Positions 1 through 64,000 of a stretch of 64,000 bases of DNA are shown one piece after another. This DNA is from Arthrobacter sp. SLBN-122 (GTDB lineage: Bacteria; Actinomycetota; Actinomycetes; Actinomycetales; Micrococcaceae): assembly GCF_006715165.1 (NCBI RefSeq), contig NZ_VFMS01000001.1:2914001-2978000 (forward strand). Reading direction: 5' to 3'. Numbering within the stretch: the first letter of the stretch is position 1; every line of letters starts with the position of its first letter. The notes beneath the pieces were generated by a model. That model ran no database searches. It was not told the origin of the DNA and saw only the letters and a program-made list of their open reading frames with translations. Both the position numbers and the translations under genes were made by a program.

Positions 1-1995
1 GGACACCACTTCCGCTGACGACACAACGAACACGTTCCGCTGGTCGGACCAGTTGTCCAGCGGTGCCTCGACCCGGTCGAAGTGCTGCCACCAGAACTGC
101 TTGCGCTCACGCCGGTGGTATCCGGTGGCGGCCGCCACCATGGCGATGGCGCGCTCGTCATCAGTCCAGGGGCGGTCGTCCGGCAGGCCGGCAAGATACC
201 CGCGGAGCCTGCTTTCCTCCGGCGTCTCCTCGGCAGGGTTTGCATCATCCGAGTCGGTTGCTGCCGGAGCCGGAACGTGGGCTGGCTGCGGAGCAGCATC
301 ACGGGGATCTGCAGCCTCGGCTCCGCCACCCTGCCTGCCACCGGCTCCCAACTGGAGCAACCAGTCCCGCAGCCGCAGGGTGGAGAGGCAGTCGTACTGG
401 TTGTAGTCGGAAATCGAGTTAAGGATCCTGTCGGCTTCGTCCTGACGCCCCTCGTCGCGTGCGGCGCAGTAGGAGGCATAGGCCACCACGGAAGCACCAG
501 CATCCTTGACGTCACCGGAGCGGAGGTTGTCTCCCATGTACAGCGGTTCCAGCTTCTTGATGGAGTACGACGCTTCCGAGATCCGGAGGGAATGCCGCAC
601 CGTTGCGTACAGGTCCACCAGCAGCCCCTGTCGGAGCCAGTCATCAACCGTGTCCTCGCCGGCCTGGTGCACGAGGGAGAGATTCCGCAGCGCCGTCTTT
701 TCGTATGGGGCGTAGTGGTACACGTGCATGTCCGGATACCGGGCACGCCGCTTCTCCACGTAGTCCAGGAAGTCCAGGAAGGCGCGGCGTTCCCCGGAAC
801 GGGAGTGTGCCCAGAATGGGCGGAACACCGGCTCGCTTTCCGTTCCCGCAACCGGCGCCTCGACCACGCCGAAGAGGTATTCAATGCCCCAGGCGCCTGT
901 GGCGGGTTCCTGCCACAGCGGATCGCCCTCGAAGTCGAAGAAGATGTCCCCGGCACTGGGTGCAGGCAACGATCCGATGGTGTGGTCAGGCAGGACCGTG
1001 TAGGAGACCGTGTGCGGCAGGCCATCCTTGGTAAACGTCCGCGAGCCGGCCGGCTGCTCCAGGCCCAGCTGCATCCGTGCCTGCGCCCGGAGCCGGACCA
1101 CTGAGTTCCTGGCCTCGCCGGCCGGCATGGCCGCGAGTTCATCGATGGTGGTGATGTTTGCGTCATGGAGTTTCCGCCGCTGGACCACGGACATGCCCGC
1201 AACCATCAGCAGGTCCCGGTGGAGCTGCACCTGCTCCGCACAATAGTCGCAGCGCCCGCAATGCACGATGCCGTCCTGCTGCCACTGCACAGGGACGTCA
1301 GCGGCCCTGTGGCCGGCTGTGAGTTGGCGGAAGCGCCGCCGTCGCTCGCGGAAGACGGGCAGCAGGTCCGGCAGGGAATGGCTGCTCCGCAGCCAGTCGT
1401 CGCCGAGGCGGGTGCCGAGCACCAGCGTGACGACGGGCGAGGGATCCAGCCCCATCCCGAGGAGCTGGTCGCCGTAGGCCGCAAGCTGCAGTAATGCGCC
1501 TACCTTTGCGTGCCGGGCGAGCTTGGTGTCCCAAACCTCGTAACGGCCCGGACTCCCGGTACCCGCGGCCTCGTTGACCAGGAAATCGGCGTAGCCCAGG
1601 AATTCGCCGTCGAAGAAGGTGGCCTGGAATACGACGTCCGCTCCGGATCTTAGGGCGAGTTCGGTCTCTGCGTGTTTGGCCTGCAGCTCGCCACGCAGGT
1701 TGTCGCCGCGCTCCAGCGAGTAGACGCCCGACCCGCGGCTGGCATCCCATTCGCCGTACTTGGCCACCAGGCTTGCGAGCACGGTCTGCTCGTGCCGATC
1801 GCCCAGCTCACCGGCACGCCTCTGCATCTCATCAGCGGGGAACTCTGCCTTGGGAGCGCGTCCCAGCTTTTCGTCCAGGATGCGGAGCGTGCGGTATTCA
1901 CACTCGGATGCAGCAACAAGGTCGCTGGCTGAGAAGACCAGGTCCGGCGGCGCAGCGGATCCGTCATGACCAACGGCAGCGTCCAGCAGAAACAC
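1..1995 (-). CDS. TM0106-family RecB-like putative nuclease (N-terminal part, runs off the window)
   Basis: The frame opens with GTG at 1995 (MFLLDAAVGHDG...) and stays open for 665 codons to the left edge, so the C-terminus is outside the window. The first ~280 residues look like the RecB-type PD-(D/E)XK region, followed by a cysteine cluster (CGRCDYC). A DnaQ/RNase H-like exonuclease segment comes next, with IFFDFEGDP, HYAPYEKTALRNL and YDCLSTLRLRDWL. That order is typical of the TM0106 family. Family members in actinobacteria usually continue into a DNA2-like AAA helicase, which would lie beyond base 1. Its biological role is not well defined; nucleic-acid processing is inferred from the domains. 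Nearest neighbour is terC downstream of recQ, also on the minus strand, after a gap of about 95 bp. Confidence 0.8.
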   Translation of the reverse strand, partial: MFLLDAAVGHDGSAAPPDLVFSASDLVAASECEYRTLRILDEKLGRAPKAEFPADEMQRRAGELGDRHEQTVLASLVAKYGEWDASRGSGVYSLERGDNLRGELQAKHAETELALRSGADVVFQATFFDGEFLGYADFLVNEAAGTGSPGRYEVWDTKLARHAKVGALLQLAAYGDQLLGMGLDPSPVVTLVLGTRLGDDWLRSSHSLPDLLPVFRERRRRFRQLTAGHRAADVPVQWQQDGIVHCGRCDYCAEQVQLHRDLLMVAGMSVVQRRKLHDANITTIDELAAMPAGEARNSVVRLRAQARMQLGLEQPAGSRTFTKDGLPHTVSYTVLPDHTIGSLPAPSAGDIFFDFEGDPLWQEPATGAWGIEYLFGVVEAPVAGTESEPVFRPFWAHSRSGERRAFLDFLDYVEKRRARYPDMHVYHYAPYEKTALRNLSLVHQAGEDTVDDWLRQGLLVDLYATVRHSLRISEASYSIKKLEPLYMGDNLRSGDVKDAGASVVAYASYCAARDEGRQDEADRILNSISDYNQYDCLSTLRLRDWLLQLGAGGRQGGGAEAADPRDAAPQPAHVPAPAATDSDDANPAEETPEESRLRGYLAGLPDDRPWTDDERAIAMVAAATGYHRRERKQFWWQHFDRVEAPLDNWSDQRNVFVVSSAEVVS

Positions 1996-2089
1996 GGGGC
2001 CTCCCCAACTGTTTGCAGGCCCGGAGACGATTCCCCTGGCCTTTAATCAAACCTAGCAAGAGGGACTGACAAACAGGCGGGCCAGCCGG

Positions 2090-3292
2090 TCAGCCCTCGG
2101 CGGCAGCAGCCCGGACCTGGGCCTTGTCGTGTTCGGCATGGGCGTTGCGCAGCAGCTCCATGAACTCGGTTTCGTTGCGGACCAGCCGCTTGTACTTCTC
2201 GGGAAGTTTGCGGATCTGGGCCTCTTCGCGGCACATCCGCGCGAAGATCTTGTCGCGTTCGGCCATGTCCGTTTCGTAGTTGAGGTCCAGGTATTCGGTG
2301 GCGTGGCGCCGCGCCCCGGACACGGCGTTCTTGGCTTTGCCTTTGGGACTGAAGATGGACGCCAGGATTGTCATCACCAGGACACCCAGGATGACGCCCA
2401 GCGAGACGCCGGTGCTGACCTCCACCACGTTGACGTGCTTGCCGTCATTGATGAAGGGAAGGGTGTTCTCGTGCAGGGCGTGCAGGATGAGCTTCACGCC
2501 GATGAAGCCCAGGATGACCGCCAAACCGTAGGAGAGGAAGATCAGCCGGTCCAGCAGGCCGTCGATCAGGAAGAACAGCTGGCGCAGGCCCATCAACGAG
2601 AACGCGGTGGCGGTGAACACGATGAACACGTTCTGGGTGAGGCCGAAGATCGCCGGGATGGAGTCCAGGGCGAACAGGATGTCCGTGCCGCCGATGGCCA
2701 CCATCACCAGCAGCATTGGGGTCAGGACCCGTTTGCCGTTCTCCACCGTGAAGAGCTTGTCGCCGTCGTAGTGTTCCGACGCCGGCAGGAACTTCTTGGC
2801 GAGCCGGACCACCAGGCCTTCAGAGTCGTCGTCGTGGTTGTCCGGCTTGAGCAGGTTGCCCGCGGTGACCAGCAGGATGAGCCCGAAGATGTAGAACACC
2901 CAGGCGAAACTGTTGATCAGTGCCGCGCCCAGGAAGATGAACGCCGTGCGGGCGATCAGCGAGAAGACGATGCCGAACAGCAGCACCTTTTGCTGGTCCG
3001 CGCGGGGCACTTTGAAGCTGGCCATGATGATGAGGAAGACGAAGAGGTTGTCCACCGACAACGCCTTCTCCGTCACGTAGCCTGCGAAGTATTCGGTGCC
3101 CATCTCGGGTCCGCCGAACAGCAGTACCGCCAGCCCGAACAGCACCGCAATGCCCACGTAGATGGCGGACCAGGTGGCGGATTCCTTCAGGGAAGGGGTG
3201 TGGGCCTTCCGGACGTGGAAGAAGAAATCGAAGGCCAGCAGCCCCACGATTCCCGCGATGGTCAGGGTCCAGACATAAGCAGGTACTTCCAC
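2090..3292 (-). CDS. TerC/Alx family integral membrane protein
   Basis: 400 aa with about seven to nine hydrophobic segments. It has the TerC signature region (LSVDNLFVFLIIMASFKVP) and an acidic intramembrane motif further on (GGTDILFALDSIPAIFG). Members of this family handle metal ions: E. coli Alx and Bacillus homologues export manganese, and TerC proteins confer tellurite resistance. The charged C-terminal tail of about 90 residues is cytoplasmic and lineage-variable. It lies 37 bp downstream of recQ on the same strand and may be cotranscribed. I saw no room for a yybP-ykoY manganese riboswitch directly in front of it. The exact substrate cannot be told from sequence. Confidence 0.9.
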   Translation of the reverse strand: MEVPAYVWTLTIAGIVGLLAFDFFFHVRKAHTPSLKESATWSAIYVGIAVLFGLAVLLFGGPEMGTEYFAGYVTEKALSVDNLFVFLIIMASFKVPRADQQKVLLFGIVFSLIARTAFIFLGAALINSFAWVFYIFGLILLVTAGNLLKPDNHDDDSEGLVVRLAKKFLPASEHYDGDKLFTVENGKRVLTPMLLVMVAIGGTDILFALDSIPAIFGLTQNVFIVFTATAFSLMGLRQLFFLIDGLLDRLIFLSYGLAVILGFIGVKLILHALHENTLPFINDGKHVNVVEVSTGVSLGVILGVLVMTILASIFSPKGKAKNAVSGARRHATEYLDLNYETDMAERDKIFARMCREEAQIRKLPEKYKRLVRNETEFMELLRNAHAEHDKAQVRAAAAEG

Positions 3293-3329
3293 GCGGCGGG
3301 CCTTTCGTCGGAGGGTCCCTCCAGCGTAC

Positions 3330-5009
3330 CTAAGCGGGCTTCAGGAGTTCATTCTCCACAACGGCGGACCGGGACAGCGTTTTGTACCCCTCCTGTTCAA
3401 AGAGCACCGTGATGACATCGTCCTCGTGCCGCATCACCAGGCCGGGGCCCCACTCCTTGTGGACCACCGCGGACTGCAGCGGGAATGGTTCGTCGGCGGC
3501 GGAAGCCGGCCCGCCGCCGTCGGACGCCTTGCCTGGCTGCTCCACGTCCCCTGCAGCGGCCGCAGCAGCGCACCCGTCACAGTTTCCGCAGGGCTCCGGC
3601 AGGTCCTCGCCGGAGTAACCCAGCAGGAACTGCCGCCGGCAGCCGTCCGTCTCCGCGTAGGCGCGCATCATGGTGAGCCGGGACTGGTCCACGCGCTGCC
3701 GGGCCTCGGCGAGTTCGACGGCGTCGCCCACCAGTGTGGGCAGCTTGGCTTTGGAGGTCAGCCGGATTCCGCGCTTGCCCGTGGTGACGGCGCCAATTTC
3801 CTCCAACTGGTTGATGAGTCCGGTGATGCGGCGGGCGGGTAACCCGGTCAGCTCTGCCAACGACGCCTTGGGTGCGGGAGCCTTGGCGGTCTTGAGGATC
3901 TTCAGCACAGCCATCAGCGAATCCGTGTCGGGGGAGTGGGTGCTGAAGAACTTCCGAAGCCCCAGGTCCTCGGAGCGGTAATGCAGCACGGCGGATGCGG
4001 GTTCGCCGTCCCTGCCTGCCCGTCCGATCTCCTGGTAGTAGGAGTCCAGGGATTCCGGGATGTCCGCATGCACCACAAACCGGACGTTCGGCTTGTCGAT
4101 GCCCATGCCGAATGCGGTGGTGGCGACCACGACGTCCAGTTTGTCGGCCAGGAACAGCTCGTGGATGTGTTCCCGGTCCTTGGCGGAACGGCCTGCATGG
4201 TAGGCCTCAGCGCGCAGCCCCTCCTTTTCCAGCTTGGCCGCGTACTTCTCCGTGTCCTTCCGGGTGGCCGCATAGAGCAGGCACTGCCCCTCCCCAGCCA
4301 GGTCCGCCACCTGGGCAAGCACCGCCTTGCGCTTGCCCTTGTCCTCGTGGTGCCGGACCACGTCCAGGCTGATGTTGGGCCGGTCGAAGCCGTGGACCAG
4401 GACCAGGGGGGCCTCCATGCCCAGCCGCTCCACGATCTCGTCCCTGACCGGCGGGGAGGCAGTGGCGGTCAAGGCAGCCACGGGCGGGTTCCCCAGCTGC
4501 TCCCGGACATTGCCCAGGGCCAGGTAATCGGGGCGGAAGTCGTGGCCCCAGGACGAAACGCAATGGGCCTCGTCCACCACGAACAGCGAGATGTCCAGGG
4601 CTTTGATCCGGTCCACGGTGGCCTGCTTGGCCAGCTGCTCCGGCGCGAGGAAGAGAAACACGGTCCTGCCGTCCTCAACGGCCTGCCATGAGGCCTCGAC
4701 GTCGGTGTCGCTGTGCGAGGAGTTGATGGCCACCGCCGCATCCGGCCCCAGGACCTGGACCAGCCCGTCAAGCTGGTCCTCCTGCAAGGCTATAAGCGGT
4801 GAAACAACGACGGCGGGACGTCCCGTGGTCCTGTGCAGGTGCAGGGCGGCGATTTGGTAGATGGCGGACTTGCCGTATCCGGTGGGCATGACGGCCAGGA
4901 CATCGCGGCCGTCCGAAAGGGCCGCCATACCGGCTAGTTGGCCGTCCCGCAGGTGGGGCAGCGAGAAGGGAGATTCAGCAAGGGCACGAAGGGCTGGTTC
5001 GTCGGACAT
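3330..5009 (-). CDS. recQ: RecQ family ATP-dependent DNA helicase
   Basis: 559 aa from the ATG at 5009. The longer open frame upstream (to 5231) is arginine-rich and unlike a helicase N-terminus, so I reject it. Visible motifs are Walker A MPTGYGKS (about residues 41-48), the DEAH box in [24 protein letters not shown] (motif III), and the motif V/VI region [14 protein letters not shown]...[12 protein letters not shown] zinc-binding cysteine set (C...CGNCDGC) follows the RQC-like region. The last ~75 residues are not an HRDC domain but a short C-terminal module common in actinobacterial RecQ-like proteins. The protein unwinds DNA 3'-5' in recombination and repair. It probably forms an operon with the downstream terC-like gene. 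Confidence 0.93.
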
Positions 5010-5452
5010 GAAAAGTGGCTCCGCACAGACGCAATCTGGGGCCGCTTGCTTCAGCCGTAGGAACCACCCTACGCCAGCCCTGCCCCGCCGTCGCAACCTC
5101 CTGCGTTGGCAACTCCCTGCCATGTGGACTTTTCCCCTCGGCATGCGACGGGGATTTGTCCATAAGGCGGGGATAGGGCGCCTGGGTGCGTTTGGCAGAA
5201 CAGCGGGCGCGGGTTGTGCAGCGCAGGCCACAATAGCGCTTTCCCCTATGGAATGCTCCCCTAAACAAGGGGCTTCCTACCCCTAGACCACTGTCAGGGC
5301 CCCTCCCTAGACTGGGCGGATCCCCACCCGGGAACCGGTACCTGACCGCGCTAAATCTCCAAGACCCATGGGCCAGCACTGTTCCCACGCGGGATGTCTC
5401 ACCTACCCAGATCACGGCCGTCCCACCGGACGCCTGACTACAGGAGCGATAG
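5010..5452. other. Intergenic region between divergent recQ and fdhA
   Basis: 443 bp without a convincing gene. It must hold promoters for both flanking genes. I see small inverted repeats, for example CCCCT-AAACA-AGGGG near 5260-5274, and an AGGAG ribosome binding site eight bases before the fdhA start. I could not assign -35/-10 elements with any confidence. Confidence 0.5.
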
Positions 5453-6664
5453 ATGACAGGGAACAAAGCCGTTGCCTACAAAGAAGCCGGCAAGGTGGAA
5501 GTAATCGATATTGACTATCCGACGTTTGAGCTCAAGGACGGGCCAGGCGTCAACCCCGCGAATGTGGGACGCCCGGTCAACCATGGAGTGATTCTCAAAA
5601 CGGTGGCCACCAACATCTGCGGCTCGGACCAGCACATGGTCCGCGGACGCACCACGGCCCCGCCCAACCTGGTGCTGGGCCACGAAATCACCGGCGAAGT
5701 GGTGGAAGTGGGCCGGGACGTCGAGTTCATCAAGGTGGGCGACCTCTGCTCGGTGCCGTTTAATATCGCCTGCGGCCGCTGCCGGAACTGCAAGGAGCGC
5801 AAGACCGGCATTTGCCTGAATGTCAATCCCGCCCGGCCCGGCGCCGCCTACGGCTACGTGGACATGGGCGGCTGGGTTGGCGGCCAGGCCAACTACGTCC
5901 TGGTTCCGTACGCCGACTGGAACCTGCTGAAATTCCCGGACAAGGACCGGGCCATGGAGAAGATCATGGACCTGGCCATGCTCTCCGACATCTTCCCCAC
6001 CGGGTTCCACGGCGCCACCACCGCGGGCGTGGGCGTCGGCTCCACCGTCTACATTGCCGGAGCAGGTCCCGTGGGCCTGGCAGCGGCGACCAGTGCACAT
6101 CTGCTGGGTGCCGCCGTCGTGATTGTCGGCGACATGAACGAAGACCGCCTGGCGCGTGCACGCGGTTTTGGCTGCGAAACCGTGGACCTGACCCAGGGCG
6201 AGCCGAAGGACCAGATTGAGCAGATCCTTGGCGTGCCCGAAGTTGACTGCGCCGTTGACGCGGTGGGCTTCGAAGCGCGGGGCCACGGCAAGGGCGCGCA
6301 GGAAGCACCCGCAACCGTGCTGAACACCCTGATGGACATCACCGCGGCGGGCGGTGCCCTGGGAATCCCCGGACTGTACGTGACCGGTGACCCGGGCGGC
6401 ATTGACGAGGCGGCACAGAAGGGATCGTTGAGCCTGAGCCTTGGTACCGGTTGGGCAAAGTCGCTGAGCTTCACCACCGGCCAGTGTCCGGTCATGAAGT
6501 ACAACCGGCAGCTGATGATGGCCATCCTCAATGACAAGGTCAGCATCGCCAAGAACGTCAACGCCAAGGCCATCCCCTTGGAGGAGGCGCCCCAGGGCTA
6601 CGCGGAGTTCGACGCCGGCGCAGCCACCAAGTACGTCCTGAACCCGAACGGCTACTTGAGCTGA
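5453..6664 (+). CDS. fdhA: Glutathione-independent formaldehyde dehydrogenase (zinc, NAD-dependent)
   Basis: 403 aa, the usual length for this medium-chain dehydrogenase. It oxidises formaldehyde to formate with NAD without needing free glutathione. The catalytic zinc ligands C56 (NICGSD) and H77 (GHE) are present. So is the structural zinc cluster CGRCRNCKERKTGIC and the Rossmann motif GAGPVGLAA. The long insert around GHGKGAQEAPATVLN and the SLSLGTGWAKS segment are characteristic of the Pseudomonas putida type enzyme. The AGGAG ribosome binding site at about 5442-5446 supports the start. It appears to be a single-gene unit. Formaldehyde would come from demethylation reactions, typical of soil actinobacteria. 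Confidence 0.93.
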   Translation: MTGNKAVAYKEAGKVEVIDIDYPTFELKDGPGVNPANVGRPVNHGVILKTVATNICGSDQHMVRGRTTAPPNLVLGHEITGEVVEVGRDVEFIKVGDLCSVPFNIACGRCRNCKERKTGICLNVNPARPGAAYGYVDMGGWVGGQANYVLVPYADWNLLKFPDKDRAMEKIMDLAMLSDIFPTGFHGATTAGVGVGSTVYIAGAGPVGLAAATSAHLLGAAVVIVGDMNEDRLARARGFGCETVDLTQGEPKDQIEQILGVPEVDCAVDAVGFEARGHGKGAQEAPATVLNTLMDITAAGGALGIPGLYVTGDPGGIDEAAQKGSLSLSLGTGWAKSLSFTTGQCPVMKYNRQLMMAILNDKVSIAKNVNAKAIPLEEAPQGYAEFDAGAATKYVLNPNGYLS

Positions 6665-6778
6665 CGGGTCGGCGGGCGGGGATGCCACCAAGGACCCCTT
6701 GCTTGCGGAAATAAGTGCTGCCCGGGCCGGGTTAGGCTTTGCACGGGCAGCACAAACCCGCAAACGAAGGAGTTTCCC

Positions 6779-7132
6779 TTGAATGACATCACCGTCCGCC
6801 ACAACCCGGGACGCGAACGTTTCGAGATCCTCGACGCCGGCAACGTCATTGGCAAGGCGGCGTACAAGGAGTACGACGGCGGGGAGTCGCCTCAGCGGAT
6901 CTTCTACCACACGGTGATCAACGAGGAATACGGCGGGCAGGGCCTGGCCGGCGTACTGGCCACGGCTGCGCTGAACAGGACGGTGGCCGCCGGGAGCGGC
7001 ATCATTCCGGTGTGCCCGTTCATCAAGAAGTTCCTGGCCAAACACCCCGAATATTCGGCCAGCGCAGTGCCCGTGGCACCGGCCCACCTGGAATTCCTGG
7101 ACGCAGCGCTGGCTGCCCGAACCCGCGGCTAG
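6779..7132 (+). CDS. GNAT-type N-acetyltransferase, YjdJ-like
   Basis: 117 aa starting with TTG at 6779. The start is set by the strong AAGGAG at 6767-6772, six bases upstream; the nearby ATG at 6783 is out of frame. The compact domain carries the acetyl-CoA binding loop YGGQGLAGVLATAAL and ends with the conserved CPFIKKFLAKHPEY. This pattern belongs to the small single-domain YjdJ-type GNAT family. Substrate unknown. It follows fdhA by 114 bp and could be read from its own promoter. Confidence 0.85.
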   Translation: MNDITVRHNPGRERFEILDAGNVIGKAAYKEYDGGESPQRIFYHTVINEEYGGQGLAGVLATAALNRTVAAGSGIIPVCPFIKKFLAKHPEYSASAVPVAPAHLEFLDAALAARTRG

Positions 7133-7275
7133 GCGAACCTTAAAACAGGGGTATGGAACACTCCGCCAGCCTTCAGGAAGCTCCCAACGTCCGGTGATTT
7201 AATCAGCATCTGTCAGCGAGGTTCATTGCCGCGCTGACGGTGTTTTGATTGCCGAGGCGGGACAGGAGCCCTTGT

Positions 7276-8226
7276 ATGTCCGTGCACCCCGTGGTGCCCA
7301 AGCCAGGCCGCGGTGCTCCCTCGCCGCCGCCGGGCACGCCGTCCTCCGGCGGGCCGTCTTCCAGCAGGAAACGGGGCCATAGACGGCTGCTGGTTCTGGC
7401 CCTTGTGGTGGTGCTGGTCATTGTCGGCACCATTACCCTGGCCGTGGTCCGGTCCGTGCCGCCCACGGGCGCAGTGGTTCCCACCCAGCCGGCCATCCCC
7501 GCGTCACCGGTGGCGGCAGCTCCGCCGTCGTTGCAGGACAGCGTGGACGACATCCTCAGTGAGGCGGACGAGTACCGGATCGGGCTGGCGCTCGCGGACG
7601 TGTCCGGTGGCGCGGAACGGACGTTCGGCGACGGGGACACATTCACGGCTGCCAGCACGGCCAAGATCCTCACCGCCGCCGCCTACTACCACCTCGTGGA
7701 AAACGGGCAGGCGAGCCTGGATGACGCGATGGGTGACTACGACGCCGCGTTCCAGCTCAAGGCCATGGTCAATGACAGCAACAACGACTCTTGGCTGCTG
7801 CTGATGGACGCCGTGGGCTACCCGGAGTTGATCGCCTACGCGGACTCCATCGGCGTCACTTATGACCCTGAACAAAATCTCCTGACCGCGGCCGATATGG
7901 CCCTGATCCTGAAGAAGCTCTATGCGGGAGAGCTCCTGGACAAGGACAACACGACGGAGCTGCTCAGCTACATGCGGGACACGAACAACGAAGACCTCAT
8001 TCCGGCCGGCTCAAGATCCGGCGTGGACGTTCACCACAAGTACGGGGAAGTGTCCGGGGAACTGCACGACGCCGCACTCCTGAGCTACCGCGGCTCGACG
8101 TTCGCGCTGGTCATCTACACGGAGAACCCTGACGGCGCGCCGGATGACGGCCAGGCCCAAGTGATCCGGGACCTGACCCGCGCCGTGGAGGACGCACTGT
8201 TCCCGGTGGTGCCGGCGGGCAAGTAG
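7276..8226 (+). CDS. Membrane-anchored serine hydrolase, class A beta-lactamase-like
   Basis: 316 aa from the ATG at 7276, chosen because AGGAG (7264-7268) lies seven bases upstream; a TTG at 7249 would add nine residues. An N-terminal proline-rich cytoplasmic stretch is followed by one hydrophobic segment (LLVLALVVVLVIVGTITLAVV) and a linker, then the catalytic domain outside the membrane. Active-site motifs are S-x-x-K (STAK), an SDN-like SNN (NDSNNDSW), and a KTG-like K-Y-G (HHKYGEVSG). Such proteins in actinobacteria are annotated as serine hydrolases or putative penicillin-binding proteins; beta-lactam hydrolysis is not implied. No genetic partner is obvious. Confidence 0.85.
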   Translation: MSVHPVVPKPGRGAPSPPPGTPSSGGPSSSRKRGHRRLLVLALVVVLVIVGTITLAVVRSVPPTGAVVPTQPAIPASPVAAAPPSLQDSVDDILSEADEYRIGLALADVSGGAERTFGDGDTFTAASTAKILTAAAYYHLVENGQASLDDAMGDYDAAFQLKAMVNDSNNDSWLLLMDAVGYPELIAYADSIGVTYDPEQNLLTAADMALILKKLYAGELLDKDNTTELLSYMRDTNNEDLIPAGSRSGVDVHHKYGEVSGELHDAALLSYRGSTFALVIYTENPDGAPDDGQAQVIRDLTRAVEDALFPVVPAGK

Positions 8227-8295
8227 CGCCCGCCACACCAAAGCAGGAAGCCCGCCAGGTCGCCCCGGGCGGAAGCTTTAGGCCAGACTGTTACC

Positions 8296-9657
8296 GTGAG
8301 CAACAACCCCCGGACTGCCCTGGCCGTCGCCGGCCTCAGCCTGGGCACGGCACTGAACCCGCTGAACTCCTCCATGATCGCCGTGGCCCTGGTAGTGCTG
8401 CGCGCCGACTTCGGGCTCGACGTCGCCGCCGTGACCTGGGTGGTGACCTCCTTCTACCTTGCCTCCGCAGCCGGGCAGCCGGTAATGGGCAGGCTGGCCG
8501 ACCGGTTCGGGCCGCGGCGGATGTTCATGCTGGGGATGGGGCTGGTGGCCGTCACCTGTGCCCTGGCTCCGCTGGCCCCGAACTTCGCGCTGCTCTGCGT
8601 GGCGCGGGCGGTGATGGCGCTGGGAACAGCCACCGCATATCCCAGCGCCGTGGTGATGGTGGGCGCCCTCGCGCATCAGGCCAAGGTGGATTCGGCCCGG
8701 CCGCTGGGCCGGCTGCAGATGGCCAACACGTCCGCAGCCGCCGTGGGCCCGGTGGTCGGCGGCCTGCTGGTGGGATTCGTGGGCTGGGAGTCGCTGTTCC
8801 TGATCAACGTCCCGCTGGCGCTCGCGGCATTGCTGATCGTGCGCAAGGCCGCGCCGCCGGACAAGGTCCGGGAACGGGGCAGCGTCGCGGAACTGGTGCG
8901 GGACTCCGACGTCCCAGGCATCGCCGGGTTCATCGGTGCGCTCCTGCTGGTCATGATGGCGGCCCTGAACGTGGCCCCGGACTACCGCTGGTTGATGCTG
9001 GCCGGCGGGACCGTCACCGGGGCACTGTTTGCCTGGCGGGAGCTGCGGTTCGCCAAACCCTTCCTGGACCTGCGGCTGCTGGGCCGGAACAGGCCGCTGA
9101 TGCTGGTGTACCTGGCCTTCGCGGTGTTCAGCAGCGTCTACTACTTCGTCTTCTTCGGCCTCCCGCAGCTGCTGCAGGAAGCCGGCGGCTACGATCCCGG
9201 CGTAGTGGGCCTGCTGATGCTGCCCCTGGCGGGCATGTCCGTGGTGGCCACGCCGTGGGCAGTCTCCGCCATGGGAAGGTTCGGCGTCCGGCGGGTGCTG
9301 CTTGCCGGCGTCGTCCTTTTGACTGTGGTGGCGGCACTCATGTGGCTGCTAACCGGCACGCTGGCCATCCCTTTCGTGGTGGTCCTGACAGCCCTCATGG
9401 GCATCCCGTACGGCACGGTCAGCATCGCCTCCAACCAGGGCATGTTCGTGTCCACGCGGCCCCAGGACCGCGGGGTGGCTGCCGGGATCTACCAGACCTG
9501 CCGCTACGTGGGCGCGATTACCGCCACTGTGATGATCGGTGTTTTTGCGTCCGGCGGGGTGCACCAGGACAGCTGGATGCGGATGGTCCTGGCCATGCTG
9601 GTGCTCTGTGCCGTGACATTCGGAATCTCTGTGTTCTGGCGGCCGCAGAAAGTGTAG
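8296..9657 (+). CDS. MFS transporter, probable drug exporter
   Basis: 453 aa with a GTG start at 8296. It has about 12 to 14 hydrophobic helices. Motif A is visible as GRLADRFGPRRMF between helices 2 and 3, and the helix 4-5 region RAVMALGTATAYPSAVVM is like that of the DHA2 (QacA/EmrB) group. Proton-driven efflux of small lipophilic compounds is the likely role; the substrate is not predictable. It starts 69 bp after the serine hydrolase gene on the same strand. No local transcriptional regulator accompanies it. Confidence 0.88.
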   Translation: MSNNPRTALAVAGLSLGTALNPLNSSMIAVALVVLRADFGLDVAAVTWVVTSFYLASAAGQPVMGRLADRFGPRRMFMLGMGLVAVTCALAPLAPNFALLCVARAVMALGTATAYPSAVVMVGALAHQAKVDSARPLGRLQMANTSAAAVGPVVGGLLVGFVGWESLFLINVPLALAALLIVRKAAPPDKVRERGSVAELVRDSDVPGIAGFIGALLLVMMAALNVAPDYRWLMLAGGTVTGALFAWRELRFAKPFLDLRLLGRNRPLMLVYLAFAVFSSVYYFVFFGLPQLLQEAGGYDPGVVGLLMLPLAGMSVVATPWAVSAMGRFGVRRVLLAGVVLLTVVAALMWLLTGTLAIPFVVVLTALMGIPYGTVSIASNQGMFVSTRPQDRGVAAGIYQTCRYVGAITATVMIGVFASGGVHQDSWMRMVLAMLVLCAVTFGISVFWRPQKV

Positions 9658-9724
9658 GCGTGCTCCCCGCGAAGCGTCGGGGAAACCCCTATAAAGCGTG
9701 CGGTGGGCGTGCCATGCTGGCCGA

Positions 9725-10468
9725 ATGGGAAACATGATGGCTCTGGGTAACGCTGAAACGTCCGTCCAGGCGTACGTCAGTGAACCGGCCGGCACTCCCA
9801 AGGGCGGGCTGGTGGTGGTCCATGAAGTGTGGGGCCTGGTCCGGCACACCAAGGATGTGGCGGACCGTTTCGCAGCTGAAGGCTATGTGGCAGTAGCCAC
9901 GGACCTGCTGTCCGGGGTCGGGGGCGTGCCCGATCTCAGCGGGGAACTGCAGGAGGCCGCCTTCGATCCCCAGCAACGCAGCAATGCCCAGCCGCGCCTG
10001 CGGAAGCACATGGCGCCGATGCGCTCGCCGGAGTACGCCAAGCACGCCGTGGCCGCCCTCCGTGTGTGTTTCGACCATCTGGAAGGCGTGCCGGGACTGG
10101 CGGGGCGGGTGGCCGCCACGGGCTTCTGCCTGGGCGGCACCTACACCTTTTCACTGGCCGTCGCCGAACCCAGGCTCCGGGCCGCCGTTCCCTTCTACGG
10201 CCACGCAGAGTTCAAGGATGCCGAGCTGCGAGCCATCAACTGCCCGGTCCTGGCCTTCTATGGGGAGCAGGACAGCGCGCTCATGGAGGAACTGCCCGGG
10301 CTCAAGCATCGGATGCGGGCCGCCGGCGTGGATTTCGAAGCGGCGGTGTATCCCGGAACCGGCCACGCCTTTTTCAATGACACCAACAGGTACACCTACA
10401 ACGCTGAGGCCGCCGAAGACTCCTGGCGGCGTACCCTCGCATTCCTCGAGCGGAGCCTCAGCGCGTAG
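9725..10468 (+). CDS. Dienelactone hydrolase family protein
   Basis: 247 aa alpha/beta hydrolase. The dienelactone hydrolase triad is intact: nucleophile C135 in GFCLGG, D183 in YGEQDS and H214 in GTGHAFF, with the accessory glutamate E34 in HEVWG. The true start could be 9725 or 9734 because no clear ribosome binding site separates them. Dienelactone hydrolases open the lactone formed in chloroaromatic degradation, but isolated family members like this one act on various esters and lactones. There is no aromatic pathway nearby, so the substrate is unknown. Confidence 0.87.
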   Translation: MGNMMALGNAETSVQAYVSEPAGTPKGGLVVVHEVWGLVRHTKDVADRFAAEGYVAVATDLLSGVGGVPDLSGELQEAAFDPQQRSNAQPRLRKHMAPMRSPEYAKHAVAALRVCFDHLEGVPGLAGRVAATGFCLGGTYTFSLAVAEPRLRAAVPFYGHAEFKDAELRAINCPVLAFYGEQDSALMEELPGLKHRMRAAGVDFEAAVYPGTGHAFFNDTNRYTYNAEAAEDSWRRTLAFLERSLSA

Positions 10469-10512
10469 GTTACCGCCGGATCTTCAGCTGCAATGGCCTG
10501 TCTCGCGCGGCG

Positions 10513-10734
10513 TCAGCGCCGGATCCATACAGCGTTGTCCGGCTGCAGCCAGCCGTCGTGTTCCAGCGGAAATGCGCTGAAAAGGACGACGCCGGCCGGC
10601 AGCTTCACCGGTTCACTGCCCATGGCAAGCGCCACAAGGAAGCCGGGGCTGCGTTCGCAGGTCAGCAGGTTCCCTGCCTCCACCCGCCAGGTGCCGCCGT
10701 CGTCCGCCTCAGCCTCAGCCGGGCGGGCCGGCAA
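10513..10734 (-). pseudogene. C-terminal remnant of a GH13 alpha-glucosidase/alpha-amylase
   Basis: A 73-residue frame. It reads as the C-terminal beta domain of a GH13 (DUF3459-type) alpha-glucosidase: CERSPGFLVALAMGSEPVKL, PAGVVLFSAFPL, then LQPDNAVWIRR at the stop. The catalytic barrel is missing; upstream the frame runs straight into the last codons of the CorC-type gene, overlapping it by 20 bp. The only start available is a TTG at the junction. I interpret this as the scar of a deletion or recombination that removed the rest of the enzyme. A short functional protein cannot be excluded. Confidence 0.65.
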
Positions 10735-12010
10735 CGGGTGTGACCCTGACCCGGGCGATCCGCAACCGGTCCATGCTGAGGACGGTCAGGACGTATCCGG
10801 GGATCTGCACCCGGTCACCTGCCTTCGGCAGCCGGCCCAGGCGGTCCAACATGAACCCCGCCACCGTTTCGTAGTGGCCCTCAGGGAGCGCGATACCGGC
10901 GGCGGCCTTGAACTCCTGCAGGATCAGGCCGCCGTCCACATCGATGGTTCCGTTGGCCACATTGACCCGGTCCTCGTGCTCGGCACCGGTGTCGTATTCG
11001 TCGTAGATCTCGCCCACCAGTTCCTCCACCAGGTCCTCGAGGGTGACGACGCCATCGGTGCCGCCGTATTCATCCACCACCAGGGCGATGTGCTGGTTGG
11101 TCTTGCGCATCCGGGAAAGCGACGGGAGCACGCGGTTGGTCCCGGGCAGCGGCAGGATCTCCCGCGCGATGTCCCTTACAGGTGCCTGGTCCTGTGCTTC
11201 GTCCCGGGGCATCAGGTCGCGGATGTGCACGAAGCCCAGGACGTCGTCAGGGCTCCGCCCGATGACCGGGAAGCGCGAATACGGTCCGTCCCGGACCATC
11301 CTGCGGGCCTCGGCAATGGTCAGCGCGCCGTCGATGAAGGTCACCTCCGTGCGCGGCCGCATCACCTCCTGCAGCGTCCGGTCCCCGGCGCCGAACACAT
11401 CGGCCAGGATGGTGCGGCTGTTCTCTTCGAGGAGTTCGTTCTCCGCCACCAGGTCCCAAAGTTCCTCGGAACTGATGCCTTCCCGTTTGATGCGCGGGTC
11501 GCCGCCAAAGAGCCTGACCACCGCGTCTGTCGACACGGAGAGGAGCCAAATGACCGGCCGCATGGCACCCGAGAGGGCAATCAGCGGCGGGGCCAGGATC
11601 CTGGTGAAGGCAACAGGCCTTTGCAGCGCAAGTCTCTTGGGGGCGAGCTCGCCCAGAACCAGGGAAAGATAAGCAACCAGCAAGGTCATGCCGACGACGG
11701 ACACGGGCCCAGCCGCCGCGCCCAACCCGATGGCTTCGAGGAGGGGCACGACGGCCGGCGCGATCGCCGAGGCGCCATAGGCTGCCGAGAAAAAACCGGA
11801 CAGGGTCACGCCAATCTGCACGGTGGAGAGGAAGCGGTTGGGGTTGCGGGCAAGGGCGGCCGTCCGGGCGCCGGTGTCCCCGGATCTCTCGATGCGGCGC
11901 ACCTGGCTCTCGCGCAGCGATACCAGCGCCATCTCCGCCGCCGCGAACACCCCGCCCAGCAGCACGAAACCGAGAACCAAAGCGATATTAACCAGGGCGC
12001 CGCTGTCCAT
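10715..12010 (-). CDS. CNNM/CBS-domain membrane protein (HlyC/CorC family)
   Basis: 431 aa. An N-terminal CNNM transmembrane domain (about residues 1-190, with FAAAEMALVSLRESQVRR and the SLVLGELAPKRLAL motif) is followed by two CBS domains (about 205-330, with VMRPRTEV, HIALVVDEYGGTDGVVTLED and LVEELVGEIYDEYD). A CorC_HlyC transporter-associated domain closes the protein. This is the classic order for the family, linked to magnesium/cobalt or sodium-dependent magnesium transport. The name hemolysin is historical. The 3' end abuts the GH13 remnant, and the last few residues (VRVTPVAGPPG) may have been altered by that junction. Confidence 0.92.
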   Translation of the reverse strand: MDSGALVNIALVLGFVLLGGVFAAAEMALVSLRESQVRRIERSGDTGARTAALARNPNRFLSTVQIGVTLSGFFSAAYGASAIAPAVVPLLEAIGLGAAAGPVSVVGMTLLVAYLSLVLGELAPKRLALQRPVAFTRILAPPLIALSGAMRPVIWLLSVSTDAVVRLFGGDPRIKREGISSEELWDLVAENELLEENSRTILADVFGAGDRTLQEVMRPRTEVTFIDGALTIAEARRMVRDGPYSRFPVIGRSPDDVLGFVHIRDLMPRDEAQDQAPVRDIAREILPLPGTNRVLPSLSRMRKTNQHIALVVDEYGGTDGVVTLEDLVEELVGEIYDEYDTGAEHEDRVNVANGTIDVDGGLILQEFKAAAGIALPEGHYETVAGFMLDRLGRLPKAGDRVQIPGYVLTVLSMDRLRIARVRVTPVAGPPG

Positions 12011-12060
12011 GGGACGACCTTACCCAGCCGCGGAACCGCTTGCGCGTTCTGGGCCCGGCG

Positions 12061-12819
12061 TCAGGAGGCTACGGAGCGGGGCCGGAGCCGGAGCGCCTGC
12101 ATGCCGCCGTCGACAGCCAGGTCCACGCCCGTAGTTGACCCGGCGAGCGGGCTGGCTAAGTAGGTGATGGCTGCAGCGACCTCCTCCGGGCATACCAGCC
12201 GGCCGTGCGGCTGGCGGGCCTCGAGCGCGGCACGCTCAGCTTGGGGGTCTGCCGCCGTGGACAGCAGCCGGCCGATCCACGGAGTGTCAGCGGTGCCGGG
12301 GTTTACGCAGTTGACCCTGATCCCTTCCTGGAGGTGGTCGGCAGCCATGGCCAGGGTGAGTGACAGCACGGCGCCCTTGGTGGCGCTATAAAGGGCCCGC
12401 TGCGGGATCCCTGCGGTGGCCGCCACGGAGCAGGTGTTGACGATGGCAGCATGCGCCGACTGCCGCAGGTATGGCAGGGCGGCCCGTGAGACGCGGACCA
12501 TTCCCAGCACATTGATATCGAACACCCGGTGCCACTCGTCGTCGTCGTTGGATTCAATGGTGCCCTGCGCACCCACGCCGGCGTTGTTGGCCAGGATGTC
12601 GATCCCGCCCAGTTGCCCCGCAGCCTCTTCCACAGCCTGCCGGACCGAGGCGTCGTCGGAGACGTCGCAGTGGAGTGCCGTGAGCCCTTCCGGCGCCTGT
12701 TCGGGGCGGAGGTCCAGAACGGCGACGGCGGCGCCGCGCTCCTGCAGCAGCTGGGCCGTTGCGGCCCCTATTCCGGAGGCTCCTCCGGTGACGATTGCCT
12801 TAAGTCCCGCAAACTCCAT
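12061..12819 (-). CDS. SDR oxidoreductase, probable 2-keto-3-deoxy-L-fuconate dehydrogenase
   Basis: 252 aa classical short-chain dehydrogenase with the cofactor motif TGGASGIG (about 10-17), NNAG, and the catalytic YSATK. AAAGGAC provides the ribosome binding site. It is the last gene of the minus-strand fucose operon. In the non-phosphorylating fucose pathway an SDR oxidises 2-keto-3-deoxy-L-fuconate at C4 to the 2,4-diketo acid, which the neighbouring FAH-type enzyme then cleaves. That assignment rests on context and family, not on a diagnostic residue. L-fucose dehydrogenase activity is the alternative, but an aldo/keto reductase in the same operon is a better candidate for that step. Confidence 0.82.
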   Translation of the reverse strand: MEFAGLKAIVTGGASGIGAATAQLLQERGAAVAVLDLRPEQAPEGLTALHCDVSDDASVRQAVEEAAGQLGGIDILANNAGVGAQGTIESNDDDEWHRVFDINVLGMVRVSRAALPYLRQSAHAAIVNTCSVAATAGIPQRALYSATKGAVLSLTLAMAADHLQEGIRVNCVNPGTADTPWIGRLLSTAADPQAERAALEARQPHGRLVCPEEVAAAITYLASPLAGSTTGVDLAVDGGMQALRLRPRSVAS

Positions 12820-12846
12820 TGTTTGGTCCTTTCGTGGTTGGGCTGG

Positions 12847-13692
12847 CTAGCCCTGGAAGAATTCCTGGCGCTGGCGGCCGAGTCCGGCTACTTCAATTTC
12901 GACGACGTCCCCGGCCTTCAGGTAGGGGAAGCGCCCGGACAGGGCCACGCCCTCCGGAGTGCCGGTGCAGATCAGGTCTCCCGGCTCAAGGACCAGGAAC
13001 TGGCTGAGGTCGTAGATCACCTGGTCCACCCCAAAGATCAGGTCGCGGGTGGAGGAGTCCTGGCGGATGTCGCCGTTGACCCAGCTCCGCAGCTGCAGGT
13101 CGCCGGCTTCCACTTCGTCCGGGGTTACCAGATACGGGCCGGTGGGGCAGAACCCGGCGCAGCTCTTTCCTTTGGACCACTGGCCGCCGGATACCTCCAG
13201 CTGGAAGGTGCGTTCGGAGAGGTCGTTGACGGTGGCATAGCCGGCGATGTGGTCGCGGGCCTGTTCGGGGGATTCCAGGTAGGAAGCCCGCCGTCCAATG
13301 ACCACGCCGAGCTCCACCTCCCAGTCCGTCTTGGTGGAACCGCGGGGGATCGCCACTGCATCGAACGGGCCGGCCACGGTGTTGGGGGCCTTGTGGAAGA
13401 TGATGGGTACTGATGGGGGAGCGGACCCTGACTCGGCGGCGTGTGCCGCGTAGTTCATGCCCACGCAGATGACCGATGACGGCCTGGCGATCGGGGCGCC
13501 GATCCGGGCACCCTCAACGTCAATCTCTGCCAGTTCCCCCGCCGCAAGGGCCGCCGCTGCCCGCCCCGGCCCGTCGGACTCCCAGAAACCGGCGTCGATG
13601 TCCGCCGCCACCTGTTCCAGGGAGTAGTACTTCTTTTCGTGCAGCAGGACTGGTATTTCCTTGCCCGGTTCTCCGATGCGTGCAAATTGCAT
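12847..13692 (-). CDS. Fumarylacetoacetate hydrolase family protein, probable 2,4-diketo-3-deoxy-L-fuconate hydrolase
   Basis: 281 aa with the FAH fold. Seen motifs are VGMNYAAHAAESG, PIIFHKAPNTV, the metal-binding acidic set around DWEVELGVVIGR, and CTGTPEGVA near the C-terminus. In the oxidative fucose pathway this enzyme cleaves 2,4-diketo-3-deoxy-L-fuconate to pyruvate and L-lactate. Only 27 bp separate it from the SDR gene downstream, and 39 bp from the aldo/keto reductase upstream, so one transcript is likely. The general FAH fold is secure; the substrate is inferred from the operon. Confidence 0.87.
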   Translation of the reverse strand: MQFARIGEPGKEIPVLLHEKKYYSLEQVAADIDAGFWESDGPGRAAAALAAGELAEIDVEGARIGAPIARPSSVICVGMNYAAHAAESGSAPPSVPIIFHKAPNTVAGPFDAVAIPRGSTKTDWEVELGVVIGRRASYLESPEQARDHIAGYATVNDLSERTFQLEVSGGQWSKGKSCAGFCPTGPYLVTPDEVEAGDLQLRSWVNGDIRQDSSTRDLIFGVDQVIYDLSQFLVLEPGDLICTGTPEGVALSGRFPYLKAGDVVEIEVAGLGRQRQEFFQG

Positions 13693-13731
13693 GGTTCTTC
13701 TTTCGTGAATTGGGGTGTTGGCCTTCGGAAG

Positions 13732-14703
13732 TTAGATGATGAGGCCGCGGTGGCGCAGGTCATCCCAGAGCTGGTCCGGGACGGCCTTCGATGCCAAATC
13801 GAGGTTTTGCTTGACCTGTTCCGGCGTTCGCATGCCCAGGACCACGCTTGTCACGGCGGGGTGTAGGTACGGGTACTGGAGGGCGGCCGCGGGGAGTGTG
13901 GTTCCGTGTGATTCGCAGATGTCCGCGAGCAGGTTGGCGCGGTCCAGAAGCTCCTGCGGGGCTGGTGCATAGTTGTAGGTGGCGTCGCGGGCCGGACGGT
14001 CCTTGGAGAGCAGGCCGGAGTTGAAGACCCCGACGTTTACCACTCCCACTTCCCGCTCAAGGCACGCCGGCAGCAGTTCCTGCGCTGCTCCCTGTTCCAG
14101 CAGCGTGTACCGGCCGGCCAGCATGATCACATCGATGTCTGTTTCCGTGACGAAACGGGCGAGCATTTCGGATTGGTTCATGCCCGCGCCCCACGCGCCG
14201 ATGACGCCCTCATCCCTGAGGGCGGACAGAGTGGGTGCGGCGCCGTTGACGGCTTCGGTCCAGTAGTCGTCCGGGTCATGAATGTAGACGACGTCGATCC
14301 GGTCAGTCCCGAGCCGCTGGAGGCTTTCCTCGATGGAGCGCAGCACTCCGTCCCGGGAGTAGTCGCGGACCCGGGCCAGGTTGTCGGGAACGTCGAACCC
14401 CTCGCTGTCCTTTCCATTAGGGGACGGATTGGGCCGCAGCAGGCGCCCCACCTTGGTGCTGAGCACGTAGCTGCTGCGGTCCTGGCCAGCGAGGGCTTTT
14501 CCCAGACGGTGTTCGGAAAGTCCCAGCCCGTAGTGCGGTGCTGTGTCGAAGTACCGGACACCACCCTCCCAGGCTGTTTCGACGGCTTCGACCGCCTCCT
14601 GTTCCGGCACTTGCCGGTACAGGTTGCCGATGGGGGCGCCCCCGAACCCGAGGACGGGCAGACGCACCGCAGTGCCGGGGATGGTGCGGGTTTCTGTTTG
14701 CAT
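13732..14703 (-). CDS. Aldo/keto reductase, probable L-fucose dehydrogenase
   Basis: 323 aa from the ATG at 14703, preceded by GGAGAAGG. The upstream open frame to 14901 overlaps the lactonase gene and is rejected. The TIM-barrel AKR signatures are FGGAPIGNLYR at the N-terminus, RYFDTAPHYGLGLSEHRLG with the catalytic D and Y, STKVGRLL with the catalytic lysine, and VYIHDPD. This subgroup contains the D-threo-aldose 1-dehydrogenases, which oxidise L-fucose to the lactone with NAD(P). The flanking mutarotase and lactonase genes fit that role exactly. The start codon sits 3 bp from the stop of the lactonase gene, suggesting translational coupling. Confidence 0.88.
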   Translation of the reverse strand: MQTETRTIPGTAVRLPVLGFGGAPIGNLYRQVPEQEAVEAVETAWEGGVRYFDTAPHYGLGLSEHRLGKALAGQDRSSYVLSTKVGRLLRPNPSPNGKDSEGFDVPDNLARVRDYSRDGVLRSIEESLQRLGTDRIDVVYIHDPDDYWTEAVNGAAPTLSALRDEGVIGAWGAGMNQSEMLARFVTETDIDVIMLAGRYTLLEQGAAQELLPACLEREVGVVNVGVFNSGLLSKDRPARDATYNYAPAPQELLDRANLLADICESHGTTLPAAALQYPYLHPAVTSVVLGMRTPEQVKQNLDLASKAVPDQLWDDLRHRGLII

Positions 14704-14705
14704 GG

Positions 14706-15605
14706 TTAGTCCTTCTCCTCTTCCTGGTTCGCGGGACCTCGGACAGCCTCCAGCCGGTAAACGCGAACTGCGGTTCCATGTGCCACGGACTCGCGCTCGC
14801 TTGCTGACGCGCCGGTCATCGCCTGCTCCACCGTTGTGATCCAGTCCTGGTACCCGGCCGGTTCCGTGAGCGAGACGGGCCAGTCGCTGCCGATCATGCA
14901 CCGCCCGGCGCCAAAGAGGTTCAGGGTTTCCCGGATGAAAGGCAGGGCCTGCGGCGCAAATGGACGCGTCGGGTCGGCTTCCGCGCCCGCCCCCGAGATC
15001 TTTACGACGACGTTGGGCTGCCTGGCCAGTGCACGCATCGCGGTGCTCCAGTCGCTGAGTTCACCGGCAGCAATGGGTGGCTTGCCCATGTGGTCCAGGA
15101 CGATGTCCAGCTCCGGTACCAGGGCAGCAAACTCTGCAAGCTCCAAAAGTTGGGACGAGCGGATGCAGGCGTCAAAGGTAAATCCAACCTTTCCTGCCTG
15201 GCGCGCTCCGGCAATTGTTTCCGGTGCCAGCATGAAACCTGCCTCCCTGTCCTGGAACAGCTCGCGCACCCCGCGGACCAGGGGCCGCTGACGCAGCTCG
15301 TCAAGGTCATGGGACACACTGTCCCCGCGGCTGATGGGGGCGAAAGCCACAACCGCCGCCAACTCGGGCCAGTCGGCCGCCAGGCCGGCCACCCAGTCAA
15401 CTTCCCCCAGAGCCTGGTCATCACGGCAATCGGCCTGCACAAAGACGGACCGTGTCCCGGGCGGGTGCGGAAGTTGGTGTGGAAGGAATGGCCGGTTCAT
15501 CCCGGGAACGCCGTTCAACCAGTCGTAGCGGAGCACGGCCGGGTCCCAGACATGGACGTGTGAGTCTACTAACTGAAGCAACTGCCGGCCCTCATGCCGC
15601 TCCAT
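14706..15605 (-). CDS. Amidohydrolase family protein, probable L-fuconolactonase
   Basis: 299 aa from the ATG at 15605; a TTG at 15620 is an alternative. The metal-dependent hydrolase barrel shows the N-terminal VDSHVHVWDP (H-x-H), then IVLDHMGKPP and MIGSDWPV with the catalytic aspartate. This layout is the amidohydrolase 2 / TIM-barrel lactonase type. It would hydrolyse L-fucono-1,5-lactone to L-fuconate. Its 5' end overlaps the mutarotase gene by 14 bp. The lactonase assignment depends on the neighbours; the fold itself is clear. Confidence 0.85.
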   Translation of the reverse strand: MERHEGRQLLQLVDSHVHVWDPAVLRYDWLNGVPGMNRPFLPHQLPHPPGTRSVFVQADCRDDQALGEVDWVAGLAADWPELAAVVAFAPISRGDSVSHDLDELRQRPLVRGVRELFQDREAGFMLAPETIAGARQAGKVGFTFDACIRSSQLLELAEFAALVPELDIVLDHMGKPPIAAGELSDWSTAMRALARQPNVVVKISGAGAEADPTRPFAPQALPFIRETLNLFGAGRCMIGSDWPVSLTEPAGYQDWITTVEQAMTGASASERESVAHGTAVRVYRLEAVRGPANQEEEKD

Positions 15606-16020
15606 CGGGCCGGACCCCAATGGTCAGCAGCAGGTTCGCGTAGTGCCGGGTGTCCCCACTGGCGATGACGACGGCGACGTTCGGCGACCGCGCGGCGTCG
15701 TAAAAGTCGAAGCGCTGGTGGGAAGTGATGGGAACCCGTGCACCCAGTGCGCTTTCGTAGCCTTTGACTGCCTCTGTCCAGTTTCCGTCCGGGGGTGCCA
15801 TGACCGCGGCGGCTTCGAGCGGAACGGCGTCGATCAGTACTTCCAGGATCTGGTCGATGGTCAACAGGCCAGGCCTCAGGTTCAGGGATATCCGCCGGGC
15901 AGCTGCAGGGGCGCCGGTATTGTGCGGGTAGTTGGCATCCGCCAGGAGGATCTGCGAACCGTGCCCGGATTCGGCGAGGGCCGCCAGCAGGCCCGGGTGG
16001 GTGAGCGTGTAGTTGATCAT
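15592..16020 (-). CDS. RbsD/FucU family protein, probable L-fucose mutarotase
   Basis: 142 aa from the ATG at 16020, with a purine-rich GGGGAAAAGG upstream. The RbsD/FucU signature is present at the N-terminus (HPGLLAALAESGHG, then ILLADANYPHNTG), and the ending TRHYANLLLTIGV is typical. FucU interconverts alpha- and beta-L-fucose so that the dehydrogenase can use all incoming sugar. It is the first gene of the five-gene catabolic operon that runs to 12061. The upstream open frame extending to 16392 crosses the divergent regulator and is not coding. Confidence 0.9.
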   Translation of the reverse strand: MINYTLTHPGLLAALAESGHGSQILLADANYPHNTGAPAAARRISLNLRPGLLTIDQILEVLIDAVPLEAAAVMAPPDGNWTEAVKGYESALGARVPITSHQRFDFYDAARSPNVAVVIASGDTRHYANLLLTIGVRPDGAA

Positions 16021-16060
16021 GCCTTTTCCCCTACCCTTTTCCTGGACTGCCCTGCTGTTC

Positions 16061-16130
16061 ATCTGATGTATTTTGAAGTATTCGATGAGATTATAGGCAG
16101 AAGCAGGTTCTTCCAAGTGATACATCTGAT
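16061..16130. promoter_or_regulatory. Inverted-repeat pair in the divergent fucose promoter region
   Basis: Between the mutarotase and regulator genes lie ATCTGATGTAT (16061-16071) and ATACATCTGAT (16120-16130). They are inverted copies matching at 10 of 11 positions and separated by 48 bp. The AT-rich stretch between them probably contains both promoters. The adjacent FadR-type GntR regulator is the natural candidate to bind here. Function is inferred only from position and symmetry. Confidence 0.45.
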
Positions 16131-16174
16131 GAAAGCCAAATATGCTCGTCGGAGTACTAGGAAAGGCGGCTGCC

Positions 16175-16951
16175 GTGAGTAACGGCAATTCCATTGGGTC
16201 GATGTCCCAGACAGACGTCGTGATTTCAGGCGTGAAACAGATGCTGTCCTCCCGGCGGCTGCGGCCGGGCGACCGGTTGCCCATTGAGAAGGACCTGGCA
16301 GCGGAATTGCAGGTTTCCCGGGGCTCCCTTCGGGAAGGCGTGCGCGCACTGTCCACCATGGGCATCCTGGAAACCAGGCAGGGTGCCGGCACCTTCGTAA
16401 CCCGACTGGAGCCGTCCGCCCTGCTGTCCGCTATGGAATTCTGGGTAGGCCTGCAGGATGGAGAGCGGGCGAATCAGGTGCATACAGTCCGCCGGGCCCT
16501 TGAAACGGAAGCGGCAGCGGCGGCGGCGGTGTGTATCGACAGCTCCCAGCTTGATCAGGCCGAAAATATCTTGGGGCGGGCGAACGCTGCCATCCAGGCC
16601 TCACCCATCGACCATGCCGGCGCCATGCAGTGTGACATCGAATTCCACCGGCTCATCGCGGAGGCTTCAAGGAACCACGTGCTGTCAGCGCTGATCGAGA
16701 CTGTATCCACGAACACGATTCGCGGCCGGATGTGGCGGTCCATCCATGACAATGAAGGCCTGGCGGACACGCATCGGGAGCATCTGGGAATCCTGGAAGC
16801 GCTGCGGCAGCATGACGCCGACAGGGCCAGGACCCGCATGGCAAACCACCTCTATGCGGTGGAGGACTACATCTCGGCCCTCCCTGATCACACATCATCC
16901 TTCAGTGGTCCTTCCACCGTGCGGAACGCTTCGAACCAAGAATTGGAGTGA
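16175..16951 (+). CDS. GntR/FadR-type transcriptional regulator of the fucose genes
   Basis: 258 aa if translated from the GTG at 16175, which has AGGAAAGG about eight bases upstream. An ATG at 16142 would add 11 residues. The N-terminal winged helix-turn-helix (LRPGDRLPIEKDLAAELQVS, RGSLREGVRALSTMGILE, RQGAGTFV) is followed by an all-helical FCD effector domain. That domain has the metal-site pattern DIEFHRLIAEASRN and HREHLGILEALRQHD. FCD regulators commonly sense carboxylates or sugar acids. Divergence from the mutarotase operon and the 4-bp gap to the fucosidase gene suggest it controls both. Repressor action is the usual mode. Confidence 0.88.
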   Translation: MSNGNSIGSMSQTDVVISGVKQMLSSRRLRPGDRLPIEKDLAAELQVSRGSLREGVRALSTMGILETRQGAGTFVTRLEPSALLSAMEFWVGLQDGERANQVHTVRRALETEAAAAAAVCIDSSQLDQAENILGRANAAIQASPIDHAGAMQCDIEFHRLIAEASRNHVLSALIETVSTNTIRGRMWRSIHDNEGLADTHREHLGILEALRQHDADRARTRMANHLYAVEDYISALPDHTSSFSGPSTVRNASNQELE

Positions 16952-16955
16952 TCTA

Positions 16956-18302
16956 ATGACCGAGCCGTTGGCCACCCCCGAAGAATGGAGCAAGTTGTCC
17001 CGGCCCGTTCCGGAATGGTTCCAGAACGCCCCCTTCGGCATCTTCATCCACTGGGGCGCCTACTCCGTTCCCGCCTGGGGCGAACCCATCGGCGCCCTCG
17101 GCACCATCGAGGACCGCGAATGGTTCACCCACAACCCCTATGCAGAGTGGTACTACAACACCATCCGCATTGACGGCAGCCCGGCCCAGCAGCACCACCG
17201 GGACGTGTTCGGCGGCGAGGACTACGATGCCTTCCTGGACCAGTGGAAGGCAGAACAGTTCGATCCGGCGGAGTGGGTAGAGCTGTTCAAATTCGCCGGG
17301 GCCGATTACGTGGTGCCCACTACCAAGCACCATGACGGCATCGCGCTCTGGGATGCTCCGGGAACAGGGGAGCGCAACACCGTCCACCGCGGACCCCGCA
17401 GGGACCTCATCGGAGAGATCGCCCAGGCCGTCAAGGATAAAGGCATAAAGCTGGGCCTGTACTATTCCGGCGGCCTGGACTGGCATGTGCGCCCCTTCCC
17501 GCCGCACACCACCAGCGAAAGTGTCCACGACACTTCCCGCCCAAAGGACGCCGGCTACGCCGAATACGCCTACAATCATGTGGCCGACCTGGTGGACAAG
17601 TACCGGCCCGATGTCCTGTGGAACGACATTGAATGGCCCGACGCCGGCAAGCATTTCGGCGAGCATGGACTCGGAACCCTCTTTGAACAGTTCTACGCAG
17701 CGGTTCCGGACGGCGTGGTGAACGACCGGTGGGGCGCCACCCACAAGGACTACGCCACCAGCGAGTACGAAGCGGCCAGGGAGTCCGAGTCTGAGTCCGA
17801 GTGGGAGAACTGCAGGGGCATCGGATTCTCCTTCGGCTACAACCAGGTGGAAGGTCCCGAGCAGTCACTGTCCGGAAGCCAGTTGGCCCGGCACCTGACG
17901 GACGTCGTTTCCCGTGGCGGCCACTTCCTGCTGAATGTTGGGCCGCGGGCGGACGGAACCATCCCCGAGATCCAGCGCCAGGCCCTGACCGACCTTGGCC
18001 ACTGGATGGCAACCGCAAAGCAGTACCTCGTGGGTGCCCGCCCGCTGGCATCGGGCGCAACGGAAGGCCAGGGCGATACCTGGGTCCGCTGGGTTGAGCG
18101 TGGTTCTGAGGTGGTTGCCTTTGTTGATTCGCTCAGCGAGGGGCATGAAGCCGTGCTGAGGCTCAGCGGGGAGGGGCTGTCAGCAGCCGAAGCGTCTGTC
18201 GAGGGCGCCGGGGGCAGCCTGGACCTTGACGGCCAGGAACTGAAGGTGACTCTGGACGCGGCCCGCCCGGGGCCGGTCATCGTCCGCATTCCGCGCCGAT
18301 AG
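16956..18302 (+). CDS. GH29 alpha-L-fucosidase
   Basis: 448 aa from the ATG at 16956 with GGAG seven bases upstream. The N-terminal GH29 barrel includes FGIFIHWGAYSVPAWGEP and PTTKHHDGIALWD. The predicted catalytic nucleophile is D224 in VLWNDIEWPD. After about residue 350 comes a C-terminal beta-sandwich. There is no signal peptide, so it acts inside the cell on imported fucosyl glycans. The released L-fucose would feed the divergent operon. The acid/base residue varies in GH29 and I did not assign it. Confidence 0.93.
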   Translation: MTEPLATPEEWSKLSRPVPEWFQNAPFGIFIHWGAYSVPAWGEPIGALGTIEDREWFTHNPYAEWYYNTIRIDGSPAQQHHRDVFGGEDYDAFLDQWKAEQFDPAEWVELFKFAGADYVVPTTKHHDGIALWDAPGTGERNTVHRGPRRDLIGEIAQAVKDKGIKLGLYYSGGLDWHVRPFPPHTTSESVHDTSRPKDAGYAEYAYNHVADLVDKYRPDVLWNDIEWPDAGKHFGEHGLGTLFEQFYAAVPDGVVNDRWGATHKDYATSEYEAARESESESEWENCRGIGFSFGYNQVEGPEQSLSGSQLARHLTDVVSRGGHFLLNVGPRADGTIPEIQRQALTDLGHWMATAKQYLVGARPLASGATEGQGDTWVRWVERGSEVVAFVDSLSEGHEAVLRLSGEGLSAAEASVEGAGGSLDLDGQELKVTLDAARPGPVIVRIPRR

Positions 18303-18309
18303 TCCCACC

Positions 18310-18354
18310 AAAGGTTCGACGGCGGCGGGCAGCACGCGCCGCCGTCGAACCTTT
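18310..18354. terminator. Bidirectional terminator hairpin
   Basis: An 18-bp perfect inverted repeat (18310-18327 paired with 18337-18354) encloses a nine-base loop. It lies between the converging fucosidase and ArsR-type genes. The stem starts AAAGG and ends CCTTT, so both strands carry short A/T runs. It probably ends both transcripts. Confidence 0.85.
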
Positions 18355-18366
18355 GATGGAGGAGCT

Positions 18367-19119
18367 TTAGGTGTACAGAAGTGAGCCGGGCGTGGTGAGC
18401 TTTTCGCCGGTTTCCAGCCAGGTTTTCAGGCCGGAGAGGATCATCGGCCAGCCGCCGTAGAGCTGTTCATTGGCGCCCTCGCGCAGGTCGCTGTGGGTGA
18501 CGGTGAGGTGGCAGGAATCGCCTACCGGTTCGATCTCCCAGGTGATGGTGGACGTACCCTCGGCCTTGACGTCCTCGCCCCACAGCGCGCGCATGGACTG
18601 GACGAGCCGCCGCGGCGGATCGACCTCAAGGTTTTCGCCTTCGCCCAGCAGGTCTCCGGCCTTGGGATTGCCCATCTCGAAATGCCCGCCGGGGACCCAG
18701 TCGGATGTGATGGTGTTCCCGAACTGGTACTTGCTGCGGATATCGCTGTCCGTGATGGCTTCCCAGAGCCGTTCGGGCGTGGTCTTGATGTAAATCTCGA
18801 AGATCTTTTCCATGGGACTTTCCAATCTGGATTTGAGGTCGCTGAGGGCAGCGGCCCATGGTTCTGCATATTTGCTGACCCAGCGGTCGTGGACCAGGCG
18901 GATGGGGACTGGATTCAGGAAGTGCAGCTTTTCCCGGCCCCGACGGCGGGGTACCACCAGGCCTGCGTCCTCCAGGATGCGGAGGTGCTTGGCGATCCCA
19001 AAGCGGGTCATGTCGAACCGTGCTTCAAGGGCGCTCAGGGTTTGGCCGTCCTCGCGGAACAGTTCATCGAGCAGGTCCCGGCGGGTGGGGTCGGAGAGTG
19101 CCTTGAACACGTCGTCCAT
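18367..19119 (-). CDS. ArsR-family HTH regulator fused to an SRPBCC (AHSA1) domain
   Basis: 250 aa. Residues 1-95 are an ArsR-type winged helix (FKALSDPTRRDLLDELF, TRFGIAKHLRILEDAGLV). Residues 103-250 are an Aha1-type SRPBCC domain (EIYIKTTPERLWEAITDSD, the DWVPGGHFEMG strand, and a C-terminal WPMILSGLKTWLETGE). In related bacteria these are often two adjacent genes; here one frame covers both. A methionine at residue 103 is preceded by GGAAAG, so internal initiation is possible. The SRPBCC cavity may bind a lipophilic ligand and act as the sensor. Ligand and targets unknown. Confidence 0.88.
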   Translation of the reverse strand: MDDVFKALSDPTRRDLLDELFREDGQTLSALEARFDMTRFGIAKHLRILEDAGLVVPRRRGREKLHFLNPVPIRLVHDRWVSKYAEPWAAALSDLKSRLESPMEKIFEIYIKTTPERLWEAITDSDIRSKYQFGNTITSDWVPGGHFEMGNPKAGDLLGEGENLEVDPPRRLVQSMRALWGEDVKAEGTSTITWEIEPVGDSCHLTVTHSDLREGANEQLYGGWPMILSGLKTWLETGEKLTTPGSLLYT

Positions 19120-19174
19120 GACAGCAATGGTAGGTGACTAAATGGTCACATATCAAGGGGTTGCCGCCGTCCGA

Positions 19175-20410
19175 TCAGTTGCGTGACGCGAGGTTCCTGT
19201 CCCGCTCCTCGAAAACCTCCTCGCCCGGCCCGGTGAACGCCCGCGACCGCTCCACTGCCTCGATGGAGCCGGTGAACAACTGCGATCCGTGTGGATCTGC
19301 GGGCGGATGCGCGCCGTCGGCAGAGGGCGAACCCAGCCCGCGCAATGGTGCCCTGCGACGGTTGGCGGTGCCGGCGTCGTCCGTTGCCTGCTCCCAGCGC
19401 TGGTGGGGGAGGGCTTCCGGATGGTGCTGCTGCAGGAACGTGACCATGGTTTCGCGGACCAGACAGCGCAGGTCGAAGAGCGCGGCACTGTCCGCCGCGC
19501 TGATCAGGATCCGGACGCGGACAAAACCGCCCGTGGCGTCGGTGATCTGCAGGACGCCCACCCGTTCGTCCCACAGGTCGGTACCGGCCAGGACGCGGCG
19601 CAATTCGGTACGCATGTCCTCCACCGGGGCGCGCCAGTCGAGGTCGAACTCCACCGTGCCCATCACCTCGGACTGGCGGCGGGTCCAGTTCTCGAAGGGA
19701 GTGGTGGTGAAATAGGTGGACGGCAGGATGAGGCGGCGGTCATCCCAGAGATGCACCACCACGTAGGTAAGGGTGATCTCCTCGATCCGGCCCCACTCCT
19801 TCTGCACCACCACCACGTCATCCACCCGGATGGCATCGGTGAACGCCAGCTGCATGCCGGCGAAGACGTTCACCAGGGACGTCTGCGCGGCGAGGCCGGC
19901 AACGATGGAGATCACGCCGGCTGACGCCAGCAGTCCGGCGCCCAGTGCCTGGATGGCCGGGAAGGTCAGCATCGCGGTGCCGGCGGCGAGCACCACCACT
20001 AGCGCCACGGCGATCCGGCGGGCCAGGATCATCTGCGTGCGCAGCCGCCGTGCCCGCCGGTTGTCCGCCACGTCCACGCTGTGCCGGGTCAGCACCACGG
20101 CTTCCACGATGAGCAGTACTGCGATGGCCAACCAGGCCACCGCACCTATGAGGGCAATCAACAGGAAATGGTCGACGCCGGCGTGCCAGCTTTCGTGGTC
20201 AGCCGTCAGCCCCAGCGCGGTACGGACGCCCGCCAGGCAGAGTGCCAGGCGCAGCGGCCGGCGCGCCACCCGGGAGGTTGCCTGCAGCTCTGGCCGTTTC
20301 CGGTTCAGCCTCAGGACGACCTTGCGGAGCAGCCAGGACAGCGCCAGTCCGGCCACGACGGCAAGGATAGTGGCGATGAAGGGCAGGGCGGGATTCAGGA
20401 CGTCTAGCAT
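19175..20410 (-). CDS. Mechanosensitive ion channel family protein (MscS-like)
   Basis: 411 aa with about four to five transmembrane helices, then the MscS pore-lining helix and beta domain (LGAGLLASAGVISIVAGLAAQ, SLVNVFAGMQLAFTDAIRVDD, VVVVQKEWGRIEEITLTYVVV). The residue pattern after the pore, LPSTYFTTTPFENWTRR, is typical of the YbdG/MscS group. The extended C-terminal tail (about 75 residues rich in Pro, Ala and Arg) is probably disordered. It would release solutes during osmotic down-shock. Single gene on the minus strand, downstream of nothing in particular. Confidence 0.9.
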   Translation of the reverse strand: MLDVLNPALPFIATILAVVAGLALSWLLRKVVLRLNRKRPELQATSRVARRPLRLALCLAGVRTALGLTADHESWHAGVDHFLLIALIGAVAWLAIAVLLIVEAVVLTRHSVDVADNRRARRLRTQMILARRIAVALVVVLAAGTAMLTFPAIQALGAGLLASAGVISIVAGLAAQTSLVNVFAGMQLAFTDAIRVDDVVVVQKEWGRIEEITLTYVVVHLWDDRRLILPSTYFTTTPFENWTRRQSEVMGTVEFDLDWRAPVEDMRTELRRVLAGTDLWDERVGVLQITDATGGFVRVRILISAADSAALFDLRCLVRETMVTFLQQHHPEALPHQRWEQATDDAGTANRRRAPLRGLGSPSADGAHPPADPHGSQLFTGSIEAVERSRAFTGPGEEVFEERDRNLASRN

Positions 20411-20515
20411 TCCTTAACCTTTACCAAGCCTGTTACCGGCCTTCGAAATCGGTGGACTGTGGCGTGGCGCCAAACCCTGTCGCCAAGGTTGCCGCTGGTG
20501 GGTAGCCTTGGGCCC

Positions 20516-20851
20516 ATGCAGAAGATATCGATCGATGCACTGGCCCGGCAGCAGCTCGAGGCCGCCATCGGCTCCACCAACGGCAGGGCTGCGGACACAG
20601 TGTACGGCGGCCACGAGAAGATTCTTCGCCAGACGGTGATGGCCATGACGGCCGGAACCCAACTGAGTGAGCACCAGAATCCGGGGGACGCCACCGTGTT
20701 CGTGATCCAGGGCTGCGTTAGCCTTCGCGCCGGCGGGGAATCCTGGCAGGGCAAGGTGGGCGACCTGCTCATCGTCCCGCCCGGCCTGCACAGTCTTCAC
20801 GCGGAGGAGGATTCCACCTTCCTGTTCACGGTGGCCAAGTACCGCGACTAA
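20516..20851 (+). CDS. Small cupin-domain protein
   Basis: 111 aa from the ATG at 20516. The cupin barrel shows LSEHQNPGDATVFVIQGCVS (motif 1, with one histidine), then a second motif, KVGDLLIVPPGLHSLHAEED, with two histidines. This gives a plausible metal site. Such stand-alone cupins are often annotated as LuxR-associated or hypothetical; no substrate can be proposed. It is followed immediately by a palindromic repeat at 20855. Confidence 0.8.
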   Translation: MQKISIDALARQQLEAAIGSTNGRAADTVYGGHEKILRQTVMAMTAGTQLSEHQNPGDATVFVIQGCVSLRAGGESWQGKVGDLLIVPPGLHSLHAEEDSTFLFTVAKYRD

Positions 20852-20854
20852 GTC

Positions 20855-20918
20855 CCATCGATTGCTCCGCAACGGTCGTTTTGAGCCCTGAAAACGACAG
20901 GTATGGAGCACTCGATGG
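20855..20918. repeat. Palindromic intergenic repeat, copy 1
   Basis: A 64-bp hairpin element. Outer arms begin CCATCGATTGCTCCGC (20855-) and end GGAGCACTCGATGG (-20918). An inner stem pairs GTCGTTTT (20875-20882) with AAAACGAC (20891-20898) around the loop GAGCCCTG. It matches the element at 23234-23297. It starts a few bases after the cupin stop codon and may also serve as a terminator. Some arm mismatches suggest it is older than copy 2. Confidence 0.8.
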
Positions 20919-20994
20919 TGTTCGGCGCATAAAGTTCGACGGCGGCCGCCGGCTTTCGTTCCGAAGTCCCGCGGTCGTTCTGGATGCCTGCGGA

Positions 20995-21801
20995 TCAGCG
21001 TGCCGTGCTTGGCTTGGCCTTGGAGGTGGGAGGCGCCGAGTGTGTGTCCGGCCGGTCTGCCGTCCCTTTGCCGCCGGCCTTTGGTTCGGTGGCATCGATG
21101 GCGGGGGCGGTGGCCCCGCCTGCCTCAGGAGGAGCGGCACTGCCGCGTGGTCCTGCGGCCCTGGCACCGGACCCAGCCTCGCTGCCAACATCTGCCGGCA
21201 CGCGTGTCGTGTCACTCAACGGAACCTCCGGTGCATCCGCGCCCCGCTCGTGTAGATCCCGCTGTTCGGCAGTAAACGGGGTGGCGGACTGAGCGGGTTC
21301 CGAAGGAGGAGCAGGCAAAGGCTCACGGATCAGCGCAGCAGGGGGCATGTCTGATGCAGGAGCGGAAACGACAGCGGTCCCGGGCGTTGGTGCGCCGGTG
21401 GAAAGCGTGGGGGCAGGAGTCGCAGGGGCCGGAGGCGAGAACCACTCAATGACGGCTCGGATGCTTTCCCCACCTTCACGGCGGACGTTTTCGTTTCCTG
21501 CCGCGGCGCCGCCGGCAATACTGAAGGAAGCGGCGACTGCCAGTGTCGTGAAGACAACGTGCTTCCTCTTCCGTGGTTTGCCCGGTTCCAAACCGACCAC
21601 GTCAGCCGTTTTGGACTCTCCCAAAAGCGCTGCAAGCTCGGCTGACGGAGTAGGGACTTCGGAAACCCTGAGCGCCCGCAGCTGCAGCAACGCCTTCCGA
21701 AGTCCCGGATCATCCTGGACGCCGGCCTCGGCCAGCAGCGCCTCGACGGATTGTTCGTCGCTGAGCCTGCGCTTCTGCCGGGCCTTGTCTTCAGTCGTCA
21801 T
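20995..21801 (-). CDS. Putative anti-sigma factor: one-TM protein with long Pro/Ala-rich tail
   Basis: 268 aa. An N-terminal cytoplasmic part of about 80 residues (LLQLRALRVSEVPTPSAELA) is followed by a single hydrophobic helix (VVFTTLAVAASFSIAGGAAA). A low-complexity Pro/Ala/Ser/Thr-rich tail follows, presumably outside the cell. The start codon overlaps the sigma-factor stop by one base (TAATG), which is strong translational coupling. That topology and position are those of ECF anti-sigma factors, though I see no zinc-binding HxxxCxxC motif. Residue-level recognition is weak, so the function is inferred from context. Confidence 0.7.
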   Translation of the reverse strand: MTTEDKARQKRRLSDEQSVEALLAEAGVQDDPGLRKALLQLRALRVSEVPTPSAELAALLGESKTADVVGLEPGKPRKRKHVVFTTLAVAASFSIAGGAAAGNENVRREGGESIRAVIEWFSPPAPATPAPTLSTGAPTPGTAVVSAPASDMPPAALIREPLPAPPSEPAQSATPFTAEQRDLHERGADAPEVPLSDTTRVPADVGSEAGSGARAAGPRGSAAPPEAGGATAPAIDATEPKAGGKGTADRPDTHSAPPTSKAKPSTAR

Positions 21802-22346
21802 TACCGGTCCTCCCGTAATGGGGTACAGAGCTTGCGTAGGCGGCAGAGGGCCCGGCGCTGCAGTTGTTTGATGGCACCCGGGGTCTTGCCCATGATCTCC
21901 GCCGTCGTCTCAACCGAAAGGTCCGCCACGATCCTCAGCGTGATCACATCCTGTTGGTCCTGCTGCAAGTCACTCAGCAAGGCTTTGACGTTGCCCGAGC
22001 TTTCCACCACCAGCAGGTCGTCCTCGGCCGAACTGCTGCAGCGGGGGTCCTGATCGGGGTCATAGTCGGTGGTGTGTGGCGTCTTCAGCCTGCGCCGGTG
22101 CTCGTCAACGTAGCGTGCATGGGCGATGGAGAAGACCAGGGACTTGACGCCCTTCATCCCGCCGCGCACGTCCCCAAGCTGCGGAACGAGGGCCAGGAAG
22201 ACCTCCTGGGTCAGGCCCTCGGGGTCCTCAACGCCCCGTGAGCGCAGGTAGCTGAGCACCCCGGGCGAGAATTCGCGGTAGGCAGCACAAAAGATGCTGT
22301 CGTCCGTCTCTCCGGACGGCCCTGCCCCGTGCTCAATCCTTTGCAT
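21801..22346 (-). CDS. ECF-type RNA polymerase sigma factor
   Basis: 181 aa. Region 2 is seen in FSPGVLSYLRSRGVEDPEGL, TQEVFLALVPQLGDVRGGMK and SLVFSIAHARYVDEHRRR. After an acidic linker, region 4 carries QQDVITLRIVADLSVETTAE and the helix-turn-helix MGKTPGAIKQLQRRALCRLR. It is encoded just upstream of, and overlapping, the putative anti-sigma gene. The secreted-protein gene 98 bp further upstream on the same strand is a possible target or cotranscribed partner. The signal it responds to is unknown. Confidence 0.9.
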   Translation of the reverse strand: MQRIEHGAGPSGETDDSIFCAAYREFSPGVLSYLRSRGVEDPEGLTQEVFLALVPQLGDVRGGMKGVKSLVFSIAHARYVDEHRRRLKTPHTTDYDPDQDPRCSSSAEDDLLVVESSGNVKALLSDLQQDQQDVITLRIVADLSVETTAEIMGKTPGAIKQLQRRALCRLRKLCTPLREDR

Positions 22347-22444
22347 CCGCCCCCCCCTGCGGCAGACTTCCCTGCAACACTCTCCAGATTGGCTGCTGCG
22401 CCGGGAGGGTGAGCCCGCCCCGGCGCAGCCGAACCATACGACAG

Positions 22445-23101
22445 CTACCGCTGGCCGTTGTTGGAGTGCTTGGCGCCGTTACCGGCCTGGTGCCCGGCGC
22501 CGTCGAAGGAGGCTGCGCCCTGACGCTGCTCCTTTACCGGCTGCTGTTGCTGGTCCTGCCCTGTCATGGCAGGCGAGTCGCCGCTTTCAGCGTCCTCAAT
22601 GTCCGGAGCCGCAACAGCGGCGCAGTAAGCGCCGACGCCATCCTCCCCGCCGGCAGCCTGGACCAGGGCGGTGTAGGCCGTGGACGTGGTGCTCAATCCG
22701 CCGTTGGTAAAGGCATTGCACAAACCGAAGGCCGCAGGGCCGGTGGCGTCAGGTCCCGCGGCCGTGGACGTAGGCGACGGCTCGGGGTCAGCCGTTTCCG
22801 TGGGAGCAGGTTCTGGTGACTCCGTTTCTGTTTCCGTTGGCGTAGGTTCCGGCGCTTCCGTCTCCGTTTCCGTTGGCGTCGGCTCCGGCGCCTCGGTTTC
22901 GGTTTCCGTAGGAGTTGGCTCGGGGGATTCGGTTTCCGTTGCCGTGGGGCTTGGCGACGGCGATTCCGTTTCTGCAAGGACGGACGGTGTGTCGGGCAGC
23001 GACTCGGCCATGGCGGCCACGCCCGTACCGCCAACCGCCAAGGCTCCTGCTGCAAGGACAGTCATGGCGAGCTTGTTACCCGAGAAAGTGAAGAAAGACA
23101 T
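22445..23101 (-). CDS. Secreted protein with Thr-Glu-Pro repeats and a conserved actinobacterial Cys domain
   Basis: 218 aa. An N-terminal signal peptide (GNKLAMTVLAAGALAVGGTG, ending around VAAMAES) leads into about four 12-residue repeats of the form TETETEAPEPTP. A short domain follows with two cysteines (FGLCNAFTNGGLSTTSTAYT ... GVGAYCAAV). The tail is hydrophilic (QQQQPVKEQRQG). The FGLC...GGL...AYC module recurs in small exported actinobacterial proteins found near ECF sigma genes. Role unknown; a cell-wall or surface function is plausible. Confidence 0.8.
   Translation of the reverse strand: MSFFTFSGNKLAMTVLAAGALAVGGTGVAAMAESLPDTPSVLAETESPSPSPTATETESPEPTPTETETEAPEPTPTETETEAPEPTPTETETESPEPAPTETADPEPSPTSTAAGPDATGPAAFGLCNAFTNGGLSTTSTAYTALVQAAGGEDGVGAYCAAVAAPDIEDAESGDSPAMTGQDQQQQPVKEQRQGAASFDGAGHQAGNGAKHSNNGQR
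22793..22942 (-). repeat. 36-bp coding tandem repeat (Thr-Glu-Pro)
   Basis: About four tandem copies of a 36-bp unit inside the secreted-protein gene. They encode the 12-residue pattern TETETE(A/S)PEP(T/A)P. The copies differ mainly at synonymous positions, indicating purifying selection on the protein. Copy number could vary between strains. Confidence 0.8.
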
Positions 23102-23233
23102 AAGACCCTCCGTTGACGAATTTTATGGATTGCGATCAACTGCGCGGGTTGCCCCGCACTTAGTGGATCGAAACACAGGTCACAAAGGTTACGGGTTTGC
23201 GAAAAACTTTTGACTAACTTGTCATCCCAGCGC

Positions 23234-23297
23234 CCATCGATTGCTCCGCAGATGCCGTTTTGTGCCGTGAAAGCGGCATCTACGGAGCAATCGATGC
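23234..23297. repeat. Palindromic intergenic repeat, copy 2
   Basis: A nearly perfect hairpin. Arms 23235-23261 and 23270-23296 match at 25 of 27 positions (CATCGATTGCTCCG ... CGGAGCAATCGATG) around the eight-base loop GTGCCGTG. It shares sequence and architecture with the element at 20855-20918. It sits 5 bp from the 3' end of the MFS gene, so it may double as that gene's terminator. Confidence 0.85.
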
Positions 23298-23302
23298 AGG
23301 AA

Positions 23303-24544
23303 TTAAGCCCGGTCCTTGACGCTTTCCTTGATGGGCCGCGGCTCCAGCCAGATGCGTTCGCGGGGGCCCGGCGGGTAGGCGTACCGCTTCCCGGCGAGGG
23401 TAATCACAAACGCGGCAACCACGGGTACCGCGGCCGCTGCCGGGACCAGCAGCGGGCCGCCCACCACCAGCGCCGCGGAACCGTACAGCGCACCGATGGT
23501 GATGCCCAGCTGGATGGTCAGGACGGTGAGCCCGTTCGCAGCCTCGCTGTACTCGCCGCCGGCCCGGAGGATCGCCGACTGGTTGTAAATCCCGATCGCG
23601 CCCAGGCCGGCCCCCCAAATGGTCATCAGGACCAGGGCCAGGGGCAGGTTCCCCACCGCGAAAGGCAGGAGGAACATCGATGCGGCGATGGCCGCCGTCG
23701 TGATCAGCAACGAACGGCGCGGCCGGGAATCCACGGTGAGTCCCGCAATCCAAATGCCCAGCAATCCGGACCCTCCCAGCACCGTGAGGGAGAGGCTGAT
23801 GGAGTAATCCGGCAATGCCGCCTGGCGGATGAAGGGGGCGATGTAAGTGAACAGCGCGAAGTGGGCCAGGACCAGCAGCGGCCAGGCAACCGCCACTGAT
23901 TTCACGCCCGGCTGGCCGATGGCCTTGCGCAGGGACGGCCGGGCGGCATCGGAAATACGCCGGACGCGGGGGAGCAGCCAGAACGCAAGCACGGTCAGGA
24001 CCACGCCGAACCCGGCCAGCACCAGGAACGCTGCGCGCCAGCCCAGGAATCCGCCCAGTGCTGTACCCACGGGGGCGCCGATGGCCAGGCCCAGGCTGTT
24101 GCCGCTGAACACGATCGCCAGGGCCTTGCCCACCTTGTCTGCCGGGACCACTCGGGATACGAACGGCGCCATGGTGGTCCACAGCAGCCCATGCGCCAGG
24201 CCGCCTACCAACCGCGCGATCATCGCCGCGGTGAAATCCGGTGCCAGGCCCACCATGGCATTACTCAGTGCGAAGGTCAGGACCAGCCCCACCAGCAGGG
24301 CGTGCCGGGGAATCTTTCCCAACAGGCGGGCCGCCGGAACCACCGTGACAACGATGACGGCGGCGTAGGCGGCGGCAAGGTAGCCGGCCACCGGCTCGGA
24401 GACCCCCAGCCCGGTGCTGATCTGGGGCAGCAGGCCGGACGGCAGGAGTTCGGTGGTGATGGCAGTAAAAGCGATGGTGGCAAGGACCATCATGGCGGCA
24501 TACGGAAAACGGGCAGGCACGGGCGCGGAAGTCGCGGAGGACAT
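23303..24544 (-). CDS. MFS transporter, AraJ/sugar-efflux-like
   Basis: 413 aa from the ATG at 24544. About 12 transmembrane helices are visible, with the N-half signature ITTELLPSGLLPQISTGLGV, VAGYLAAAYAAVIVV and LGKIPRHALLVGLVLTF. The TTELLPSGLL opening is typical of the AraJ/NepI/Ydh branch of drug:H+ antiporters (DHA1). Substrate unknown. It is separated from the sulfoquinovose-type operon upstream by 220 bp and ends at a palindromic repeat. I would not tie it to the sugar cluster without expression data. Confidence 0.87.
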   Translation of the reverse strand: MSSATSAPVPARFPYAAMMVLATIAFTAITTELLPSGLLPQISTGLGVSEPVAGYLAAAYAAVIVVTVVPAARLLGKIPRHALLVGLVLTFALSNAMVGLAPDFTAAMIARLVGGLAHGLLWTTMAPFVSRVVPADKVGKALAIVFSGNSLGLAIGAPVGTALGGFLGWRAAFLVLAGFGVVLTVLAFWLLPRVRRISDAARPSLRKAIGQPGVKSVAVAWPLLVLAHFALFTYIAPFIRQAALPDYSISLSLTVLGGSGLLGIWIAGLTVDSRPRRSLLITTAAIAASMFLLPFAVGNLPLALVLMTIWGAGLGAIGIYNQSAILRAGGEYSEAANGLTVLTIQLGITIGALYGSAALVVGGPLLVPAAAAVPVVAAFVITLAGKRYAYPPGPRERIWLEPRPIKESVKDRA

Positions 24545-24764
24545 GGGGGTGTGGATCCATTCAAGGGGGAGGGGCGGAATGCGGCGCTGCTCGCCTGACA
24601 ATTCCTCCCTTAAATTTACCGGATCGAAGGGCCTGTCACGGACATGACACAGTGCGCCGCTCCTGCTGTGCGGAGCCACCACACGGTCCCCGAACCGCCC
24701 CTCGCAAAGGATGCCTTACCGGCGGCCGAAGTCGGTGTCCGTGTACGAACCTGGCCGGACGGAA

Positions 24765-26039
24765 TCAGCGGCCTGCCGGTTCCGTTGCCTTCAAGGTCTC
24801 GTTAAGGCGCGCGTCCAGCAGGCCTGCTGCGACTGCGGGGGCCAGGCCGGGCGCCAGCGGAAGGCGCGGGACCACAAGGCAGTGCCAGAGGTGGTAGATG
24901 TCCGCCTTGCCCGACCACACGGTGGACGTGACATTGCCATGCTCGTCGAGTTCCTGCTTCCAGGAACCATGCTCGTAGTCGATGAACCAATCGCGAGCGT
25001 GGTCCCAGATCCGCTCGTACCAGTCCGCATACTTCTTCTCCCCGGTGGCGATATACAGCGCTGCCGCACCTCCGATGGCCTCCGCGGGAACCCAGCGGAT
25101 GCGGGTGGTGACCACCGGCTTGCCTTCCCAGTCCACCGTGTACACAAAACCGGGATTGCCGTCCGGCTGCCAGGCGTCGCGGATGGCGGCGTCGAACAGA
25201 CCCCGGGCGTCGTCGAGCAGCCAGGCGGGGACGTCCAGGCCGCGGGCTTCGAGTCCGGCCCGGAGGTGGAGGAGCAGACGGGCCCATTCCACCCAGTGGC
25301 CGGGGGTTCCGCCGTATGCACGAAACTGGCTTGCCCGGTCGTCAGTGTTGTATTCCGGCATCGGGTTCCACTCGGGGTCGAAGTGCTCGAATACCCGGTA
25401 GTTGTTGTTGCGCGCAAATTTGTGGATGAGCACCTCGGCGATGTGCAGGGCCCGTTCCAGCCATCGGTTCTCCCCGGTTACGTCGGCGACGATCAGGTAG
25501 GCCTCGACCGAGTGCATGCTCGCGTTGCCGCCACGGTAGGCCTCGGTTTCCGTGAACTCCCGGTTCCACGAGTCGAAGCACATGTTCGCCTCGTGGTCCC
25601 AGAACTTCGTGTCGGCTATCCGGAGCGCCTCGTCCAGTAATTGGCGGGCCCCCGGCCGCCCTGCGGCTACGGCACTGGCAGCGGCGAGGAGTACGAAGGA
25701 GTGCTGGTAGCCGGACTTCGTATCGTTCACGGGACTGTTCCCGTCCACCTCGGCGTACCAGCCCCCGAACTCATCATCGTGGAGGGGGCCGTTGAGCGCT
25801 GCGATGCCGTGGTCCACAAGCAGTGCAGCGCCAGGCCGTCCCATCAGTGCGGCCACAGCGAAACTGTGCGTCATCCGGGCGGTGATCCAAAGATGGGTGG
25901 GCTTATCCGCGAACACTTTGCCGTAGTTATCCAGCCAGCCGAATCCCGTGGGGACCTTGGAAGCCTCGGCGAAGTTAATCAGCCGGTCGGTTTCGGCCTC
26001 GAGCCATCGTGCGTGGGCGGCATTGTCGAGCCACGTCAT
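24765..26039 (-). CDS. AGE-family isomerase, probable sulfoquinovose isomerase (YihS-like)
   Basis: 424 aa from the ATG at 26039, preceded by AAAGAGGAAAC. The (alpha/alpha)6 barrel keeps the catalytic set expected for YihS: R55 (TARMTH), H176 (NASMHSVEA), H248 and E251 ([13 protein letters not shown]), and H383 (IYHLWH). These coincide in number with the histidines I recall as essential in enterobacterial YihS. The enzyme would convert sulfoquinovose to 6-deoxy-6-sulfofructose in the cytoplasm. N-acylglucosamine epimerase or mannose isomerase are the alternatives on sequence alone. The kinase, aldolase and exporter genes in the same operon favour the sulfosugar. It is the last gene of the minus-strand operon. 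Confidence 0.82.
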
Positions 26040-26090
26040 GTTGTTTCCTCTTTCTTTGCAGGTGCGGATGTTGGGCGGGTGCAGCAATTT

Positions 26091-26834
26091 TCAGCCAACG
26101 GCGTCGAGCACGCCGCGGATGATGGTGGCGGCCGCTCCCAGGTACGCCAGGACGATCAGCAGGATCTGTGCGGCGCGGGCGGGAACGTGTTTGGAGGCAA
26201 GATCGCCGAGCACAAGGCCAGCCAGGCAGGCGACGGCCACGGCCACCCACATGGCCAACGGCAGCACGGGGAACGAGGCAGGTGCCGTGATCGCCTTGGA
26301 GATCAGGGAGAACGTGCCGATGGTGAAGAAGTACGGCTGCATGGTGGCGGCGAATGATTTGTGCTGCCAGCGGGTGGCGATGGAGTACATGCTGACGGCC
26401 GGGCCGCCCACGCCCGCCGCCGTGTTCATGAACCCGCTCAGGCTGCCGGCGGTCAGCAGGTAGCGGCGGTGAGCGGGCAGGGTGGCGGACTTGAGGACCA
26501 GCAGGACGGTCAGGCCGACGGCGAGGATCACGCCGATGGAGATCTCAAGGACCGCAGGTGGGATGAAACGGATCAGGATGGCCGCCGGAACGATGCCCAA
26601 GAGTGCCGAGGCCGTCAGCGCTCCATAGCGCTTCCAGTCGATGTCCCGCACCACCCGGAAGATGATGGCCCCCGCGGTGACGGCGCCGCACACGTTCACC
26701 AGCACCACCCCCTCCACCGGGCCCAGCAGAAGGACCAGGAAGGGCGCGGCCACCAAGGCGAACCCCATGCCCGTGACGCGCTGCATCCCGGCACCCATGA
26801 CGACGGCGCCCAGCACCAGCCCGGTGGTCAGCAC
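26091..26834 (-). CDS. TauE/SafE (TSUP) family exporter, probable sulfolactate exporter
   Basis: 247 aa with a GTG start at 26834, one base after the aldehyde dehydrogenase stop codon. About eight hydrophobic helices form two related halves: GMGFALVAAPFLVLLLGPVE near the N-terminus and LTAGSLSGFMNTAAGVGGPA in the second half. TSUP proteins move sulfur-containing anions such as sulfite, sulfoacetate and sulfolactate. Here export of the C3-sulfonate end product is the most economical role. The tight packing with the dehydrogenase gene supports a shared pathway. Direction of transport cannot be read from sequence. Confidence 0.83.
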   Translation of the reverse strand: MLTTGLVLGAVVMGAGMQRVTGMGFALVAAPFLVLLLGPVEGVVLVNVCGAVTAGAIIFRVVRDIDWKRYGALTASALLGIVPAAILIRFIPPAVLEISIGVILAVGLTVLLVLKSATLPAHRRYLLTAGSLSGFMNTAAGVGGPAVSMYSIATRWQHKSFAATMQPYFFTIGTFSLISKAITAPASFPVLPLAMWVAVAVACLAGLVLGDLASKHVPARAAQILLIVLAYLGAAATIIRGVLDAVG

Positions 26835-28340
26835 CTAGGGCCTCCAGGCCACGTACTGGACCTCCTCGAACTCCTCGAGGCCCAAACTTGATCCTTCCCG
26901 GCCCAGGCCGGACTGCTTGGCCCCGCCCATGGGGGCGAAGGCGACAGAGGGCAGGGGATCGTTGACCCCCACAATGCCGGCTTCGAGGCGTTCGGGGATA
27001 TCCCAGCCGCGCTTGGGGCTGCTGCTCCATACGTAGGCGGCCAGGCCCATCTCGGTGGCGTTGGCCTTGCGAACGGCGTCCTCTTCCGAGGAAAAAGTGA
27101 CGACGCCGGCCGCCGGGCCGAACACTTCCTCGGTCACCAGTGGTGCGTCGTCGGGGACGTCCGTGAGCAGCGTGGGTGCCATGAAGGCGCCCTGCCCGGG
27201 GACATCGGTCCGCTGCGTGACGCGCCGGGCGCCTCGGCTGAGGGCGTCATCCACCAGCGCCTGCACCGCGGACACCCTTTCGGCGTCGATCACGGGACCG
27301 AGGTCCGGAACCGGTGCGCCGTCGTCGGGAACTCCATGCCCAACGGTCATCGCATCAAAGCGGGCGCCCAGCTTCCGGGCGAACTCCGCGGCGATGCTGT
27401 CCTGGACCAGGAACCGGTTGGCGGCCACGCAGGACTGGCCGGTGTTGCGGAGCCGGCCCAGCACGGCACCTTCGACCGCGGCGTCCAGGTCGGCGTCCTC
27501 GAACACGATGAAAGGTGCGTTGCCACCCAGTTCCAGCAGCGGCCGGACCACGCGCTGGGAAGCCGAAACCATGATCTGCCGCCCCACCCCGGTGGAACCG
27601 GTGAAACTGACCGCCCTGACCGCCGGGTGGGACATCAGGGCCCCGGTGATTTCGCGGGAGGGCCCATGGACCAGGTTGACCACCCCGGCGGGGAAGCCGG
27701 CGTCATGCAGGACCTCGAAGAGTCCAGTGGCAGCCAACGGGGCCTTTTCGGAGACCCTGCCCACCACCGTGCAGCCAGCCGCGAGCATCGCAGCCAGCTT
27801 CCGGGCCTGGATGGACACCGGGAAGTTCCAGGGCGTGAGGCTCAGGGCCACGCCGATGGGCCTGCGGCTGCTGAGATGGCGGCGGCCCTGGAGCTCGGGC
27901 GGGCTGACGGTGCCGGTGGCACGGCGCGCTTCCTCGGCAAACCAGCGGAAGTACTCCACCGAGAAGTCCACCTCGCCCTGTGCTTCGGGCAGCCGCTTGC
28001 CCGCCTCGAGCGCCAGGGTGTGTGCGAGTTCGTCGCGGCGTTCGGCCAGGAGGTCGGCGGCGTTGCGCAGCAGGTCTGCCCGGTGCCGGACCGTGGTGCG
28101 GGACCAGGAACCAAAAGCCTCGGCGGCGGCGTCCGCGGCTCTGGTGGCGTCTTCGGCCCCGCCCCAGGCCACCTCGCCTACGGTGCTGCCGTTGCCCGGG
28201 TCAATCACGTCCTTGGTGGTTCTGGCGGCGTGCCATGTGCCGTTCACGAGGTGCCGGGCTGATTTGAGGTTCACTGGGTGCCTTTCGTTGGCTGGAAATT
28301 GTACGCCGGGCGCAAAGCCAGGCGCCGTCGTCGTACTCAT
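26835..28340 (-). CDS. NAD(P)-dependent aldehyde dehydrogenase, probable sulfolactaldehyde dehydrogenase
   Basis: 501 aa, GabD-like. Catalytic residues are present: N172 (TPWNFP), E270 (LLELGGNAPF) and C304 (NTGQSC). The glycine motif is FTGSTGVG. In sulfoglycolysis this family oxidises 3-sulfolactaldehyde to 3-sulfolactate. One oddity is that the usual cofactor motif V-x-K-P-(S/A)-E reads VGRVSE at 193-198, replacing the nucleotide-binding lysine by arginine and the proline by valine. The gene overlaps the preceding permease by 4 bp (ATGA). Succinate semialdehyde dehydrogenase is the alternative annotation, disfavoured by the operon. Confidence 0.85.
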   Translation of the reverse strand: MSTTTAPGFAPGVQFPANERHPVNLKSARHLVNGTWHAARTTKDVIDPGNGSTVGEVAWGGAEDATRAADAAAEAFGSWSRTTVRHRADLLRNAADLLAERRDELAHTLALEAGKRLPEAQGEVDFSVEYFRWFAEEARRATGTVSPPELQGRRHLSSRRPIGVALSLTPWNFPVSIQARKLAAMLAAGCTVVGRVSEKAPLAATGLFEVLHDAGFPAGVVNLVHGPSREITGALMSHPAVRAVSFTGSTGVGRQIMVSASQRVVRPLLELGGNAPFIVFEDADLDAAVEGAVLGRLRNTGQSCVAANRFLVQDSIAAEFARKLGARFDAMTVGHGVPDDGAPVPDLGPVIDAERVSAVQALVDDALSRGARRVTQRTDVPGQGAFMAPTLLTDVPDDAPLVTEEVFGPAAGVVTFSSEEDAVRKANATEMGLAAYVWSSSPKRGWDIPERLEAGIVGVNDPLPSVAFAPMGGAKQSGLGREGSSLGLEEFEEVQYVAWRP

Positions 28341-29152
28341 CCCTTACTCGCGCCTGCGGTGATGCCGGCCACGAAGTAGCGCTGGAGGAAGACGTAGGCC
28401 ACCACCACGGGCAGGGACGCCAGGATGACGCCGGCGAACAGCAGCGGGTAGTTGGTCTGGAACTCGCCCTGGAAGCTCAACAGCGCCAGCGGCAGGGTGC
28501 GGTTGCCGGGGGTTTGGATGAACAGCAGCGGGTACAGCAGTTCGTTCCAGTGGATGACGAACAGGAAGATCGCGGCGGCGGCGATGGAGGGGGCGGACAG
28601 CGGCAAGGCGATGGAGGCGTAGGTCTTCCACGGCCCGCTGCCGTCGATGGAGGATGCTTCATAGAGTTCCTTGGGCAGGGTCCGCATGAACCCGCCCAGG
28701 ATGAACACGGCGATGGGAAGCGTGGACACCAGGTTGGCCAGGATCAGGCCGCCCAGGTTGTCCAGCAGGCCCAGCCGGCCGAAGAGCACGTACAGCGGCA
28801 CCATGTTGGCCTGCGCCGGGATGGCCATGCCCAGCACCAAAAAGCCGAAGATGGCCCAGGACATGAACCCCTTCAATCGGGACACTCCATAGCCGGCCAG
28901 GCTGGCCAGGAACAGGGTCAGTGGCACGGAGATGCCGGTGACGATGACGCTGTTGACGAAGGACGAGCCCAGGTTCTGGCCGCCTACCACTTCGGCAAAG
29001 TTATCGGCGGAGGGGGAGTGGGGCAGGCTGAAAGGCCCGGCGAACAGTTCCTGCGTGGTCTTGAAACTGCCGAAGGCCACTACGGTAAGCGGAACGATGA
29101 TGATGACCGCATAGATGGCCAGGATGGCGCGGCGGCTTAGCGAGGTGAGCAT
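28337..29152 (-). CDS. ABC sugar transporter permease, MalG type
   Basis: 271 aa, six predicted membrane helices. The EAA loop that contacts the ATPase is visible as ELYEASSIDGSGPWKTYASI, followed by ALPLSAPSI. It pairs with the MalF-type permease 4 bp upstream and the lipoprotein gene before it. No ATPase gene is present in the cluster. The assembled importer would bring in sulfoquinovose or its glycosides, inferred from context. Confidence 0.92.
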   Translation of the reverse strand: MLTSLSRRAILAIYAVIIIVPLTVVAFGSFKTTQELFAGPFSLPHSPSADNFAEVVGGQNLGSSFVNSVIVTGISVPLTLFLASLAGYGVSRLKGFMSWAIFGFLVLGMAIPAQANMVPLYVLFGRLGLLDNLGGLILANLVSTLPIAVFILGGFMRTLPKELYEASSIDGSGPWKTYASIALPLSAPSIAAAAIFLFVIHWNELLYPLLFIQTPGNRTLPLALLSFQGEFQTNYPLLFAGVILASLPVVVAYVFLQRYFVAGITAGASKG

Positions 29153-29156
29153 GCTG

Positions 29157-30113
29157 CTATTCCCCCTTCGGGGTCAGCCGGAGCAGGCGGCGCTGAAGCC
29201 ACGTGACCAGGGCGATCATCGCCATGAAGATGATCGACTGGGCGGCGGCGTAGCCGAACTCCGAGTTGGCAAAGGTGCTGTAAATGCGGGTGGACAAGAT
29301 GTCCAGCGAGCTCTTGGGCGGGTTGCCCGCGATGCCCAGGATCAGGTCGAACGCCTTGAACGACTGCACGGTGGTATAGGCCACCACAATGGAGGTGGCG
29401 GGGGCCACGAACGGCCAAGTAATGGACTTGAACTGCTGCCACTTGTTGGCCCCGTCCATTTCCGCTGCTTCATAGAGTTCCCGCGGGATGGCCTGCAGCC
29501 CGGCGATGTAGACCACCATCATCTGGCCCGAGTGGAACCACACCTGGGTGACAGCCACCCAATAGAGGGCCTGCGCGTCGTTGCCGAGGTAGGCGCCGCC
29601 GTCCACCCCAACGGTTCGAAGGACAGAATTGGCCAGCCCGAAGTTGGGGTCGTAGATGAACTTCCAGATGAAGGCCACCGATACGGAGGACAGGATGGTG
29701 GGGAAGAAGAACAGGGCACGGAGCAGGATGCTGCCCCGCGAATTCTTCGTCAGGAGCAGGGCGAGGATCAGCGAGAAGAACGTCTGCGCGATCACCACCA
29801 GCAGCACGAACTTCAGGTTGTTGGTCAGGGCGTTGGTGAACAGCGAGTCGTTGGTGAACGCGCGGATGAAGTTGTCCAGGCCCACGTAGTTGAATGCCGC
29901 GGAGAAGCCGTTCCAGTCGGTGATGGCGTATTGGAAGGCCTGCAGCGTGGGCATCACCAGGAAGAACGCAATGACGGCGACGGCGGGGAGCGGGAACAGG
30001 TACAGTGCCGGATTCACCCGGGTGGGGGAGCGGCGGCGCACCTTGGGAGCGTTCGCGGCGGCCTGACTGTCCGGTGCCTTGTGCTTGGCGGCGGTTCCGG
30101 GATGGATGCTCAT
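29157..30113 (-). CDS. ABC sugar transporter permease, MalF type
   Basis: 318 aa. A cytoplasmic N-terminal segment with many basic residues (KVRRRSPTRVNPAL) precedes six helices. The EAA loop is ELYEAAEMDGANKWQQFKSI. Its start codon overlaps the stop of the binding-protein gene by 4 bp (ATGA), indicating coupled translation. It is the partner of the MalG-type permease downstream. Confidence 0.92.
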   Translation of the reverse strand: MSIHPGTAAKHKAPDSQAAANAPKVRRRSPTRVNPALYLFPLPAVAVIAFFLVMPTLQAFQYAITDWNGFSAAFNYVGLDNFIRAFTNDSLFTNALTNNLKFVLLVVIAQTFFSLILALLLTKNSRGSILLRALFFFPTILSSVSVAFIWKFIYDPNFGLANSVLRTVGVDGGAYLGNDAQALYWVAVTQVWFHSGQMMVVYIAGLQAIPRELYEAAEMDGANKWQQFKSITWPFVAPATSIVVAYTTVQSFKAFDLILGIAGNPPKSSLDILSTRIYSTFANSEFGYAAAQSIIFMAMIALVTWLQRRLLRLTPKGE

Positions 30114-31399
30114 AGCCGTTCGTCAACAATCTTCTGGGCGGCAGCGGCTGCCTGCTCAGGGCTGGTGCCCGAGATGACGGCGGTGGCGCTGGCTTCCACC
30201 GCGTTGCGGACATCGAGGTTGTTGAACTGGAAGCGGGCTGCGAGCGCCGTCTTCTTCTGCAGCCAGGGGCTCAGCCGCTTCAGGTCCGGGTTGGTGTACT
30301 CCACCTTGTCCACGGACACGTGCTGGGCTGTCTGGTTGGCGTAGTAGCCGGCGTTCTCCGGCTCGGAGAGGAAATCGATCCAGGCTGCCGCGGCGGCCTG
30401 GTTCTTGCTGGCCGAGTTGACGCCCAGGATGAAGGTGGCGTTGTAGGCGCCCTCATACTTGCCGTTGCCGTCCGAGGTGGTGTTGGGGAACACCAGGTCG
30501 ATGGGGAACTTGGCGCCGAGTCCGCGGACCGCGGCGAGGTGGTACGAGCCGGTGGCCAGCATGGCGGCCTTGCCCTGGGAGAACAGGTTCTGTGCCGGCT
30601 CCACCGCGGTGCCCGTGGCGTTGGGCTGCACGAAGGGCGTCAGGTCCTTGTACTGGTTGAGCATCTTGATGAACCAGTCGTCGGTGCACTTGAGCTTGCC
30701 CTGTTCAATCTGCGCGCACATGTCGTCAACGGGGGCGTTGTTGGCAATCATGCAGTTGAACAGCTGGCCGCCGTTGCCCACATCGCCGCCCGGCCAGGAG
30801 ATGGGGATGACGCCGGCGGAGGCCAGCTTTTCGCACATCCCCAGGAAGGCGTCCCAGTTCTTCGGGGCGGTCTCCGCCCCGGCCTTGTCGAAAATGTCGA
30901 GGTTGGCCATGGGCATGGGGAAGACCACCTGGTAGGGCAGGCCTAGCTGGCTGTCGCCGTTCTGGCCGGCCGACAGCAGCCCCTTCTGGTAGTTCTTCAC
31001 TGCCTGGCTGTCTTTCAGCTCAGTGTAGATCCCGGCTTCGGTGAAGTTCTTGAACTGGGCGCCGCGGAAGGTGGCGAAGGCGTCGCCGATGGAGCCGCCG
31101 CGCAGCTTCTGCAGGGCCTGGGCGTTGTAGTCGTTGGAGGTGGAGATGTCCTGGGCGATCTCCATGCCGTCGTGCTTTGCCACGAAGCGCTTGATGAGCT
31201 CGTCAAACACGGCTTTGTCCTCGCCGCGCCAGTGCGCGAAGGAGACCTTGCCGGTGATCGCGCCCGTTGATGGGGCGGCCGGTCCGCTGGCGCCTCCGGG
31301 TGCGGTGGAACCGCCTGGCCCGGCGCACGCCGCCGCGGTGGCGCCGAAGCCCAGGGCGCCGAGAATGGCCATGGCCTGCCTGCGTGAAATCTGACTCAC
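30110..31399 (-). CDS. Extracellular sugar-binding lipoprotein of the ABC importer
   Basis: 429 aa. The N-terminus SRRQAMAILGALGFGATAAA ends in a lipobox-like cysteine (AACAGP); the leading SRR suggests possible Tat export. The mature part is a family 1 solute-binding protein (KVSFAHWRGEDKAVFDELIK, later WIDFLSEPENAGYYANQ). It delivers the substrate to the two permeases encoded downstream. A specific sulfonate-binding site cannot be identified by eye. The 89 bp between this gene and the aldolase gene upstream may allow an internal promoter. Confidence 0.9.
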   Translation of the reverse strand: MSQISRRQAMAILGALGFGATAAACAGPGGSTAPGGASGPAAPSTGAITGKVSFAHWRGEDKAVFDELIKRFVAKHDGMEIAQDISTSNDYNAQALQKLRGGSIGDAFATFRGAQFKNFTEAGIYTELKDSQAVKNYQKGLLSAGQNGDSQLGLPYQVVFPMPMANLDIFDKAGAETAPKNWDAFLGMCEKLASAGVIPISWPGGDVGNGGQLFNCMIANNAPVDDMCAQIEQGKLKCTDDWFIKMLNQYKDLTPFVQPNATGTAVEPAQNLFSQGKAAMLATGSYHLAAVRGLGAKFPIDLVFPNTTSDGNGKYEGAYNATFILGVNSASKNQAAAAAWIDFLSEPENAGYYANQTAQHVSVDKVEYTNPDLKRLSPWLQKKTALAARFQFNNLDVRNAVEASATAVISGTSPEQAAAAAQKIVDERL

Positions 31400-31488
31400 A
31401 ATAATCTCCTCGTTGAGTGTTTGCTGTGCCTTGTTTGCTTGCTACAGAGAGGGGTTGCCCCGGCTACGTTTCGGCGCTCCAACCGCGC

Positions 31489-32373
31489 CTAGGCGTGGGT
31501 CCGTTGGCTGGAAACGACGTCGTCCACCACGGCGCAGAGGCGCTGCAGCCGCCGGACGGCGTCCGTGGAAAGGGATTCGACGACGTCGGGGGCTCCAATG
31601 CAGGAGGCCCACACGGCGCGTCCGGAGAGGAAGCCGCTGGCGCCTTCCAGGCAGGCCCAGCGGACGGCGTCGGGGAAGACGTCTTCGGGGACACCCGAGG
31701 ACAGGACCACCCAAGGCCCGTCGATGGCCTTGGTCAGTTCGGCGCACGCGGCCCGGACCTCGGCTTCGGAGGCCTGGCCCTTGAAGGGGACCTCTGCCTT
31801 GTAGAGGTCGGCGCCCAGGCTGCCGAGTTCCTTGGCAGCGGCGAGGATGCCGGCGTTCCAGTCGAAGTCGCCGCCAGCAAGGGGCTTGCGGGAGACGGGT
31901 TCGATGATGCTGATCAGTCCGGCGGACCGGCAGCTCTCCACGAATTCGCGGACCATGGACACCCGGCCCTCGGCGGGCTCGTCGGGGCGGTAGAGCACCA
32001 GCAGCTTGAGGGCCTTGGCGCCGAGGGCCTTGTACTTGTGCGGCTCCACCAGGGGGTCGATGGTCACTTCGCCCACCAGCTCGTCGTGCGCGGACTCGAA
32101 GTGGTCCGCCGAGGCGATGAGTCCGCAGCCGGGGTCCACGACGCCGGCCTCGATGGCCTGGTCAAGGGCAAACTGCCGGTCGATGAGGATTCCCGAGGCA
32201 TAGGGGCTGAGGATCCGGGCGGCCTCCAGCTTGAAGTCCTGCAGGTCCTGGTCGGTAACGGGCTTGTCCGTGTGCTCGGCGAACATGTTGCGCATGGCTT
32301 CGCGCTGGTCCACCGCGAGCATCGCGAAGGCGCCTGAGGGGCGCTGCAGGGGGGAAAGGTCGGTGTGGCTCAT
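31489..32373 (-). CDS. Class I aldolase, LacD/YihT family, probable 6-deoxy-6-sulfofructose-1-phosphate aldolase
   Basis: 294 aa, the size of YihT. The barrel begins with FAMLAVDQREAMRNMF. The Schiff-base lysine is K192 in GADLYKAEVPFKG. The phosphate-binding LSSGV motif follows. R252 in SGRAVW occupies the position of the arginine that binds the sulfonate in YihT proteins. The enzyme would split sulfofructose 1-phosphate into dihydroxyacetone phosphate and sulfolactaldehyde. Tagatose-bisphosphate aldolase is the alternative. It lies between the kinase gene (32 bp upstream) and the importer genes. Confidence 0.85.
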   Translation of the reverse strand: MSHTDLSPLQRPSGAFAMLAVDQREAMRNMFAEHTDKPVTDQDLQDFKLEAARILSPYASGILIDRQFALDQAIEAGVVDPGCGLIASADHFESAHDELVGEVTIDPLVEPHKYKALGAKALKLLVLYRPDEPAEGRVSMVREFVESCRSAGLISIIEPVSRKPLAGGDFDWNAGILAAAKELGSLGADLYKAEVPFKGQASEAEVRAACAELTKAIDGPWVVLSSGVPEDVFPDAVRWACLEGASGFLSGRAVWASCIGAPDVVESLSTDAVRRLQRLCAVVDDVVSSQRTHA

Positions 32374-32405
32374 GGGCTGCTTCTTTCAGCTGGCTGGTGA
32401 TATGG

Positions 32406-33320
32406 CTAGGCAGGTTGGTTGGTGGCAAGTTCGGAGGTGACGGCCTGGTGCGGGATGGCTGAGCGGCCGTCCAGCCCGGCGCAGGATGCGGCGGCGGTGC
32501 GGCCGGCGAACGCGGCGGCGTCCACCAGCGGGAGCCCGGCCGCGACGGCGGCGAGGAGCGCCCCGTGGTACACGTCGCCGGCGCCCAGGGTGGAAACGAT
32601 CTCTGCCGGCGTGGCCGGCACGTGGACCGGTTCACCGCCGCGTTCCATAACCCAGGCACCTTCGGAGCCGGCGGTGGCGACGACGGCGGCGGCGCCGTCG
32701 TCGAGCGCTTTGCCCAGGAGGGCCTCGGGGGAGAGGTCCGCCCCGTACTCTGCCTGGAGCCTTTCGATGGTGGGTACATACAATGCGACGCCCCGGGGGC
32801 TGAAGGCGGGAATCGGGTTGCCCGCGTCAACACTGATGTTCAGGGTCGCAGGGTTGAAGCCGGGCACCGAGGCGACGGCATTCCAGCCCAGGTGGTCCGT
32901 GTGGACCCAGGCCGCAGACTGCAGCAGCTCTGTAAAGCGGCTGGCGGCGGGAAAGGTGACGGGCGGCACCGGCCGGGTGACGATGGCCCGGCTTTCGGTG
33001 GCCCGGCTGACGATGATCACGCTGGCGCCGGTCTTGACGCCGGGATCGCGGATGACGGCGGAGGTGTCCACGCCCTCGGCCTCAAGGCCGTGGATGATGC
33101 GGTCACCCTCCTCGTCGGTGCCCAAGACGCCTGCAAAGGCGGTCTTGGCTCCGGCCCGGGCGGCTGCGACGGCTGCAGTAGCAGCGGGGCCGCCGCCGGC
33201 CGTCGCAAAGTCGGTGGCAACCGTGCGGCTGTCCGCGGCGGGGTAATCCTGCACCAGGGCAATGGAGTCAAGAGTGGCGCATCCTACAAAGAGCAGGGTT
33301 CCAGTTGACGGTTGGGGCAC
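32406..33320 (-). CDS. PfkB-family sugar kinase, probable 6-deoxy-6-sulfofructose kinase (YihV-like)
   Basis: 304 aa from the GTG at 33320, chosen because GAGGTGG lies just upstream. A start further upstream would overlap the promoter. PfkB signatures are GGGPAATAAVAAARAGAKTA near residue 42 and the active-site GAGD at 246-249 (D249 is the catalytic base). It would phosphorylate sulfofructose at C1 using ATP. It is the first gene of the eight-gene minus-strand operon. Ribokinase or fructokinase activity cannot be excluded from sequence, but the YihS- and YihT-like partners favour the sulfosugar. Confidence 0.85.
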   Translation of the reverse strand: MPQPSTGTLLFVGCATLDSIALVQDYPAADSRTVATDFATAGGGPAATAAVAAARAGAKTAFAGVLGTDEEGDRIIHGLEAEGVDTSAVIRDPGVKTGASVIIVSRATESRAIVTRPVPPVTFPAASRFTELLQSAAWVHTDHLGWNAVASVPGFNPATLNISVDAGNPIPAFSPRGVALYVPTIERLQAEYGADLSPEALLGKALDDGAAAVVATAGSEGAWVMERGGEPVHVPATPAEIVSTLGAGDVYHGALLAAVAAGLPLVDAAAFAGRTAAASCAGLDGRSAIPHQAVTSELATNQPA

Positions 33321-33337
33321 GTTCCACCTCGTTGTAG

Positions 33338-34603
<1,266 letters not shown>

Positions 34604-34612
34604 GAAGATACG

Positions 34613-34628
34613 TGTTGGAATTGCAACA
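34613..34628. promoter_or_regulatory. Second TGTTG-N6-CAACA operator, in front of the DeoR gene
   Basis: TGTTG-GAATTG-CAACA is a perfect 5+5 palindrome with the same six-base spacing as the site at 33372-33387. It lies between the Gfo/Idh/MocA stop codon and the regulator start. That position fits autoregulation or a roadblock within the transcript. Confidence 0.6.
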
Positions 34629-34673
34629 TCCCGCCAGGCTCCTGCCCGGCGCATTGGGGAGGGAGAACGGCCG

Positions 34674-35456
34674 ATGAGTACCGCACATGAAGAGGCGCCG
34701 CTGACACCCCGCCAGCGCACCATCCTGGACGAGCTGGGCCGGAGGGGGTTCATTTCGACGAACGACCTGGCGGAGACATTTGCCGTTTCCGACATGACCG
34801 TGCGGAGGGACACCCGCGTCTTGTCCAGGCGTGGACTGGCGCGGGTGGTCCACGGTGGCGTTAGTGCCGTGGACGGGCATGGGCAGAACGCAAACTTCGC
34901 GGCGCGCGTCCGTGAGGACGCCGACGCGAAGCTGCGGGTGGCCCGCGCCTGTCTATCGCTGGTCGGCGAGCGGGATGCCATCATCCTCGATGCCGGCACC
35001 ACCACCTACCAGATCGCGCAGGAACTCCCCACGTCCTTCACCGGCACCATCATCACGCACTCCGCGCCCGCCATTCAGCGCTGCCTGCAGCTGACGGCGG
35101 CACGCACCATCTGCCTGGGTGGGGAGTTGCTGCTTGACAGTCAGGCATTCAACGGCCCCATGACCATCAGCGCCGCCGCCGGGCTGCGTGCCAAGACAGC
35201 CTTCATCGGAGTCAGCGGCATCCATGACGAGGCCTTCTACATTGAGCGCGATGTCGAGCGCGCCACTAAGATCGCCCTTATGAATTCAGCGGAACAGGTG
35301 GTGGTGGTGGCAACCCACCAGAAGATGCTGCGGTACGCACTGGCGCGGCTGGAGGGTTTCGACGCCGTGGACATCCTGGTGACGGATGCGCCGCCGCCGC
35401 AGGAAATCGAGAATGCCTTGAGGGCCGCCAACGTCAAGCTGATGGTGGCCGCATGA
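34674..35456 (+). CDS. DeoR-family transcriptional regulator of the sulfoquinovose island
   Basis: 260 aa from the ATG at 34674, with GGGAGGGAG upstream. Residues 8-65 form the DeoR helix-turn-helix (LTPRQRTILDELGRRGFIST, NDLAETFAVSDMTVRRDTRV). The rest is the DeoRC sugar-phosphate sensor domain (DAIILDAGTTTYQIAQELP, GVSGIHDEAFYI). DeoR repressors typically respond to phosphorylated sugars, so sulfofructose 1-phosphate or a derived phosphate ester is a reasonable inducer. Two matching palindromes flank the upstream gene. The stop codon overlaps the next gene's start (ATGA). Confidence 0.9.
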   Translation: MSTAHEEAPLTPRQRTILDELGRRGFISTNDLAETFAVSDMTVRRDTRVLSRRGLARVVHGGVSAVDGHGQNANFAARVREDADAKLRVARACLSLVGERDAIILDAGTTTYQIAQELPTSFTGTIITHSAPAIQRCLQLTAARTICLGGELLLDSQAFNGPMTISAAAGLRAKTAFIGVSGIHDEAFYIERDVERATKIALMNSAEQVVVVATHQKMLRYALARLEGFDAVDILVTDAPPPQEIENALRAANVKLMVAA

Positions 35457-36370
35457 CCACCCGCCTGCGCGTCTGCCTGCCCGCCCAGAATCTGCTGGAC
35501 GCACTGGCGCCGATGGACGACGTCGACTTTGTCCTCTGGGACCTGACCGGGCCGGCGCCGGAAGGCCGGCTGGACCTGCTGGTCCCCGGCTACATGGGCA
35601 AACCGACGGCGCTCGCCGCGCTGGAGGGCGTCGACGTCGGGCTGGTGCAGAGCCAGTCCATCGGGTACGACGGCGTTGCCTCGGTGTTGCCGCCAGGCGT
35701 CACCTTCGCCAACGCGGCGGGAGTCCATGAGACGTCGACGGCGGAACTCGCCGTGGGCATGATGATCGCCGCCCAGCGTGGCATTCCGGACTTTGTCCGT
35801 AACCAGGAGGCTGGTGCCTGGGACAACAGCCAGCGGCCCAGCCTCGCCGACCGGCGCGTGCTGCTGGTGGGTTACGGCGGAGTGGGCAAGGCCATCGAGG
35901 CCCGGCTCCTGCCGTTCGAAACCGAGGTCACCCGGATGGCCAGCCGCGCCCGGGACGATGAGCGCGGCACCATCCTCGGGATTGACTCGCTCTACGAGCA
36001 GCTGCCGCTCCACGAGATTGTAGTGGTCAGCGTCCCCCTGAGCGAAGACACCCAGCAGTTGGTGGACGCGAAGTTCCTGGCCGCCATGCCGGACGGCGCC
36101 CTGCTGGTCAATATGGCCCGCGGTCCGGTAGCGGACACCGGGGCGGTGCTGGCCGAGACGTCAAGCGGGCGCCTCCGGGCGGCGCTGGACGTCACCGATC
36201 CGGAACCGCTGCCCGCTGACCATCCCTTGTGGATAACCCCCGGCGTGCTTATCACCCCGCACGTGGGCGGTGCCAGCTCGGCCATGTTCCCCCGGATGGT
36301 CCGGCTGCTCCGGAAGCAGATCGGTCTGCTGCTGGAGGGCAAGGACCCGGTGAACGTGGTCCTTCCTTAA
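35453..36370 (+). CDS. D-isomer-specific 2-hydroxyacid dehydrogenase family protein
   Basis: 305 aa, translationally coupled to the DeoR gene by an ATGA overlap. The NAD-binding domain has VLLVGYGGVGKAIEARL. The catalytic residues follow the family pattern: arginine in NMARGPVADT, glutamate in VTDPEPLPADHPLW, and histidine in ITPHVGG. Family members interconvert 2-hydroxy and 2-keto acids or reduce glyoxylate and hydroxypyruvate. A role on sulfolactate is possible because of its position, but nothing in the sequence proves it. It may simply be carried along downstream of the regulator. Confidence 0.85.
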   Translation: MTTRLRVCLPAQNLLDALAPMDDVDFVLWDLTGPAPEGRLDLLVPGYMGKPTALAALEGVDVGLVQSQSIGYDGVASVLPPGVTFANAAGVHETSTAELAVGMMIAAQRGIPDFVRNQEAGAWDNSQRPSLADRRVLLVGYGGVGKAIEARLLPFETEVTRMASRARDDERGTILGIDSLYEQLPLHEIVVVSVPLSEDTQQLVDAKFLAAMPDGALLVNMARGPVADTGAVLAETSSGRLRAALDVTDPEPLPADHPLWITPGVLITPHVGGASSAMFPRMVRLLRKQIGLLLEGKDPVNVVLP

Positions 36371-36401
36371 CCGCTGCGGCTCCGGCCCCTATGCTTGGCC
36401 C

Positions 36402-36869
36402 ATGTCCACATTTGAAGTCCGCCGCAGTACCGTCATCCCTGCCGCCGCCGAAGAGGTCTTTCCGCTGGTCAACAACTTCCACGAATGGACCGCATGGTCC
36501 CCATGGGAAACGATCGACCCCGGCATGAGCCGCCGCTACTTCGGCAGTGACTCCGGTGCGGGGGCAGGGTACGAATGGAGCGGCAACCGCAAGGCGGGCA
36601 GCGGCACCATGGAGATCGAGGAGTCCCTGCCTTCGAGCCTGGTCCGGATCCGGCTGCAGTTCACCAGGCCCTTCAAGGCACTGAATCCCACCACGTTCAG
36701 CTTCACCCCTGTCCAGGGCGGCACCGAGGTGACTTGGCGGATGACCGGGGAGAACAAGGGCATGGGCAGGGTGTTCGCGCTGTTCATGGACATGGACAAG
36801 ATGGTGGGTGGCGACTTCGAGCGGGGACTCGCAGCGTTGGCTTCCACCGTTGCGGCACGGAAGAGCTGA
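36402..36869 (+). CDS. SRPBCC family protein (polyketide cyclase/dehydrase-like)
   Basis: 155 aa. The helix-grip fold starts with FEVRRSTVIPAAAEEVFPLV and NNFHEWTAWSPWETID, and ends with a long helix (GGDFERGLAALASTVAARK). The WTAWSPWE and GNRKAGSGTMEIEE segments are typical of this group of potential lipid- or small-ligand-binding proteins. No enzymatic role can be named. It is followed 9 bp later by a DUF1801 gene, probably in one transcript. Confidence 0.85.
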   Translation: MSTFEVRRSTVIPAAAEEVFPLVNNFHEWTAWSPWETIDPGMSRRYFGSDSGAGAGYEWSGNRKAGSGTMEIEESLPSSLVRIRLQFTRPFKALNPTTFSFTPVQGGTEVTWRMTGENKGMGRVFALFMDMDKMVGGDFERGLAALASTVAARKS

Positions 36870-36878
36870 GGCGTCCAG

Positions 36879-37223
36879 GTGGGCGCTGTGGACCAGGCGC
36901 TGTCCCAGGTTGAGGAACCGGACCGCAGCTGCCTGCAGCACGTGGTGGAGCTTGCGCGGTCCCTGGCGCCCGACGCCACGGAGGGCATGAGCTACGGCAT
37001 GCCCGCCCTCAAGCTCGACGAAAAACCACTGGTGGCCGCCATAGCCACGGCAAAGCACCTCTCGATCTTTCCGTTCTCCTCCGCCGTGGTGGAGGCGGTG
37101 GCGGACCGGCTCGAGGGGTACTCGCTGTCCAAGGGAACCATCCGCTTCACCGCGGACCACCCCGTGCCCGACGACGTGCTGGCGGACATCGTCCGGCTGC
37201 GGATCGCCGAAATCCGGAAGTAG
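36879..37223 (+). CDS. DUF1801 domain protein
   Basis: 114 aa with a GTG start at 36879. It reads SYGMPALKLDEKPLVAAIAT and HLSIFPFSSAVVEAV, then GTIRFTADHPVPDDVLADIV. This is the DUF1801 (YdhG-like) fold, whose function is unknown; structures suggest a small ligand-binding protein. It is closely linked to the SRPBCC gene upstream. Confidence 0.85.
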   Translation: MGAVDQALSQVEEPDRSCLQHVVELARSLAPDATEGMSYGMPALKLDEKPLVAAIATAKHLSIFPFSSAVVEAVADRLEGYSLSKGTIRFTADHPVPDDVLADIVRLRIAEIRK

Positions 37224-37285
37224 CAGTGCTGCAGGCGGGACCTATGGTCCTTCCCGCGCGTTGCCCGCGTGCCTAGCCTGTTGCC

Positions 37286-37609
37286 ATGGCTGACACTCTC
37301 GCGTCCCTTGCAGACTCCTTCAAGAACATGGGCGTTGCCCGCGCATACGGCCCGCCAGTGAACCTGGGCGGGGAGGACATCGTGCCTGTCGCACTGGTGT
37401 CCTTCGGCTTCGGCGGCGGTATGGAGTCGGACCAGGGCGCATCCGGCGGCGGGGGCGGCGGCTTTGTGGTGCCGCTGGGGGTGTACCGGACGGTTAATGG
37501 ACGCGCTGCTTTCCGCCCCAACACCATCGCCATGCTGGTGTTACTCGTCCCCTTGGTCTCTGTCGCCGGTGGGGCGATGCGCAAAGCGGTGCTGGCCGCC
37601 CGGAAATAG
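37286..37609 (+). CDS. GerW (YtfJ) family protein
   Basis: 107 aa. The family core is visible as VARAYGPPVNLGGEDIVPVA, VSFGFGGGMESD and a glycine-rich loop GGGGGGFVVPLGVY. It ends in a hydrophobic helix (TIAMLVLLVPLVSVAGGAM). The family was named from a Bacillus sporulation gene, but non-sporulating actinobacteria carry it too, so a spore role does not apply here. The C-terminal helix may attach it to the membrane. True function unknown. Confidence 0.85.
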   Translation: MADTLASLADSFKNMGVARAYGPPVNLGGEDIVPVALVSFGFGGGMESDQGASGGGGGGFVVPLGVYRTVNGRAAFRPNTIAMLVLLVPLVSVAGGAMRKAVLAARK

Positions 37610-37850
37610 GCCGCCGCCACGTGCCCGGCGGCGGTCAAAAATTCCCCTATATCGCCCCGGCGCATTCGGTTCCATAATGGCCTCGTAGACTTCGGGAACC
37701 TCCCGCCGCTGTCCTGTGCCACGGCGGAAGCAGGGGTTCCAGGCGGCCGCCCCGGCAATCGGCGGGAAGGACGGCCACGAGGCCCGGCGGGGCACGGCCG
37801 GACTGTTTCAGGGGGAGAGCAACGCCATTAACGCACAAGGAGAGTCCGTC

Positions 37851-38240
37851 ATGCTCAAGGATCTGCAAGTCATGCCTGTACTGCCCGCAAAGGACATTGA
37901 CAGGGCAAGGGAGTTCTACAGGGACAAGCTGGGCCTCGAACCCACCCAAACCATTGACAACGACAACCTGGTTTACCAGTGCGGCAACGGCACCGGGTTC
38001 CTGCTTTACCGGACGGACAATGCCGGTTCGGCCAAGAACACGCAGATGGGCTGGGGAGCCGAAGACGTGGAACGGGAAGTGGAAGAGCTGCGGAGCCGCG
38101 GCGTCGTCTTTGAAGAGTACGACATGCCGGGGCTCAAAACCGAGAACGGCATCGCGACCATGGAAGGCATGGGGAAGGGTGCGTGGTTCCTCGACAGCGA
38201 GGGCAACATCCTGAACATTTCCTCCATCCCCGTCACGTAG
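37851..38240 (+). CDS. VOC family protein (glyoxalase/bleomycin-resistance fold)
   Basis: 129 aa from the ATG at 37851 with AAGGAGAG upstream; the open frame extends further 5' but without a ribosome binding site. One VOC unit shows PAKDIDRAREFYRDKLGLEP, a central YQCGNGTGFLLYR strand, and WFLDSEGNILNI at the end. Metal ligands appear incomplete: the usual first His is replaced by an Asp-rich start. It could be a non-enzymatic binding protein. Function unknown. Confidence 0.85.
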   Translation: MLKDLQVMPVLPAKDIDRAREFYRDKLGLEPTQTIDNDNLVYQCGNGTGFLLYRTDNAGSAKNTQMGWGAEDVEREVEELRSRGVVFEEYDMPGLKTENGIATMEGMGKGAWFLDSEGNILNISSIPVT

Positions 38241-38392
38241 CCGACCACCGACAACAGGCGCATACTCGAACACCTGGCAGCACAGCCAGAAGGACGACGC
38301 CGGCACTTGCCGCCTAAAGCACCCGCACCCGGGTGCCCGGCAGCGGCAGGCCGGCGCCGCCGTCGTAAGCGGGCTTAAGGAAGGCGACGGGC

Positions 38393-38743
38393 ATGGGTGC
38401 GGAAGACGTGGCCCCGGAGACTAAAGGCGTCTCGGTGGAGTTGCTGGCGACCGTTGACCTTGCCGGCGAAATCGAAGGAATGGAAGGCCGGCAATTGCGG
38501 ATGCGGATGGTCACGATCGAGCCCGGCGGGGTCTTCGGTCCACTGCATGACCACGCGGGGCGGCCCGGCACTGTGTACATCCTGCAGGGATCCATCACCG
38601 ACCACCGCGCTGGCGAGGCCCGGGAATACGGGCCCGGAGTGGGCTGGCCCGAGGACCGGAACACCAACCACTGGTTGGAGAACAGGGGAACGGTTCCGGC
38701 GGTGGAAATCTCCGTGGACATCGTCAACAAGCCTCCGTCATAA
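38393..38743 (+). CDS. Cupin-domain protein
   Basis: 116 aa. Cupin motif 1 reads PGGVFGPLHDHAGRPGTVYI, giving two histidines; motif 2 has YGPGVGWPEDRNTNHWLENR with one histidine. A metal site is therefore likely. AAGGAAGG precedes the start. It belongs to the broad RmlC-like family; the substrate is unknown. There are about 150 bp to the upstream VOC gene. Confidence 0.83.
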   Translation: MGAEDVAPETKGVSVELLATVDLAGEIEGMEGRQLRMRMVTIEPGGVFGPLHDHAGRPGTVYILQGSITDHRAGEAREYGPGVGWPEDRNTNHWLENRGTVPAVEISVDIVNKPPS

Positions 38744-38847
38744 ATCCACGGGTTGTAGAAACCGGTGGCCTAACGGCTTTGTTCTGGGTATCTTGTCCAT
38801 ACCCGTGGTTGAGCAGTCAGCTGGCAAGTTACTCATGGGAGCTGATG

Positions 38848-39090
38848 ATGGACGCCGCTGCTGACCGACCACCTGCCGGAACCATTCGTGCCGGCGCCCA
38901 CGCACAGGGCAGGGTATTCCATGCCTTCCGCCGCTGGCCGCTCGTTCCGGCCGCCGATCTGCTCCTGCTGCGGCACGCACTCGAAGACTGCGATGTCTCC
39001 CTGGAACCGGACCAGTCCTACGCCCTCCGATGCCTCGTTGAGGACGAGCTCATGCGCCGCTCGGCGCTTCCGCCCGCCCCAGGCGACTAG
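38848..39090 (+). CDS. Small hypothetical protein
   Basis: 80 aa from the ATG at 38848 (38845 is equally possible), with GGGAG about six bases upstream. High G+C at third codon positions and an uninterrupted frame argue it is real. The C-terminal half is helical and charged (DLLLLRHALEDCDVSLEPDQ, then ALRCLVEDELMRRSA). No signal peptide or known domain. It resembles no family I recognise. Confidence 0.55.
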   Translation: MDAAADRPPAGTIRAGAHAQGRVFHAFRRWPLVPAADLLLLRHALEDCDVSLEPDQSYALRCLVEDELMRRSALPPAPGD

Positions 39091-39167
39091 ACCGCCGTGG
39101 GCCGGCGACGCGTGATGTTGGGGGACCGGCCCACGGCCAAAACAGGGAGCCAGGAGCCCGCCGCACG

Positions 39168-40424
39168 TCAGACGGCGGGCTCGCGGCGTCCCAGCGCCAT
39201 CCGCAGCGCGCCCAGGAGGGTGAGCCGGTTCCGCCTGGTGACCGCAATAACCGCCGCTATGCCGGCGAGCAGCACCACGAGTCCACCGCAGGCCACGGAC
39301 CAGCGGGCGCCGAACTCGCTTCCGATCCAACCGACCAGCGGCGAACCCAGGGCGGTGCCGCCCTGCAGGATGGCCAGGTACAGGGCCAGCACGCGCCCGC
39401 GGAACTCTGGCTCCACGGACAATTGGATGCTGGTGTTGCAGCTGTTCAGGAAGGTGATGGATGCCAGCCCTACGGGAATGAGGATGGTGGCGTAGACCCA
39501 GAAAGACGGGGCCACGCTGCCCAGGACCGTGAAAATACCCAGCCCCAGCGCGCCGCCCAGCAGGAACCTCAGCCGCGGACGGGACCGGCGTGCCGCCAGG
39601 AGGGCCCCGGCCAGCGTTCCCACCGCCATGATTGACCCCAGAAGCCCGAATTCGCTGGGGCCCATGCGGAACTCGGTGGTGGCCATCAGGGAGTTGATGA
39701 CGGGGAAGTTCATGCCGAATGCGCCCAGGATGCCCACCAGGACCATGATCAGCATCAGGTCCGGCCGGCGGCGCACATACCGGACACCCTCGGCCACCTG
39801 GTGCTTGTTCCGGTCGCCTTTTGCGGGCGGGGCGGGTTGGCTGACGCGGATCCGGAACAGCGAGACCAGGACTGCCGCGAAGCTCGCCGCGTTCAGCAGG
39901 AACACCGGGCCGGTACCCACCCAGGCGATAAGTACCCCGGCAATGGCGGGGCCGGTGAGCCGGGCGGTGTTGAAGGATGCAGAGTTCAATGCCACCGCGT
40001 TGGAGATGTTCTCCTGCCCCACCAGTTCCGAGACAAAGGCCTGGCGTGCGGGCGCGTCCACCGCACTGGCGACGCCCAGGCAGAAGGCCGCCACGTACGC
40101 GTGCCACAGTTGGGCGGACCCGGTGACCACCAGGAGGCCGATGGCGAGGCCGGTGAACGCCATGGCCAGCTGCGTCCACATGAGGATGATGCGCTTCCTG
40201 TACCGGTCGGCGAGTACACCGCCGTAGGGGCCGAACAGCAGCATGGGCAGGAACTGCAGGCCCGTGGTGAGGCCGACGGCGGCGCCGGAGTGGTCGGTGA
40301 GGACGGTCAGGACCAGCCAGTCCTGGGCCACGCGCTGCATCCAGGTGCCGATGTTGGAGACGATCGCGCCGCCGGCCCAGATGCGGTAGTTGGGGTTTTC
40401 GAGGGCCCGGAACATCGCACTCAT
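39168..40424 (-). CDS. MFS transporter, EntS/DHA3-like exporter
   Basis: 418 aa with about 11 to 12 helices. It starts with the motif FRALENPNYRIWAGGAIVSN and continues IGTWMQRVAQDWLVL, both hallmarks of the EntS/DHA3 branch; GVLADRYRKR is motif A. Transport of siderophores or drugs is the usual role. The gene overlaps the MarR gene by 4 bp (ATGA), so the regulator probably controls it directly. Substrate unknown. Confidence 0.9.
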   Translation of the reverse strand: MSAMFRALENPNYRIWAGGAIVSNIGTWMQRVAQDWLVLTVLTDHSGAAVGLTTGLQFLPMLLFGPYGGVLADRYRKRIILMWTQLAMAFTGLAIGLLVVTGSAQLWHAYVAAFCLGVASAVDAPARQAFVSELVGQENISNAVALNSASFNTARLTGPAIAGVLIAWVGTGPVFLLNAASFAAVLVSLFRIRVSQPAPPAKGDRNKHQVAEGVRYVRRRPDLMLIMVLVGILGAFGMNFPVINSLMATTEFRMGPSEFGLLGSIMAVGTLAGALLAARRSRPRLRFLLGGALGLGIFTVLGSVAPSFWVYATILIPVGLASITFLNSCNTSIQLSVEPEFRGRVLALYLAILQGGTALGSPLVGWIGSEFGARWSVACGGLVVLLAGIAAVIAVTRRNRLTLLGALRMALGRREPAV

Positions 40425-40882
40425 TTGCCGCTCATTTCCTGCATGATGCGGGCCGCCCGGCTGAGGGTGAGCCGGTCTTCCTCGCTGAGCCCGGCCACGC
40501 GCTGGGCCAGCCAGGCCGTGCGCTGGTTGCGCGCTTCGGCGAGGACCGCCCTTCCCGCATCGGTGATGTCCACGCGGACCTGCCGGCCGTCGTCGGGATC
40601 GGCGCTTCTGGTAACAAAGCCCTGGTCGGCGATCGCGTTGACGATCCTTGTCATGGACGGCGCCTGGACATGTTCACTTTCCGCAAGTGCCCGCAAGGTG
40701 CTGGGGCCGCTGCCGTTCAGCAAGGCCAGAACGGTGTACTGGCCCGGAGTGATGATGTCACCGGTTGCTTCCACACGGAGCCTGCGGGAAGTACGCATCA
40801 CGGCGGTGCGGAGATCGATGGCGAGGGTGTCCGGGGCGGTGGGGTCTGCAGCTGTCTTGTTCTTCGTTTGGGTAGGGGACAT
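40421..40882 (-). CDS. MarR family transcriptional regulator
   Basis: 153 aa. The winged helix shows TPGQYTVLALLNGSGPSTLR, ALAESEHVQAPSMTRIVNAI and the wing DPDDGRQVRVDITDAGRAVL. It probably represses its own operon, which includes the coupled MFS exporter, and is released by a small aromatic or drug ligand. A tandem palindrome lies 31 bp upstream of its start. Ligand unknown. Confidence 0.9.
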   Translation of the reverse strand: MSPTQTKNKTAADPTAPDTLAIDLRTAVMRTSRRLRVEATGDIITPGQYTVLALLNGSGPSTLRALAESEHVQAPSMTRIVNAIADQGFVTRSADPDDGRQVRVDITDAGRAVLAEARNQRTAWLAQRVAGLSEEDRLTLSRAARIMQEMSGK

Positions 40883-40912
40883 GTATGCGGGTGCGCCTCC
40901 TGCTGACGTTCC

Positions 40913-40938
40913 TTAGCAGTGCTAATTAGTTCTGCTAA
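40913..40938. promoter_or_regulatory. Tandem MarR-type operator
   Basis: Two adjacent 13-bp palindromes: TTAGC-AGT-GCTAA and TTAG-TTCTG-CTAA. They abut with no gap, so their centres are 13 bp apart. They sit in the promoter region of the MarR/MFS operon, the usual location for autoregulation. Binding by the adjacent MarR protein is inferred. Confidence 0.65.
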
Positions 40939-41075
40939 CTATTATGGTCCGCTTGCTTATCATTGGGCAACAGTCGGTGGAGTGGGTTCGGCAACATCTT
41001 CCGTGAGCCGCGGGGGTGATGGCCGTGCCCCCGGCTCTGGCCACTCAGGCTTCGCGGGCGTAGGCTCTGTCCACC

Positions 41076-41678
41076 ATGACCGAGCAGCAGCCCTATGAGT
41101 TGATCCGGCGCTATCCGCATTTCGAACTGCGCCGGTATCCGGATTACGCCGTGGCCGAAGTGACGGTCACGGCGGACTTTGACCGCGCCGGCAACGCCGC
41201 CTTCCGGCATCTTTTCAACTACATCAGCGGCAACAATGCTGCCCGGCAGAAGCTGGCCATGACCGCCCCGGTGCTCCAGGAGCCGGGACCACAGAAGCTG
41301 GCCATGACCGCCCCGGTGATCCAGAGCGGCCCGCTGCCCGGGTCCTCGGCGCCCGCCGAATTTTCGGTGGCCTTCGTTCTTCCGGCTGGAGTGACTGCCG
41401 AAACTGCTCCACTACCTACGGATCCCAGGGTCAGGGTACGTGCTGTGCCTGGTTCCCTTGCCGCAGTGCTGGGTTTCTCCGGCAGCGGGTCCGCAGCGGC
41501 CTTCCAGAAGCGCAACGAGGGACTGCAAGCGGCGCTCACCCTGGCCGGGCTGACGCCTGCTGGTGCGCCGAGGTTCGCCCGTTTCGACCCGCCGTTCAAG
41601 CCGTGGTTCCTGCGGCACAACGAAGTGCTCCAGGATGTGCTCGAACCTGAACCGGGTGGAGCGGCGTCGCGCTTCTAG
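41076..41678 (+). CDS. SOUL heme-binding family protein
   Basis: 200 aa. The SOUL/HBP fold starts with YELIRRYPHFELRRYPDYAV. It contains FNYISGNN, ends with RFDPPFKPWFLRHNEVLQDV, and carries the diagnostic KLAMTAPV motif. That motif occurs twice, QKLAMTAPV at two positions 15 residues apart, because of a 45-bp tandem duplication (41247 and 41292). Proteins of this family bind heme or tetrapyrroles in some organisms; in bacteria the function is unclear. Single gene. Confidence 0.88.
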   Translation: MTEQQPYELIRRYPHFELRRYPDYAVAEVTVTADFDRAGNAAFRHLFNYISGNNAARQKLAMTAPVLQEPGPQKLAMTAPVIQSGPLPGSSAPAEFSVAFVLPAGVTAETAPLPTDPRVRVRAVPGSLAAVLGFSGSGSAAAFQKRNEGLQAALTLAGLTPAGAPRFARFDPPFKPWFLRHNEVLQDVLEPEPGGAASRF

Positions 41679-41877
41679 GCGGAAATAGCAGGGCCCCTTC
41701 ATCCCACCCCAATCCGATACTTTCCTTATGCTCCGGAAAGATCGGCGGCAGGACAGGTCTGCGCGTAACGTCAGCATTCCCATTCAGGGTCCTTTGATGC
41801 CGTCTTTCTGCGCCTTCGTCTGCCGCGGCCTGCGCTTAGGAGTCTTCTCCCACTTCCTTTTTCCTGTTGTTATTGCT

Positions 41878-41896
41878 GAAACTTTACGATAGTTTC
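41878..41896. promoter_or_regulatory. LacI-type operator upstream of the GH42 operon
   Basis: GAAACT-TTACGAT-AGTTTC is a perfect 6+6 palindrome with seven-base spacing. It is the same motif found at 50777-50795. It lies about 60 bp before the beta-galactosidase start. The LacI protein encoded at 53883 is the probable ligand. Confidence 0.65.
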
Positions 41897-41958
41897 TCAC
41901 TGTGATGCAGGTCGCACTGGTGGGAGTCCGCGGCCAACATGCCAACCAAAGGACGATG

Positions 41959-44031
41959 ATGACCAGCGAGCACAGCATGAGTACCTCGGAACACCGCCTC
42001 AAACACCTGCACCAACGGCTGGGCGGCATCGCCTATGGGGGCGACTACAACCCCGAACAGTGGCCCCGCGAGGTGTGGGACGAGGATGTCCGCCTCATGA
42101 AGGAAGCGGGCGTCAACCTGGTCACGCTGGCCGTCTTTTCCTGGAGCCGTCTTGAAACGGAGGACGGCGTCTACGACTTCGGCTGGCTGGACGAGATCAT
42201 GGACCTGCTGCATGCGAACGGGATCGGCGTGGACCTGGCCACTCCGGACGCCGTCCCGCCGGCCTGGCTGATCACCCGGCACCCGGACATCCTGCCGGTC
42301 CTGGCGGACGGTTCCACTTTTGGTTTCGGCTCCCGGCAGCACTTCGACGTCTCCCACCCTGTCTATCGGGAAAAGTCCCTGGCCATGGCGGAGAAGATGG
42401 GGGAGCGCTACGCTGCCCACCCGGCCCTGTGCATGTGGCATGTCAACAATGAATACGGGCCGGTGTCCTACGGCCCGCACGCAGACCGTGCCTTCCGGTC
42501 ATGGCTGCAGGCAAAATACGGGGACCTGGAAAACCTGAACCGCGCCTGGAGCACCGATGTATGGGGCCAGCGCTACTCCGACTGGTCACAGGTCAACGCC
42601 CCTGCCCAGCCCCGCACCTGGTCCAACCCGTCCCGCCGCCTGGATTACCACCGCTTCACCTCGGACAGCATGCTGGAGCACTACAAGGCCGAACGGGACA
42701 TCCTGCGCCGGTACACTCCGGACCTGCCGATCGTCACCAACTTCATGCGCTTCTACAAGAACAACGATTACTGGGCCTGGGCTGCCGAGGAAGACGCCGC
42801 GGCCCTGGACATCTATCCGGACCCACGCGAAGAAGACGCCCACGTGGCTGCGGCCCTGAACTTCGACCTGATGCGTTCCCTTCGCCGCGGCCAGCCCTGG
42901 CTGGTGATGGAGCAGGCCACCGGGGCAGTCAGCCAATGGCCGGTCAATGTCTCCAAACTCCCCGGCAAGATGCGGCTGGGTTCCTACCAGGCCATCGCCC
43001 AGGGGGCTGATTCCATTCTTTTCTTCCAGTGGCGCCAGGCCAGTGGCGGCACCGAACGCTTCCACTCGGGCATGGTCAACCACGCCGGACCCAATACCCG
43101 CATCTTCCGGGAAGTGTGCGAACTGGGTCAGGAACTCAAGGGCCTGGGCGGCATCACAGGGACCCGCTCCAGCGCCAAGGTGGCCATTGTCTTCGACTGG
43201 GACTGTTGGTGGGCCCTGGAATTGGGTAATTCCCCGCGCTCTGACCTGAACTACACCCAGGAAGTCCTCCGCCTTTACCGGCCCTTCTTCGACGCCAATA
43301 TTCCCGTGGACTTCGTGGACACCAAGAGCGACCTCAGCCAGTACAGCCTGGTGGTCCTGCCGGCGTCGTACCTGCTGACCGACGAGTCTGCGAACCGGTT
43401 CGAGGACTACGTTGCCGGCGGCGGCCATCTGGTGGCCAGCTACCTCTCCGGCATTGTGGACCCGGACAACGCCATCCGCCTGGGTGGCTACCCCGGGGCG
43501 CTGCGCAACGTCCTGGGGGCCTGGAGTGAGGAGATGCATCCGCTCTCCGGTGAGGGCGAGGCAGTCAAGCTTTCAACAACCGACGGCGGCACGGCCTCAG
43601 CGGATTACTGGACCGAGCACCTGCACACCACCACGGCGGACGTAATAGCGAGCTATGCCTCCGGCCGGCTGGACGGCTCGCCCGCTGTCACACGTAACGG
43701 CTTCGGCGCCGGTACGGCCCTGTACCTCTCAGCCCGCGTGGACTGCACCTTCCTGGCGGAACTGCTCGACGCCGAATGCAGCGCCGCGGGGATCCGTCCC
43801 GAACTGGACGCGCCGCTGGGAGTGCAGGCCCGCCGTCGTGCCGGCAACGGACGCAGCTACCTGCTGGTCCTGAACCACAACGACGCACCCGCCAGGGTGG
43901 ACGTGAAGTCAGGTGGCAGAGACCGGCTCACCGGAGCGGACATCACCGGCACAGTGGAACTCGCCGCCAACGGCGTCCTGGTGCTGGAGGAAAAACCCAT
44001 AAACGACGCAACCGCAGGAACGGGCCGGTAG
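41959..44031 (+). CDS. GH42 beta-galactosidase
   Basis: 690 aa from the ATG at 41959 (41956 also possible), with AAAGGAC upstream. The barrel starts at GGIAYGGDYNPEQW. The acid/base glutamate is E165 in MWHVNNEYG and the nucleophile is E318 in WLVMEQATG. Then come the trimerisation domain and C-terminal beta domain. No signal peptide, so it works on imported oligosaccharides. GH42 enzymes cleave beta-galactosides; some prefer alpha-L-arabinopyranosides or galacto-oligosaccharides. It heads an operon with an LplB-type importer. Confidence 0.93.
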   Translation: MTSEHSMSTSEHRLKHLHQRLGGIAYGGDYNPEQWPREVWDEDVRLMKEAGVNLVTLAVFSWSRLETEDGVYDFGWLDEIMDLLHANGIGVDLATPDAVPPAWLITRHPDILPVLADGSTFGFGSRQHFDVSHPVYREKSLAMAEKMGERYAAHPALCMWHVNNEYGPVSYGPHADRAFRSWLQAKYGDLENLNRAWSTDVWGQRYSDWSQVNAPAQPRTWSNPSRRLDYHRFTSDSMLEHYKAERDILRRYTPDLPIVTNFMRFYKNNDYWAWAAEEDAAALDIYPDPREEDAHVAAALNFDLMRSLRRGQPWLVMEQATGAVSQWPVNVSKLPGKMRLGSYQAIAQGADSILFFQWRQASGGTERFHSGMVNHAGPNTRIFREVCELGQELKGLGGITGTRSSAKVAIVFDWDCWWALELGNSPRSDLNYTQEVLRLYRPFFDANIPVDFVDTKSDLSQYSLVVLPASYLLTDESANRFEDYVAGGGHLVASYLSGIVDPDNAIRLGGYPGALRNVLGAWSEEMHPLSGEGEAVKLSTTDGGTASADYWTEHLHTTTADVIASYASGRLDGSPAVTRNGFGAGTALYLSARVDCTFLAELLDAECSAAGIRPELDAPLGVQARRRAGNGRSYLLVLNHNDAPARVDVKSGGRDRLTGADITGTVELAANGVLVLEEKPINDATAGTGR

Positions 44032-44040
44032 GAGGCAGTC

Positions 44041-45021
44041 ATGGCCATGCGATTGGAAGTACCTCCCGAGGCGGCCTCCGCGGACGCCGACGCGGGAACC
44101 GACAAACCGCGGAACAAACCCGGCGGCTGGAAGCTGGCCATCAAACGGGACTGGCGGCTCTACACCCTGGTGCTGCTGCCGCTGGCCTACTTCGCCGTCT
44201 TCCGGTACCTGCCCATGGCCGGCAACGTGATCGCTTTCCGGCAGTTCCAGCCCGGCGGGAGCATCTTCGGTGAGAAATGGGTGGGCCTGAAATACGTCAC
44301 CCTGTTCATCAATGATCCCAGCTTCTGGCAGGCATTCCAGAACACCATCATCCTGGGTGTGTTGACGCTGCTGTTCTGCTTTCCCATGCCCATAATTTTC
44401 GCGCTGATGCTCAACGAACTGCGCTCGCAGAAGTTCAAGAAGTTCGTCCAGACCGTGGCGTACCTGCCGCACTTCATGTCCGTGGTGATCATTGCCGGCA
44501 TGATCCTGCAGAACTTCTCCATGACGGGCACGGTGAACCAGATCGCCAACACGGTGTTCGGCACCACGGTGAACTTCACCCAGGACGCCGCCTGGTTCCG
44601 GCCCATGTACATCAGCTCGGAGGTTTGGCAGACCATGGGCTGGGGCGCCATCCTCTACCTGGCGGCCCTTACCCGGGTGGACGAGTCCCTGTATGAGGCG
44701 GCCCGGATTGACGGCGCGAACCGCTGGCAGCAGACCTGGCATGTGACCCTGCCTGCCATCCGGCCCACCATCATTACCCTGCTGATCCTTAACATCGGCA
44801 CGTTCATGGCTGTGGGTTTCGAGAAGATCCTGCTCATCTACAACCCGCTGAACTACGAGACCTCCGACGTCATCTCCACCTACCTGTACCGGGTGGGCCT
44901 GGAATCCAGCAACTTCAGCTATGCAGCGGCGATCGGCATGTTCGAATCCGTCATCGGCCTCACGCTGATTCTCTCCGCCAACGCCATTTCCAAGCGGGTC
45001 GCAGGAACGAGCCTCTGGTGA
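44041..45021 (+). CDS. ABC sugar transporter permease, LplB type
   Basis: 326 aa. A charged N-terminus is followed by six helices; the domain opens with DWRLYTLVLLPLAYFAVFRY. The ATPase-contact loop is SLYEAARIDGANRWQQTWHV. The LplB group typically imports oligosaccharides, often plant-derived. It lies 9 bp after the beta-galactosidase gene and overlaps the next permease gene by 4 bp. Confidence 0.92.
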   Translation: MAMRLEVPPEAASADADAGTDKPRNKPGGWKLAIKRDWRLYTLVLLPLAYFAVFRYLPMAGNVIAFRQFQPGGSIFGEKWVGLKYVTLFINDPSFWQAFQNTIILGVLTLLFCFPMPIIFALMLNELRSQKFKKFVQTVAYLPHFMSVVIIAGMILQNFSMTGTVNQIANTVFGTTVNFTQDAAWFRPMYISSEVWQTMGWGAILYLAALTRVDESLYEAARIDGANRWQQTWHVTLPAIRPTIITLLILNIGTFMAVGFEKILLIYNPLNYETSDVISTYLYRVGLESSNFSYAAAIGMFESVIGLTLILSANAISKRVAGTSLW

Positions 45022-45974
45022 AGGGGGCAACTGTGAAAGGGACTGCCGTGAAAGCAACCGGCGTGAAAGCAGCACCAAAGGACACCGGTGTCCTGATTAA
45101 GGACATGAAGGTTTCACGAAGCATGCAGGTGTTCCGCGTGGTGAACCTGGCCTTCCTGCTGGTGGTGGTGTTCCTGACCGTGTATCCGTTCCTGAACATC
45201 CTGGCGCAGAGCTTCTCCAGCGAGGGGTTCATCAACGCCGGCCAGGTCAACCTGTTCCCCATGGGCTTTAACACCGAGACGTACCAGCTGATCCTGGCCG
45301 ACTCGACGTTCTGGCGGAACTACGGCAACACGGTCCTGTACACGGTGGTGGCAACAGCCATCTCGATGGTGCTCACCACCAGCTTCGCCTACGCCATTGC
45401 CAAGAAGGACCTGAAGGGCCGCAGCGTGTTCATCGGCATCGCAGTGTTCACCATGTTCTTCAACGGCGGACTGATCCCCAACTATGTGCTCATCACCTCG
45501 CTGGGAATGCGGGACACCCTCTGGGCCGTGGTGCTGCCCAATGCCATCAGCGTCTTCAACCTGCTCATCATGAAGTCCTTCTTCGAGAACATGCCGCGGG
45601 AACTGGAGGAAGCGGCGGCCATTGACGGCCTCACCCAGTACGGCGTGCTTTTCAAGGTGGTCCTGCCCCTGAGCAAGGCCATCGTTGCCACCATGGTCCT
45701 GTTTTACGCCGTAGCCAACTGGAACTCCTGGTTCCAAGCGTTCCTTTACCTGGACAACCCGGACCTGTTCCCGGTAACCATCTACCTCCGAAACATGATT
45801 GCCGGCGTCACCACGGCAGGCTCTGCCGGCGGTACCGCCGAGAACGTGGGCCAGATCGCCGCGAACATCCAGTCGGTCACCATCGTCCTGACCGTCATCC
45901 CCATCCTTTGCGTCTACCCGTTTGTCCAGAAGTACTTCTTTTCGGGCGTCATGCTCGGCTCCGTCAAGGAATAA
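45018..45974 (+). CDS. ABC sugar transporter permease, LplC/YtcP type
   Basis: 318 aa with a GTG start overlapping the stop of the previous permease (GTGA). The core is NLAFLLVVVFLTVYPFLNIL, with the coupling loop ELEEAAAIDGLTQYGVLFKV and the C-terminal QKYFFSGVMLGSVKE typical of this subfamily. It pairs with the LplB-type permease; no ATPase gene follows. Confidence 0.92.
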   Translation: MKGATVKGTAVKATGVKAAPKDTGVLIKDMKVSRSMQVFRVVNLAFLLVVVFLTVYPFLNILAQSFSSEGFINAGQVNLFPMGFNTETYQLILADSTFWRNYGNTVLYTVVATAISMVLTTSFAYAIAKKDLKGRSVFIGIAVFTMFFNGGLIPNYVLITSLGMRDTLWAVVLPNAISVFNLLIMKSFFENMPRELEEAAAIDGLTQYGVLFKVVLPLSKAIVATMVLFYAVANWNSWFQAFLYLDNPDLFPVTIYLRNMIAGVTTAGSAGGTAENVGQIAANIQSVTIVLTVIPILCVYPFVQKYFFSGVMLGSVKE

Positions 45975-45995
45975 CCCGTTATGAAAGGAAAACCC

Positions 45996-47615
45996 ATGAT
46001 CCGCAGACGAGATTTCCTCGGCCTGTCCGCGCTCGCAGCCTTCGGCCTGGTGATGGCGGGGTGTGACTCCGATTCCGGCAGCAAGGCCGACACCTCCAAG
46101 GCCCGCAATGGCGCGATGGACAGCTTTGGGCTGGGGGATACGTTCAAGGCGACGACCCCGCTGAGCTTCACCTTTCTGTTCAGTGACCAGCCCACCTATC
46201 CGTACAAGAAGGACTGGCTGCTGTTCACCAAGATGGCCAGCGACAACAACGTCACGCTGGAACCCACCATCGTCCCCAACAGTGACTACGAACAGAAGCG
46301 CAGCCTGCTCATCAGCTCCGGCAAGGCTCCGGAGATCATCGCCAAGACATACCCGGGGCAGGAGAGCGCATATGTGTCCTCCGGCGCCGTCCTTCCGGTC
46401 AGTGACTACGTGGACCTCATGCCGCACTACCAGGACAAGATCAAGAAGTGGAAGCTGGAACCTGAGATCGCGGGCCTCACCCAGCAGGACGGCAAGTACT
46501 ATGTCCTGCCCGGCCTGCACGAGGAACTTTGGCCGGACTACACCCTGGCCTTCCGGACCGACATACTGGAAAAGGACGGCATTGCCGAGCCCAAGACCTG
46601 GGACGAGTTCCGTGAGGTGCTGCGCAAACTCAAGAAGAACCATCCCGACGTGGTGCCGTTCTCCGACCGGTTCAACGGCAACAGCGTGCTGAATATTGCC
46701 GGTACCGCGTTTGGCACAGTCGCAGGATGGGGCCTGGTGGACGGCTTGACGTTCGATGAGGGCAAGAAGGAATTCGCCTTCGGTGCCGGCAGCAGCCAGT
46801 TCAAGGACCTCGTGACCTACTTCAACTCCCTGGTCTCAGAGGGCCTGATGGACCCGGAAAGCTTCACCCAGACCGATGACGCTGCCATCCAGAAGTTCAC
46901 GTCCGGCAAGTCGTTCGTTATCAGCGCCAACTCCCAGAACGTCATCACGTACCGCACCTCGATGGAACAGTCGCTGGGCAAGGGCAACTTCGCCGTCCGC
47001 AAGATCACGGTGCCCGGTGGTCCGGCCGGCGACATCATCGGCGGCTCCCGGCTGGAAAACGGCATCATGCTGAACTCGTCCGTCAAGGACAAGGACAGCT
47101 TCGTGGCGCTGATGCAGTACATCGACTGGCTGTTCTACAGCGACGAAGGCCAGGAGTTCGCCAAGTGGGGCGTGCAGGGCACCACCTACAACAAGGAAGG
47201 GGGCAAGCGCGTCCTGGCCAAGGACATCAACTTCCAGGGTCTGAATCCGGCGGGAACCAAGGACCTGCGCGTGGATTACGGTTTTTCGGGCGGCAACTTC
47301 GCCTACGGCGGCACCACGGACCTGCTCCAGTCCACCTTCAACGAGGAGGAGCTGGCATTCCAAAAGGCCATGAAGAGCAAGAAGCCCAGGCCCGTTGCCC
47401 CTCCCGTGCCGTTCAGCGACACTGATCGGGAACAGGCAACACTGACCCTCACGCCCCTGAAGGACCACGTCAAGCAGAACACCCTGAAGTTCATCACGGG
47501 CCAGCGAAGCCTCTCCGAATTTGACGCCTACGTCAAGGAGCTGGACAGCAAGGGCATGGGCAAGTACGTAGAGTTGGCCAACAAGGCCTACAAGGCATAC
47601 GCCGACAAGAAGTAG
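45996..47615 (+). CDS. Extracellular sugar-binding lipoprotein, LplA type
   Basis: 539 aa. The ATG at 45996 is preceded by AAAGGA; an in-frame ATG at 45981 is weaker. The leader (MIRRRDFLGLSALAAFGL) ends in the lipobox LVMAGC, so the protein is lipid-anchored. The large family 1 binding fold (SFTFLFSDQPTYPYKKDWLL at the start) matches LplA proteins that bind longer oligosaccharides. It delivers substrate to the two permeases upstream in the operon. Confidence 0.92.
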   Translation: MIRRRDFLGLSALAAFGLVMAGCDSDSGSKADTSKARNGAMDSFGLGDTFKATTPLSFTFLFSDQPTYPYKKDWLLFTKMASDNNVTLEPTIVPNSDYEQKRSLLISSGKAPEIIAKTYPGQESAYVSSGAVLPVSDYVDLMPHYQDKIKKWKLEPEIAGLTQQDGKYYVLPGLHEELWPDYTLAFRTDILEKDGIAEPKTWDEFREVLRKLKKNHPDVVPFSDRFNGNSVLNIAGTAFGTVAGWGLVDGLTFDEGKKEFAFGAGSSQFKDLVTYFNSLVSEGLMDPESFTQTDDAAIQKFTSGKSFVISANSQNVITYRTSMEQSLGKGNFAVRKITVPGGPAGDIIGGSRLENGIMLNSSVKDKDSFVALMQYIDWLFYSDEGQEFAKWGVQGTTYNKEGGKRVLAKDINFQGLNPAGTKDLRVDYGFSGGNFAYGGTTDLLQSTFNEEELAFQKAMKSKKPRPVAPPVPFSDTDREQATLTLTPLKDHVKQNTLKFITGQRSLSEFDAYVKELDSKGMGKYVELANKAYKAYADKK

Positions 47616-47646
47616 GGCGTACGACGGCGGCCGCGGGCTGTCAGCA

Positions 47647-48354
47647 GTGACCGAAAGGCAGTCAGTGGTTCAGAAGAAGGCGGAGTACGGTGCCGGCCCC
47701 CTGTTCAGGGCGGCCGGCACCGTGGCCGGCGTGATGATGGGCTCGGCCCTGCTGGTGCTCGCCAACGCACTGCTGCTGGTGGCACTGCCCGCGGTGCCAC
47801 TGGTTGGGGCATTGTTGCCCGTCGTCGCCCTCCTCCCGGCGGGACCGGCCCTGGTCGCATGCATGTATGCGTTCAACCGGCTGCTGGCCGGGCAGGAGAC
47901 TGCGGTGTACCGGGACTTCCTGCGGGGCTACCGGATGAATGCCGGCCAGGCCGTCAAGATCTGGACGCCGTACCTGCTGGTCCTGGCCGTGGTCGGCGTC
48001 AACCTGGCAGGGCTGCCCTTCCTGCTGGGTCCTGCCAATCCCGTCGAACCGGCCCTGCGGCTGGCGTTGCTGGTCCTCGGACTGCTCGTGGCCACCGCGG
48101 GCCTGAACGCGCTGCTGCTGTTGTCCCGCTTTTCGTTCCGAACCAGGGACCTTTACCGTCTGTCCCTGTACAGCTTCAGTGCAAGCAAACGCGTCTCCTT
48201 GGGCAACGCCGGCATCCTCTTCCTGGCCGCAACCCTGCTGCTGATGACCACCACGTACCTGCTCCCCGTCCTCGGCGGCGCGGTGGTGTTCCTGGTGTGC
48301 CTGAACTCCCGGCCGCTGCTGCGCCTGGTGGAGGAGAAGTTTACCGCTGCCTAG
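47647..48354 (+). CDS. DUF624 (YesL-like) membrane protein
   Basis: 235 aa with a GTG start. About five to six hydrophobic helices, with the family core YAFNRLLAGQETAVYRDFLR and SFRTRDLYRLSLYSF. DUF624 proteins are frequently linked to LplABC-type importers of plant oligosaccharides, as here. They may assist transport or sensing; the mechanism is unknown. It ends 3 bp before the 3' end of the converging GH3 gene. Confidence 0.88.
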   Translation: MTERQSVVQKKAEYGAGPLFRAAGTVAGVMMGSALLVLANALLLVALPAVPLVGALLPVVALLPAGPALVACMYAFNRLLAGQETAVYRDFLRGYRMNAGQAVKIWTPYLLVLAVVGVNLAGLPFLLGPANPVEPALRLALLVLGLLVATAGLNALLLLSRFSFRTRDLYRLSLYSFSASKRVSLGNAGILFLAATLLLMTTTYLLPVLGGAVVFLVCLNSRPLLRLVEEKFTAA

Positions 48355-48357
48355 GAC

Positions 48358-50736
48358 CTATTGCTGCGTCACCGTCACCGGCGTCAGCATCTCCCGCCCG
48401 TAACCCACCACGCGGCGCCCGCCTTGCAGGATTACCTCGTGTGTGTGGACGTCTGCGGTGCTGGAGGTTGCAACATGAAGTTTCACCACGCCCGGCGTCA
48501 CCACCCGCTTCAGGTCCACACCCGTAAATGATGTGCGGTCGGCGTGCACCCTGAACTCCACCCGGGCCGATGCGCCGGAAGCCAGTTCCACCCTGGCGTA
48601 GCCAATCAGCTCCCGGACCGGCCGGACCACCTCGCCCACCGGGTCCTCCAGGTACAGCTGCACCACTTCGGCGCCGTCGGCCGGGCCGGTGTTGGTCACC
48701 TTAAGTGCCACGGCGACGGCATCCGCGGTCGACATGGTGGGCGCACTGGCCGCGTGGTCGGAGAACTCGAACGAGGTGTAGGAAAGGCCGTGGCCAAAGC
48801 CGAACAATGGCGAAGGGTCCAGTGCGCTGACACCGGATGGTCCGGCCAGTCGGCTGTGCAGATAGGTGCCTGGCTGTCCGCCGGAGGTTCGAGGTACCGA
48901 AACCGGCAGTTTGCCGGACGGGTTCACGGCCCCGGTCAGGACGTCCCAAAGCGCTTCCGCTCCCTCCTCGCCGGGGAAAAAGCCCTGGATGATGGCCCCG
49001 GCCCGGTCCGCGAAGTCGCCCAGGGCGTACGGCCGGCCGCTGAGGACCACGACGACGGAGCGTGTCCCCGCAGCCTGGGCTGCGGAAAGCACCTGGTCCA
49101 GCATGCGGTGCTGGTCACCGGGTAGTTGAAGGGCCGCTGCGTCATTGCCTTCACCCGATGTGCCGCGTCCGAAGAGGCCTGCGTTGTCGCCCACCACGAT
49201 CACGCAAGTGTCCACCGAGGCTGCAATGTGGCAGGCCTCCTCAATCTGTTCGTCAGTGATGGTCTCGCAGGTGCCGGTTGCCGCGCTGCGCAATGATCCG
49301 AATCGTTCCCTGCCGGCCGCGGCCACGGTGGGAACCCGGATGCCCATGGGTACGTCCGGGTGGGACGCGCCCACATGCGCGTCAAAGGAGTAGCAGCCCA
49401 GCATGGCGAACGGATCTTCCGCCAGTGGCCCCACCACGCCAAGTGATGCCAGCGCCTGGGCGGGCAGCGGGAGGCTTGGACCGCCGTCGTGCATCCTGTT
49501 GGTCAGCAGCACCAGGGACTGGGCGGCCATCTCGCGGGCCAAAACGCGGTTGCCGGCCGGGTCCAGGTCGATGGCTCCGGATGCAAGGACCGGGGGAGCG
49601 GGGTCAAAATCCGGTGCGAGCAGCCCGGCCTCCTGCTTCTGCCGCAGCACGCGGCGAAGGGCGGTGTCCACCAGGGATTCGGAAACCTCGCCGGACCGCA
49701 CGCGTTCCAGCAGTGGCCTGCCGTAACAGTTCACCGTTGGCAACTCCACGTCGACGCCAGCTGTGAGGGCAAGGGCAGCTGCCTCCCCCGAATCGGCGGC
49801 CACGCCGTGGGTTACGTTCAGGAAAGCGACGCCGAAGTAGTCCGCCACCACCGTGCCGGCGAATCCCCACTCCTCGCGCAGCAGCGAGGTGAGCAGGGCG
49901 CGGTTGGCGGCTGCAGGGATGCCGTCGGTGTCCGTGTAGGCATGCATCACAGAGCGGGCGCCGCCATGTTTGAGTGCCATCTCGAACGGTGGGAGCATCA
50001 CGTCCGCCAACTCGCGCGGGCCCATGGACACTGGAGCGTGGTTCCGTCCGGCACGCGAAGCGGAATAGCCGACGAAGTGCTTGAGCGTTGCCACGATCCC
50101 GGCCCCTTCCAGGCCGGAGACATAGGCGCTGGCCACCGTGCCCACCAGATAGGGGTCCTCGCCGATGGTTTCCTCCACGCGGCCCCAGCGCAGGTCGCGT
50201 ACAACGTCCAGCACGGGAGCCAGTCCCTGGTGGACTCCAAGCGCCCGCATCTGCTCACCGATCAGCCCGGCCATCCGCCGCACCAGCGACGGGTTAAAGG
50301 TGGCGCCCCACGCCATCGGGACGGGGAAAGCGGTGGCCTTCCATGCAGCCAGGCCGGCCAGGCATTCCTCATGCACCTGGGCAGGGATCCGGAAACGGGA
50401 GGCAGCCATGATCTGTTCCTGCGCTGCGGCAAGCCGCCGGGCGCCCTCAAGTGGTTCCAAAGGGACTGTGCCGTACATCCGCGTGATCTGCCCTAGCCCC
50501 GACGCGATCATCTCCTCCCAGGAGCGGGAATCTCCGGCCATCTCGTTCTGCAGCGGCGCCACAGAGTCCCCGTCCGTGGACGCGTTGACCCACACGCCTG
50601 CCAATTGGGCCAGCTTCTCCTCCAAGGTCATGTGAAGGACGAGATCATCAATGGAGGGACCTTGGGCGTGTTCACCGGGGTTCTTGCCGACGGTTGGTGA
50701 GGGGATGACGTGCTTTTCGGCGGCACCGCTGGTCAC
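48358..50736 (-). CDS. GH3 beta-glucosidase/beta-xylosidase family protein
   Basis: 792 aa. The (alpha/beta)8 domain includes the substrate-binding KHF (219-221), RGRNH-like GRNHAPVSMGPREL, and the predicted nucleophile D299 in GTVVADYFG. An (alpha/beta)6 sandwich follows (NDAAALQLPGDQHRMLDQVL), then a FnIII-like domain at the C-terminus. No signal peptide. It may remove beta-glucosyl or beta-xylosyl units from imported oligosaccharides, complementing the GH42 enzyme. It is transcribed from the intergenic region at 50737-50976 opposite the Gfo/Idh/MocA gene. Confidence 0.92.
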   Translation of the reverse strand: MTSGAAEKHVIPSPTVGKNPGEHAQGPSIDDLVLHMTLEEKLAQLAGVWVNASTDGDSVAPLQNEMAGDSRSWEEMIASGLGQITRMYGTVPLEPLEGARRLAAAQEQIMAASRFRIPAQVHEECLAGLAAWKATAFPVPMAWGATFNPSLVRRMAGLIGEQMRALGVHQGLAPVLDVVRDLRWGRVEETIGEDPYLVGTVASAYVSGLEGAGIVATLKHFVGYSASRAGRNHAPVSMGPRELADVMLPPFEMALKHGGARSVMHAYTDTDGIPAAANRALLTSLLREEWGFAGTVVADYFGVAFLNVTHGVAADSGEAAALALTAGVDVELPTVNCYGRPLLERVRSGEVSESLVDTALRRVLRQKQEAGLLAPDFDPAPPVLASGAIDLDPAGNRVLAREMAAQSLVLLTNRMHDGGPSLPLPAQALASLGVVGPLAEDPFAMLGCYSFDAHVGASHPDVPMGIRVPTVAAAGRERFGSLRSAATGTCETITDEQIEEACHIAASVDTCVIVVGDNAGLFGRGTSGEGNDAAALQLPGDQHRMLDQVLSAAQAAGTRSVVVVLSGRPYALGDFADRAGAIIQGFFPGEEGAEALWDVLTGAVNPSGKLPVSVPRTSGGQPGTYLHSRLAGPSGVSALDPSPLFGFGHGLSYTSFEFSDHAASAPTMSTADAVAVALKVTNTGPADGAEVVQLYLEDPVGEVVRPVRELIGYARVELASGASARVEFRVHADRTSFTGVDLKRVVTPGVVKLHVATSSTADVHTHEVILQGGRRVVGYGREMLTPVTVTQQ

Positions 50737-50776
50737 GGGCGTCTCCTGTTCGTAGGACTTTTCTAAGAAAGTATCA

Positions 50777-50795
50777 GAAACTTAATGTTAGTTTC
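50777..50795. promoter_or_regulatory. LacI-type operator upstream of the GH3 gene
   Basis: GAAACT-TAATGTT-AGTTTC has perfect 6+6 arms and the same seven-base spacing as the site at 41878. It sits 41 bp before the GH3 start in the divergent intergenic region. Just downstream on the GH3 side is another near-palindrome, ACTTTTCTAAGAAAGT (50757-50772), which may be an additional half-operator pair. Confidence 0.65.
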
Positions 50796-50877
50796 TAGGT
50801 GTAAAGGCATTGACCCGTACCCAAAAAAGCTCCTACGTTAGACAGCGGAACCGGTGAAAAAGGCAGAAATGGCCAGT

Positions 50878-50906
50878 GAAACTTTGAGAACCGCTTGGAA
50901 AGTTTC
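50878..50906. promoter_or_regulatory. Variant LacI-type operator upstream of the Gfo/Idh/MocA gene
   Basis: The same half-sites, GAAACT (50878-50883) and AGTTTC (50901-50906), are separated by 17 bp instead of 7, i.e. one helical turn more. A nested palindrome TGGAAA-G-TTTCCA overlaps the right half. It precedes the plus-strand Gfo/Idh/MocA gene by about 70 bp. Confidence 0.45.
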
Positions 50907-50976
50907 CATTCCCTATTGAGGCAAGTGAGCCGGCACCTTCGGACCTACCAACATTCACTGCAACGACGGAGAGAAC

Positions 50977-52107
50977 ATGCGGACGTACAGAGTGGCCATT
51001 GTCGGAACCGGCGGGATTGCGGCGGTCCATGCGGACAACCTGGACCGGACGGACGGCCGGGCACAACTCGTGGGCGCCTGCGACGTGGACCAGGGACGGT
51101 TGGACGCGTTCGCGGAGAAGCACGCCATCCCAGGCACCTACCTGACCCTGGGCGGCCTTCTGGCAGAGGCCAGGCCGGACATCGTCCACCTCTGCACTCC
51201 GCCCATGTTCCACATCGACCAGGCCATGGAATGTCTCGAGGCAGGCGTCCACGTCCTATCCGAGAAACCCCCGGCGCTGAGCCTCGCGGACTTCGACCGG
51301 CTTGAGACCGCACAGGCAAAGGGCGGAGCGCAGTTCTCCTGCGTATTCCAGCACCGTTTCGGAGATGCAGCAGCCGCGGCGAGGCAACTTATTGGTGGAA
51401 ATGAGTTCGGCCGTCCCCTGGTGGCACGATGCGACACACTCTGGTATCGGCCGGACAGCTACTGGGACCTGCCCTGGCGGGGTACCTGGAACGCCGAAGG
51501 CGGAGGACCCACCATGGGTCACGGCATCCACCAGTTCGATCTGCTCCTGCACCTGCTGGGGCCATGGGAGGAAGTGACCGCCGTCGCCGCCCGGCAGGCG
51601 CGGGCCACCTCCACGGAGGACCTGTCGGCCGCCATTGTCAGGTTCCGTAACGGTGCCGTGGCCACCATGATCAACTCGCTGCTCTCGCCCCGGGAAACCT
51701 CCGACATCCGGATCGACTGCGAGTTCGCAACCGTGGAACTGAGCCACCTCTACGGCTACAGCACAGACAATTGGACCATCACCGCGGCGCCGGGCCATGA
51801 GGACCAGGTCGCAGGAGCCTGGAACGGCGTGCCCCTGGAACGCGGAAGCGGACACTCGGCGCAGTTCCTGGCCATGTATGACGCGCTCGACGCCGCACTC
51901 CCACTCCCGGCCGGCTCCGCCTCCGCACGGCAAACGCTGGAGCTCGCGGCCGCTGTTTACGCTTCCGCTTTCACCGGGCGGGCAGTGCGGCGGGGCGAAA
52001 TTGTTCCCGGCCACCCGTTTTATGGCGGGATGGACGGCGACGGGATGGGCACCCATGTGTTGGACGCCACCGCACTTAACCGACCCGCCGTCGACGCCGC
52101 TGTCTGA
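50977..52107 (+). CDS. Gfo/Idh/MocA family oxidoreductase
   Basis: 376 aa. The Rossmann fold starts at YRVAIVGTGGIAAVHADNL and has the conserved lysine in SEKPPALSL. The C-terminal domain includes TMGHGIHQFDLLLHLLGPWE, with the catalytic-type histidine. Such enzymes oxidise or epimerise sugars with NAD(P). It is the first gene of a plus-strand unit with a DUF6807 protein, a cupin and the LacI regulator. The substrate is unknown; a keto-sugar intermediate in glycoside breakdown is conceivable. Confidence 0.87.
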   Translation: MRTYRVAIVGTGGIAAVHADNLDRTDGRAQLVGACDVDQGRLDAFAEKHAIPGTYLTLGGLLAEARPDIVHLCTPPMFHIDQAMECLEAGVHVLSEKPPALSLADFDRLETAQAKGGAQFSCVFQHRFGDAAAAARQLIGGNEFGRPLVARCDTLWYRPDSYWDLPWRGTWNAEGGGPTMGHGIHQFDLLLHLLGPWEEVTAVAARQARATSTEDLSAAIVRFRNGAVATMINSLLSPRETSDIRIDCEFATVELSHLYGYSTDNWTITAAPGHEDQVAGAWNGVPLERGSGHSAQFLAMYDALDAALPLPAGSASARQTLELAAAVYASAFTGRAVRRGEIVPGHPFYGGMDGDGMGTHVLDATALNRPAVDAAV

Positions 52108-52130
52108 ACCCACACCAAGGAGCCACCAGC

Positions 52131-53111
52131 ATGACCACCCCCACGTCAACCGCACGATCTTCCGTGTCCCCTGCCGGGCTCGGTTTCGAGGACGATGGAA
52201 CTGCCCTGACCGTCACCGCCAGCGGCCGGCCCATCGCCACCTACACCTACAAGCCGAAGGACGAACAGTACGAGAGCCCCCGGCCGTTCTTCCACCCGCT
52301 CACCACCCTGGGCGGGGACGTGGTGACCATTTCACGCCCCTGGGACCACGTCTGGCACAAGGGACTCTCCTGGGCACTGCCCAATGTGGGTAAGCACAAC
52401 TTCTGGGGCGGGGCCACCTACACACGCGCCACTGAGTACGCCAACCTGGACAACAACGGCGCCATGACCCATGGGTCCTTTACGGGCATCGACCAGTCCG
52501 GCGCCGGCATTACGGCGTCGGAATCCCTGACCTGGACCTCACAGGAAGGGGAACCGGTAATCAAGGAGAGCCGCCGGTTCAGCTTCCAACTGCTTGAGGA
52601 CACGGTGACGGACGGCAGCGAAACCGAAGGGGCCTACGCCATCCTCTTTGAGACCAGGATGAGCAATATCTCCGGCGAGGAGATCCGCATCGGCAGCCCC
52701 ACCACGGAAGGCCGGCACAACGCCGGATATGGCGGCCTCTTCTGGCGGGGCCCCCGGTCCTTCACCGGCGGCGTGTTCCGCAACAAGGAGGCCACCGGTA
52801 CGGATGAATTCATGGGCACCCGCTCACCGTGGATCGCCTTCACGGGCAAGCATGACCTCACATGCAGGTCCTCCACCATCGCGTTCGTGGAGGACGGCAC
52901 CAACCCCGGTGCACCCAATCAGTGGTTCGCCAGGTCGTCCATCTTCGCCTGCCTGGGATCGGCCCCCTTCTTCAGTGAGGAGGTGCCCCTCCACGAGGGG
53001 GCGCCGTTGACGTACCGCTACGCCGTGGTGATTGCCGACGGCGGCGTGGATGCCGACCGCGCCCAGGCGCTGGCGGATGCTGCACAGGCAGCGCTTCGCA
53101 GCTGGGCGTAG
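52131..53111 (+). CDS. DUF6807 (PmoA-like) family protein
   Basis: 326 aa. Conserved landmarks are PFFHPLTTLGGDVVTISRPW, DHVWHKGLSWALPNVGKHNF, HNAGYGGLFWRGPRSF and EFMGTRSPWIAFTG. This fold family was named after a methane-oxygenase-like annotation that is almost certainly misleading. The genes are usually found beside Gfo/Idh/MocA dehydrogenases in sugar clusters, as here (23 bp downstream). The histidine- and tryptophan-rich DHVWHKG segment suggests a carbohydrate or metal site. Biochemical role unknown. Confidence 0.85.
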   Translation: MTTPTSTARSSVSPAGLGFEDDGTALTVTASGRPIATYTYKPKDEQYESPRPFFHPLTTLGGDVVTISRPWDHVWHKGLSWALPNVGKHNFWGGATYTRATEYANLDNNGAMTHGSFTGIDQSGAGITASESLTWTSQEGEPVIKESRRFSFQLLEDTVTDGSETEGAYAILFETRMSNISGEEIRIGSPTTEGRHNAGYGGLFWRGPRSFTGGVFRNKEATGTDEFMGTRSPWIAFTGKHDLTCRSSTIAFVEDGTNPGAPNQWFARSSIFACLGSAPFFSEEVPLHEGAPLTYRYAVVIADGGVDADRAQALADAAQAALRSWA

Positions 53112-53114
53112 AGC

Positions 53115-53846
53115 ATGGGCTCCACTTTTCCCGGTGCAACGGGGCTCTCCGAGATCAGCATTTATGACTGGCCGGGCGCTGACGGCGCCGCCGGCGGGTC
53201 GCCGCACGTGCATACCGCCTCAACCGAGGCATACGTGGTGCTGGAAGGTGCCGGGCGGCTGGAGACGCTGGATTCACGTGGCTTCACGTCCATCCCCTTG
53301 GTTCCGGGCGTGGTCCTTTGGTTCACTCCCGGCACCGTGCACCGGGCCATCAATGATTCGGGCAACCTGAGGGTCCTGGTGGTCATGCAGAACGCGGGGC
53401 TGCCCGAGCACGGTGACGCCGTGATGACCTTTCCGCCCGAGCACCTCGCGGACGCGGAAACCTACCGTCGTGCGGCGGCTTTGGAGCAAAAAGATACCGA
53501 CGTAGGACTCGCCGCAGGGGAGGAAGCCGCGCGCCGCCGTCGTGATTTGGCGCTCGAGGGCTACTTTGCGCTGAAGCAGGCCGTGCTTGCCTCCGGCCCG
53601 GCAGCCCTCGCGGAGTTCCACGCAGCGGCAGCCCGGCTGGTGGCTGACAGGACCGGGACCTGGGGCGAACTGCTCGCCGGGGGAGCAGCCCGTCAGGCGG
53701 AGGTCACCCGGCAGCAACTGGCTTCCCTGGACTTGGCAGAAAGTGCCTATCTGGGGAACGCGCGAACTACGATGGGAAAACGGGAAAACCGCAGAATTTA
53801 CGGCATGTGCGGCCGGATCCAGACGTGGGAACTTTCCGATAACTAG
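53115..53846 (+). CDS. Cupin-domain protein with helical C-terminal extension
   Basis: 243 aa. The cupin barrel (about 1-110) has GGSPHVHTASTEAYVVLEGA with two histidines and LWFTPGTVHRAINDSG with one. A helical region of about 130 residues follows (AALEQKDTDVGLAAGEEAAR, then YFALKQAVLASGPAALAEFH). The gene starts 3 bp after the DUF6807 stop, so the two are coupled. The helical tail is not typical of small cupins and may mediate oligomerisation. Sugar isomerase-like or binding activity is a guess only. Confidence 0.8.
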   Translation: MGSTFPGATGLSEISIYDWPGADGAAGGSPHVHTASTEAYVVLEGAGRLETLDSRGFTSIPLVPGVVLWFTPGTVHRAINDSGNLRVLVVMQNAGLPEHGDAVMTFPPEHLADAETYRRAAALEQKDTDVGLAAGEEAARRRRDLALEGYFALKQAVLASGPAALAEFHAAAARLVADRTGTWGELLAGGAARQAEVTRQQLASLDLAESAYLGNARTTMGKRENRRIYGMCGRIQTWELSDN

Positions 53847-53882
53847 CACCGGGCGCATGACCCGGGTGAAAGGGCGGTTTCC

Positions 53883-54908
53883 GTGGTGAGCAAGCAGGAC
53901 ACCAGGCGCGCGACGATCAGTGAGATCGCACGTGAGGCAGGGGTTTCGGTTCCCACTGTGTCCAAGGTGCTGAACGGGCACGCCCATGTGGCGGCCGAGA
54001 CCCGGGCCCGGGTGGAGGAGATCATCGCACGGCGCGACTATGCCCGCCGCCCCGCCAAACGCAGGCAGAAAGCCGGCCTGGTGGATCTGGTGTTTCCGGG
54101 ACTGGGCTCGGAGTGGGCGCTGGAGATCATCGAGGGTGTGGAACGCGTGGCACAGGACGCGGGCTACGGAACCGTGGTGAGCAGCCTGAACCTGGACGGC
54201 TCGCGCATCCGGCCCTGGCTGGCCAACCTAGCGGAGCGGAAATCGGACGGGCTGCTCATGGCCGTCTACCAGCTGGACGCCAAGCAGATCCAGCGCGTCA
54301 AATCCCTGGGAATACCCGTGGTGCTGATCGATCCCGTCGGCCAGCCCGGACCGGACCTGATGACTGTAGGCGCCGCGAACTGGGAGGGCGGCTACTCGGC
54401 CACGGACCACCTGCTGCAATTGGGGCACAAACGGATCGCCATGATTGGCGGCCGCGAGGACCTGCAGTGCAGCAGCGCCCGCGAAGACGGCTACATCTCG
54501 GCACTGCGGCGCGCGGGCATAGCCCTGGACCCGGCGTTGATGGTTCCCGGCGACTTTTCCATCGAGGCGGGGGAGGCAGCCACGCGCAAACTCCTGGAGC
54601 TACCGGACCGGCCGACGGCGATTTTCACCGGCAATGACGACCAGGCCCTCGGTGCCTACCGGGCTGCGCGCTCTGCCGGGCTGCGCATTCCGGAGGACCT
54701 GTCCGTCGTCGGCTTTGACGACATTCCGGCTGCCGAGTGGATCGAACCCGGACTGACCACCATTAGGCAGCCAGTGGTTCAGATGGCCGAAACCGCCATG
54801 CGGGCCCTGCTCCGGCACCTGGATGGGGACGAGGAACTGCCACAGCGGATCGAACTTGGCACGGAGCTGGTAGTCCGGGGCTCCACAGCGCCGCCGGCCA
54901 AAAAGTAG
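53883..54908 (+). CDS. LacI-family transcriptional regulator of the GH42/GH3 island
   Basis: 341 aa from GTG at 53883 (a second GTG follows at once). The helix-turn-helix reads TISEIAREAGVSVPTVSKVL and NGHAHVAAETRARVEEII, with the hinge and a periplasmic-binding-type sensor domain (GLVDLVFPGLGSEWALEIIE, AIFTGNDDQALGAYRAARSA). It is the last gene of the Gfo-DUF6807-cupin unit. The matching GAAACT...AGTTTC palindromes in front of the GH42, GH3 and Gfo genes are its likely operators. Inducer probably a mono- or disaccharide. Confidence 0.92.
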   Translation: MVSKQDTRRATISEIAREAGVSVPTVSKVLNGHAHVAAETRARVEEIIARRDYARRPAKRRQKAGLVDLVFPGLGSEWALEIIEGVERVAQDAGYGTVVSSLNLDGSRIRPWLANLAERKSDGLLMAVYQLDAKQIQRVKSLGIPVVLIDPVGQPGPDLMTVGAANWEGGYSATDHLLQLGHKRIAMIGGREDLQCSSAREDGYISALRRAGIALDPALMVPGDFSIEAGEAATRKLLELPDRPTAIFTGNDDQALGAYRAARSAGLRIPEDLSVVGFDDIPAAEWIEPGLTTIRQPVVQMAETAMRALLRHLDGDEELPQRIELGTELVVRGSTAPPAKK

Positions 54909-54919
54909 CCAGCCCCTCC

Positions 54920-54977
54920 CGACGCCCGCTCACTTTTGGCAGCGTTTCCGCCGACGCCCGCGCACTTTTTGGGCAGC
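54920..54977. repeat. Imperfect direct repeat in the LacI-VOC convergent gap
   Basis: Two copies of a unit CGACGCCCGC(T/G)CACTTTT...GGCAGC lie at 54920-54943 and 54952-54977. They sit between converging genes, next to the LacI stop codon. The unit looks like a dispersed intergenic repeat rather than a regulatory site. I saw no further copy elsewhere in the window. Confidence 0.6.
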
Positions 54978-54982
54978 CGCAT

Positions 54983-55375
54983 CTATGGTTTGTGTACGTC
55001 CCGGATGTCCGGCGGTGTCTGGCCCTGCATGACCCAGCGGTTGCCGTCCGGATCGCTGAAGTAGGCGAAGAGGACCCCGCCGAGGTCCTGGATCTCGCTG
55101 ATGTCCGCGCCCCGCCTGACCAGTTCGGTTCGGACATCGGCGATGTCCGGGACCACCAGCTGCAGCCCTTCCAGGCTGCCCGGTGCCATGGTGGTCATCC
55201 CGGTGCCGATGACCACTGATGTGGCCGAACCCGGGGGAGTCAACTGGACCACCCTCATGCCCGGGATGTGCTCCACGTCGTGGTCCAGCACGAAGCCCAG
55301 CTTTTCTGTATAGAACGCCTTCGATCTGTCGACATCGGAAACCGGGACCTGGACAACCTCGAGCCGCATCTGCAT
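54983..55375 (-). CDS. VOC family protein (glyoxalase fold)
   Basis: 130 aa; starts at 55375 or 55369 (second ATG) are both possible. It shows VQVPVSDVDRSKAFYTEKLG, GSLEGLQLVVPDIADVRTEL and the C-terminal YFSDPDGNRWVMQGQ. The last motif is typical of the glyoxalase/bleomycin resistance/dioxygenase superfamily. No substrate can be assigned. Single gene converging on the LacI regulator. Confidence 0.87.
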   Translation of the reverse strand: MQMRLEVVQVPVSDVDRSKAFYTEKLGFVLDHDVEHIPGMRVVQLTPPGSATSVVIGTGMTTMAPGSLEGLQLVVPDIADVRTELVRRGADISEIQDLGGVLFAYFSDPDGNRWVMQGQTPPDIRDVHKP

Positions 55376-55432
55376 CCGGCCACTCTATCTTTACGTCCTG
55401 TCCCAGGGAATGGCCGGTGCGTAAGCGGGTTT

Positions 55433-55639
55433 TGGCATTATGAATGCCACAAATTGTTAAGCACTGAAACCGTATTGCGTCGGCCTTTCCTCAAGGTCCC
55501 ATCAAGACTGGCTGAATGTTGGCCCAGGACGCTTCGGGCAGCCGTTTTCAGCCCGCATCGGCCAATAAACTCATGGCGATGAGTTTGCCGGGCTAAGCAG
55601 CAGGCCCGGCAAATGTGGGGTCCCTTTTATGGGGACCCC
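55433..55639 (+). promoter_or_regulatory. Leader of the nuclease gene with several stacked hairpins
   Basis: Upstream, TGGCATT-ATG-AATGCCA (55433-55449) is a perfect palindrome that could bind a regulator. Nearer the gene are three hairpins. AAACTCAT/ATGAGTTT is at 55567-55574 and 55579-55586. TTTGCCGGGC/GCCCGGCAAA is at 55584-55593 and 55604-55613. GGGGTCCC/GGGACCCC is at 55617-55624 and 55632-55639. The first two share bases 55584-55586, so they compete in their full forms. The last ends shortly before the GGGGAAAGA ribosome binding site. This could be an attenuator or RNA switch; no known riboswitch class is recognised. Confidence 0.5.
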
Positions 55640-55656
55640 TCGAAAATGGGGAAAGA

Positions 55657-57045
55657 ATGTCCGACTACGAAACCCTTTCAGGGTTTGTTCCGCCTTCGCC
55701 GGCACCGAAGCCGCCGCGGAACCCACGCATTTCAACATTCATTGTTGCCAGCCTCACCGCACTCTTCATGCTCTTGGGATCACTGAGCGGCGGCATCGGC
55801 GGAGCCCTGATGTTCCTGGGCATTTCGGCTGCACTCACGGGCCTGTACGTCCTGCTGACAGGGCGGCGTTCCTGGGCCTGGCTCCCGGCAAAACGCAAGG
55901 CCGGCGCCGTTGCGCTCGCCGCGTCCTTCGCCCTCTTCATTGGCGGGGCTGTCGCGTTGCCGCACGTCGCCAGCGCGGACTTGAAGGCGGCATCCTCGGG
56001 GAGCACCGCGAAGGCAGCGCCCACCAATGCCAGCCCAACCGCAACAGCCAAGGCATCGCCGTCGTCCACCCCTACTCCCACCGCTGACAGCGGTGGGGAG
56101 CCCCTGGACCCGGAGACCCCTTACGTCCTTGCGGCCGGCGTCACCGCCACCGCCCCCAACGCCCAGCCCGCTTACGCCACAAAGGCGACCGAGCTGCTGG
56201 CCACCCTTCCCATCAAGGGCCGGGCGCCGAAGACCGGCTATGACCGGGCGCAGTTCGGCCAGGCGTGGGCGGACGTGGACCGGAACGGCTGCGATACCCG
56301 CAACGACATCCTCAAACGCGACCTCTCCGGTATCACCTACACGAACAGTGTTCCCTGCAAGGTCCAGACGGGGACCCTGGCCGATCCCTACACGGGCAAG
56401 ACCATCAGCTTTGTCCGCGGCTCGGGCACCAGCACTGCCGTGCAGATCGACCACGTGGTGGCGCTCAGTGACGCCTGGCAGAAGGGCGCCCAGCAGCTGA
56501 GCACGGAGCAGCGGACGGCGTTCGCCAACGATCCGCTGAACCTGCAGGCCACCGATGGTCCCATCAACCAGCAAAAGGGCGACGGCGACGCGGCCACCTG
56601 GCTGCCACCGAACAAGGCCTTCCGGTGCGAGTACGTGGCCCGGCAAATCTCGGTGAAGGCAACGTACGGGCTGTGGGTCACGCAGGCGGAGCACGACGCT
56701 ATGGCGCGCATCCTTGGCGACTGCTCCGGGCAGCTGGCCCCGACGAACCAGCAGGCTCCGGCTCCCGCGCCGGCAGTGGCTGAACCGGCTCCTGCCGCGG
56801 TTGCTCCTGCTCCCGCACCGGTTGCTCCTGCACCGGCTCCGGTCGCACCCGCTCCTGCACCCGTTGCACCCGCCCCCGTCGCGCCAGCTCCGGTGGCACC
56901 GGCGCCAGTGGCACCGGCACCTGCCGCCGCTTACTACGCCAACTGCGCTGCGGCGAGAGCTGCCGGTGCTGCGCCGCTCTACGCCGGCCAGGCCGGCTAC
57001 CGGTCCGCCCTGGACCGTGACTCCGACGGCATCGCCTGCGAGTAG
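55657..57045 (+). CDS. Exported HNH-type (GmrSD/DUF1524-like) nuclease with excalibur domain
   Basis: 462 aa from the ATG at 55657. An N-terminal Pro-rich segment leads to two or three hydrophobic helices (about 25-110). A Ser/Thr/Pro linker follows, then the nuclease domain. That domain holds TGYDRAQFGQAWADVDRNGC, the active-site QIDHVVALSDAWQKGA and PLNLQATDGPINQQKGDG. A long Pro-Ala-Val repeat then leads to a C-terminal excalibur calcium-binding motif (DRDSDGIACE). The catalytic part is predicted outside the membrane. It may degrade extracellular DNA for nutrition or during competence. The leader carries several hairpins. Confidence 0.88.
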   Translation: MSDYETLSGFVPPSPAPKPPRNPRISTFIVASLTALFMLLGSLSGGIGGALMFLGISAALTGLYVLLTGRRSWAWLPAKRKAGAVALAASFALFIGGAVALPHVASADLKAASSGSTAKAAPTNASPTATAKASPSSTPTPTADSGGEPLDPETPYVLAAGVTATAPNAQPAYATKATELLATLPIKGRAPKTGYDRAQFGQAWADVDRNGCDTRNDILKRDLSGITYTNSVPCKVQTGTLADPYTGKTISFVRGSGTSTAVQIDHVVALSDAWQKGAQQLSTEQRTAFANDPLNLQATDGPINQQKGDGDAATWLPPNKAFRCEYVARQISVKATYGLWVTQAEHDAMARILGDCSGQLAPTNQQAPAPAPAVAEPAPAAVAPAPAPVAPAPAPVAPAPAPVAPAPVAPAPVAPAPVAPAPAAAYYANCAAARAAGAAPLYAGQAGYRSALDRDSDGIACE

Positions 57046-57108
57046 GCCCACCTTGTCCGGATTCTCCGGACGCACCTTTACCACCATCACGCATTCCTAG
57101 GGGGAATC

Positions 57109-57834
57109 ATGAAAGTAAATCCCAGTCCTGCACTCACCAGGATGAACAAGACGCTGGCGCTGGCTGTGCTGGCCGGCCTGATGCTGACGGGTTGCGGCGG
57201 CAAGGAAGCGGCAACTCAGACCACCGCAACGGCAACCGCTGTGGCTGCGGTTGCGGAGAATGTTGCCGTTCCCGGCGTAACCGGCCTGACCCTGGACAAG
57301 GCCACGGAGCAGCTGGAAAAGCTCGGGTTCAAGGTTGAGGCTGTGGACACCGTCAAGGGCAAGTCGATCGTCCTCAAGAAGAACTGGGAGGTGACAACCC
57401 AGGACCCCGCCAACGGTACACAGGCCGCGAAGGGCTCCACCGTGCATCTTGGTGTCAGGAACCTCGACGACGTGGCCGCTGAGAAGGCTGCTGCCGAAAA
57501 GGCCGCAGCTGCCAAGATTGCGGCCGAGAAGGCTGCAGCCGATCAGGCAGCCGCGGCGAAGGCTGCCACTGAGAAGGCCGCAGCGGATAAGGCTGCTGTG
57601 GACCAAGCCGCTGCCGATCAGGCTGCCGCCGCAAAGGCTGCAGCTGACCAGGCCGCGCGGACCGCGGCTGCTCAACAGGCAGCGCAGGCACCAGCACCAG
57701 CGCCGGCAGCTGTGGGAGGCGCAACGCCCGGGGCCTTTTGTTCACCTACGGGATCGGTGGCGCTGAGCAGCAAGGGAGTTACCTACACCTGCAAGCCGTC
57801 TGCTACGGATTCACGTTCACGGTGGCGGCAGTAG
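57109..57834 (+). CDS. PASTA-domain lipoprotein with Ala/Lys-rich helix
   Basis: 241 aa. The leader ends in the lipobox LMLTGC (cysteine near residue 29). One PASTA domain follows (VAVPGVTGLTLDKATEQLEK, ending GTQAAKGSTVHLGVRN). Next is a stretch of about 75 residues made of AAEKAAADQAA-like units, predicted to be a rigid helix. The C-terminus (TPGAFCSPTGSVALSSKGVT, then a second cysteine and DSRSRWRQ) is a small domain seen at the end of other exported actinobacterial proteins. PASTA domains bind peptidoglycan or muropeptides. It lies 63 bp after the nuclease gene. Confidence 0.87.
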   Translation: MKVNPSPALTRMNKTLALAVLAGLMLTGCGGKEAATQTTATATAVAAVAENVAVPGVTGLTLDKATEQLEKLGFKVEAVDTVKGKSIVLKKNWEVTTQDPANGTQAAKGSTVHLGVRNLDDVAAEKAAAEKAAAAKIAAEKAAADQAAAAKAATEKAAADKAAVDQAAADQAAAAKAAADQAARTAAAQQAAQAPAPAPAAVGGATPGAFCSPTGSVALSSKGVTYTCKPSATDSRSRWRQ

Positions 57835-57847
57835 CTGAACCAGCTAA

Positions 57848-57891
57848 GACGAGCCGCGGTGCCTCCTTTTGGGTGGTGTCCGCGGCTCGTC
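57848..57891 (+). terminator. Hairpin terminator after the PASTA gene
   Basis: GACGAGCCGCGG (57848-57859) pairs perfectly with CCGCGGCTCGTC (57880-57891) across a 20-base loop. It sits 13 bp after the stop codon and ahead of the rrn leader. Only a weak T-run follows, so efficiency may depend on Rho or other factors. Confidence 0.7.
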
Positions 57892-58060
57892 CAGTTTAAG
57901 AACTACTGCAGGACAGGAAGCCCCGGAGGGGGAGAAACGGGGGCCAGGCGTTCTGTGCTGCAGCACACAGAAGGGAATTACGACGGCGGGAGGTGGCTGG
58001 GAGCTTCAGTGAGCGTTCCTGCCCCGGAATTCCGCGGAATTTGAGTCACCAGGGGTCGAT

Positions 58061-58089
58061 TTGCGGTGGGGGTTGTGTGCGGGTATTGT
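58061..58089 (+). promoter_or_regulatory. Probable rrn promoter
   Basis: TTGCGG (58061-58066), a 17-bp spacer and TATTGT (58084-58089) form a reasonable sigma-70-type promoter about 400 bp before the 16S start. The rest of the region 57892-58486 contains no gene and is the rrn leader. Additional promoters may exist further upstream. Confidence 0.5.
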
Positions 58090-58312
58090 TTTCTGAGTCG
58101 CCGCCGCTGAAGCGGAAAGATAGCGGCCAACCCCCTTACCAGACAGCCTGAAAATGGTTCGCCTCTTGGCGTGCCGGACGTGGGTGGGGCCGGTTTCAGA
58201 GTAGAGAAGATCGCGGAAACGCTGATTTGCGAAGCTCCTTGAAACCGGGTAAGTTTGGAAAGTTGCTCCGGAGCGATCCTGAACGGAATGTTTGGGTGGT
58301 GCCGGGTGTGTC

Positions 58313-58335
58313 TGTTGTTTGAGAACTCAATAGTG
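58313..58335 (+). promoter_or_regulatory. boxA-like antitermination element in the rrn leader
   Basis: The leader contains TGTTGTTTGAGAACTCAATA, a sequence conserved in actinobacterial rrn leaders. A near copy (TTGTTTGAGAACTACATAG) recurs in the 16S-23S spacer at about 60366-60384. Position and duplication ahead of both large rRNAs fit Nus-factor loading during rRNA transcription. Confidence 0.65.
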
Positions 58336-58486
58336 TGCCAAGTTTGTTGATACCGATTTTTTATAAAATTGGTTGAATTTGCTGTGCCGCCACCTCGTGG
58401 TTGGCATGGTTTTTACAGCTGGTTTCAAATTTTGTGCAGCCGTGGTCGCCGTTATTTCCGGTGGTTGTGGTTGTGTCTGTTTTACT

Positions 58487-63662
<5,176 letters not shown>

Positions 63663-63824
63663 ACACAGATATATACAAACTCTGCTTGCGTCCACTATGT
63701 GGTTCCCAACCAACAACCCCCAACACCGGGGAATGGTTGAACGGAACCAACACAATTGAATAACAACACCACAATGTTGTAACCACACAAGTTTCCCACA
63801 CCCACCAAGGTGTGCGGACAAAGG

Positions 63825-63941
63825 GTTACGGCGGTCATAGCGTGGGGGAAACGCCCGGTCCCATTCCGAACCCGGAAGCTAAGACCCACAGCGCCGATGG
63901 TACTGCACCCGGGAGGGTGTGGGAGAGTAGGTCACCGCCGG
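63825..63941 (+). rRNA. rrf: 5S ribosomal RNA
   Basis: About 117 nt. The 5' arm GTTACGGCGGTCATAGCG pairs with the 3' end (GGTCACCGCCGGAC). Internal sequence CCCGGTCCCATTCCGAACCC is the conserved loop. It follows the 23S gene by about 160 bp and precedes a strong terminator. Confidence 0.95.
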
Positions 63942-63951
63942 ACACACATTG

Positions 63952-63990
63952 AGTAGGACCCTGACAAAGGAATGTCAGGGTCCTACTGCT
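63952..63990 (+). terminator. rrn operon terminator
   Basis: AGTAGGACCCTGACA (63952-63966) pairs perfectly with TGTCAGGGTCCTACT (63973-63987) over 15 bp with a six-base loop, followed by a short T-containing tail (GCTTTAA). It lies about ten bases after the 5S gene. Confidence 0.9.
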
Positions 63991-64000
63991 TTAACCCGAC

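Follow-up and report, generated by a model that had tools for sequence, protein, structure and literature searches.

We found that the gene island within the 64,000-nt window (the whole stretch of DNA from the soil bacterium Arthrobacter sp. SLBN-122 analyzed here) is almost certainly the published sulfo-Embden-Meyerhof (sulfo-EMP) cluster of Arthrobacter and Pseudarthrobacter, which converts sulfoquinovose, the sugar of plant sulfolipid, to sulfolactate by means of an importer, the sulfoquinovosidase SqgA and YihS/YihV/YihT-like enzymes. This cluster type is already known: PMC8873060 (2022) describes it and PMC10755693 (2023) extends it, so the reading as a novel pathway was rejected and the novelty implied by the first-pass annotation is not upheld. 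In these papers, Arthrobacter AK01 and AK04 were reported to grow on sulfoquinovose and to excrete sulfolactate, based on growth and 13C-NMR (PMC8873060), and proteomics of AK01 revealed that the pathway enzymes are induced on sulfoquinovose (PMC10755693); we infer that this genome uses the sugar in the same way. Of 121 genomes sampled from the genus, 36 encode SqgA, and these are also the ones that encode the aldolase (E<=1e-40). All genes named in the first-pass annotation were found intact, with boundaries that agree apart from start-codon choices. The features are as follows.

24765..26039, minus strand: sulfoquinovose isomerase, YihS-like, AGE superfamily (YihS identity, PDB matches, residues)
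26091..26834, minus strand: TauE/SafE permease, probable sulfolactate exporter (PF01925, 69 bits)
26835..28340, minus strand: aldehyde dehydrogenase, predicted sulfolactaldehyde dehydrogenase of the GabD/SlaB type (PF00171)
28337..29152, minus strand: ABC importer permease (PF00528)
29157..30113, minus strand: ABC importer permease (PF00528)
30110..31399, minus strand: ABC importer solute-binding protein (PF01547)
31489..32373, minus strand: sulfofructose-1-phosphate aldolase, YihT-like, class I (YihT identity, PDB matches, K192 and R252)
32406..33320, minus strand: sulfofructose kinase, YihV-like PfkB (PDB match 7ag6, identity to YihV and the AK04 homolog)
33372..33387, no strand: palindrome TGTTGGAAAAACAACA, probable DeoR operator 1, in the divergent kinase/sqgA promoter region (scan and conservation)
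33461..34603, plus strand: SqgA, NAD+-dependent sulfoquinovosidase of family GH188 with a Gfo/Idh/MocA fold (PDB 8qc2/8qc3, active-site residues)
34613..34628, no strand: palindrome TGTTGGAATTGCAACA, probable DeoR operator 2, between sqgA and deoR (scan and conservation)
34674..35456, plus strand: DeoR-family regulator, CsqR-like, probable repressor of the island (PF00455, PF08220)
35453..36370, plus strand: D-2-hydroxyacid dehydrogenase, resident neighbor gene (PF02826)

The likely start codons are ATG 26039 rather than TTG 26087 for the isomerase, GTG 33320 for the kinase (its longest frame begins at 33365), ATG 33461 for sqgA and ATG 34674 for deoR.

The first-pass annotation had reported no YihQ (GH31) and had given the Gfo/Idh/MocA protein no role. 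GH31 is indeed absent (0 matches to PF01055 in the whole genome at E<=0.001, with positive control matches in 6 of 14 genomes), but, judged from its sequence, the Gfo/Idh/MocA protein is SqgA of family GH188, and the sulfoquinovosidase is thus not missing. The closest solved structures are 8qc2 (765 bits) and 8qc3 (752 bits). In PMC10755693, NAD+-dependent sulfoquinovosidase activity was demonstrated for FlSqgA and ArSqgA, an SqgA structure was solved, and Lys107, Tyr136, Glu189, His193 and His321 are listed together with the sulfonate triad Arg166, Leu170 and Lys172; all eight (K107, Y136, R166, L170, K172, E189, H193 and H321) are present at the published numbers. When Glu163 of that paper is included, eight of the nine residues tested match by number; the window protein has V163 with Glu164 adjoining, and since the 8qc3 chain carries an identical SIVEHRFP stretch, the mismatch is probably a numbering slip. 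Because position 170 is Leu, the protein does not belong to the Tyr variants described in PMC11465081. Its best NCBIfam model is inositol 2-dehydrogenase. As for uptake, the solute-binding protein has weak PDB matches only (best 50 bits) and 89% identity to the AK04 homolog, and its ligand is probably sulfoquinovose or its glycerol glycoside. No importer ATPase gene lies within the cluster, and two MalK-type ATPase genes occur elsewhere in the genome.

The first-pass annotation had also proposed that the route ends in oxidation of sulfolactaldehyde to sulfolactate, which is supported, as the same cluster type does so in AK01/AK04 according to PMC8873060. The aldehyde dehydrogenase contains the WNF motif, two Arg residues at positions equivalent to 171 and 289 of RlGabD and the RNTGQSC nucleophile, and is 92% identical to the AK04 homolog; with YihU unmatched in the window, it is predicted to replace YihU as the sulfolactaldehyde dehydrogenase. 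Its top PDB match, the succinate-semialdehyde dehydrogenase 3jz4, also has both proposed sulfonate-binding Arg residues, so the specificity assignment rests on context. The TauE/SafE permease, for which PMC8873060 proposes an exporter role, is present in 24 of 24 related loci. Sulfolactate is likely the exported end product. PF04295, which we take to be the domain of the SuyAB sulfolactate sulfo-lyase, had 0 matches in the genome (positive control matches in 5 of 14 genomes), and Xsc had no match over the cut-off; breakdown of sulfolactate by these two routes, a SuyAB-type lyase or Xsc, was rejected on these results.

There is only a slim chance that the 2-hydroxyacid dehydrogenase, which we liken to SlcC, processes sulfolactate further as a sulfolactate/sulfopyruvate dehydrogenase. 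The gene shares a 4-base overlap with deoR and follows deoR in 16 of the 22 related loci covering that side, but 27 of the 85 genomes without the island also retain it, with 77-91% identity, and it lies between the same two flanking genes in five of eight island-less genomes that were fetched. Furthermore, the isomerase occupies its position in loci L014, L017, L019 and L020, the PF04295 and Xsc results also speak against this role, and AK04 carries the gene yet excretes sulfolactate (PMC8873060). The dehydrogenase, counted as a pathway gene in the first-pass annotation, is probably outside the pathway given its retention in island-less genomes.

Homologs of YihS, YihV and YihT are found all together in the window, based on PDB matches and comparison with E. 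coli. The isomerase is 60% identical to E. coli K-12 YihS over 409 residues, with 2rgk (yihS) and 7ag4 (sulfoquinovose isomerase) as top PDB matches, and the aldolase is 49% identical to E. coli YihT, its top PDB matches (1to3, 7ag7 and 7ag1) all being YihT or sulfofructosephosphate aldolase. The kinase assignment draws solely on best hits and synteny: its top PDB match is sulfofructose kinase 7ag6 (E 5e-29), and its identity is low to E. coli YihV (32%) and 83% to the AK04 homolog. H176/H248/E251/H383 of the isomerase, K192 and R252 of the aldolase and GAGD of the kinase are present, their diagnostic status being the first-pass annotation's own statement. None of the 10 proteins scanned reached a curated NCBIfam cut-off. 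The best models were D-mannose isomerase for the isomerase (531 bits against a cut-off of 600) and, for the aldolase, a tagatose 1,6-diphosphate aldolase subfamily (145.5 bits against a cut-off of 184), which could suggest an ordinary-sugar cluster (mannose, tagatose, fructose or N-acylglucosamine type) whose likeness to the Yih genes is superficial. This is very improbable, however, in view of SqgA with sulfonate-binding R166/L170/K172 inside the cluster, the YihS and YihT structures as top PDB matches, and the growth of AK04 and AK01 on sulfoquinovose served by the same cluster type (PMC8873060). A sulfo-EMP2 or sulfofucose pathway is most unlikely, judging from a comparison with the sulfo-EMP2 enzymes: sulfo-EMP2 and sulfo-EMP have intermediates in common and three related loci (L013, L021 and L024) carry an SftI/SqvD-like isomerase, but the isomerase of the window is of the AGE type, its kinase belongs to the PfkB family and its aldolase to class I (DeoC/LacD family), so that they differ from SqvD, SqiK and SqiA as defined in PMC9594981, and the L024 isomerase had 0 tblastn matches in the window (E<=1e-5).

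In the proposed sulfo-EMP pathway, the ABC importer, sharing an ATPase from elsewhere in the genome, would take up sulfoquinovose or sulfoquinovosyl glycerol, and SqgA would release sulfoquinovose through transient NAD+-dependent oxidation at C3. Next, the YihS-like isomerase would convert sulfoquinovose to sulfofructose, which would be phosphorylated by the YihV-like kinase and cleaved by the YihT-like aldolase into DHAP, feeding growth, and sulfolactaldehyde. The latter would be oxidized to sulfolactate by the aldehyde dehydrogenase and leave the cell via TauE, while both divergent transcripts would probably be repressed by DeoR at two TGTTG-N6-CAACA sites. The sulfolactate exporter, the importer ligand and the DeoR operator are all roles that we infer.

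The DeoR regulator is 27% identical to E. coli CsqR. TGTTG-N6-CAACA, probably its operator as predicted from sequence, flanks sqgA on both sides (two sites in the window versus 0.06 expected), and at least one exact copy occurs in 22 of 24 related islands. In the genome scan allowing three mismatches, 11 places were found versus 19 in the backwards control, so stricter scans alone are informative. The palindrome was noticed in an alignment. Searching the intergenic region for inverted repeats yielded nothing at the settings used, the promoter scan gave 0 promoter-like sites (0.9 expected), the terminator scan gave eight terminator-like sites (7.1 expected), and Rfam had 0 matches within window positions 20000-42000. 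It seems reasonably probable that DeoR represses a small sulfoquinovose regulon set by this palindrome (here the island only, through the two sites beside sqgA; in relatives also a second phosphomannomutase/phosphoglucomutase copy), and that the island is ancestral in the lineage and was deleted in island-less relatives, the end of deoR being left as a leader ORF of 10-19 codons overlapping the 2-hydroxyacid dehydrogenase start. The deoR-like scars found in island-less relatives suggest that these lost the island. Our searches of open-licence PMC text listed no paper describing an operator, the 2-hydroxyacid dehydrogenase, a phosphomannomutase or an M24 gene with a sulfoquinovose island; because they covered the body text, the gene maps in published figures and supplements may include some of these genes. 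Likewise, no phosphomannomutase/phosphoglucomutase copy tied to sulfoglycolysis was found in the literature searched. In Arthrobacter and Pseudarthrobacter, regulated sulfoquinovose islands may be recognizable by the predicted operator as a simple DNA signature.

Taken as a whole, the earlier interpretation is partly supported: a genuine sulfonate pathway could be recognized from raw sequence alone, and two error-prone annotations are corrected here, namely sqgA and the neighboring 2-hydroxyacid dehydrogenase taken for a pathway enzyme. Compared with the E. coli yih cluster, the window shares homologs of the isomerase, kinase and aldolase and a DeoR-family regulator, but an aldehyde dehydrogenase replaces the SLA reductase, an ABC importer and TauE are present, and homologs of YihO, YihP, YihQ, YihR and YihU are absent (tblastn, E<=1e-3), as the first-pass annotation had stated for YihQ, YihR and YihU. 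Sulfo-EMP2 of Bacillus urumqiensis proceeds through the same intermediates with the non-orthologous enzymes SqvD, SqiK and SqiA (PMC9594981 and PMC12890257). The AK01/AK04 cluster and the window are alike in the oxidative ending, TauE and the ABC importer, and in having no GH31 SQase and, in the window, no mutarotase homolog; the strain is different, and no functional difference was found relative to the description in PMC8873060. Gene content and order are the same in the AK04 cluster (L012), with 80-92% protein identity, and Arthrobacter sp. Soil764 (L002), already named in the Fig. 4 legend of PMC8873060, shows ~91% DNA identity to the window over 18 kb.

All genes named in the first-pass annotation are present and intact in the sulfoquinovose island, and their positions are as follows.

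33320 (start, probably GTG), minus strand: kinase gene, first in order
26039 (ATG start), minus strand: isomerase gene, last in order from the kinase
33461 (ATG start), plus strand: Gfo/Idh/MocA gene (sqgA)
34674 (ATG start), plus strand: DeoR regulator gene
4-base overlap with the DeoR gene, plus strand: 2-hydroxyacid dehydrogenase gene

On the minus strand, the kinase gene is followed by those for the aldolase, a solute-binding protein, two permeases, an aldehyde dehydrogenase, a TauE permease and the isomerase. No ATPase gene for the importer is found within the cluster; two MalK-type ATPase genes are located elsewhere in the genome. A complete rRNA operon (16S, 23S, 5S) lies at 58487-63943 and explains why G+C drops and GC skew appears towards that end of the window.

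Compared with E. coli K-12, the isomerase is 60% identical to YihS, the aldolase 49% to YihT, the kinase 32% to YihV and the DeoR regulator 27% to CsqR, and the closest solved structures of the three enzymes are YihS, YihT and sulfofructose kinase, respectively. E. coli YihO, YihP, YihQ, YihR and YihU have no match in the window at E ≤ 1e-3, and GH31 has none in the genome, which bears out the reported lack of YihQ, YihR and YihU. A sulfoquinovosidase is nevertheless encoded. The Gfo/Idh/MocA protein, left unassigned in the first-pass annotation, is SqgA: its top PDB matches are the NAD+-dependent sulfoquinovosidases 8qc2 (765 bits) and 8qc3 (752 bits), followed by 8zn9, 'Oxidoreductase, putative' (372 bits), and inositol dehydrogenase (80 bits), and we consider these best solved relatives decisive. 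Eight of nine SqgA residues named in PMC10755693 are found at the same numbers (K107, Y136, R166, L170, K172, E189, H193 and H321). The ninth, Glu163, corresponds to V163 with E164 adjacent; since chain 8qc3 has the very same sequence here, the mismatch is taken as a probable numbering slip. The aldehyde dehydrogenase carries a WNF motif, an RNTGQSC nucleophile and two Arg proposed as sulfonate-binding residues of RlGabD (PMC10599462). Because its top PDB match, succinate-semialdehyde dehydrogenase 3jz4, has the same two Arg, its specificity rests on context. None of the 10 proteins scanned reached an NCBIfam cut-off. The genome has no match to PF04295 and none to sulfoacetaldehyde acetyltransferase over the cut-off (11 fell below it, and such sub-cut-off matches also occur in 14 control genomes); thus, sulfolactate is likely the excreted end product.

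A contig search with the aldolase yielded 24 loci, every one titled Arthrobacter or Pseudarthrobacter, and SqgA and the aldolase are confined to an identical set of 36 among the 121 sampled genus genomes (E ≤ 1e-40). In the window, sqgA is bracketed by two copies of a palindrome, TGTTG-N6-CAACA.

33372-33387: palindrome, one side of sqgA
34613-34628: palindrome, other side of sqgA

Only 0.06 copies would be expected in the window. When the eighth base is required to be A, the pattern occurs in the 4.47 Mb genome only at these two places, and its backwards control has one match per strand. At least one exact copy is present in 22 of the 24 island loci (the contigs of the other two, L004 and L021, stop short of the region), and none in the nine comparison sites (L027-L035, described below). 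The palindrome is a probable DeoR operator. No report of this site was found in literature searches or in passages of PMC10991401. Further exact palindromes lie 38-47 bases upstream of a phosphomannomutase/phosphoglucomutase gene in L013, L018 (gene at 4562-5950), L014, L019 and L020. This gene adjoins the island in eight of the 24 loci (these five plus L017, L022 and L023); the best homologue in the window's genome (72%) is not linked to the island.

The 2-hydroxyacid dehydrogenase had been counted as a pathway gene, which its distribution makes improbable. At E ≤ 1e-40, 95 of 121 genomes have matches, many being homologues of 41-73% identity. Under a stricter count (at least 77% identity, near full length, excluding an 80% fragment in one genome, G029), 28 of the 36 genomes with the island have the gene, as do 27 of the 85 without an island, the latter at 77-91%. 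Eight of these 27 sites were fetched (L027-L034). The left MFS and right SRPBCC genes of the window flank it in five (L027, L028, L029, L031 and L034) with the island absent; in L030 the right neighbour is retained, together with a left-flank gene from farther out, and L032 and L033 keep neither window neighbour. Among the 22 island loci covering that side, 16 have it after deoR, and the isomerase takes its place in L014, L017, L019 and L020. Despite the deoR overlap here, the gene is most plausibly a resident one adjoining the island.

Just upstream of the 2-hydroxyacid dehydrogenase gene, each of the eight island-less sites shows a short ORF of 10-19 codons, with its stop overlapping the gene start; in L029 and L033 its frame also stays open further upstream. 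No such ORF is present in L035, whose genome carries the island at another position. In L028 this ORF ends in ANVKLMVAA, the C-terminus of the window's DeoR, with synonymous nucleotide differences only. The match is partial in L033, L030, L027 and L032, weak in L029 and unclear in L031 and L034. Islands lacking the 2-hydroxyacid dehydrogenase neighbour have similar DeoR C-termini (NVRLIVAE, DVKLIVAA), so the tail belongs to DeoR. These short ORFs are likely deletion scars, and the resemblance of several of them to the end of DeoR suggests that the island was deleted from an island-bearing ancestor.

Variant genes were also observed in other loci.

L013 15422-16567: M24-peptidase-like gene
L021 6255-7337: M24-peptidase-like gene
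L022 14081-15193: M24-peptidase-like gene
L023 14075-15183: M24-peptidase-like gene, in two pieces
L024 15421-16626: M24-peptidase-like gene
L013 10906-12303: FucI-type isomerase gene
L021 1684-3105: FucI-type isomerase gene
L024 10882-12309: FucI-type isomerase gene
L023 6535-7539: FAD-dependent oxidoreductase gene (PF01266), near sqgA

The M24-peptidase-like gene occupies the permease/aldehyde dehydrogenase interval in five of 24 loci; by eye, two of the usual metal-binding Asp seem replaced. The three loci with a FucI-type isomerase have no YihS-like gene in the fetched stretch and apparently encode a hybrid sulfo-EMP; the L024 protein scores 279 bits against the NCBIfam sulfoquinovose isomerase SftI (cut-off 700). 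The stretch of L023 contains neither isomerase type. Its PF01266 gene could, purely as a guess, encode a glycerol-3-phosphate dehydrogenase, which would suit glycerol derived from sulfoquinovosyl glycerol.

The first-pass pathway reading was correct, but for a system already published. Kaur et al. (2022) used sulfoquinovose to isolate Arthrobacter AK01 and AK04, showed by 13C-NMR that sulfolactate is the product, and reported this type of cluster, remarking on the absence of an SQase and on an 'IolG' gene left unexplained (PMC8873060); Kaur et al. (2023) identified SqgA as a sulfoquinovosidase, founding GH188 (PMC10755693). Reviews assign Arthrobacter to sulfo-EMP, and sulfo-EMP2, with non-orthologous enzymes, to Firmicutes (PMC12890257, PMC9594981). 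Two annotation errors are corrected here, and the regulatory and evolutionary additions are small. Arthrobacter sp. Soil764 (L002), named in the Fig. 4 legend of PMC8873060, shares about 91% DNA identity with the window across 18 kb. AK04 (L012) has an identical gene order, with protein identities of 91% (isomerase), 90% (TauE), 92% (aldehyde dehydrogenase), 91% (permeases), 89% (binding protein), 92% (aldolase), 83% (kinase), 92% (SqgA), 89% (DeoR) and 80% (2-hydroxyacid dehydrogenase).
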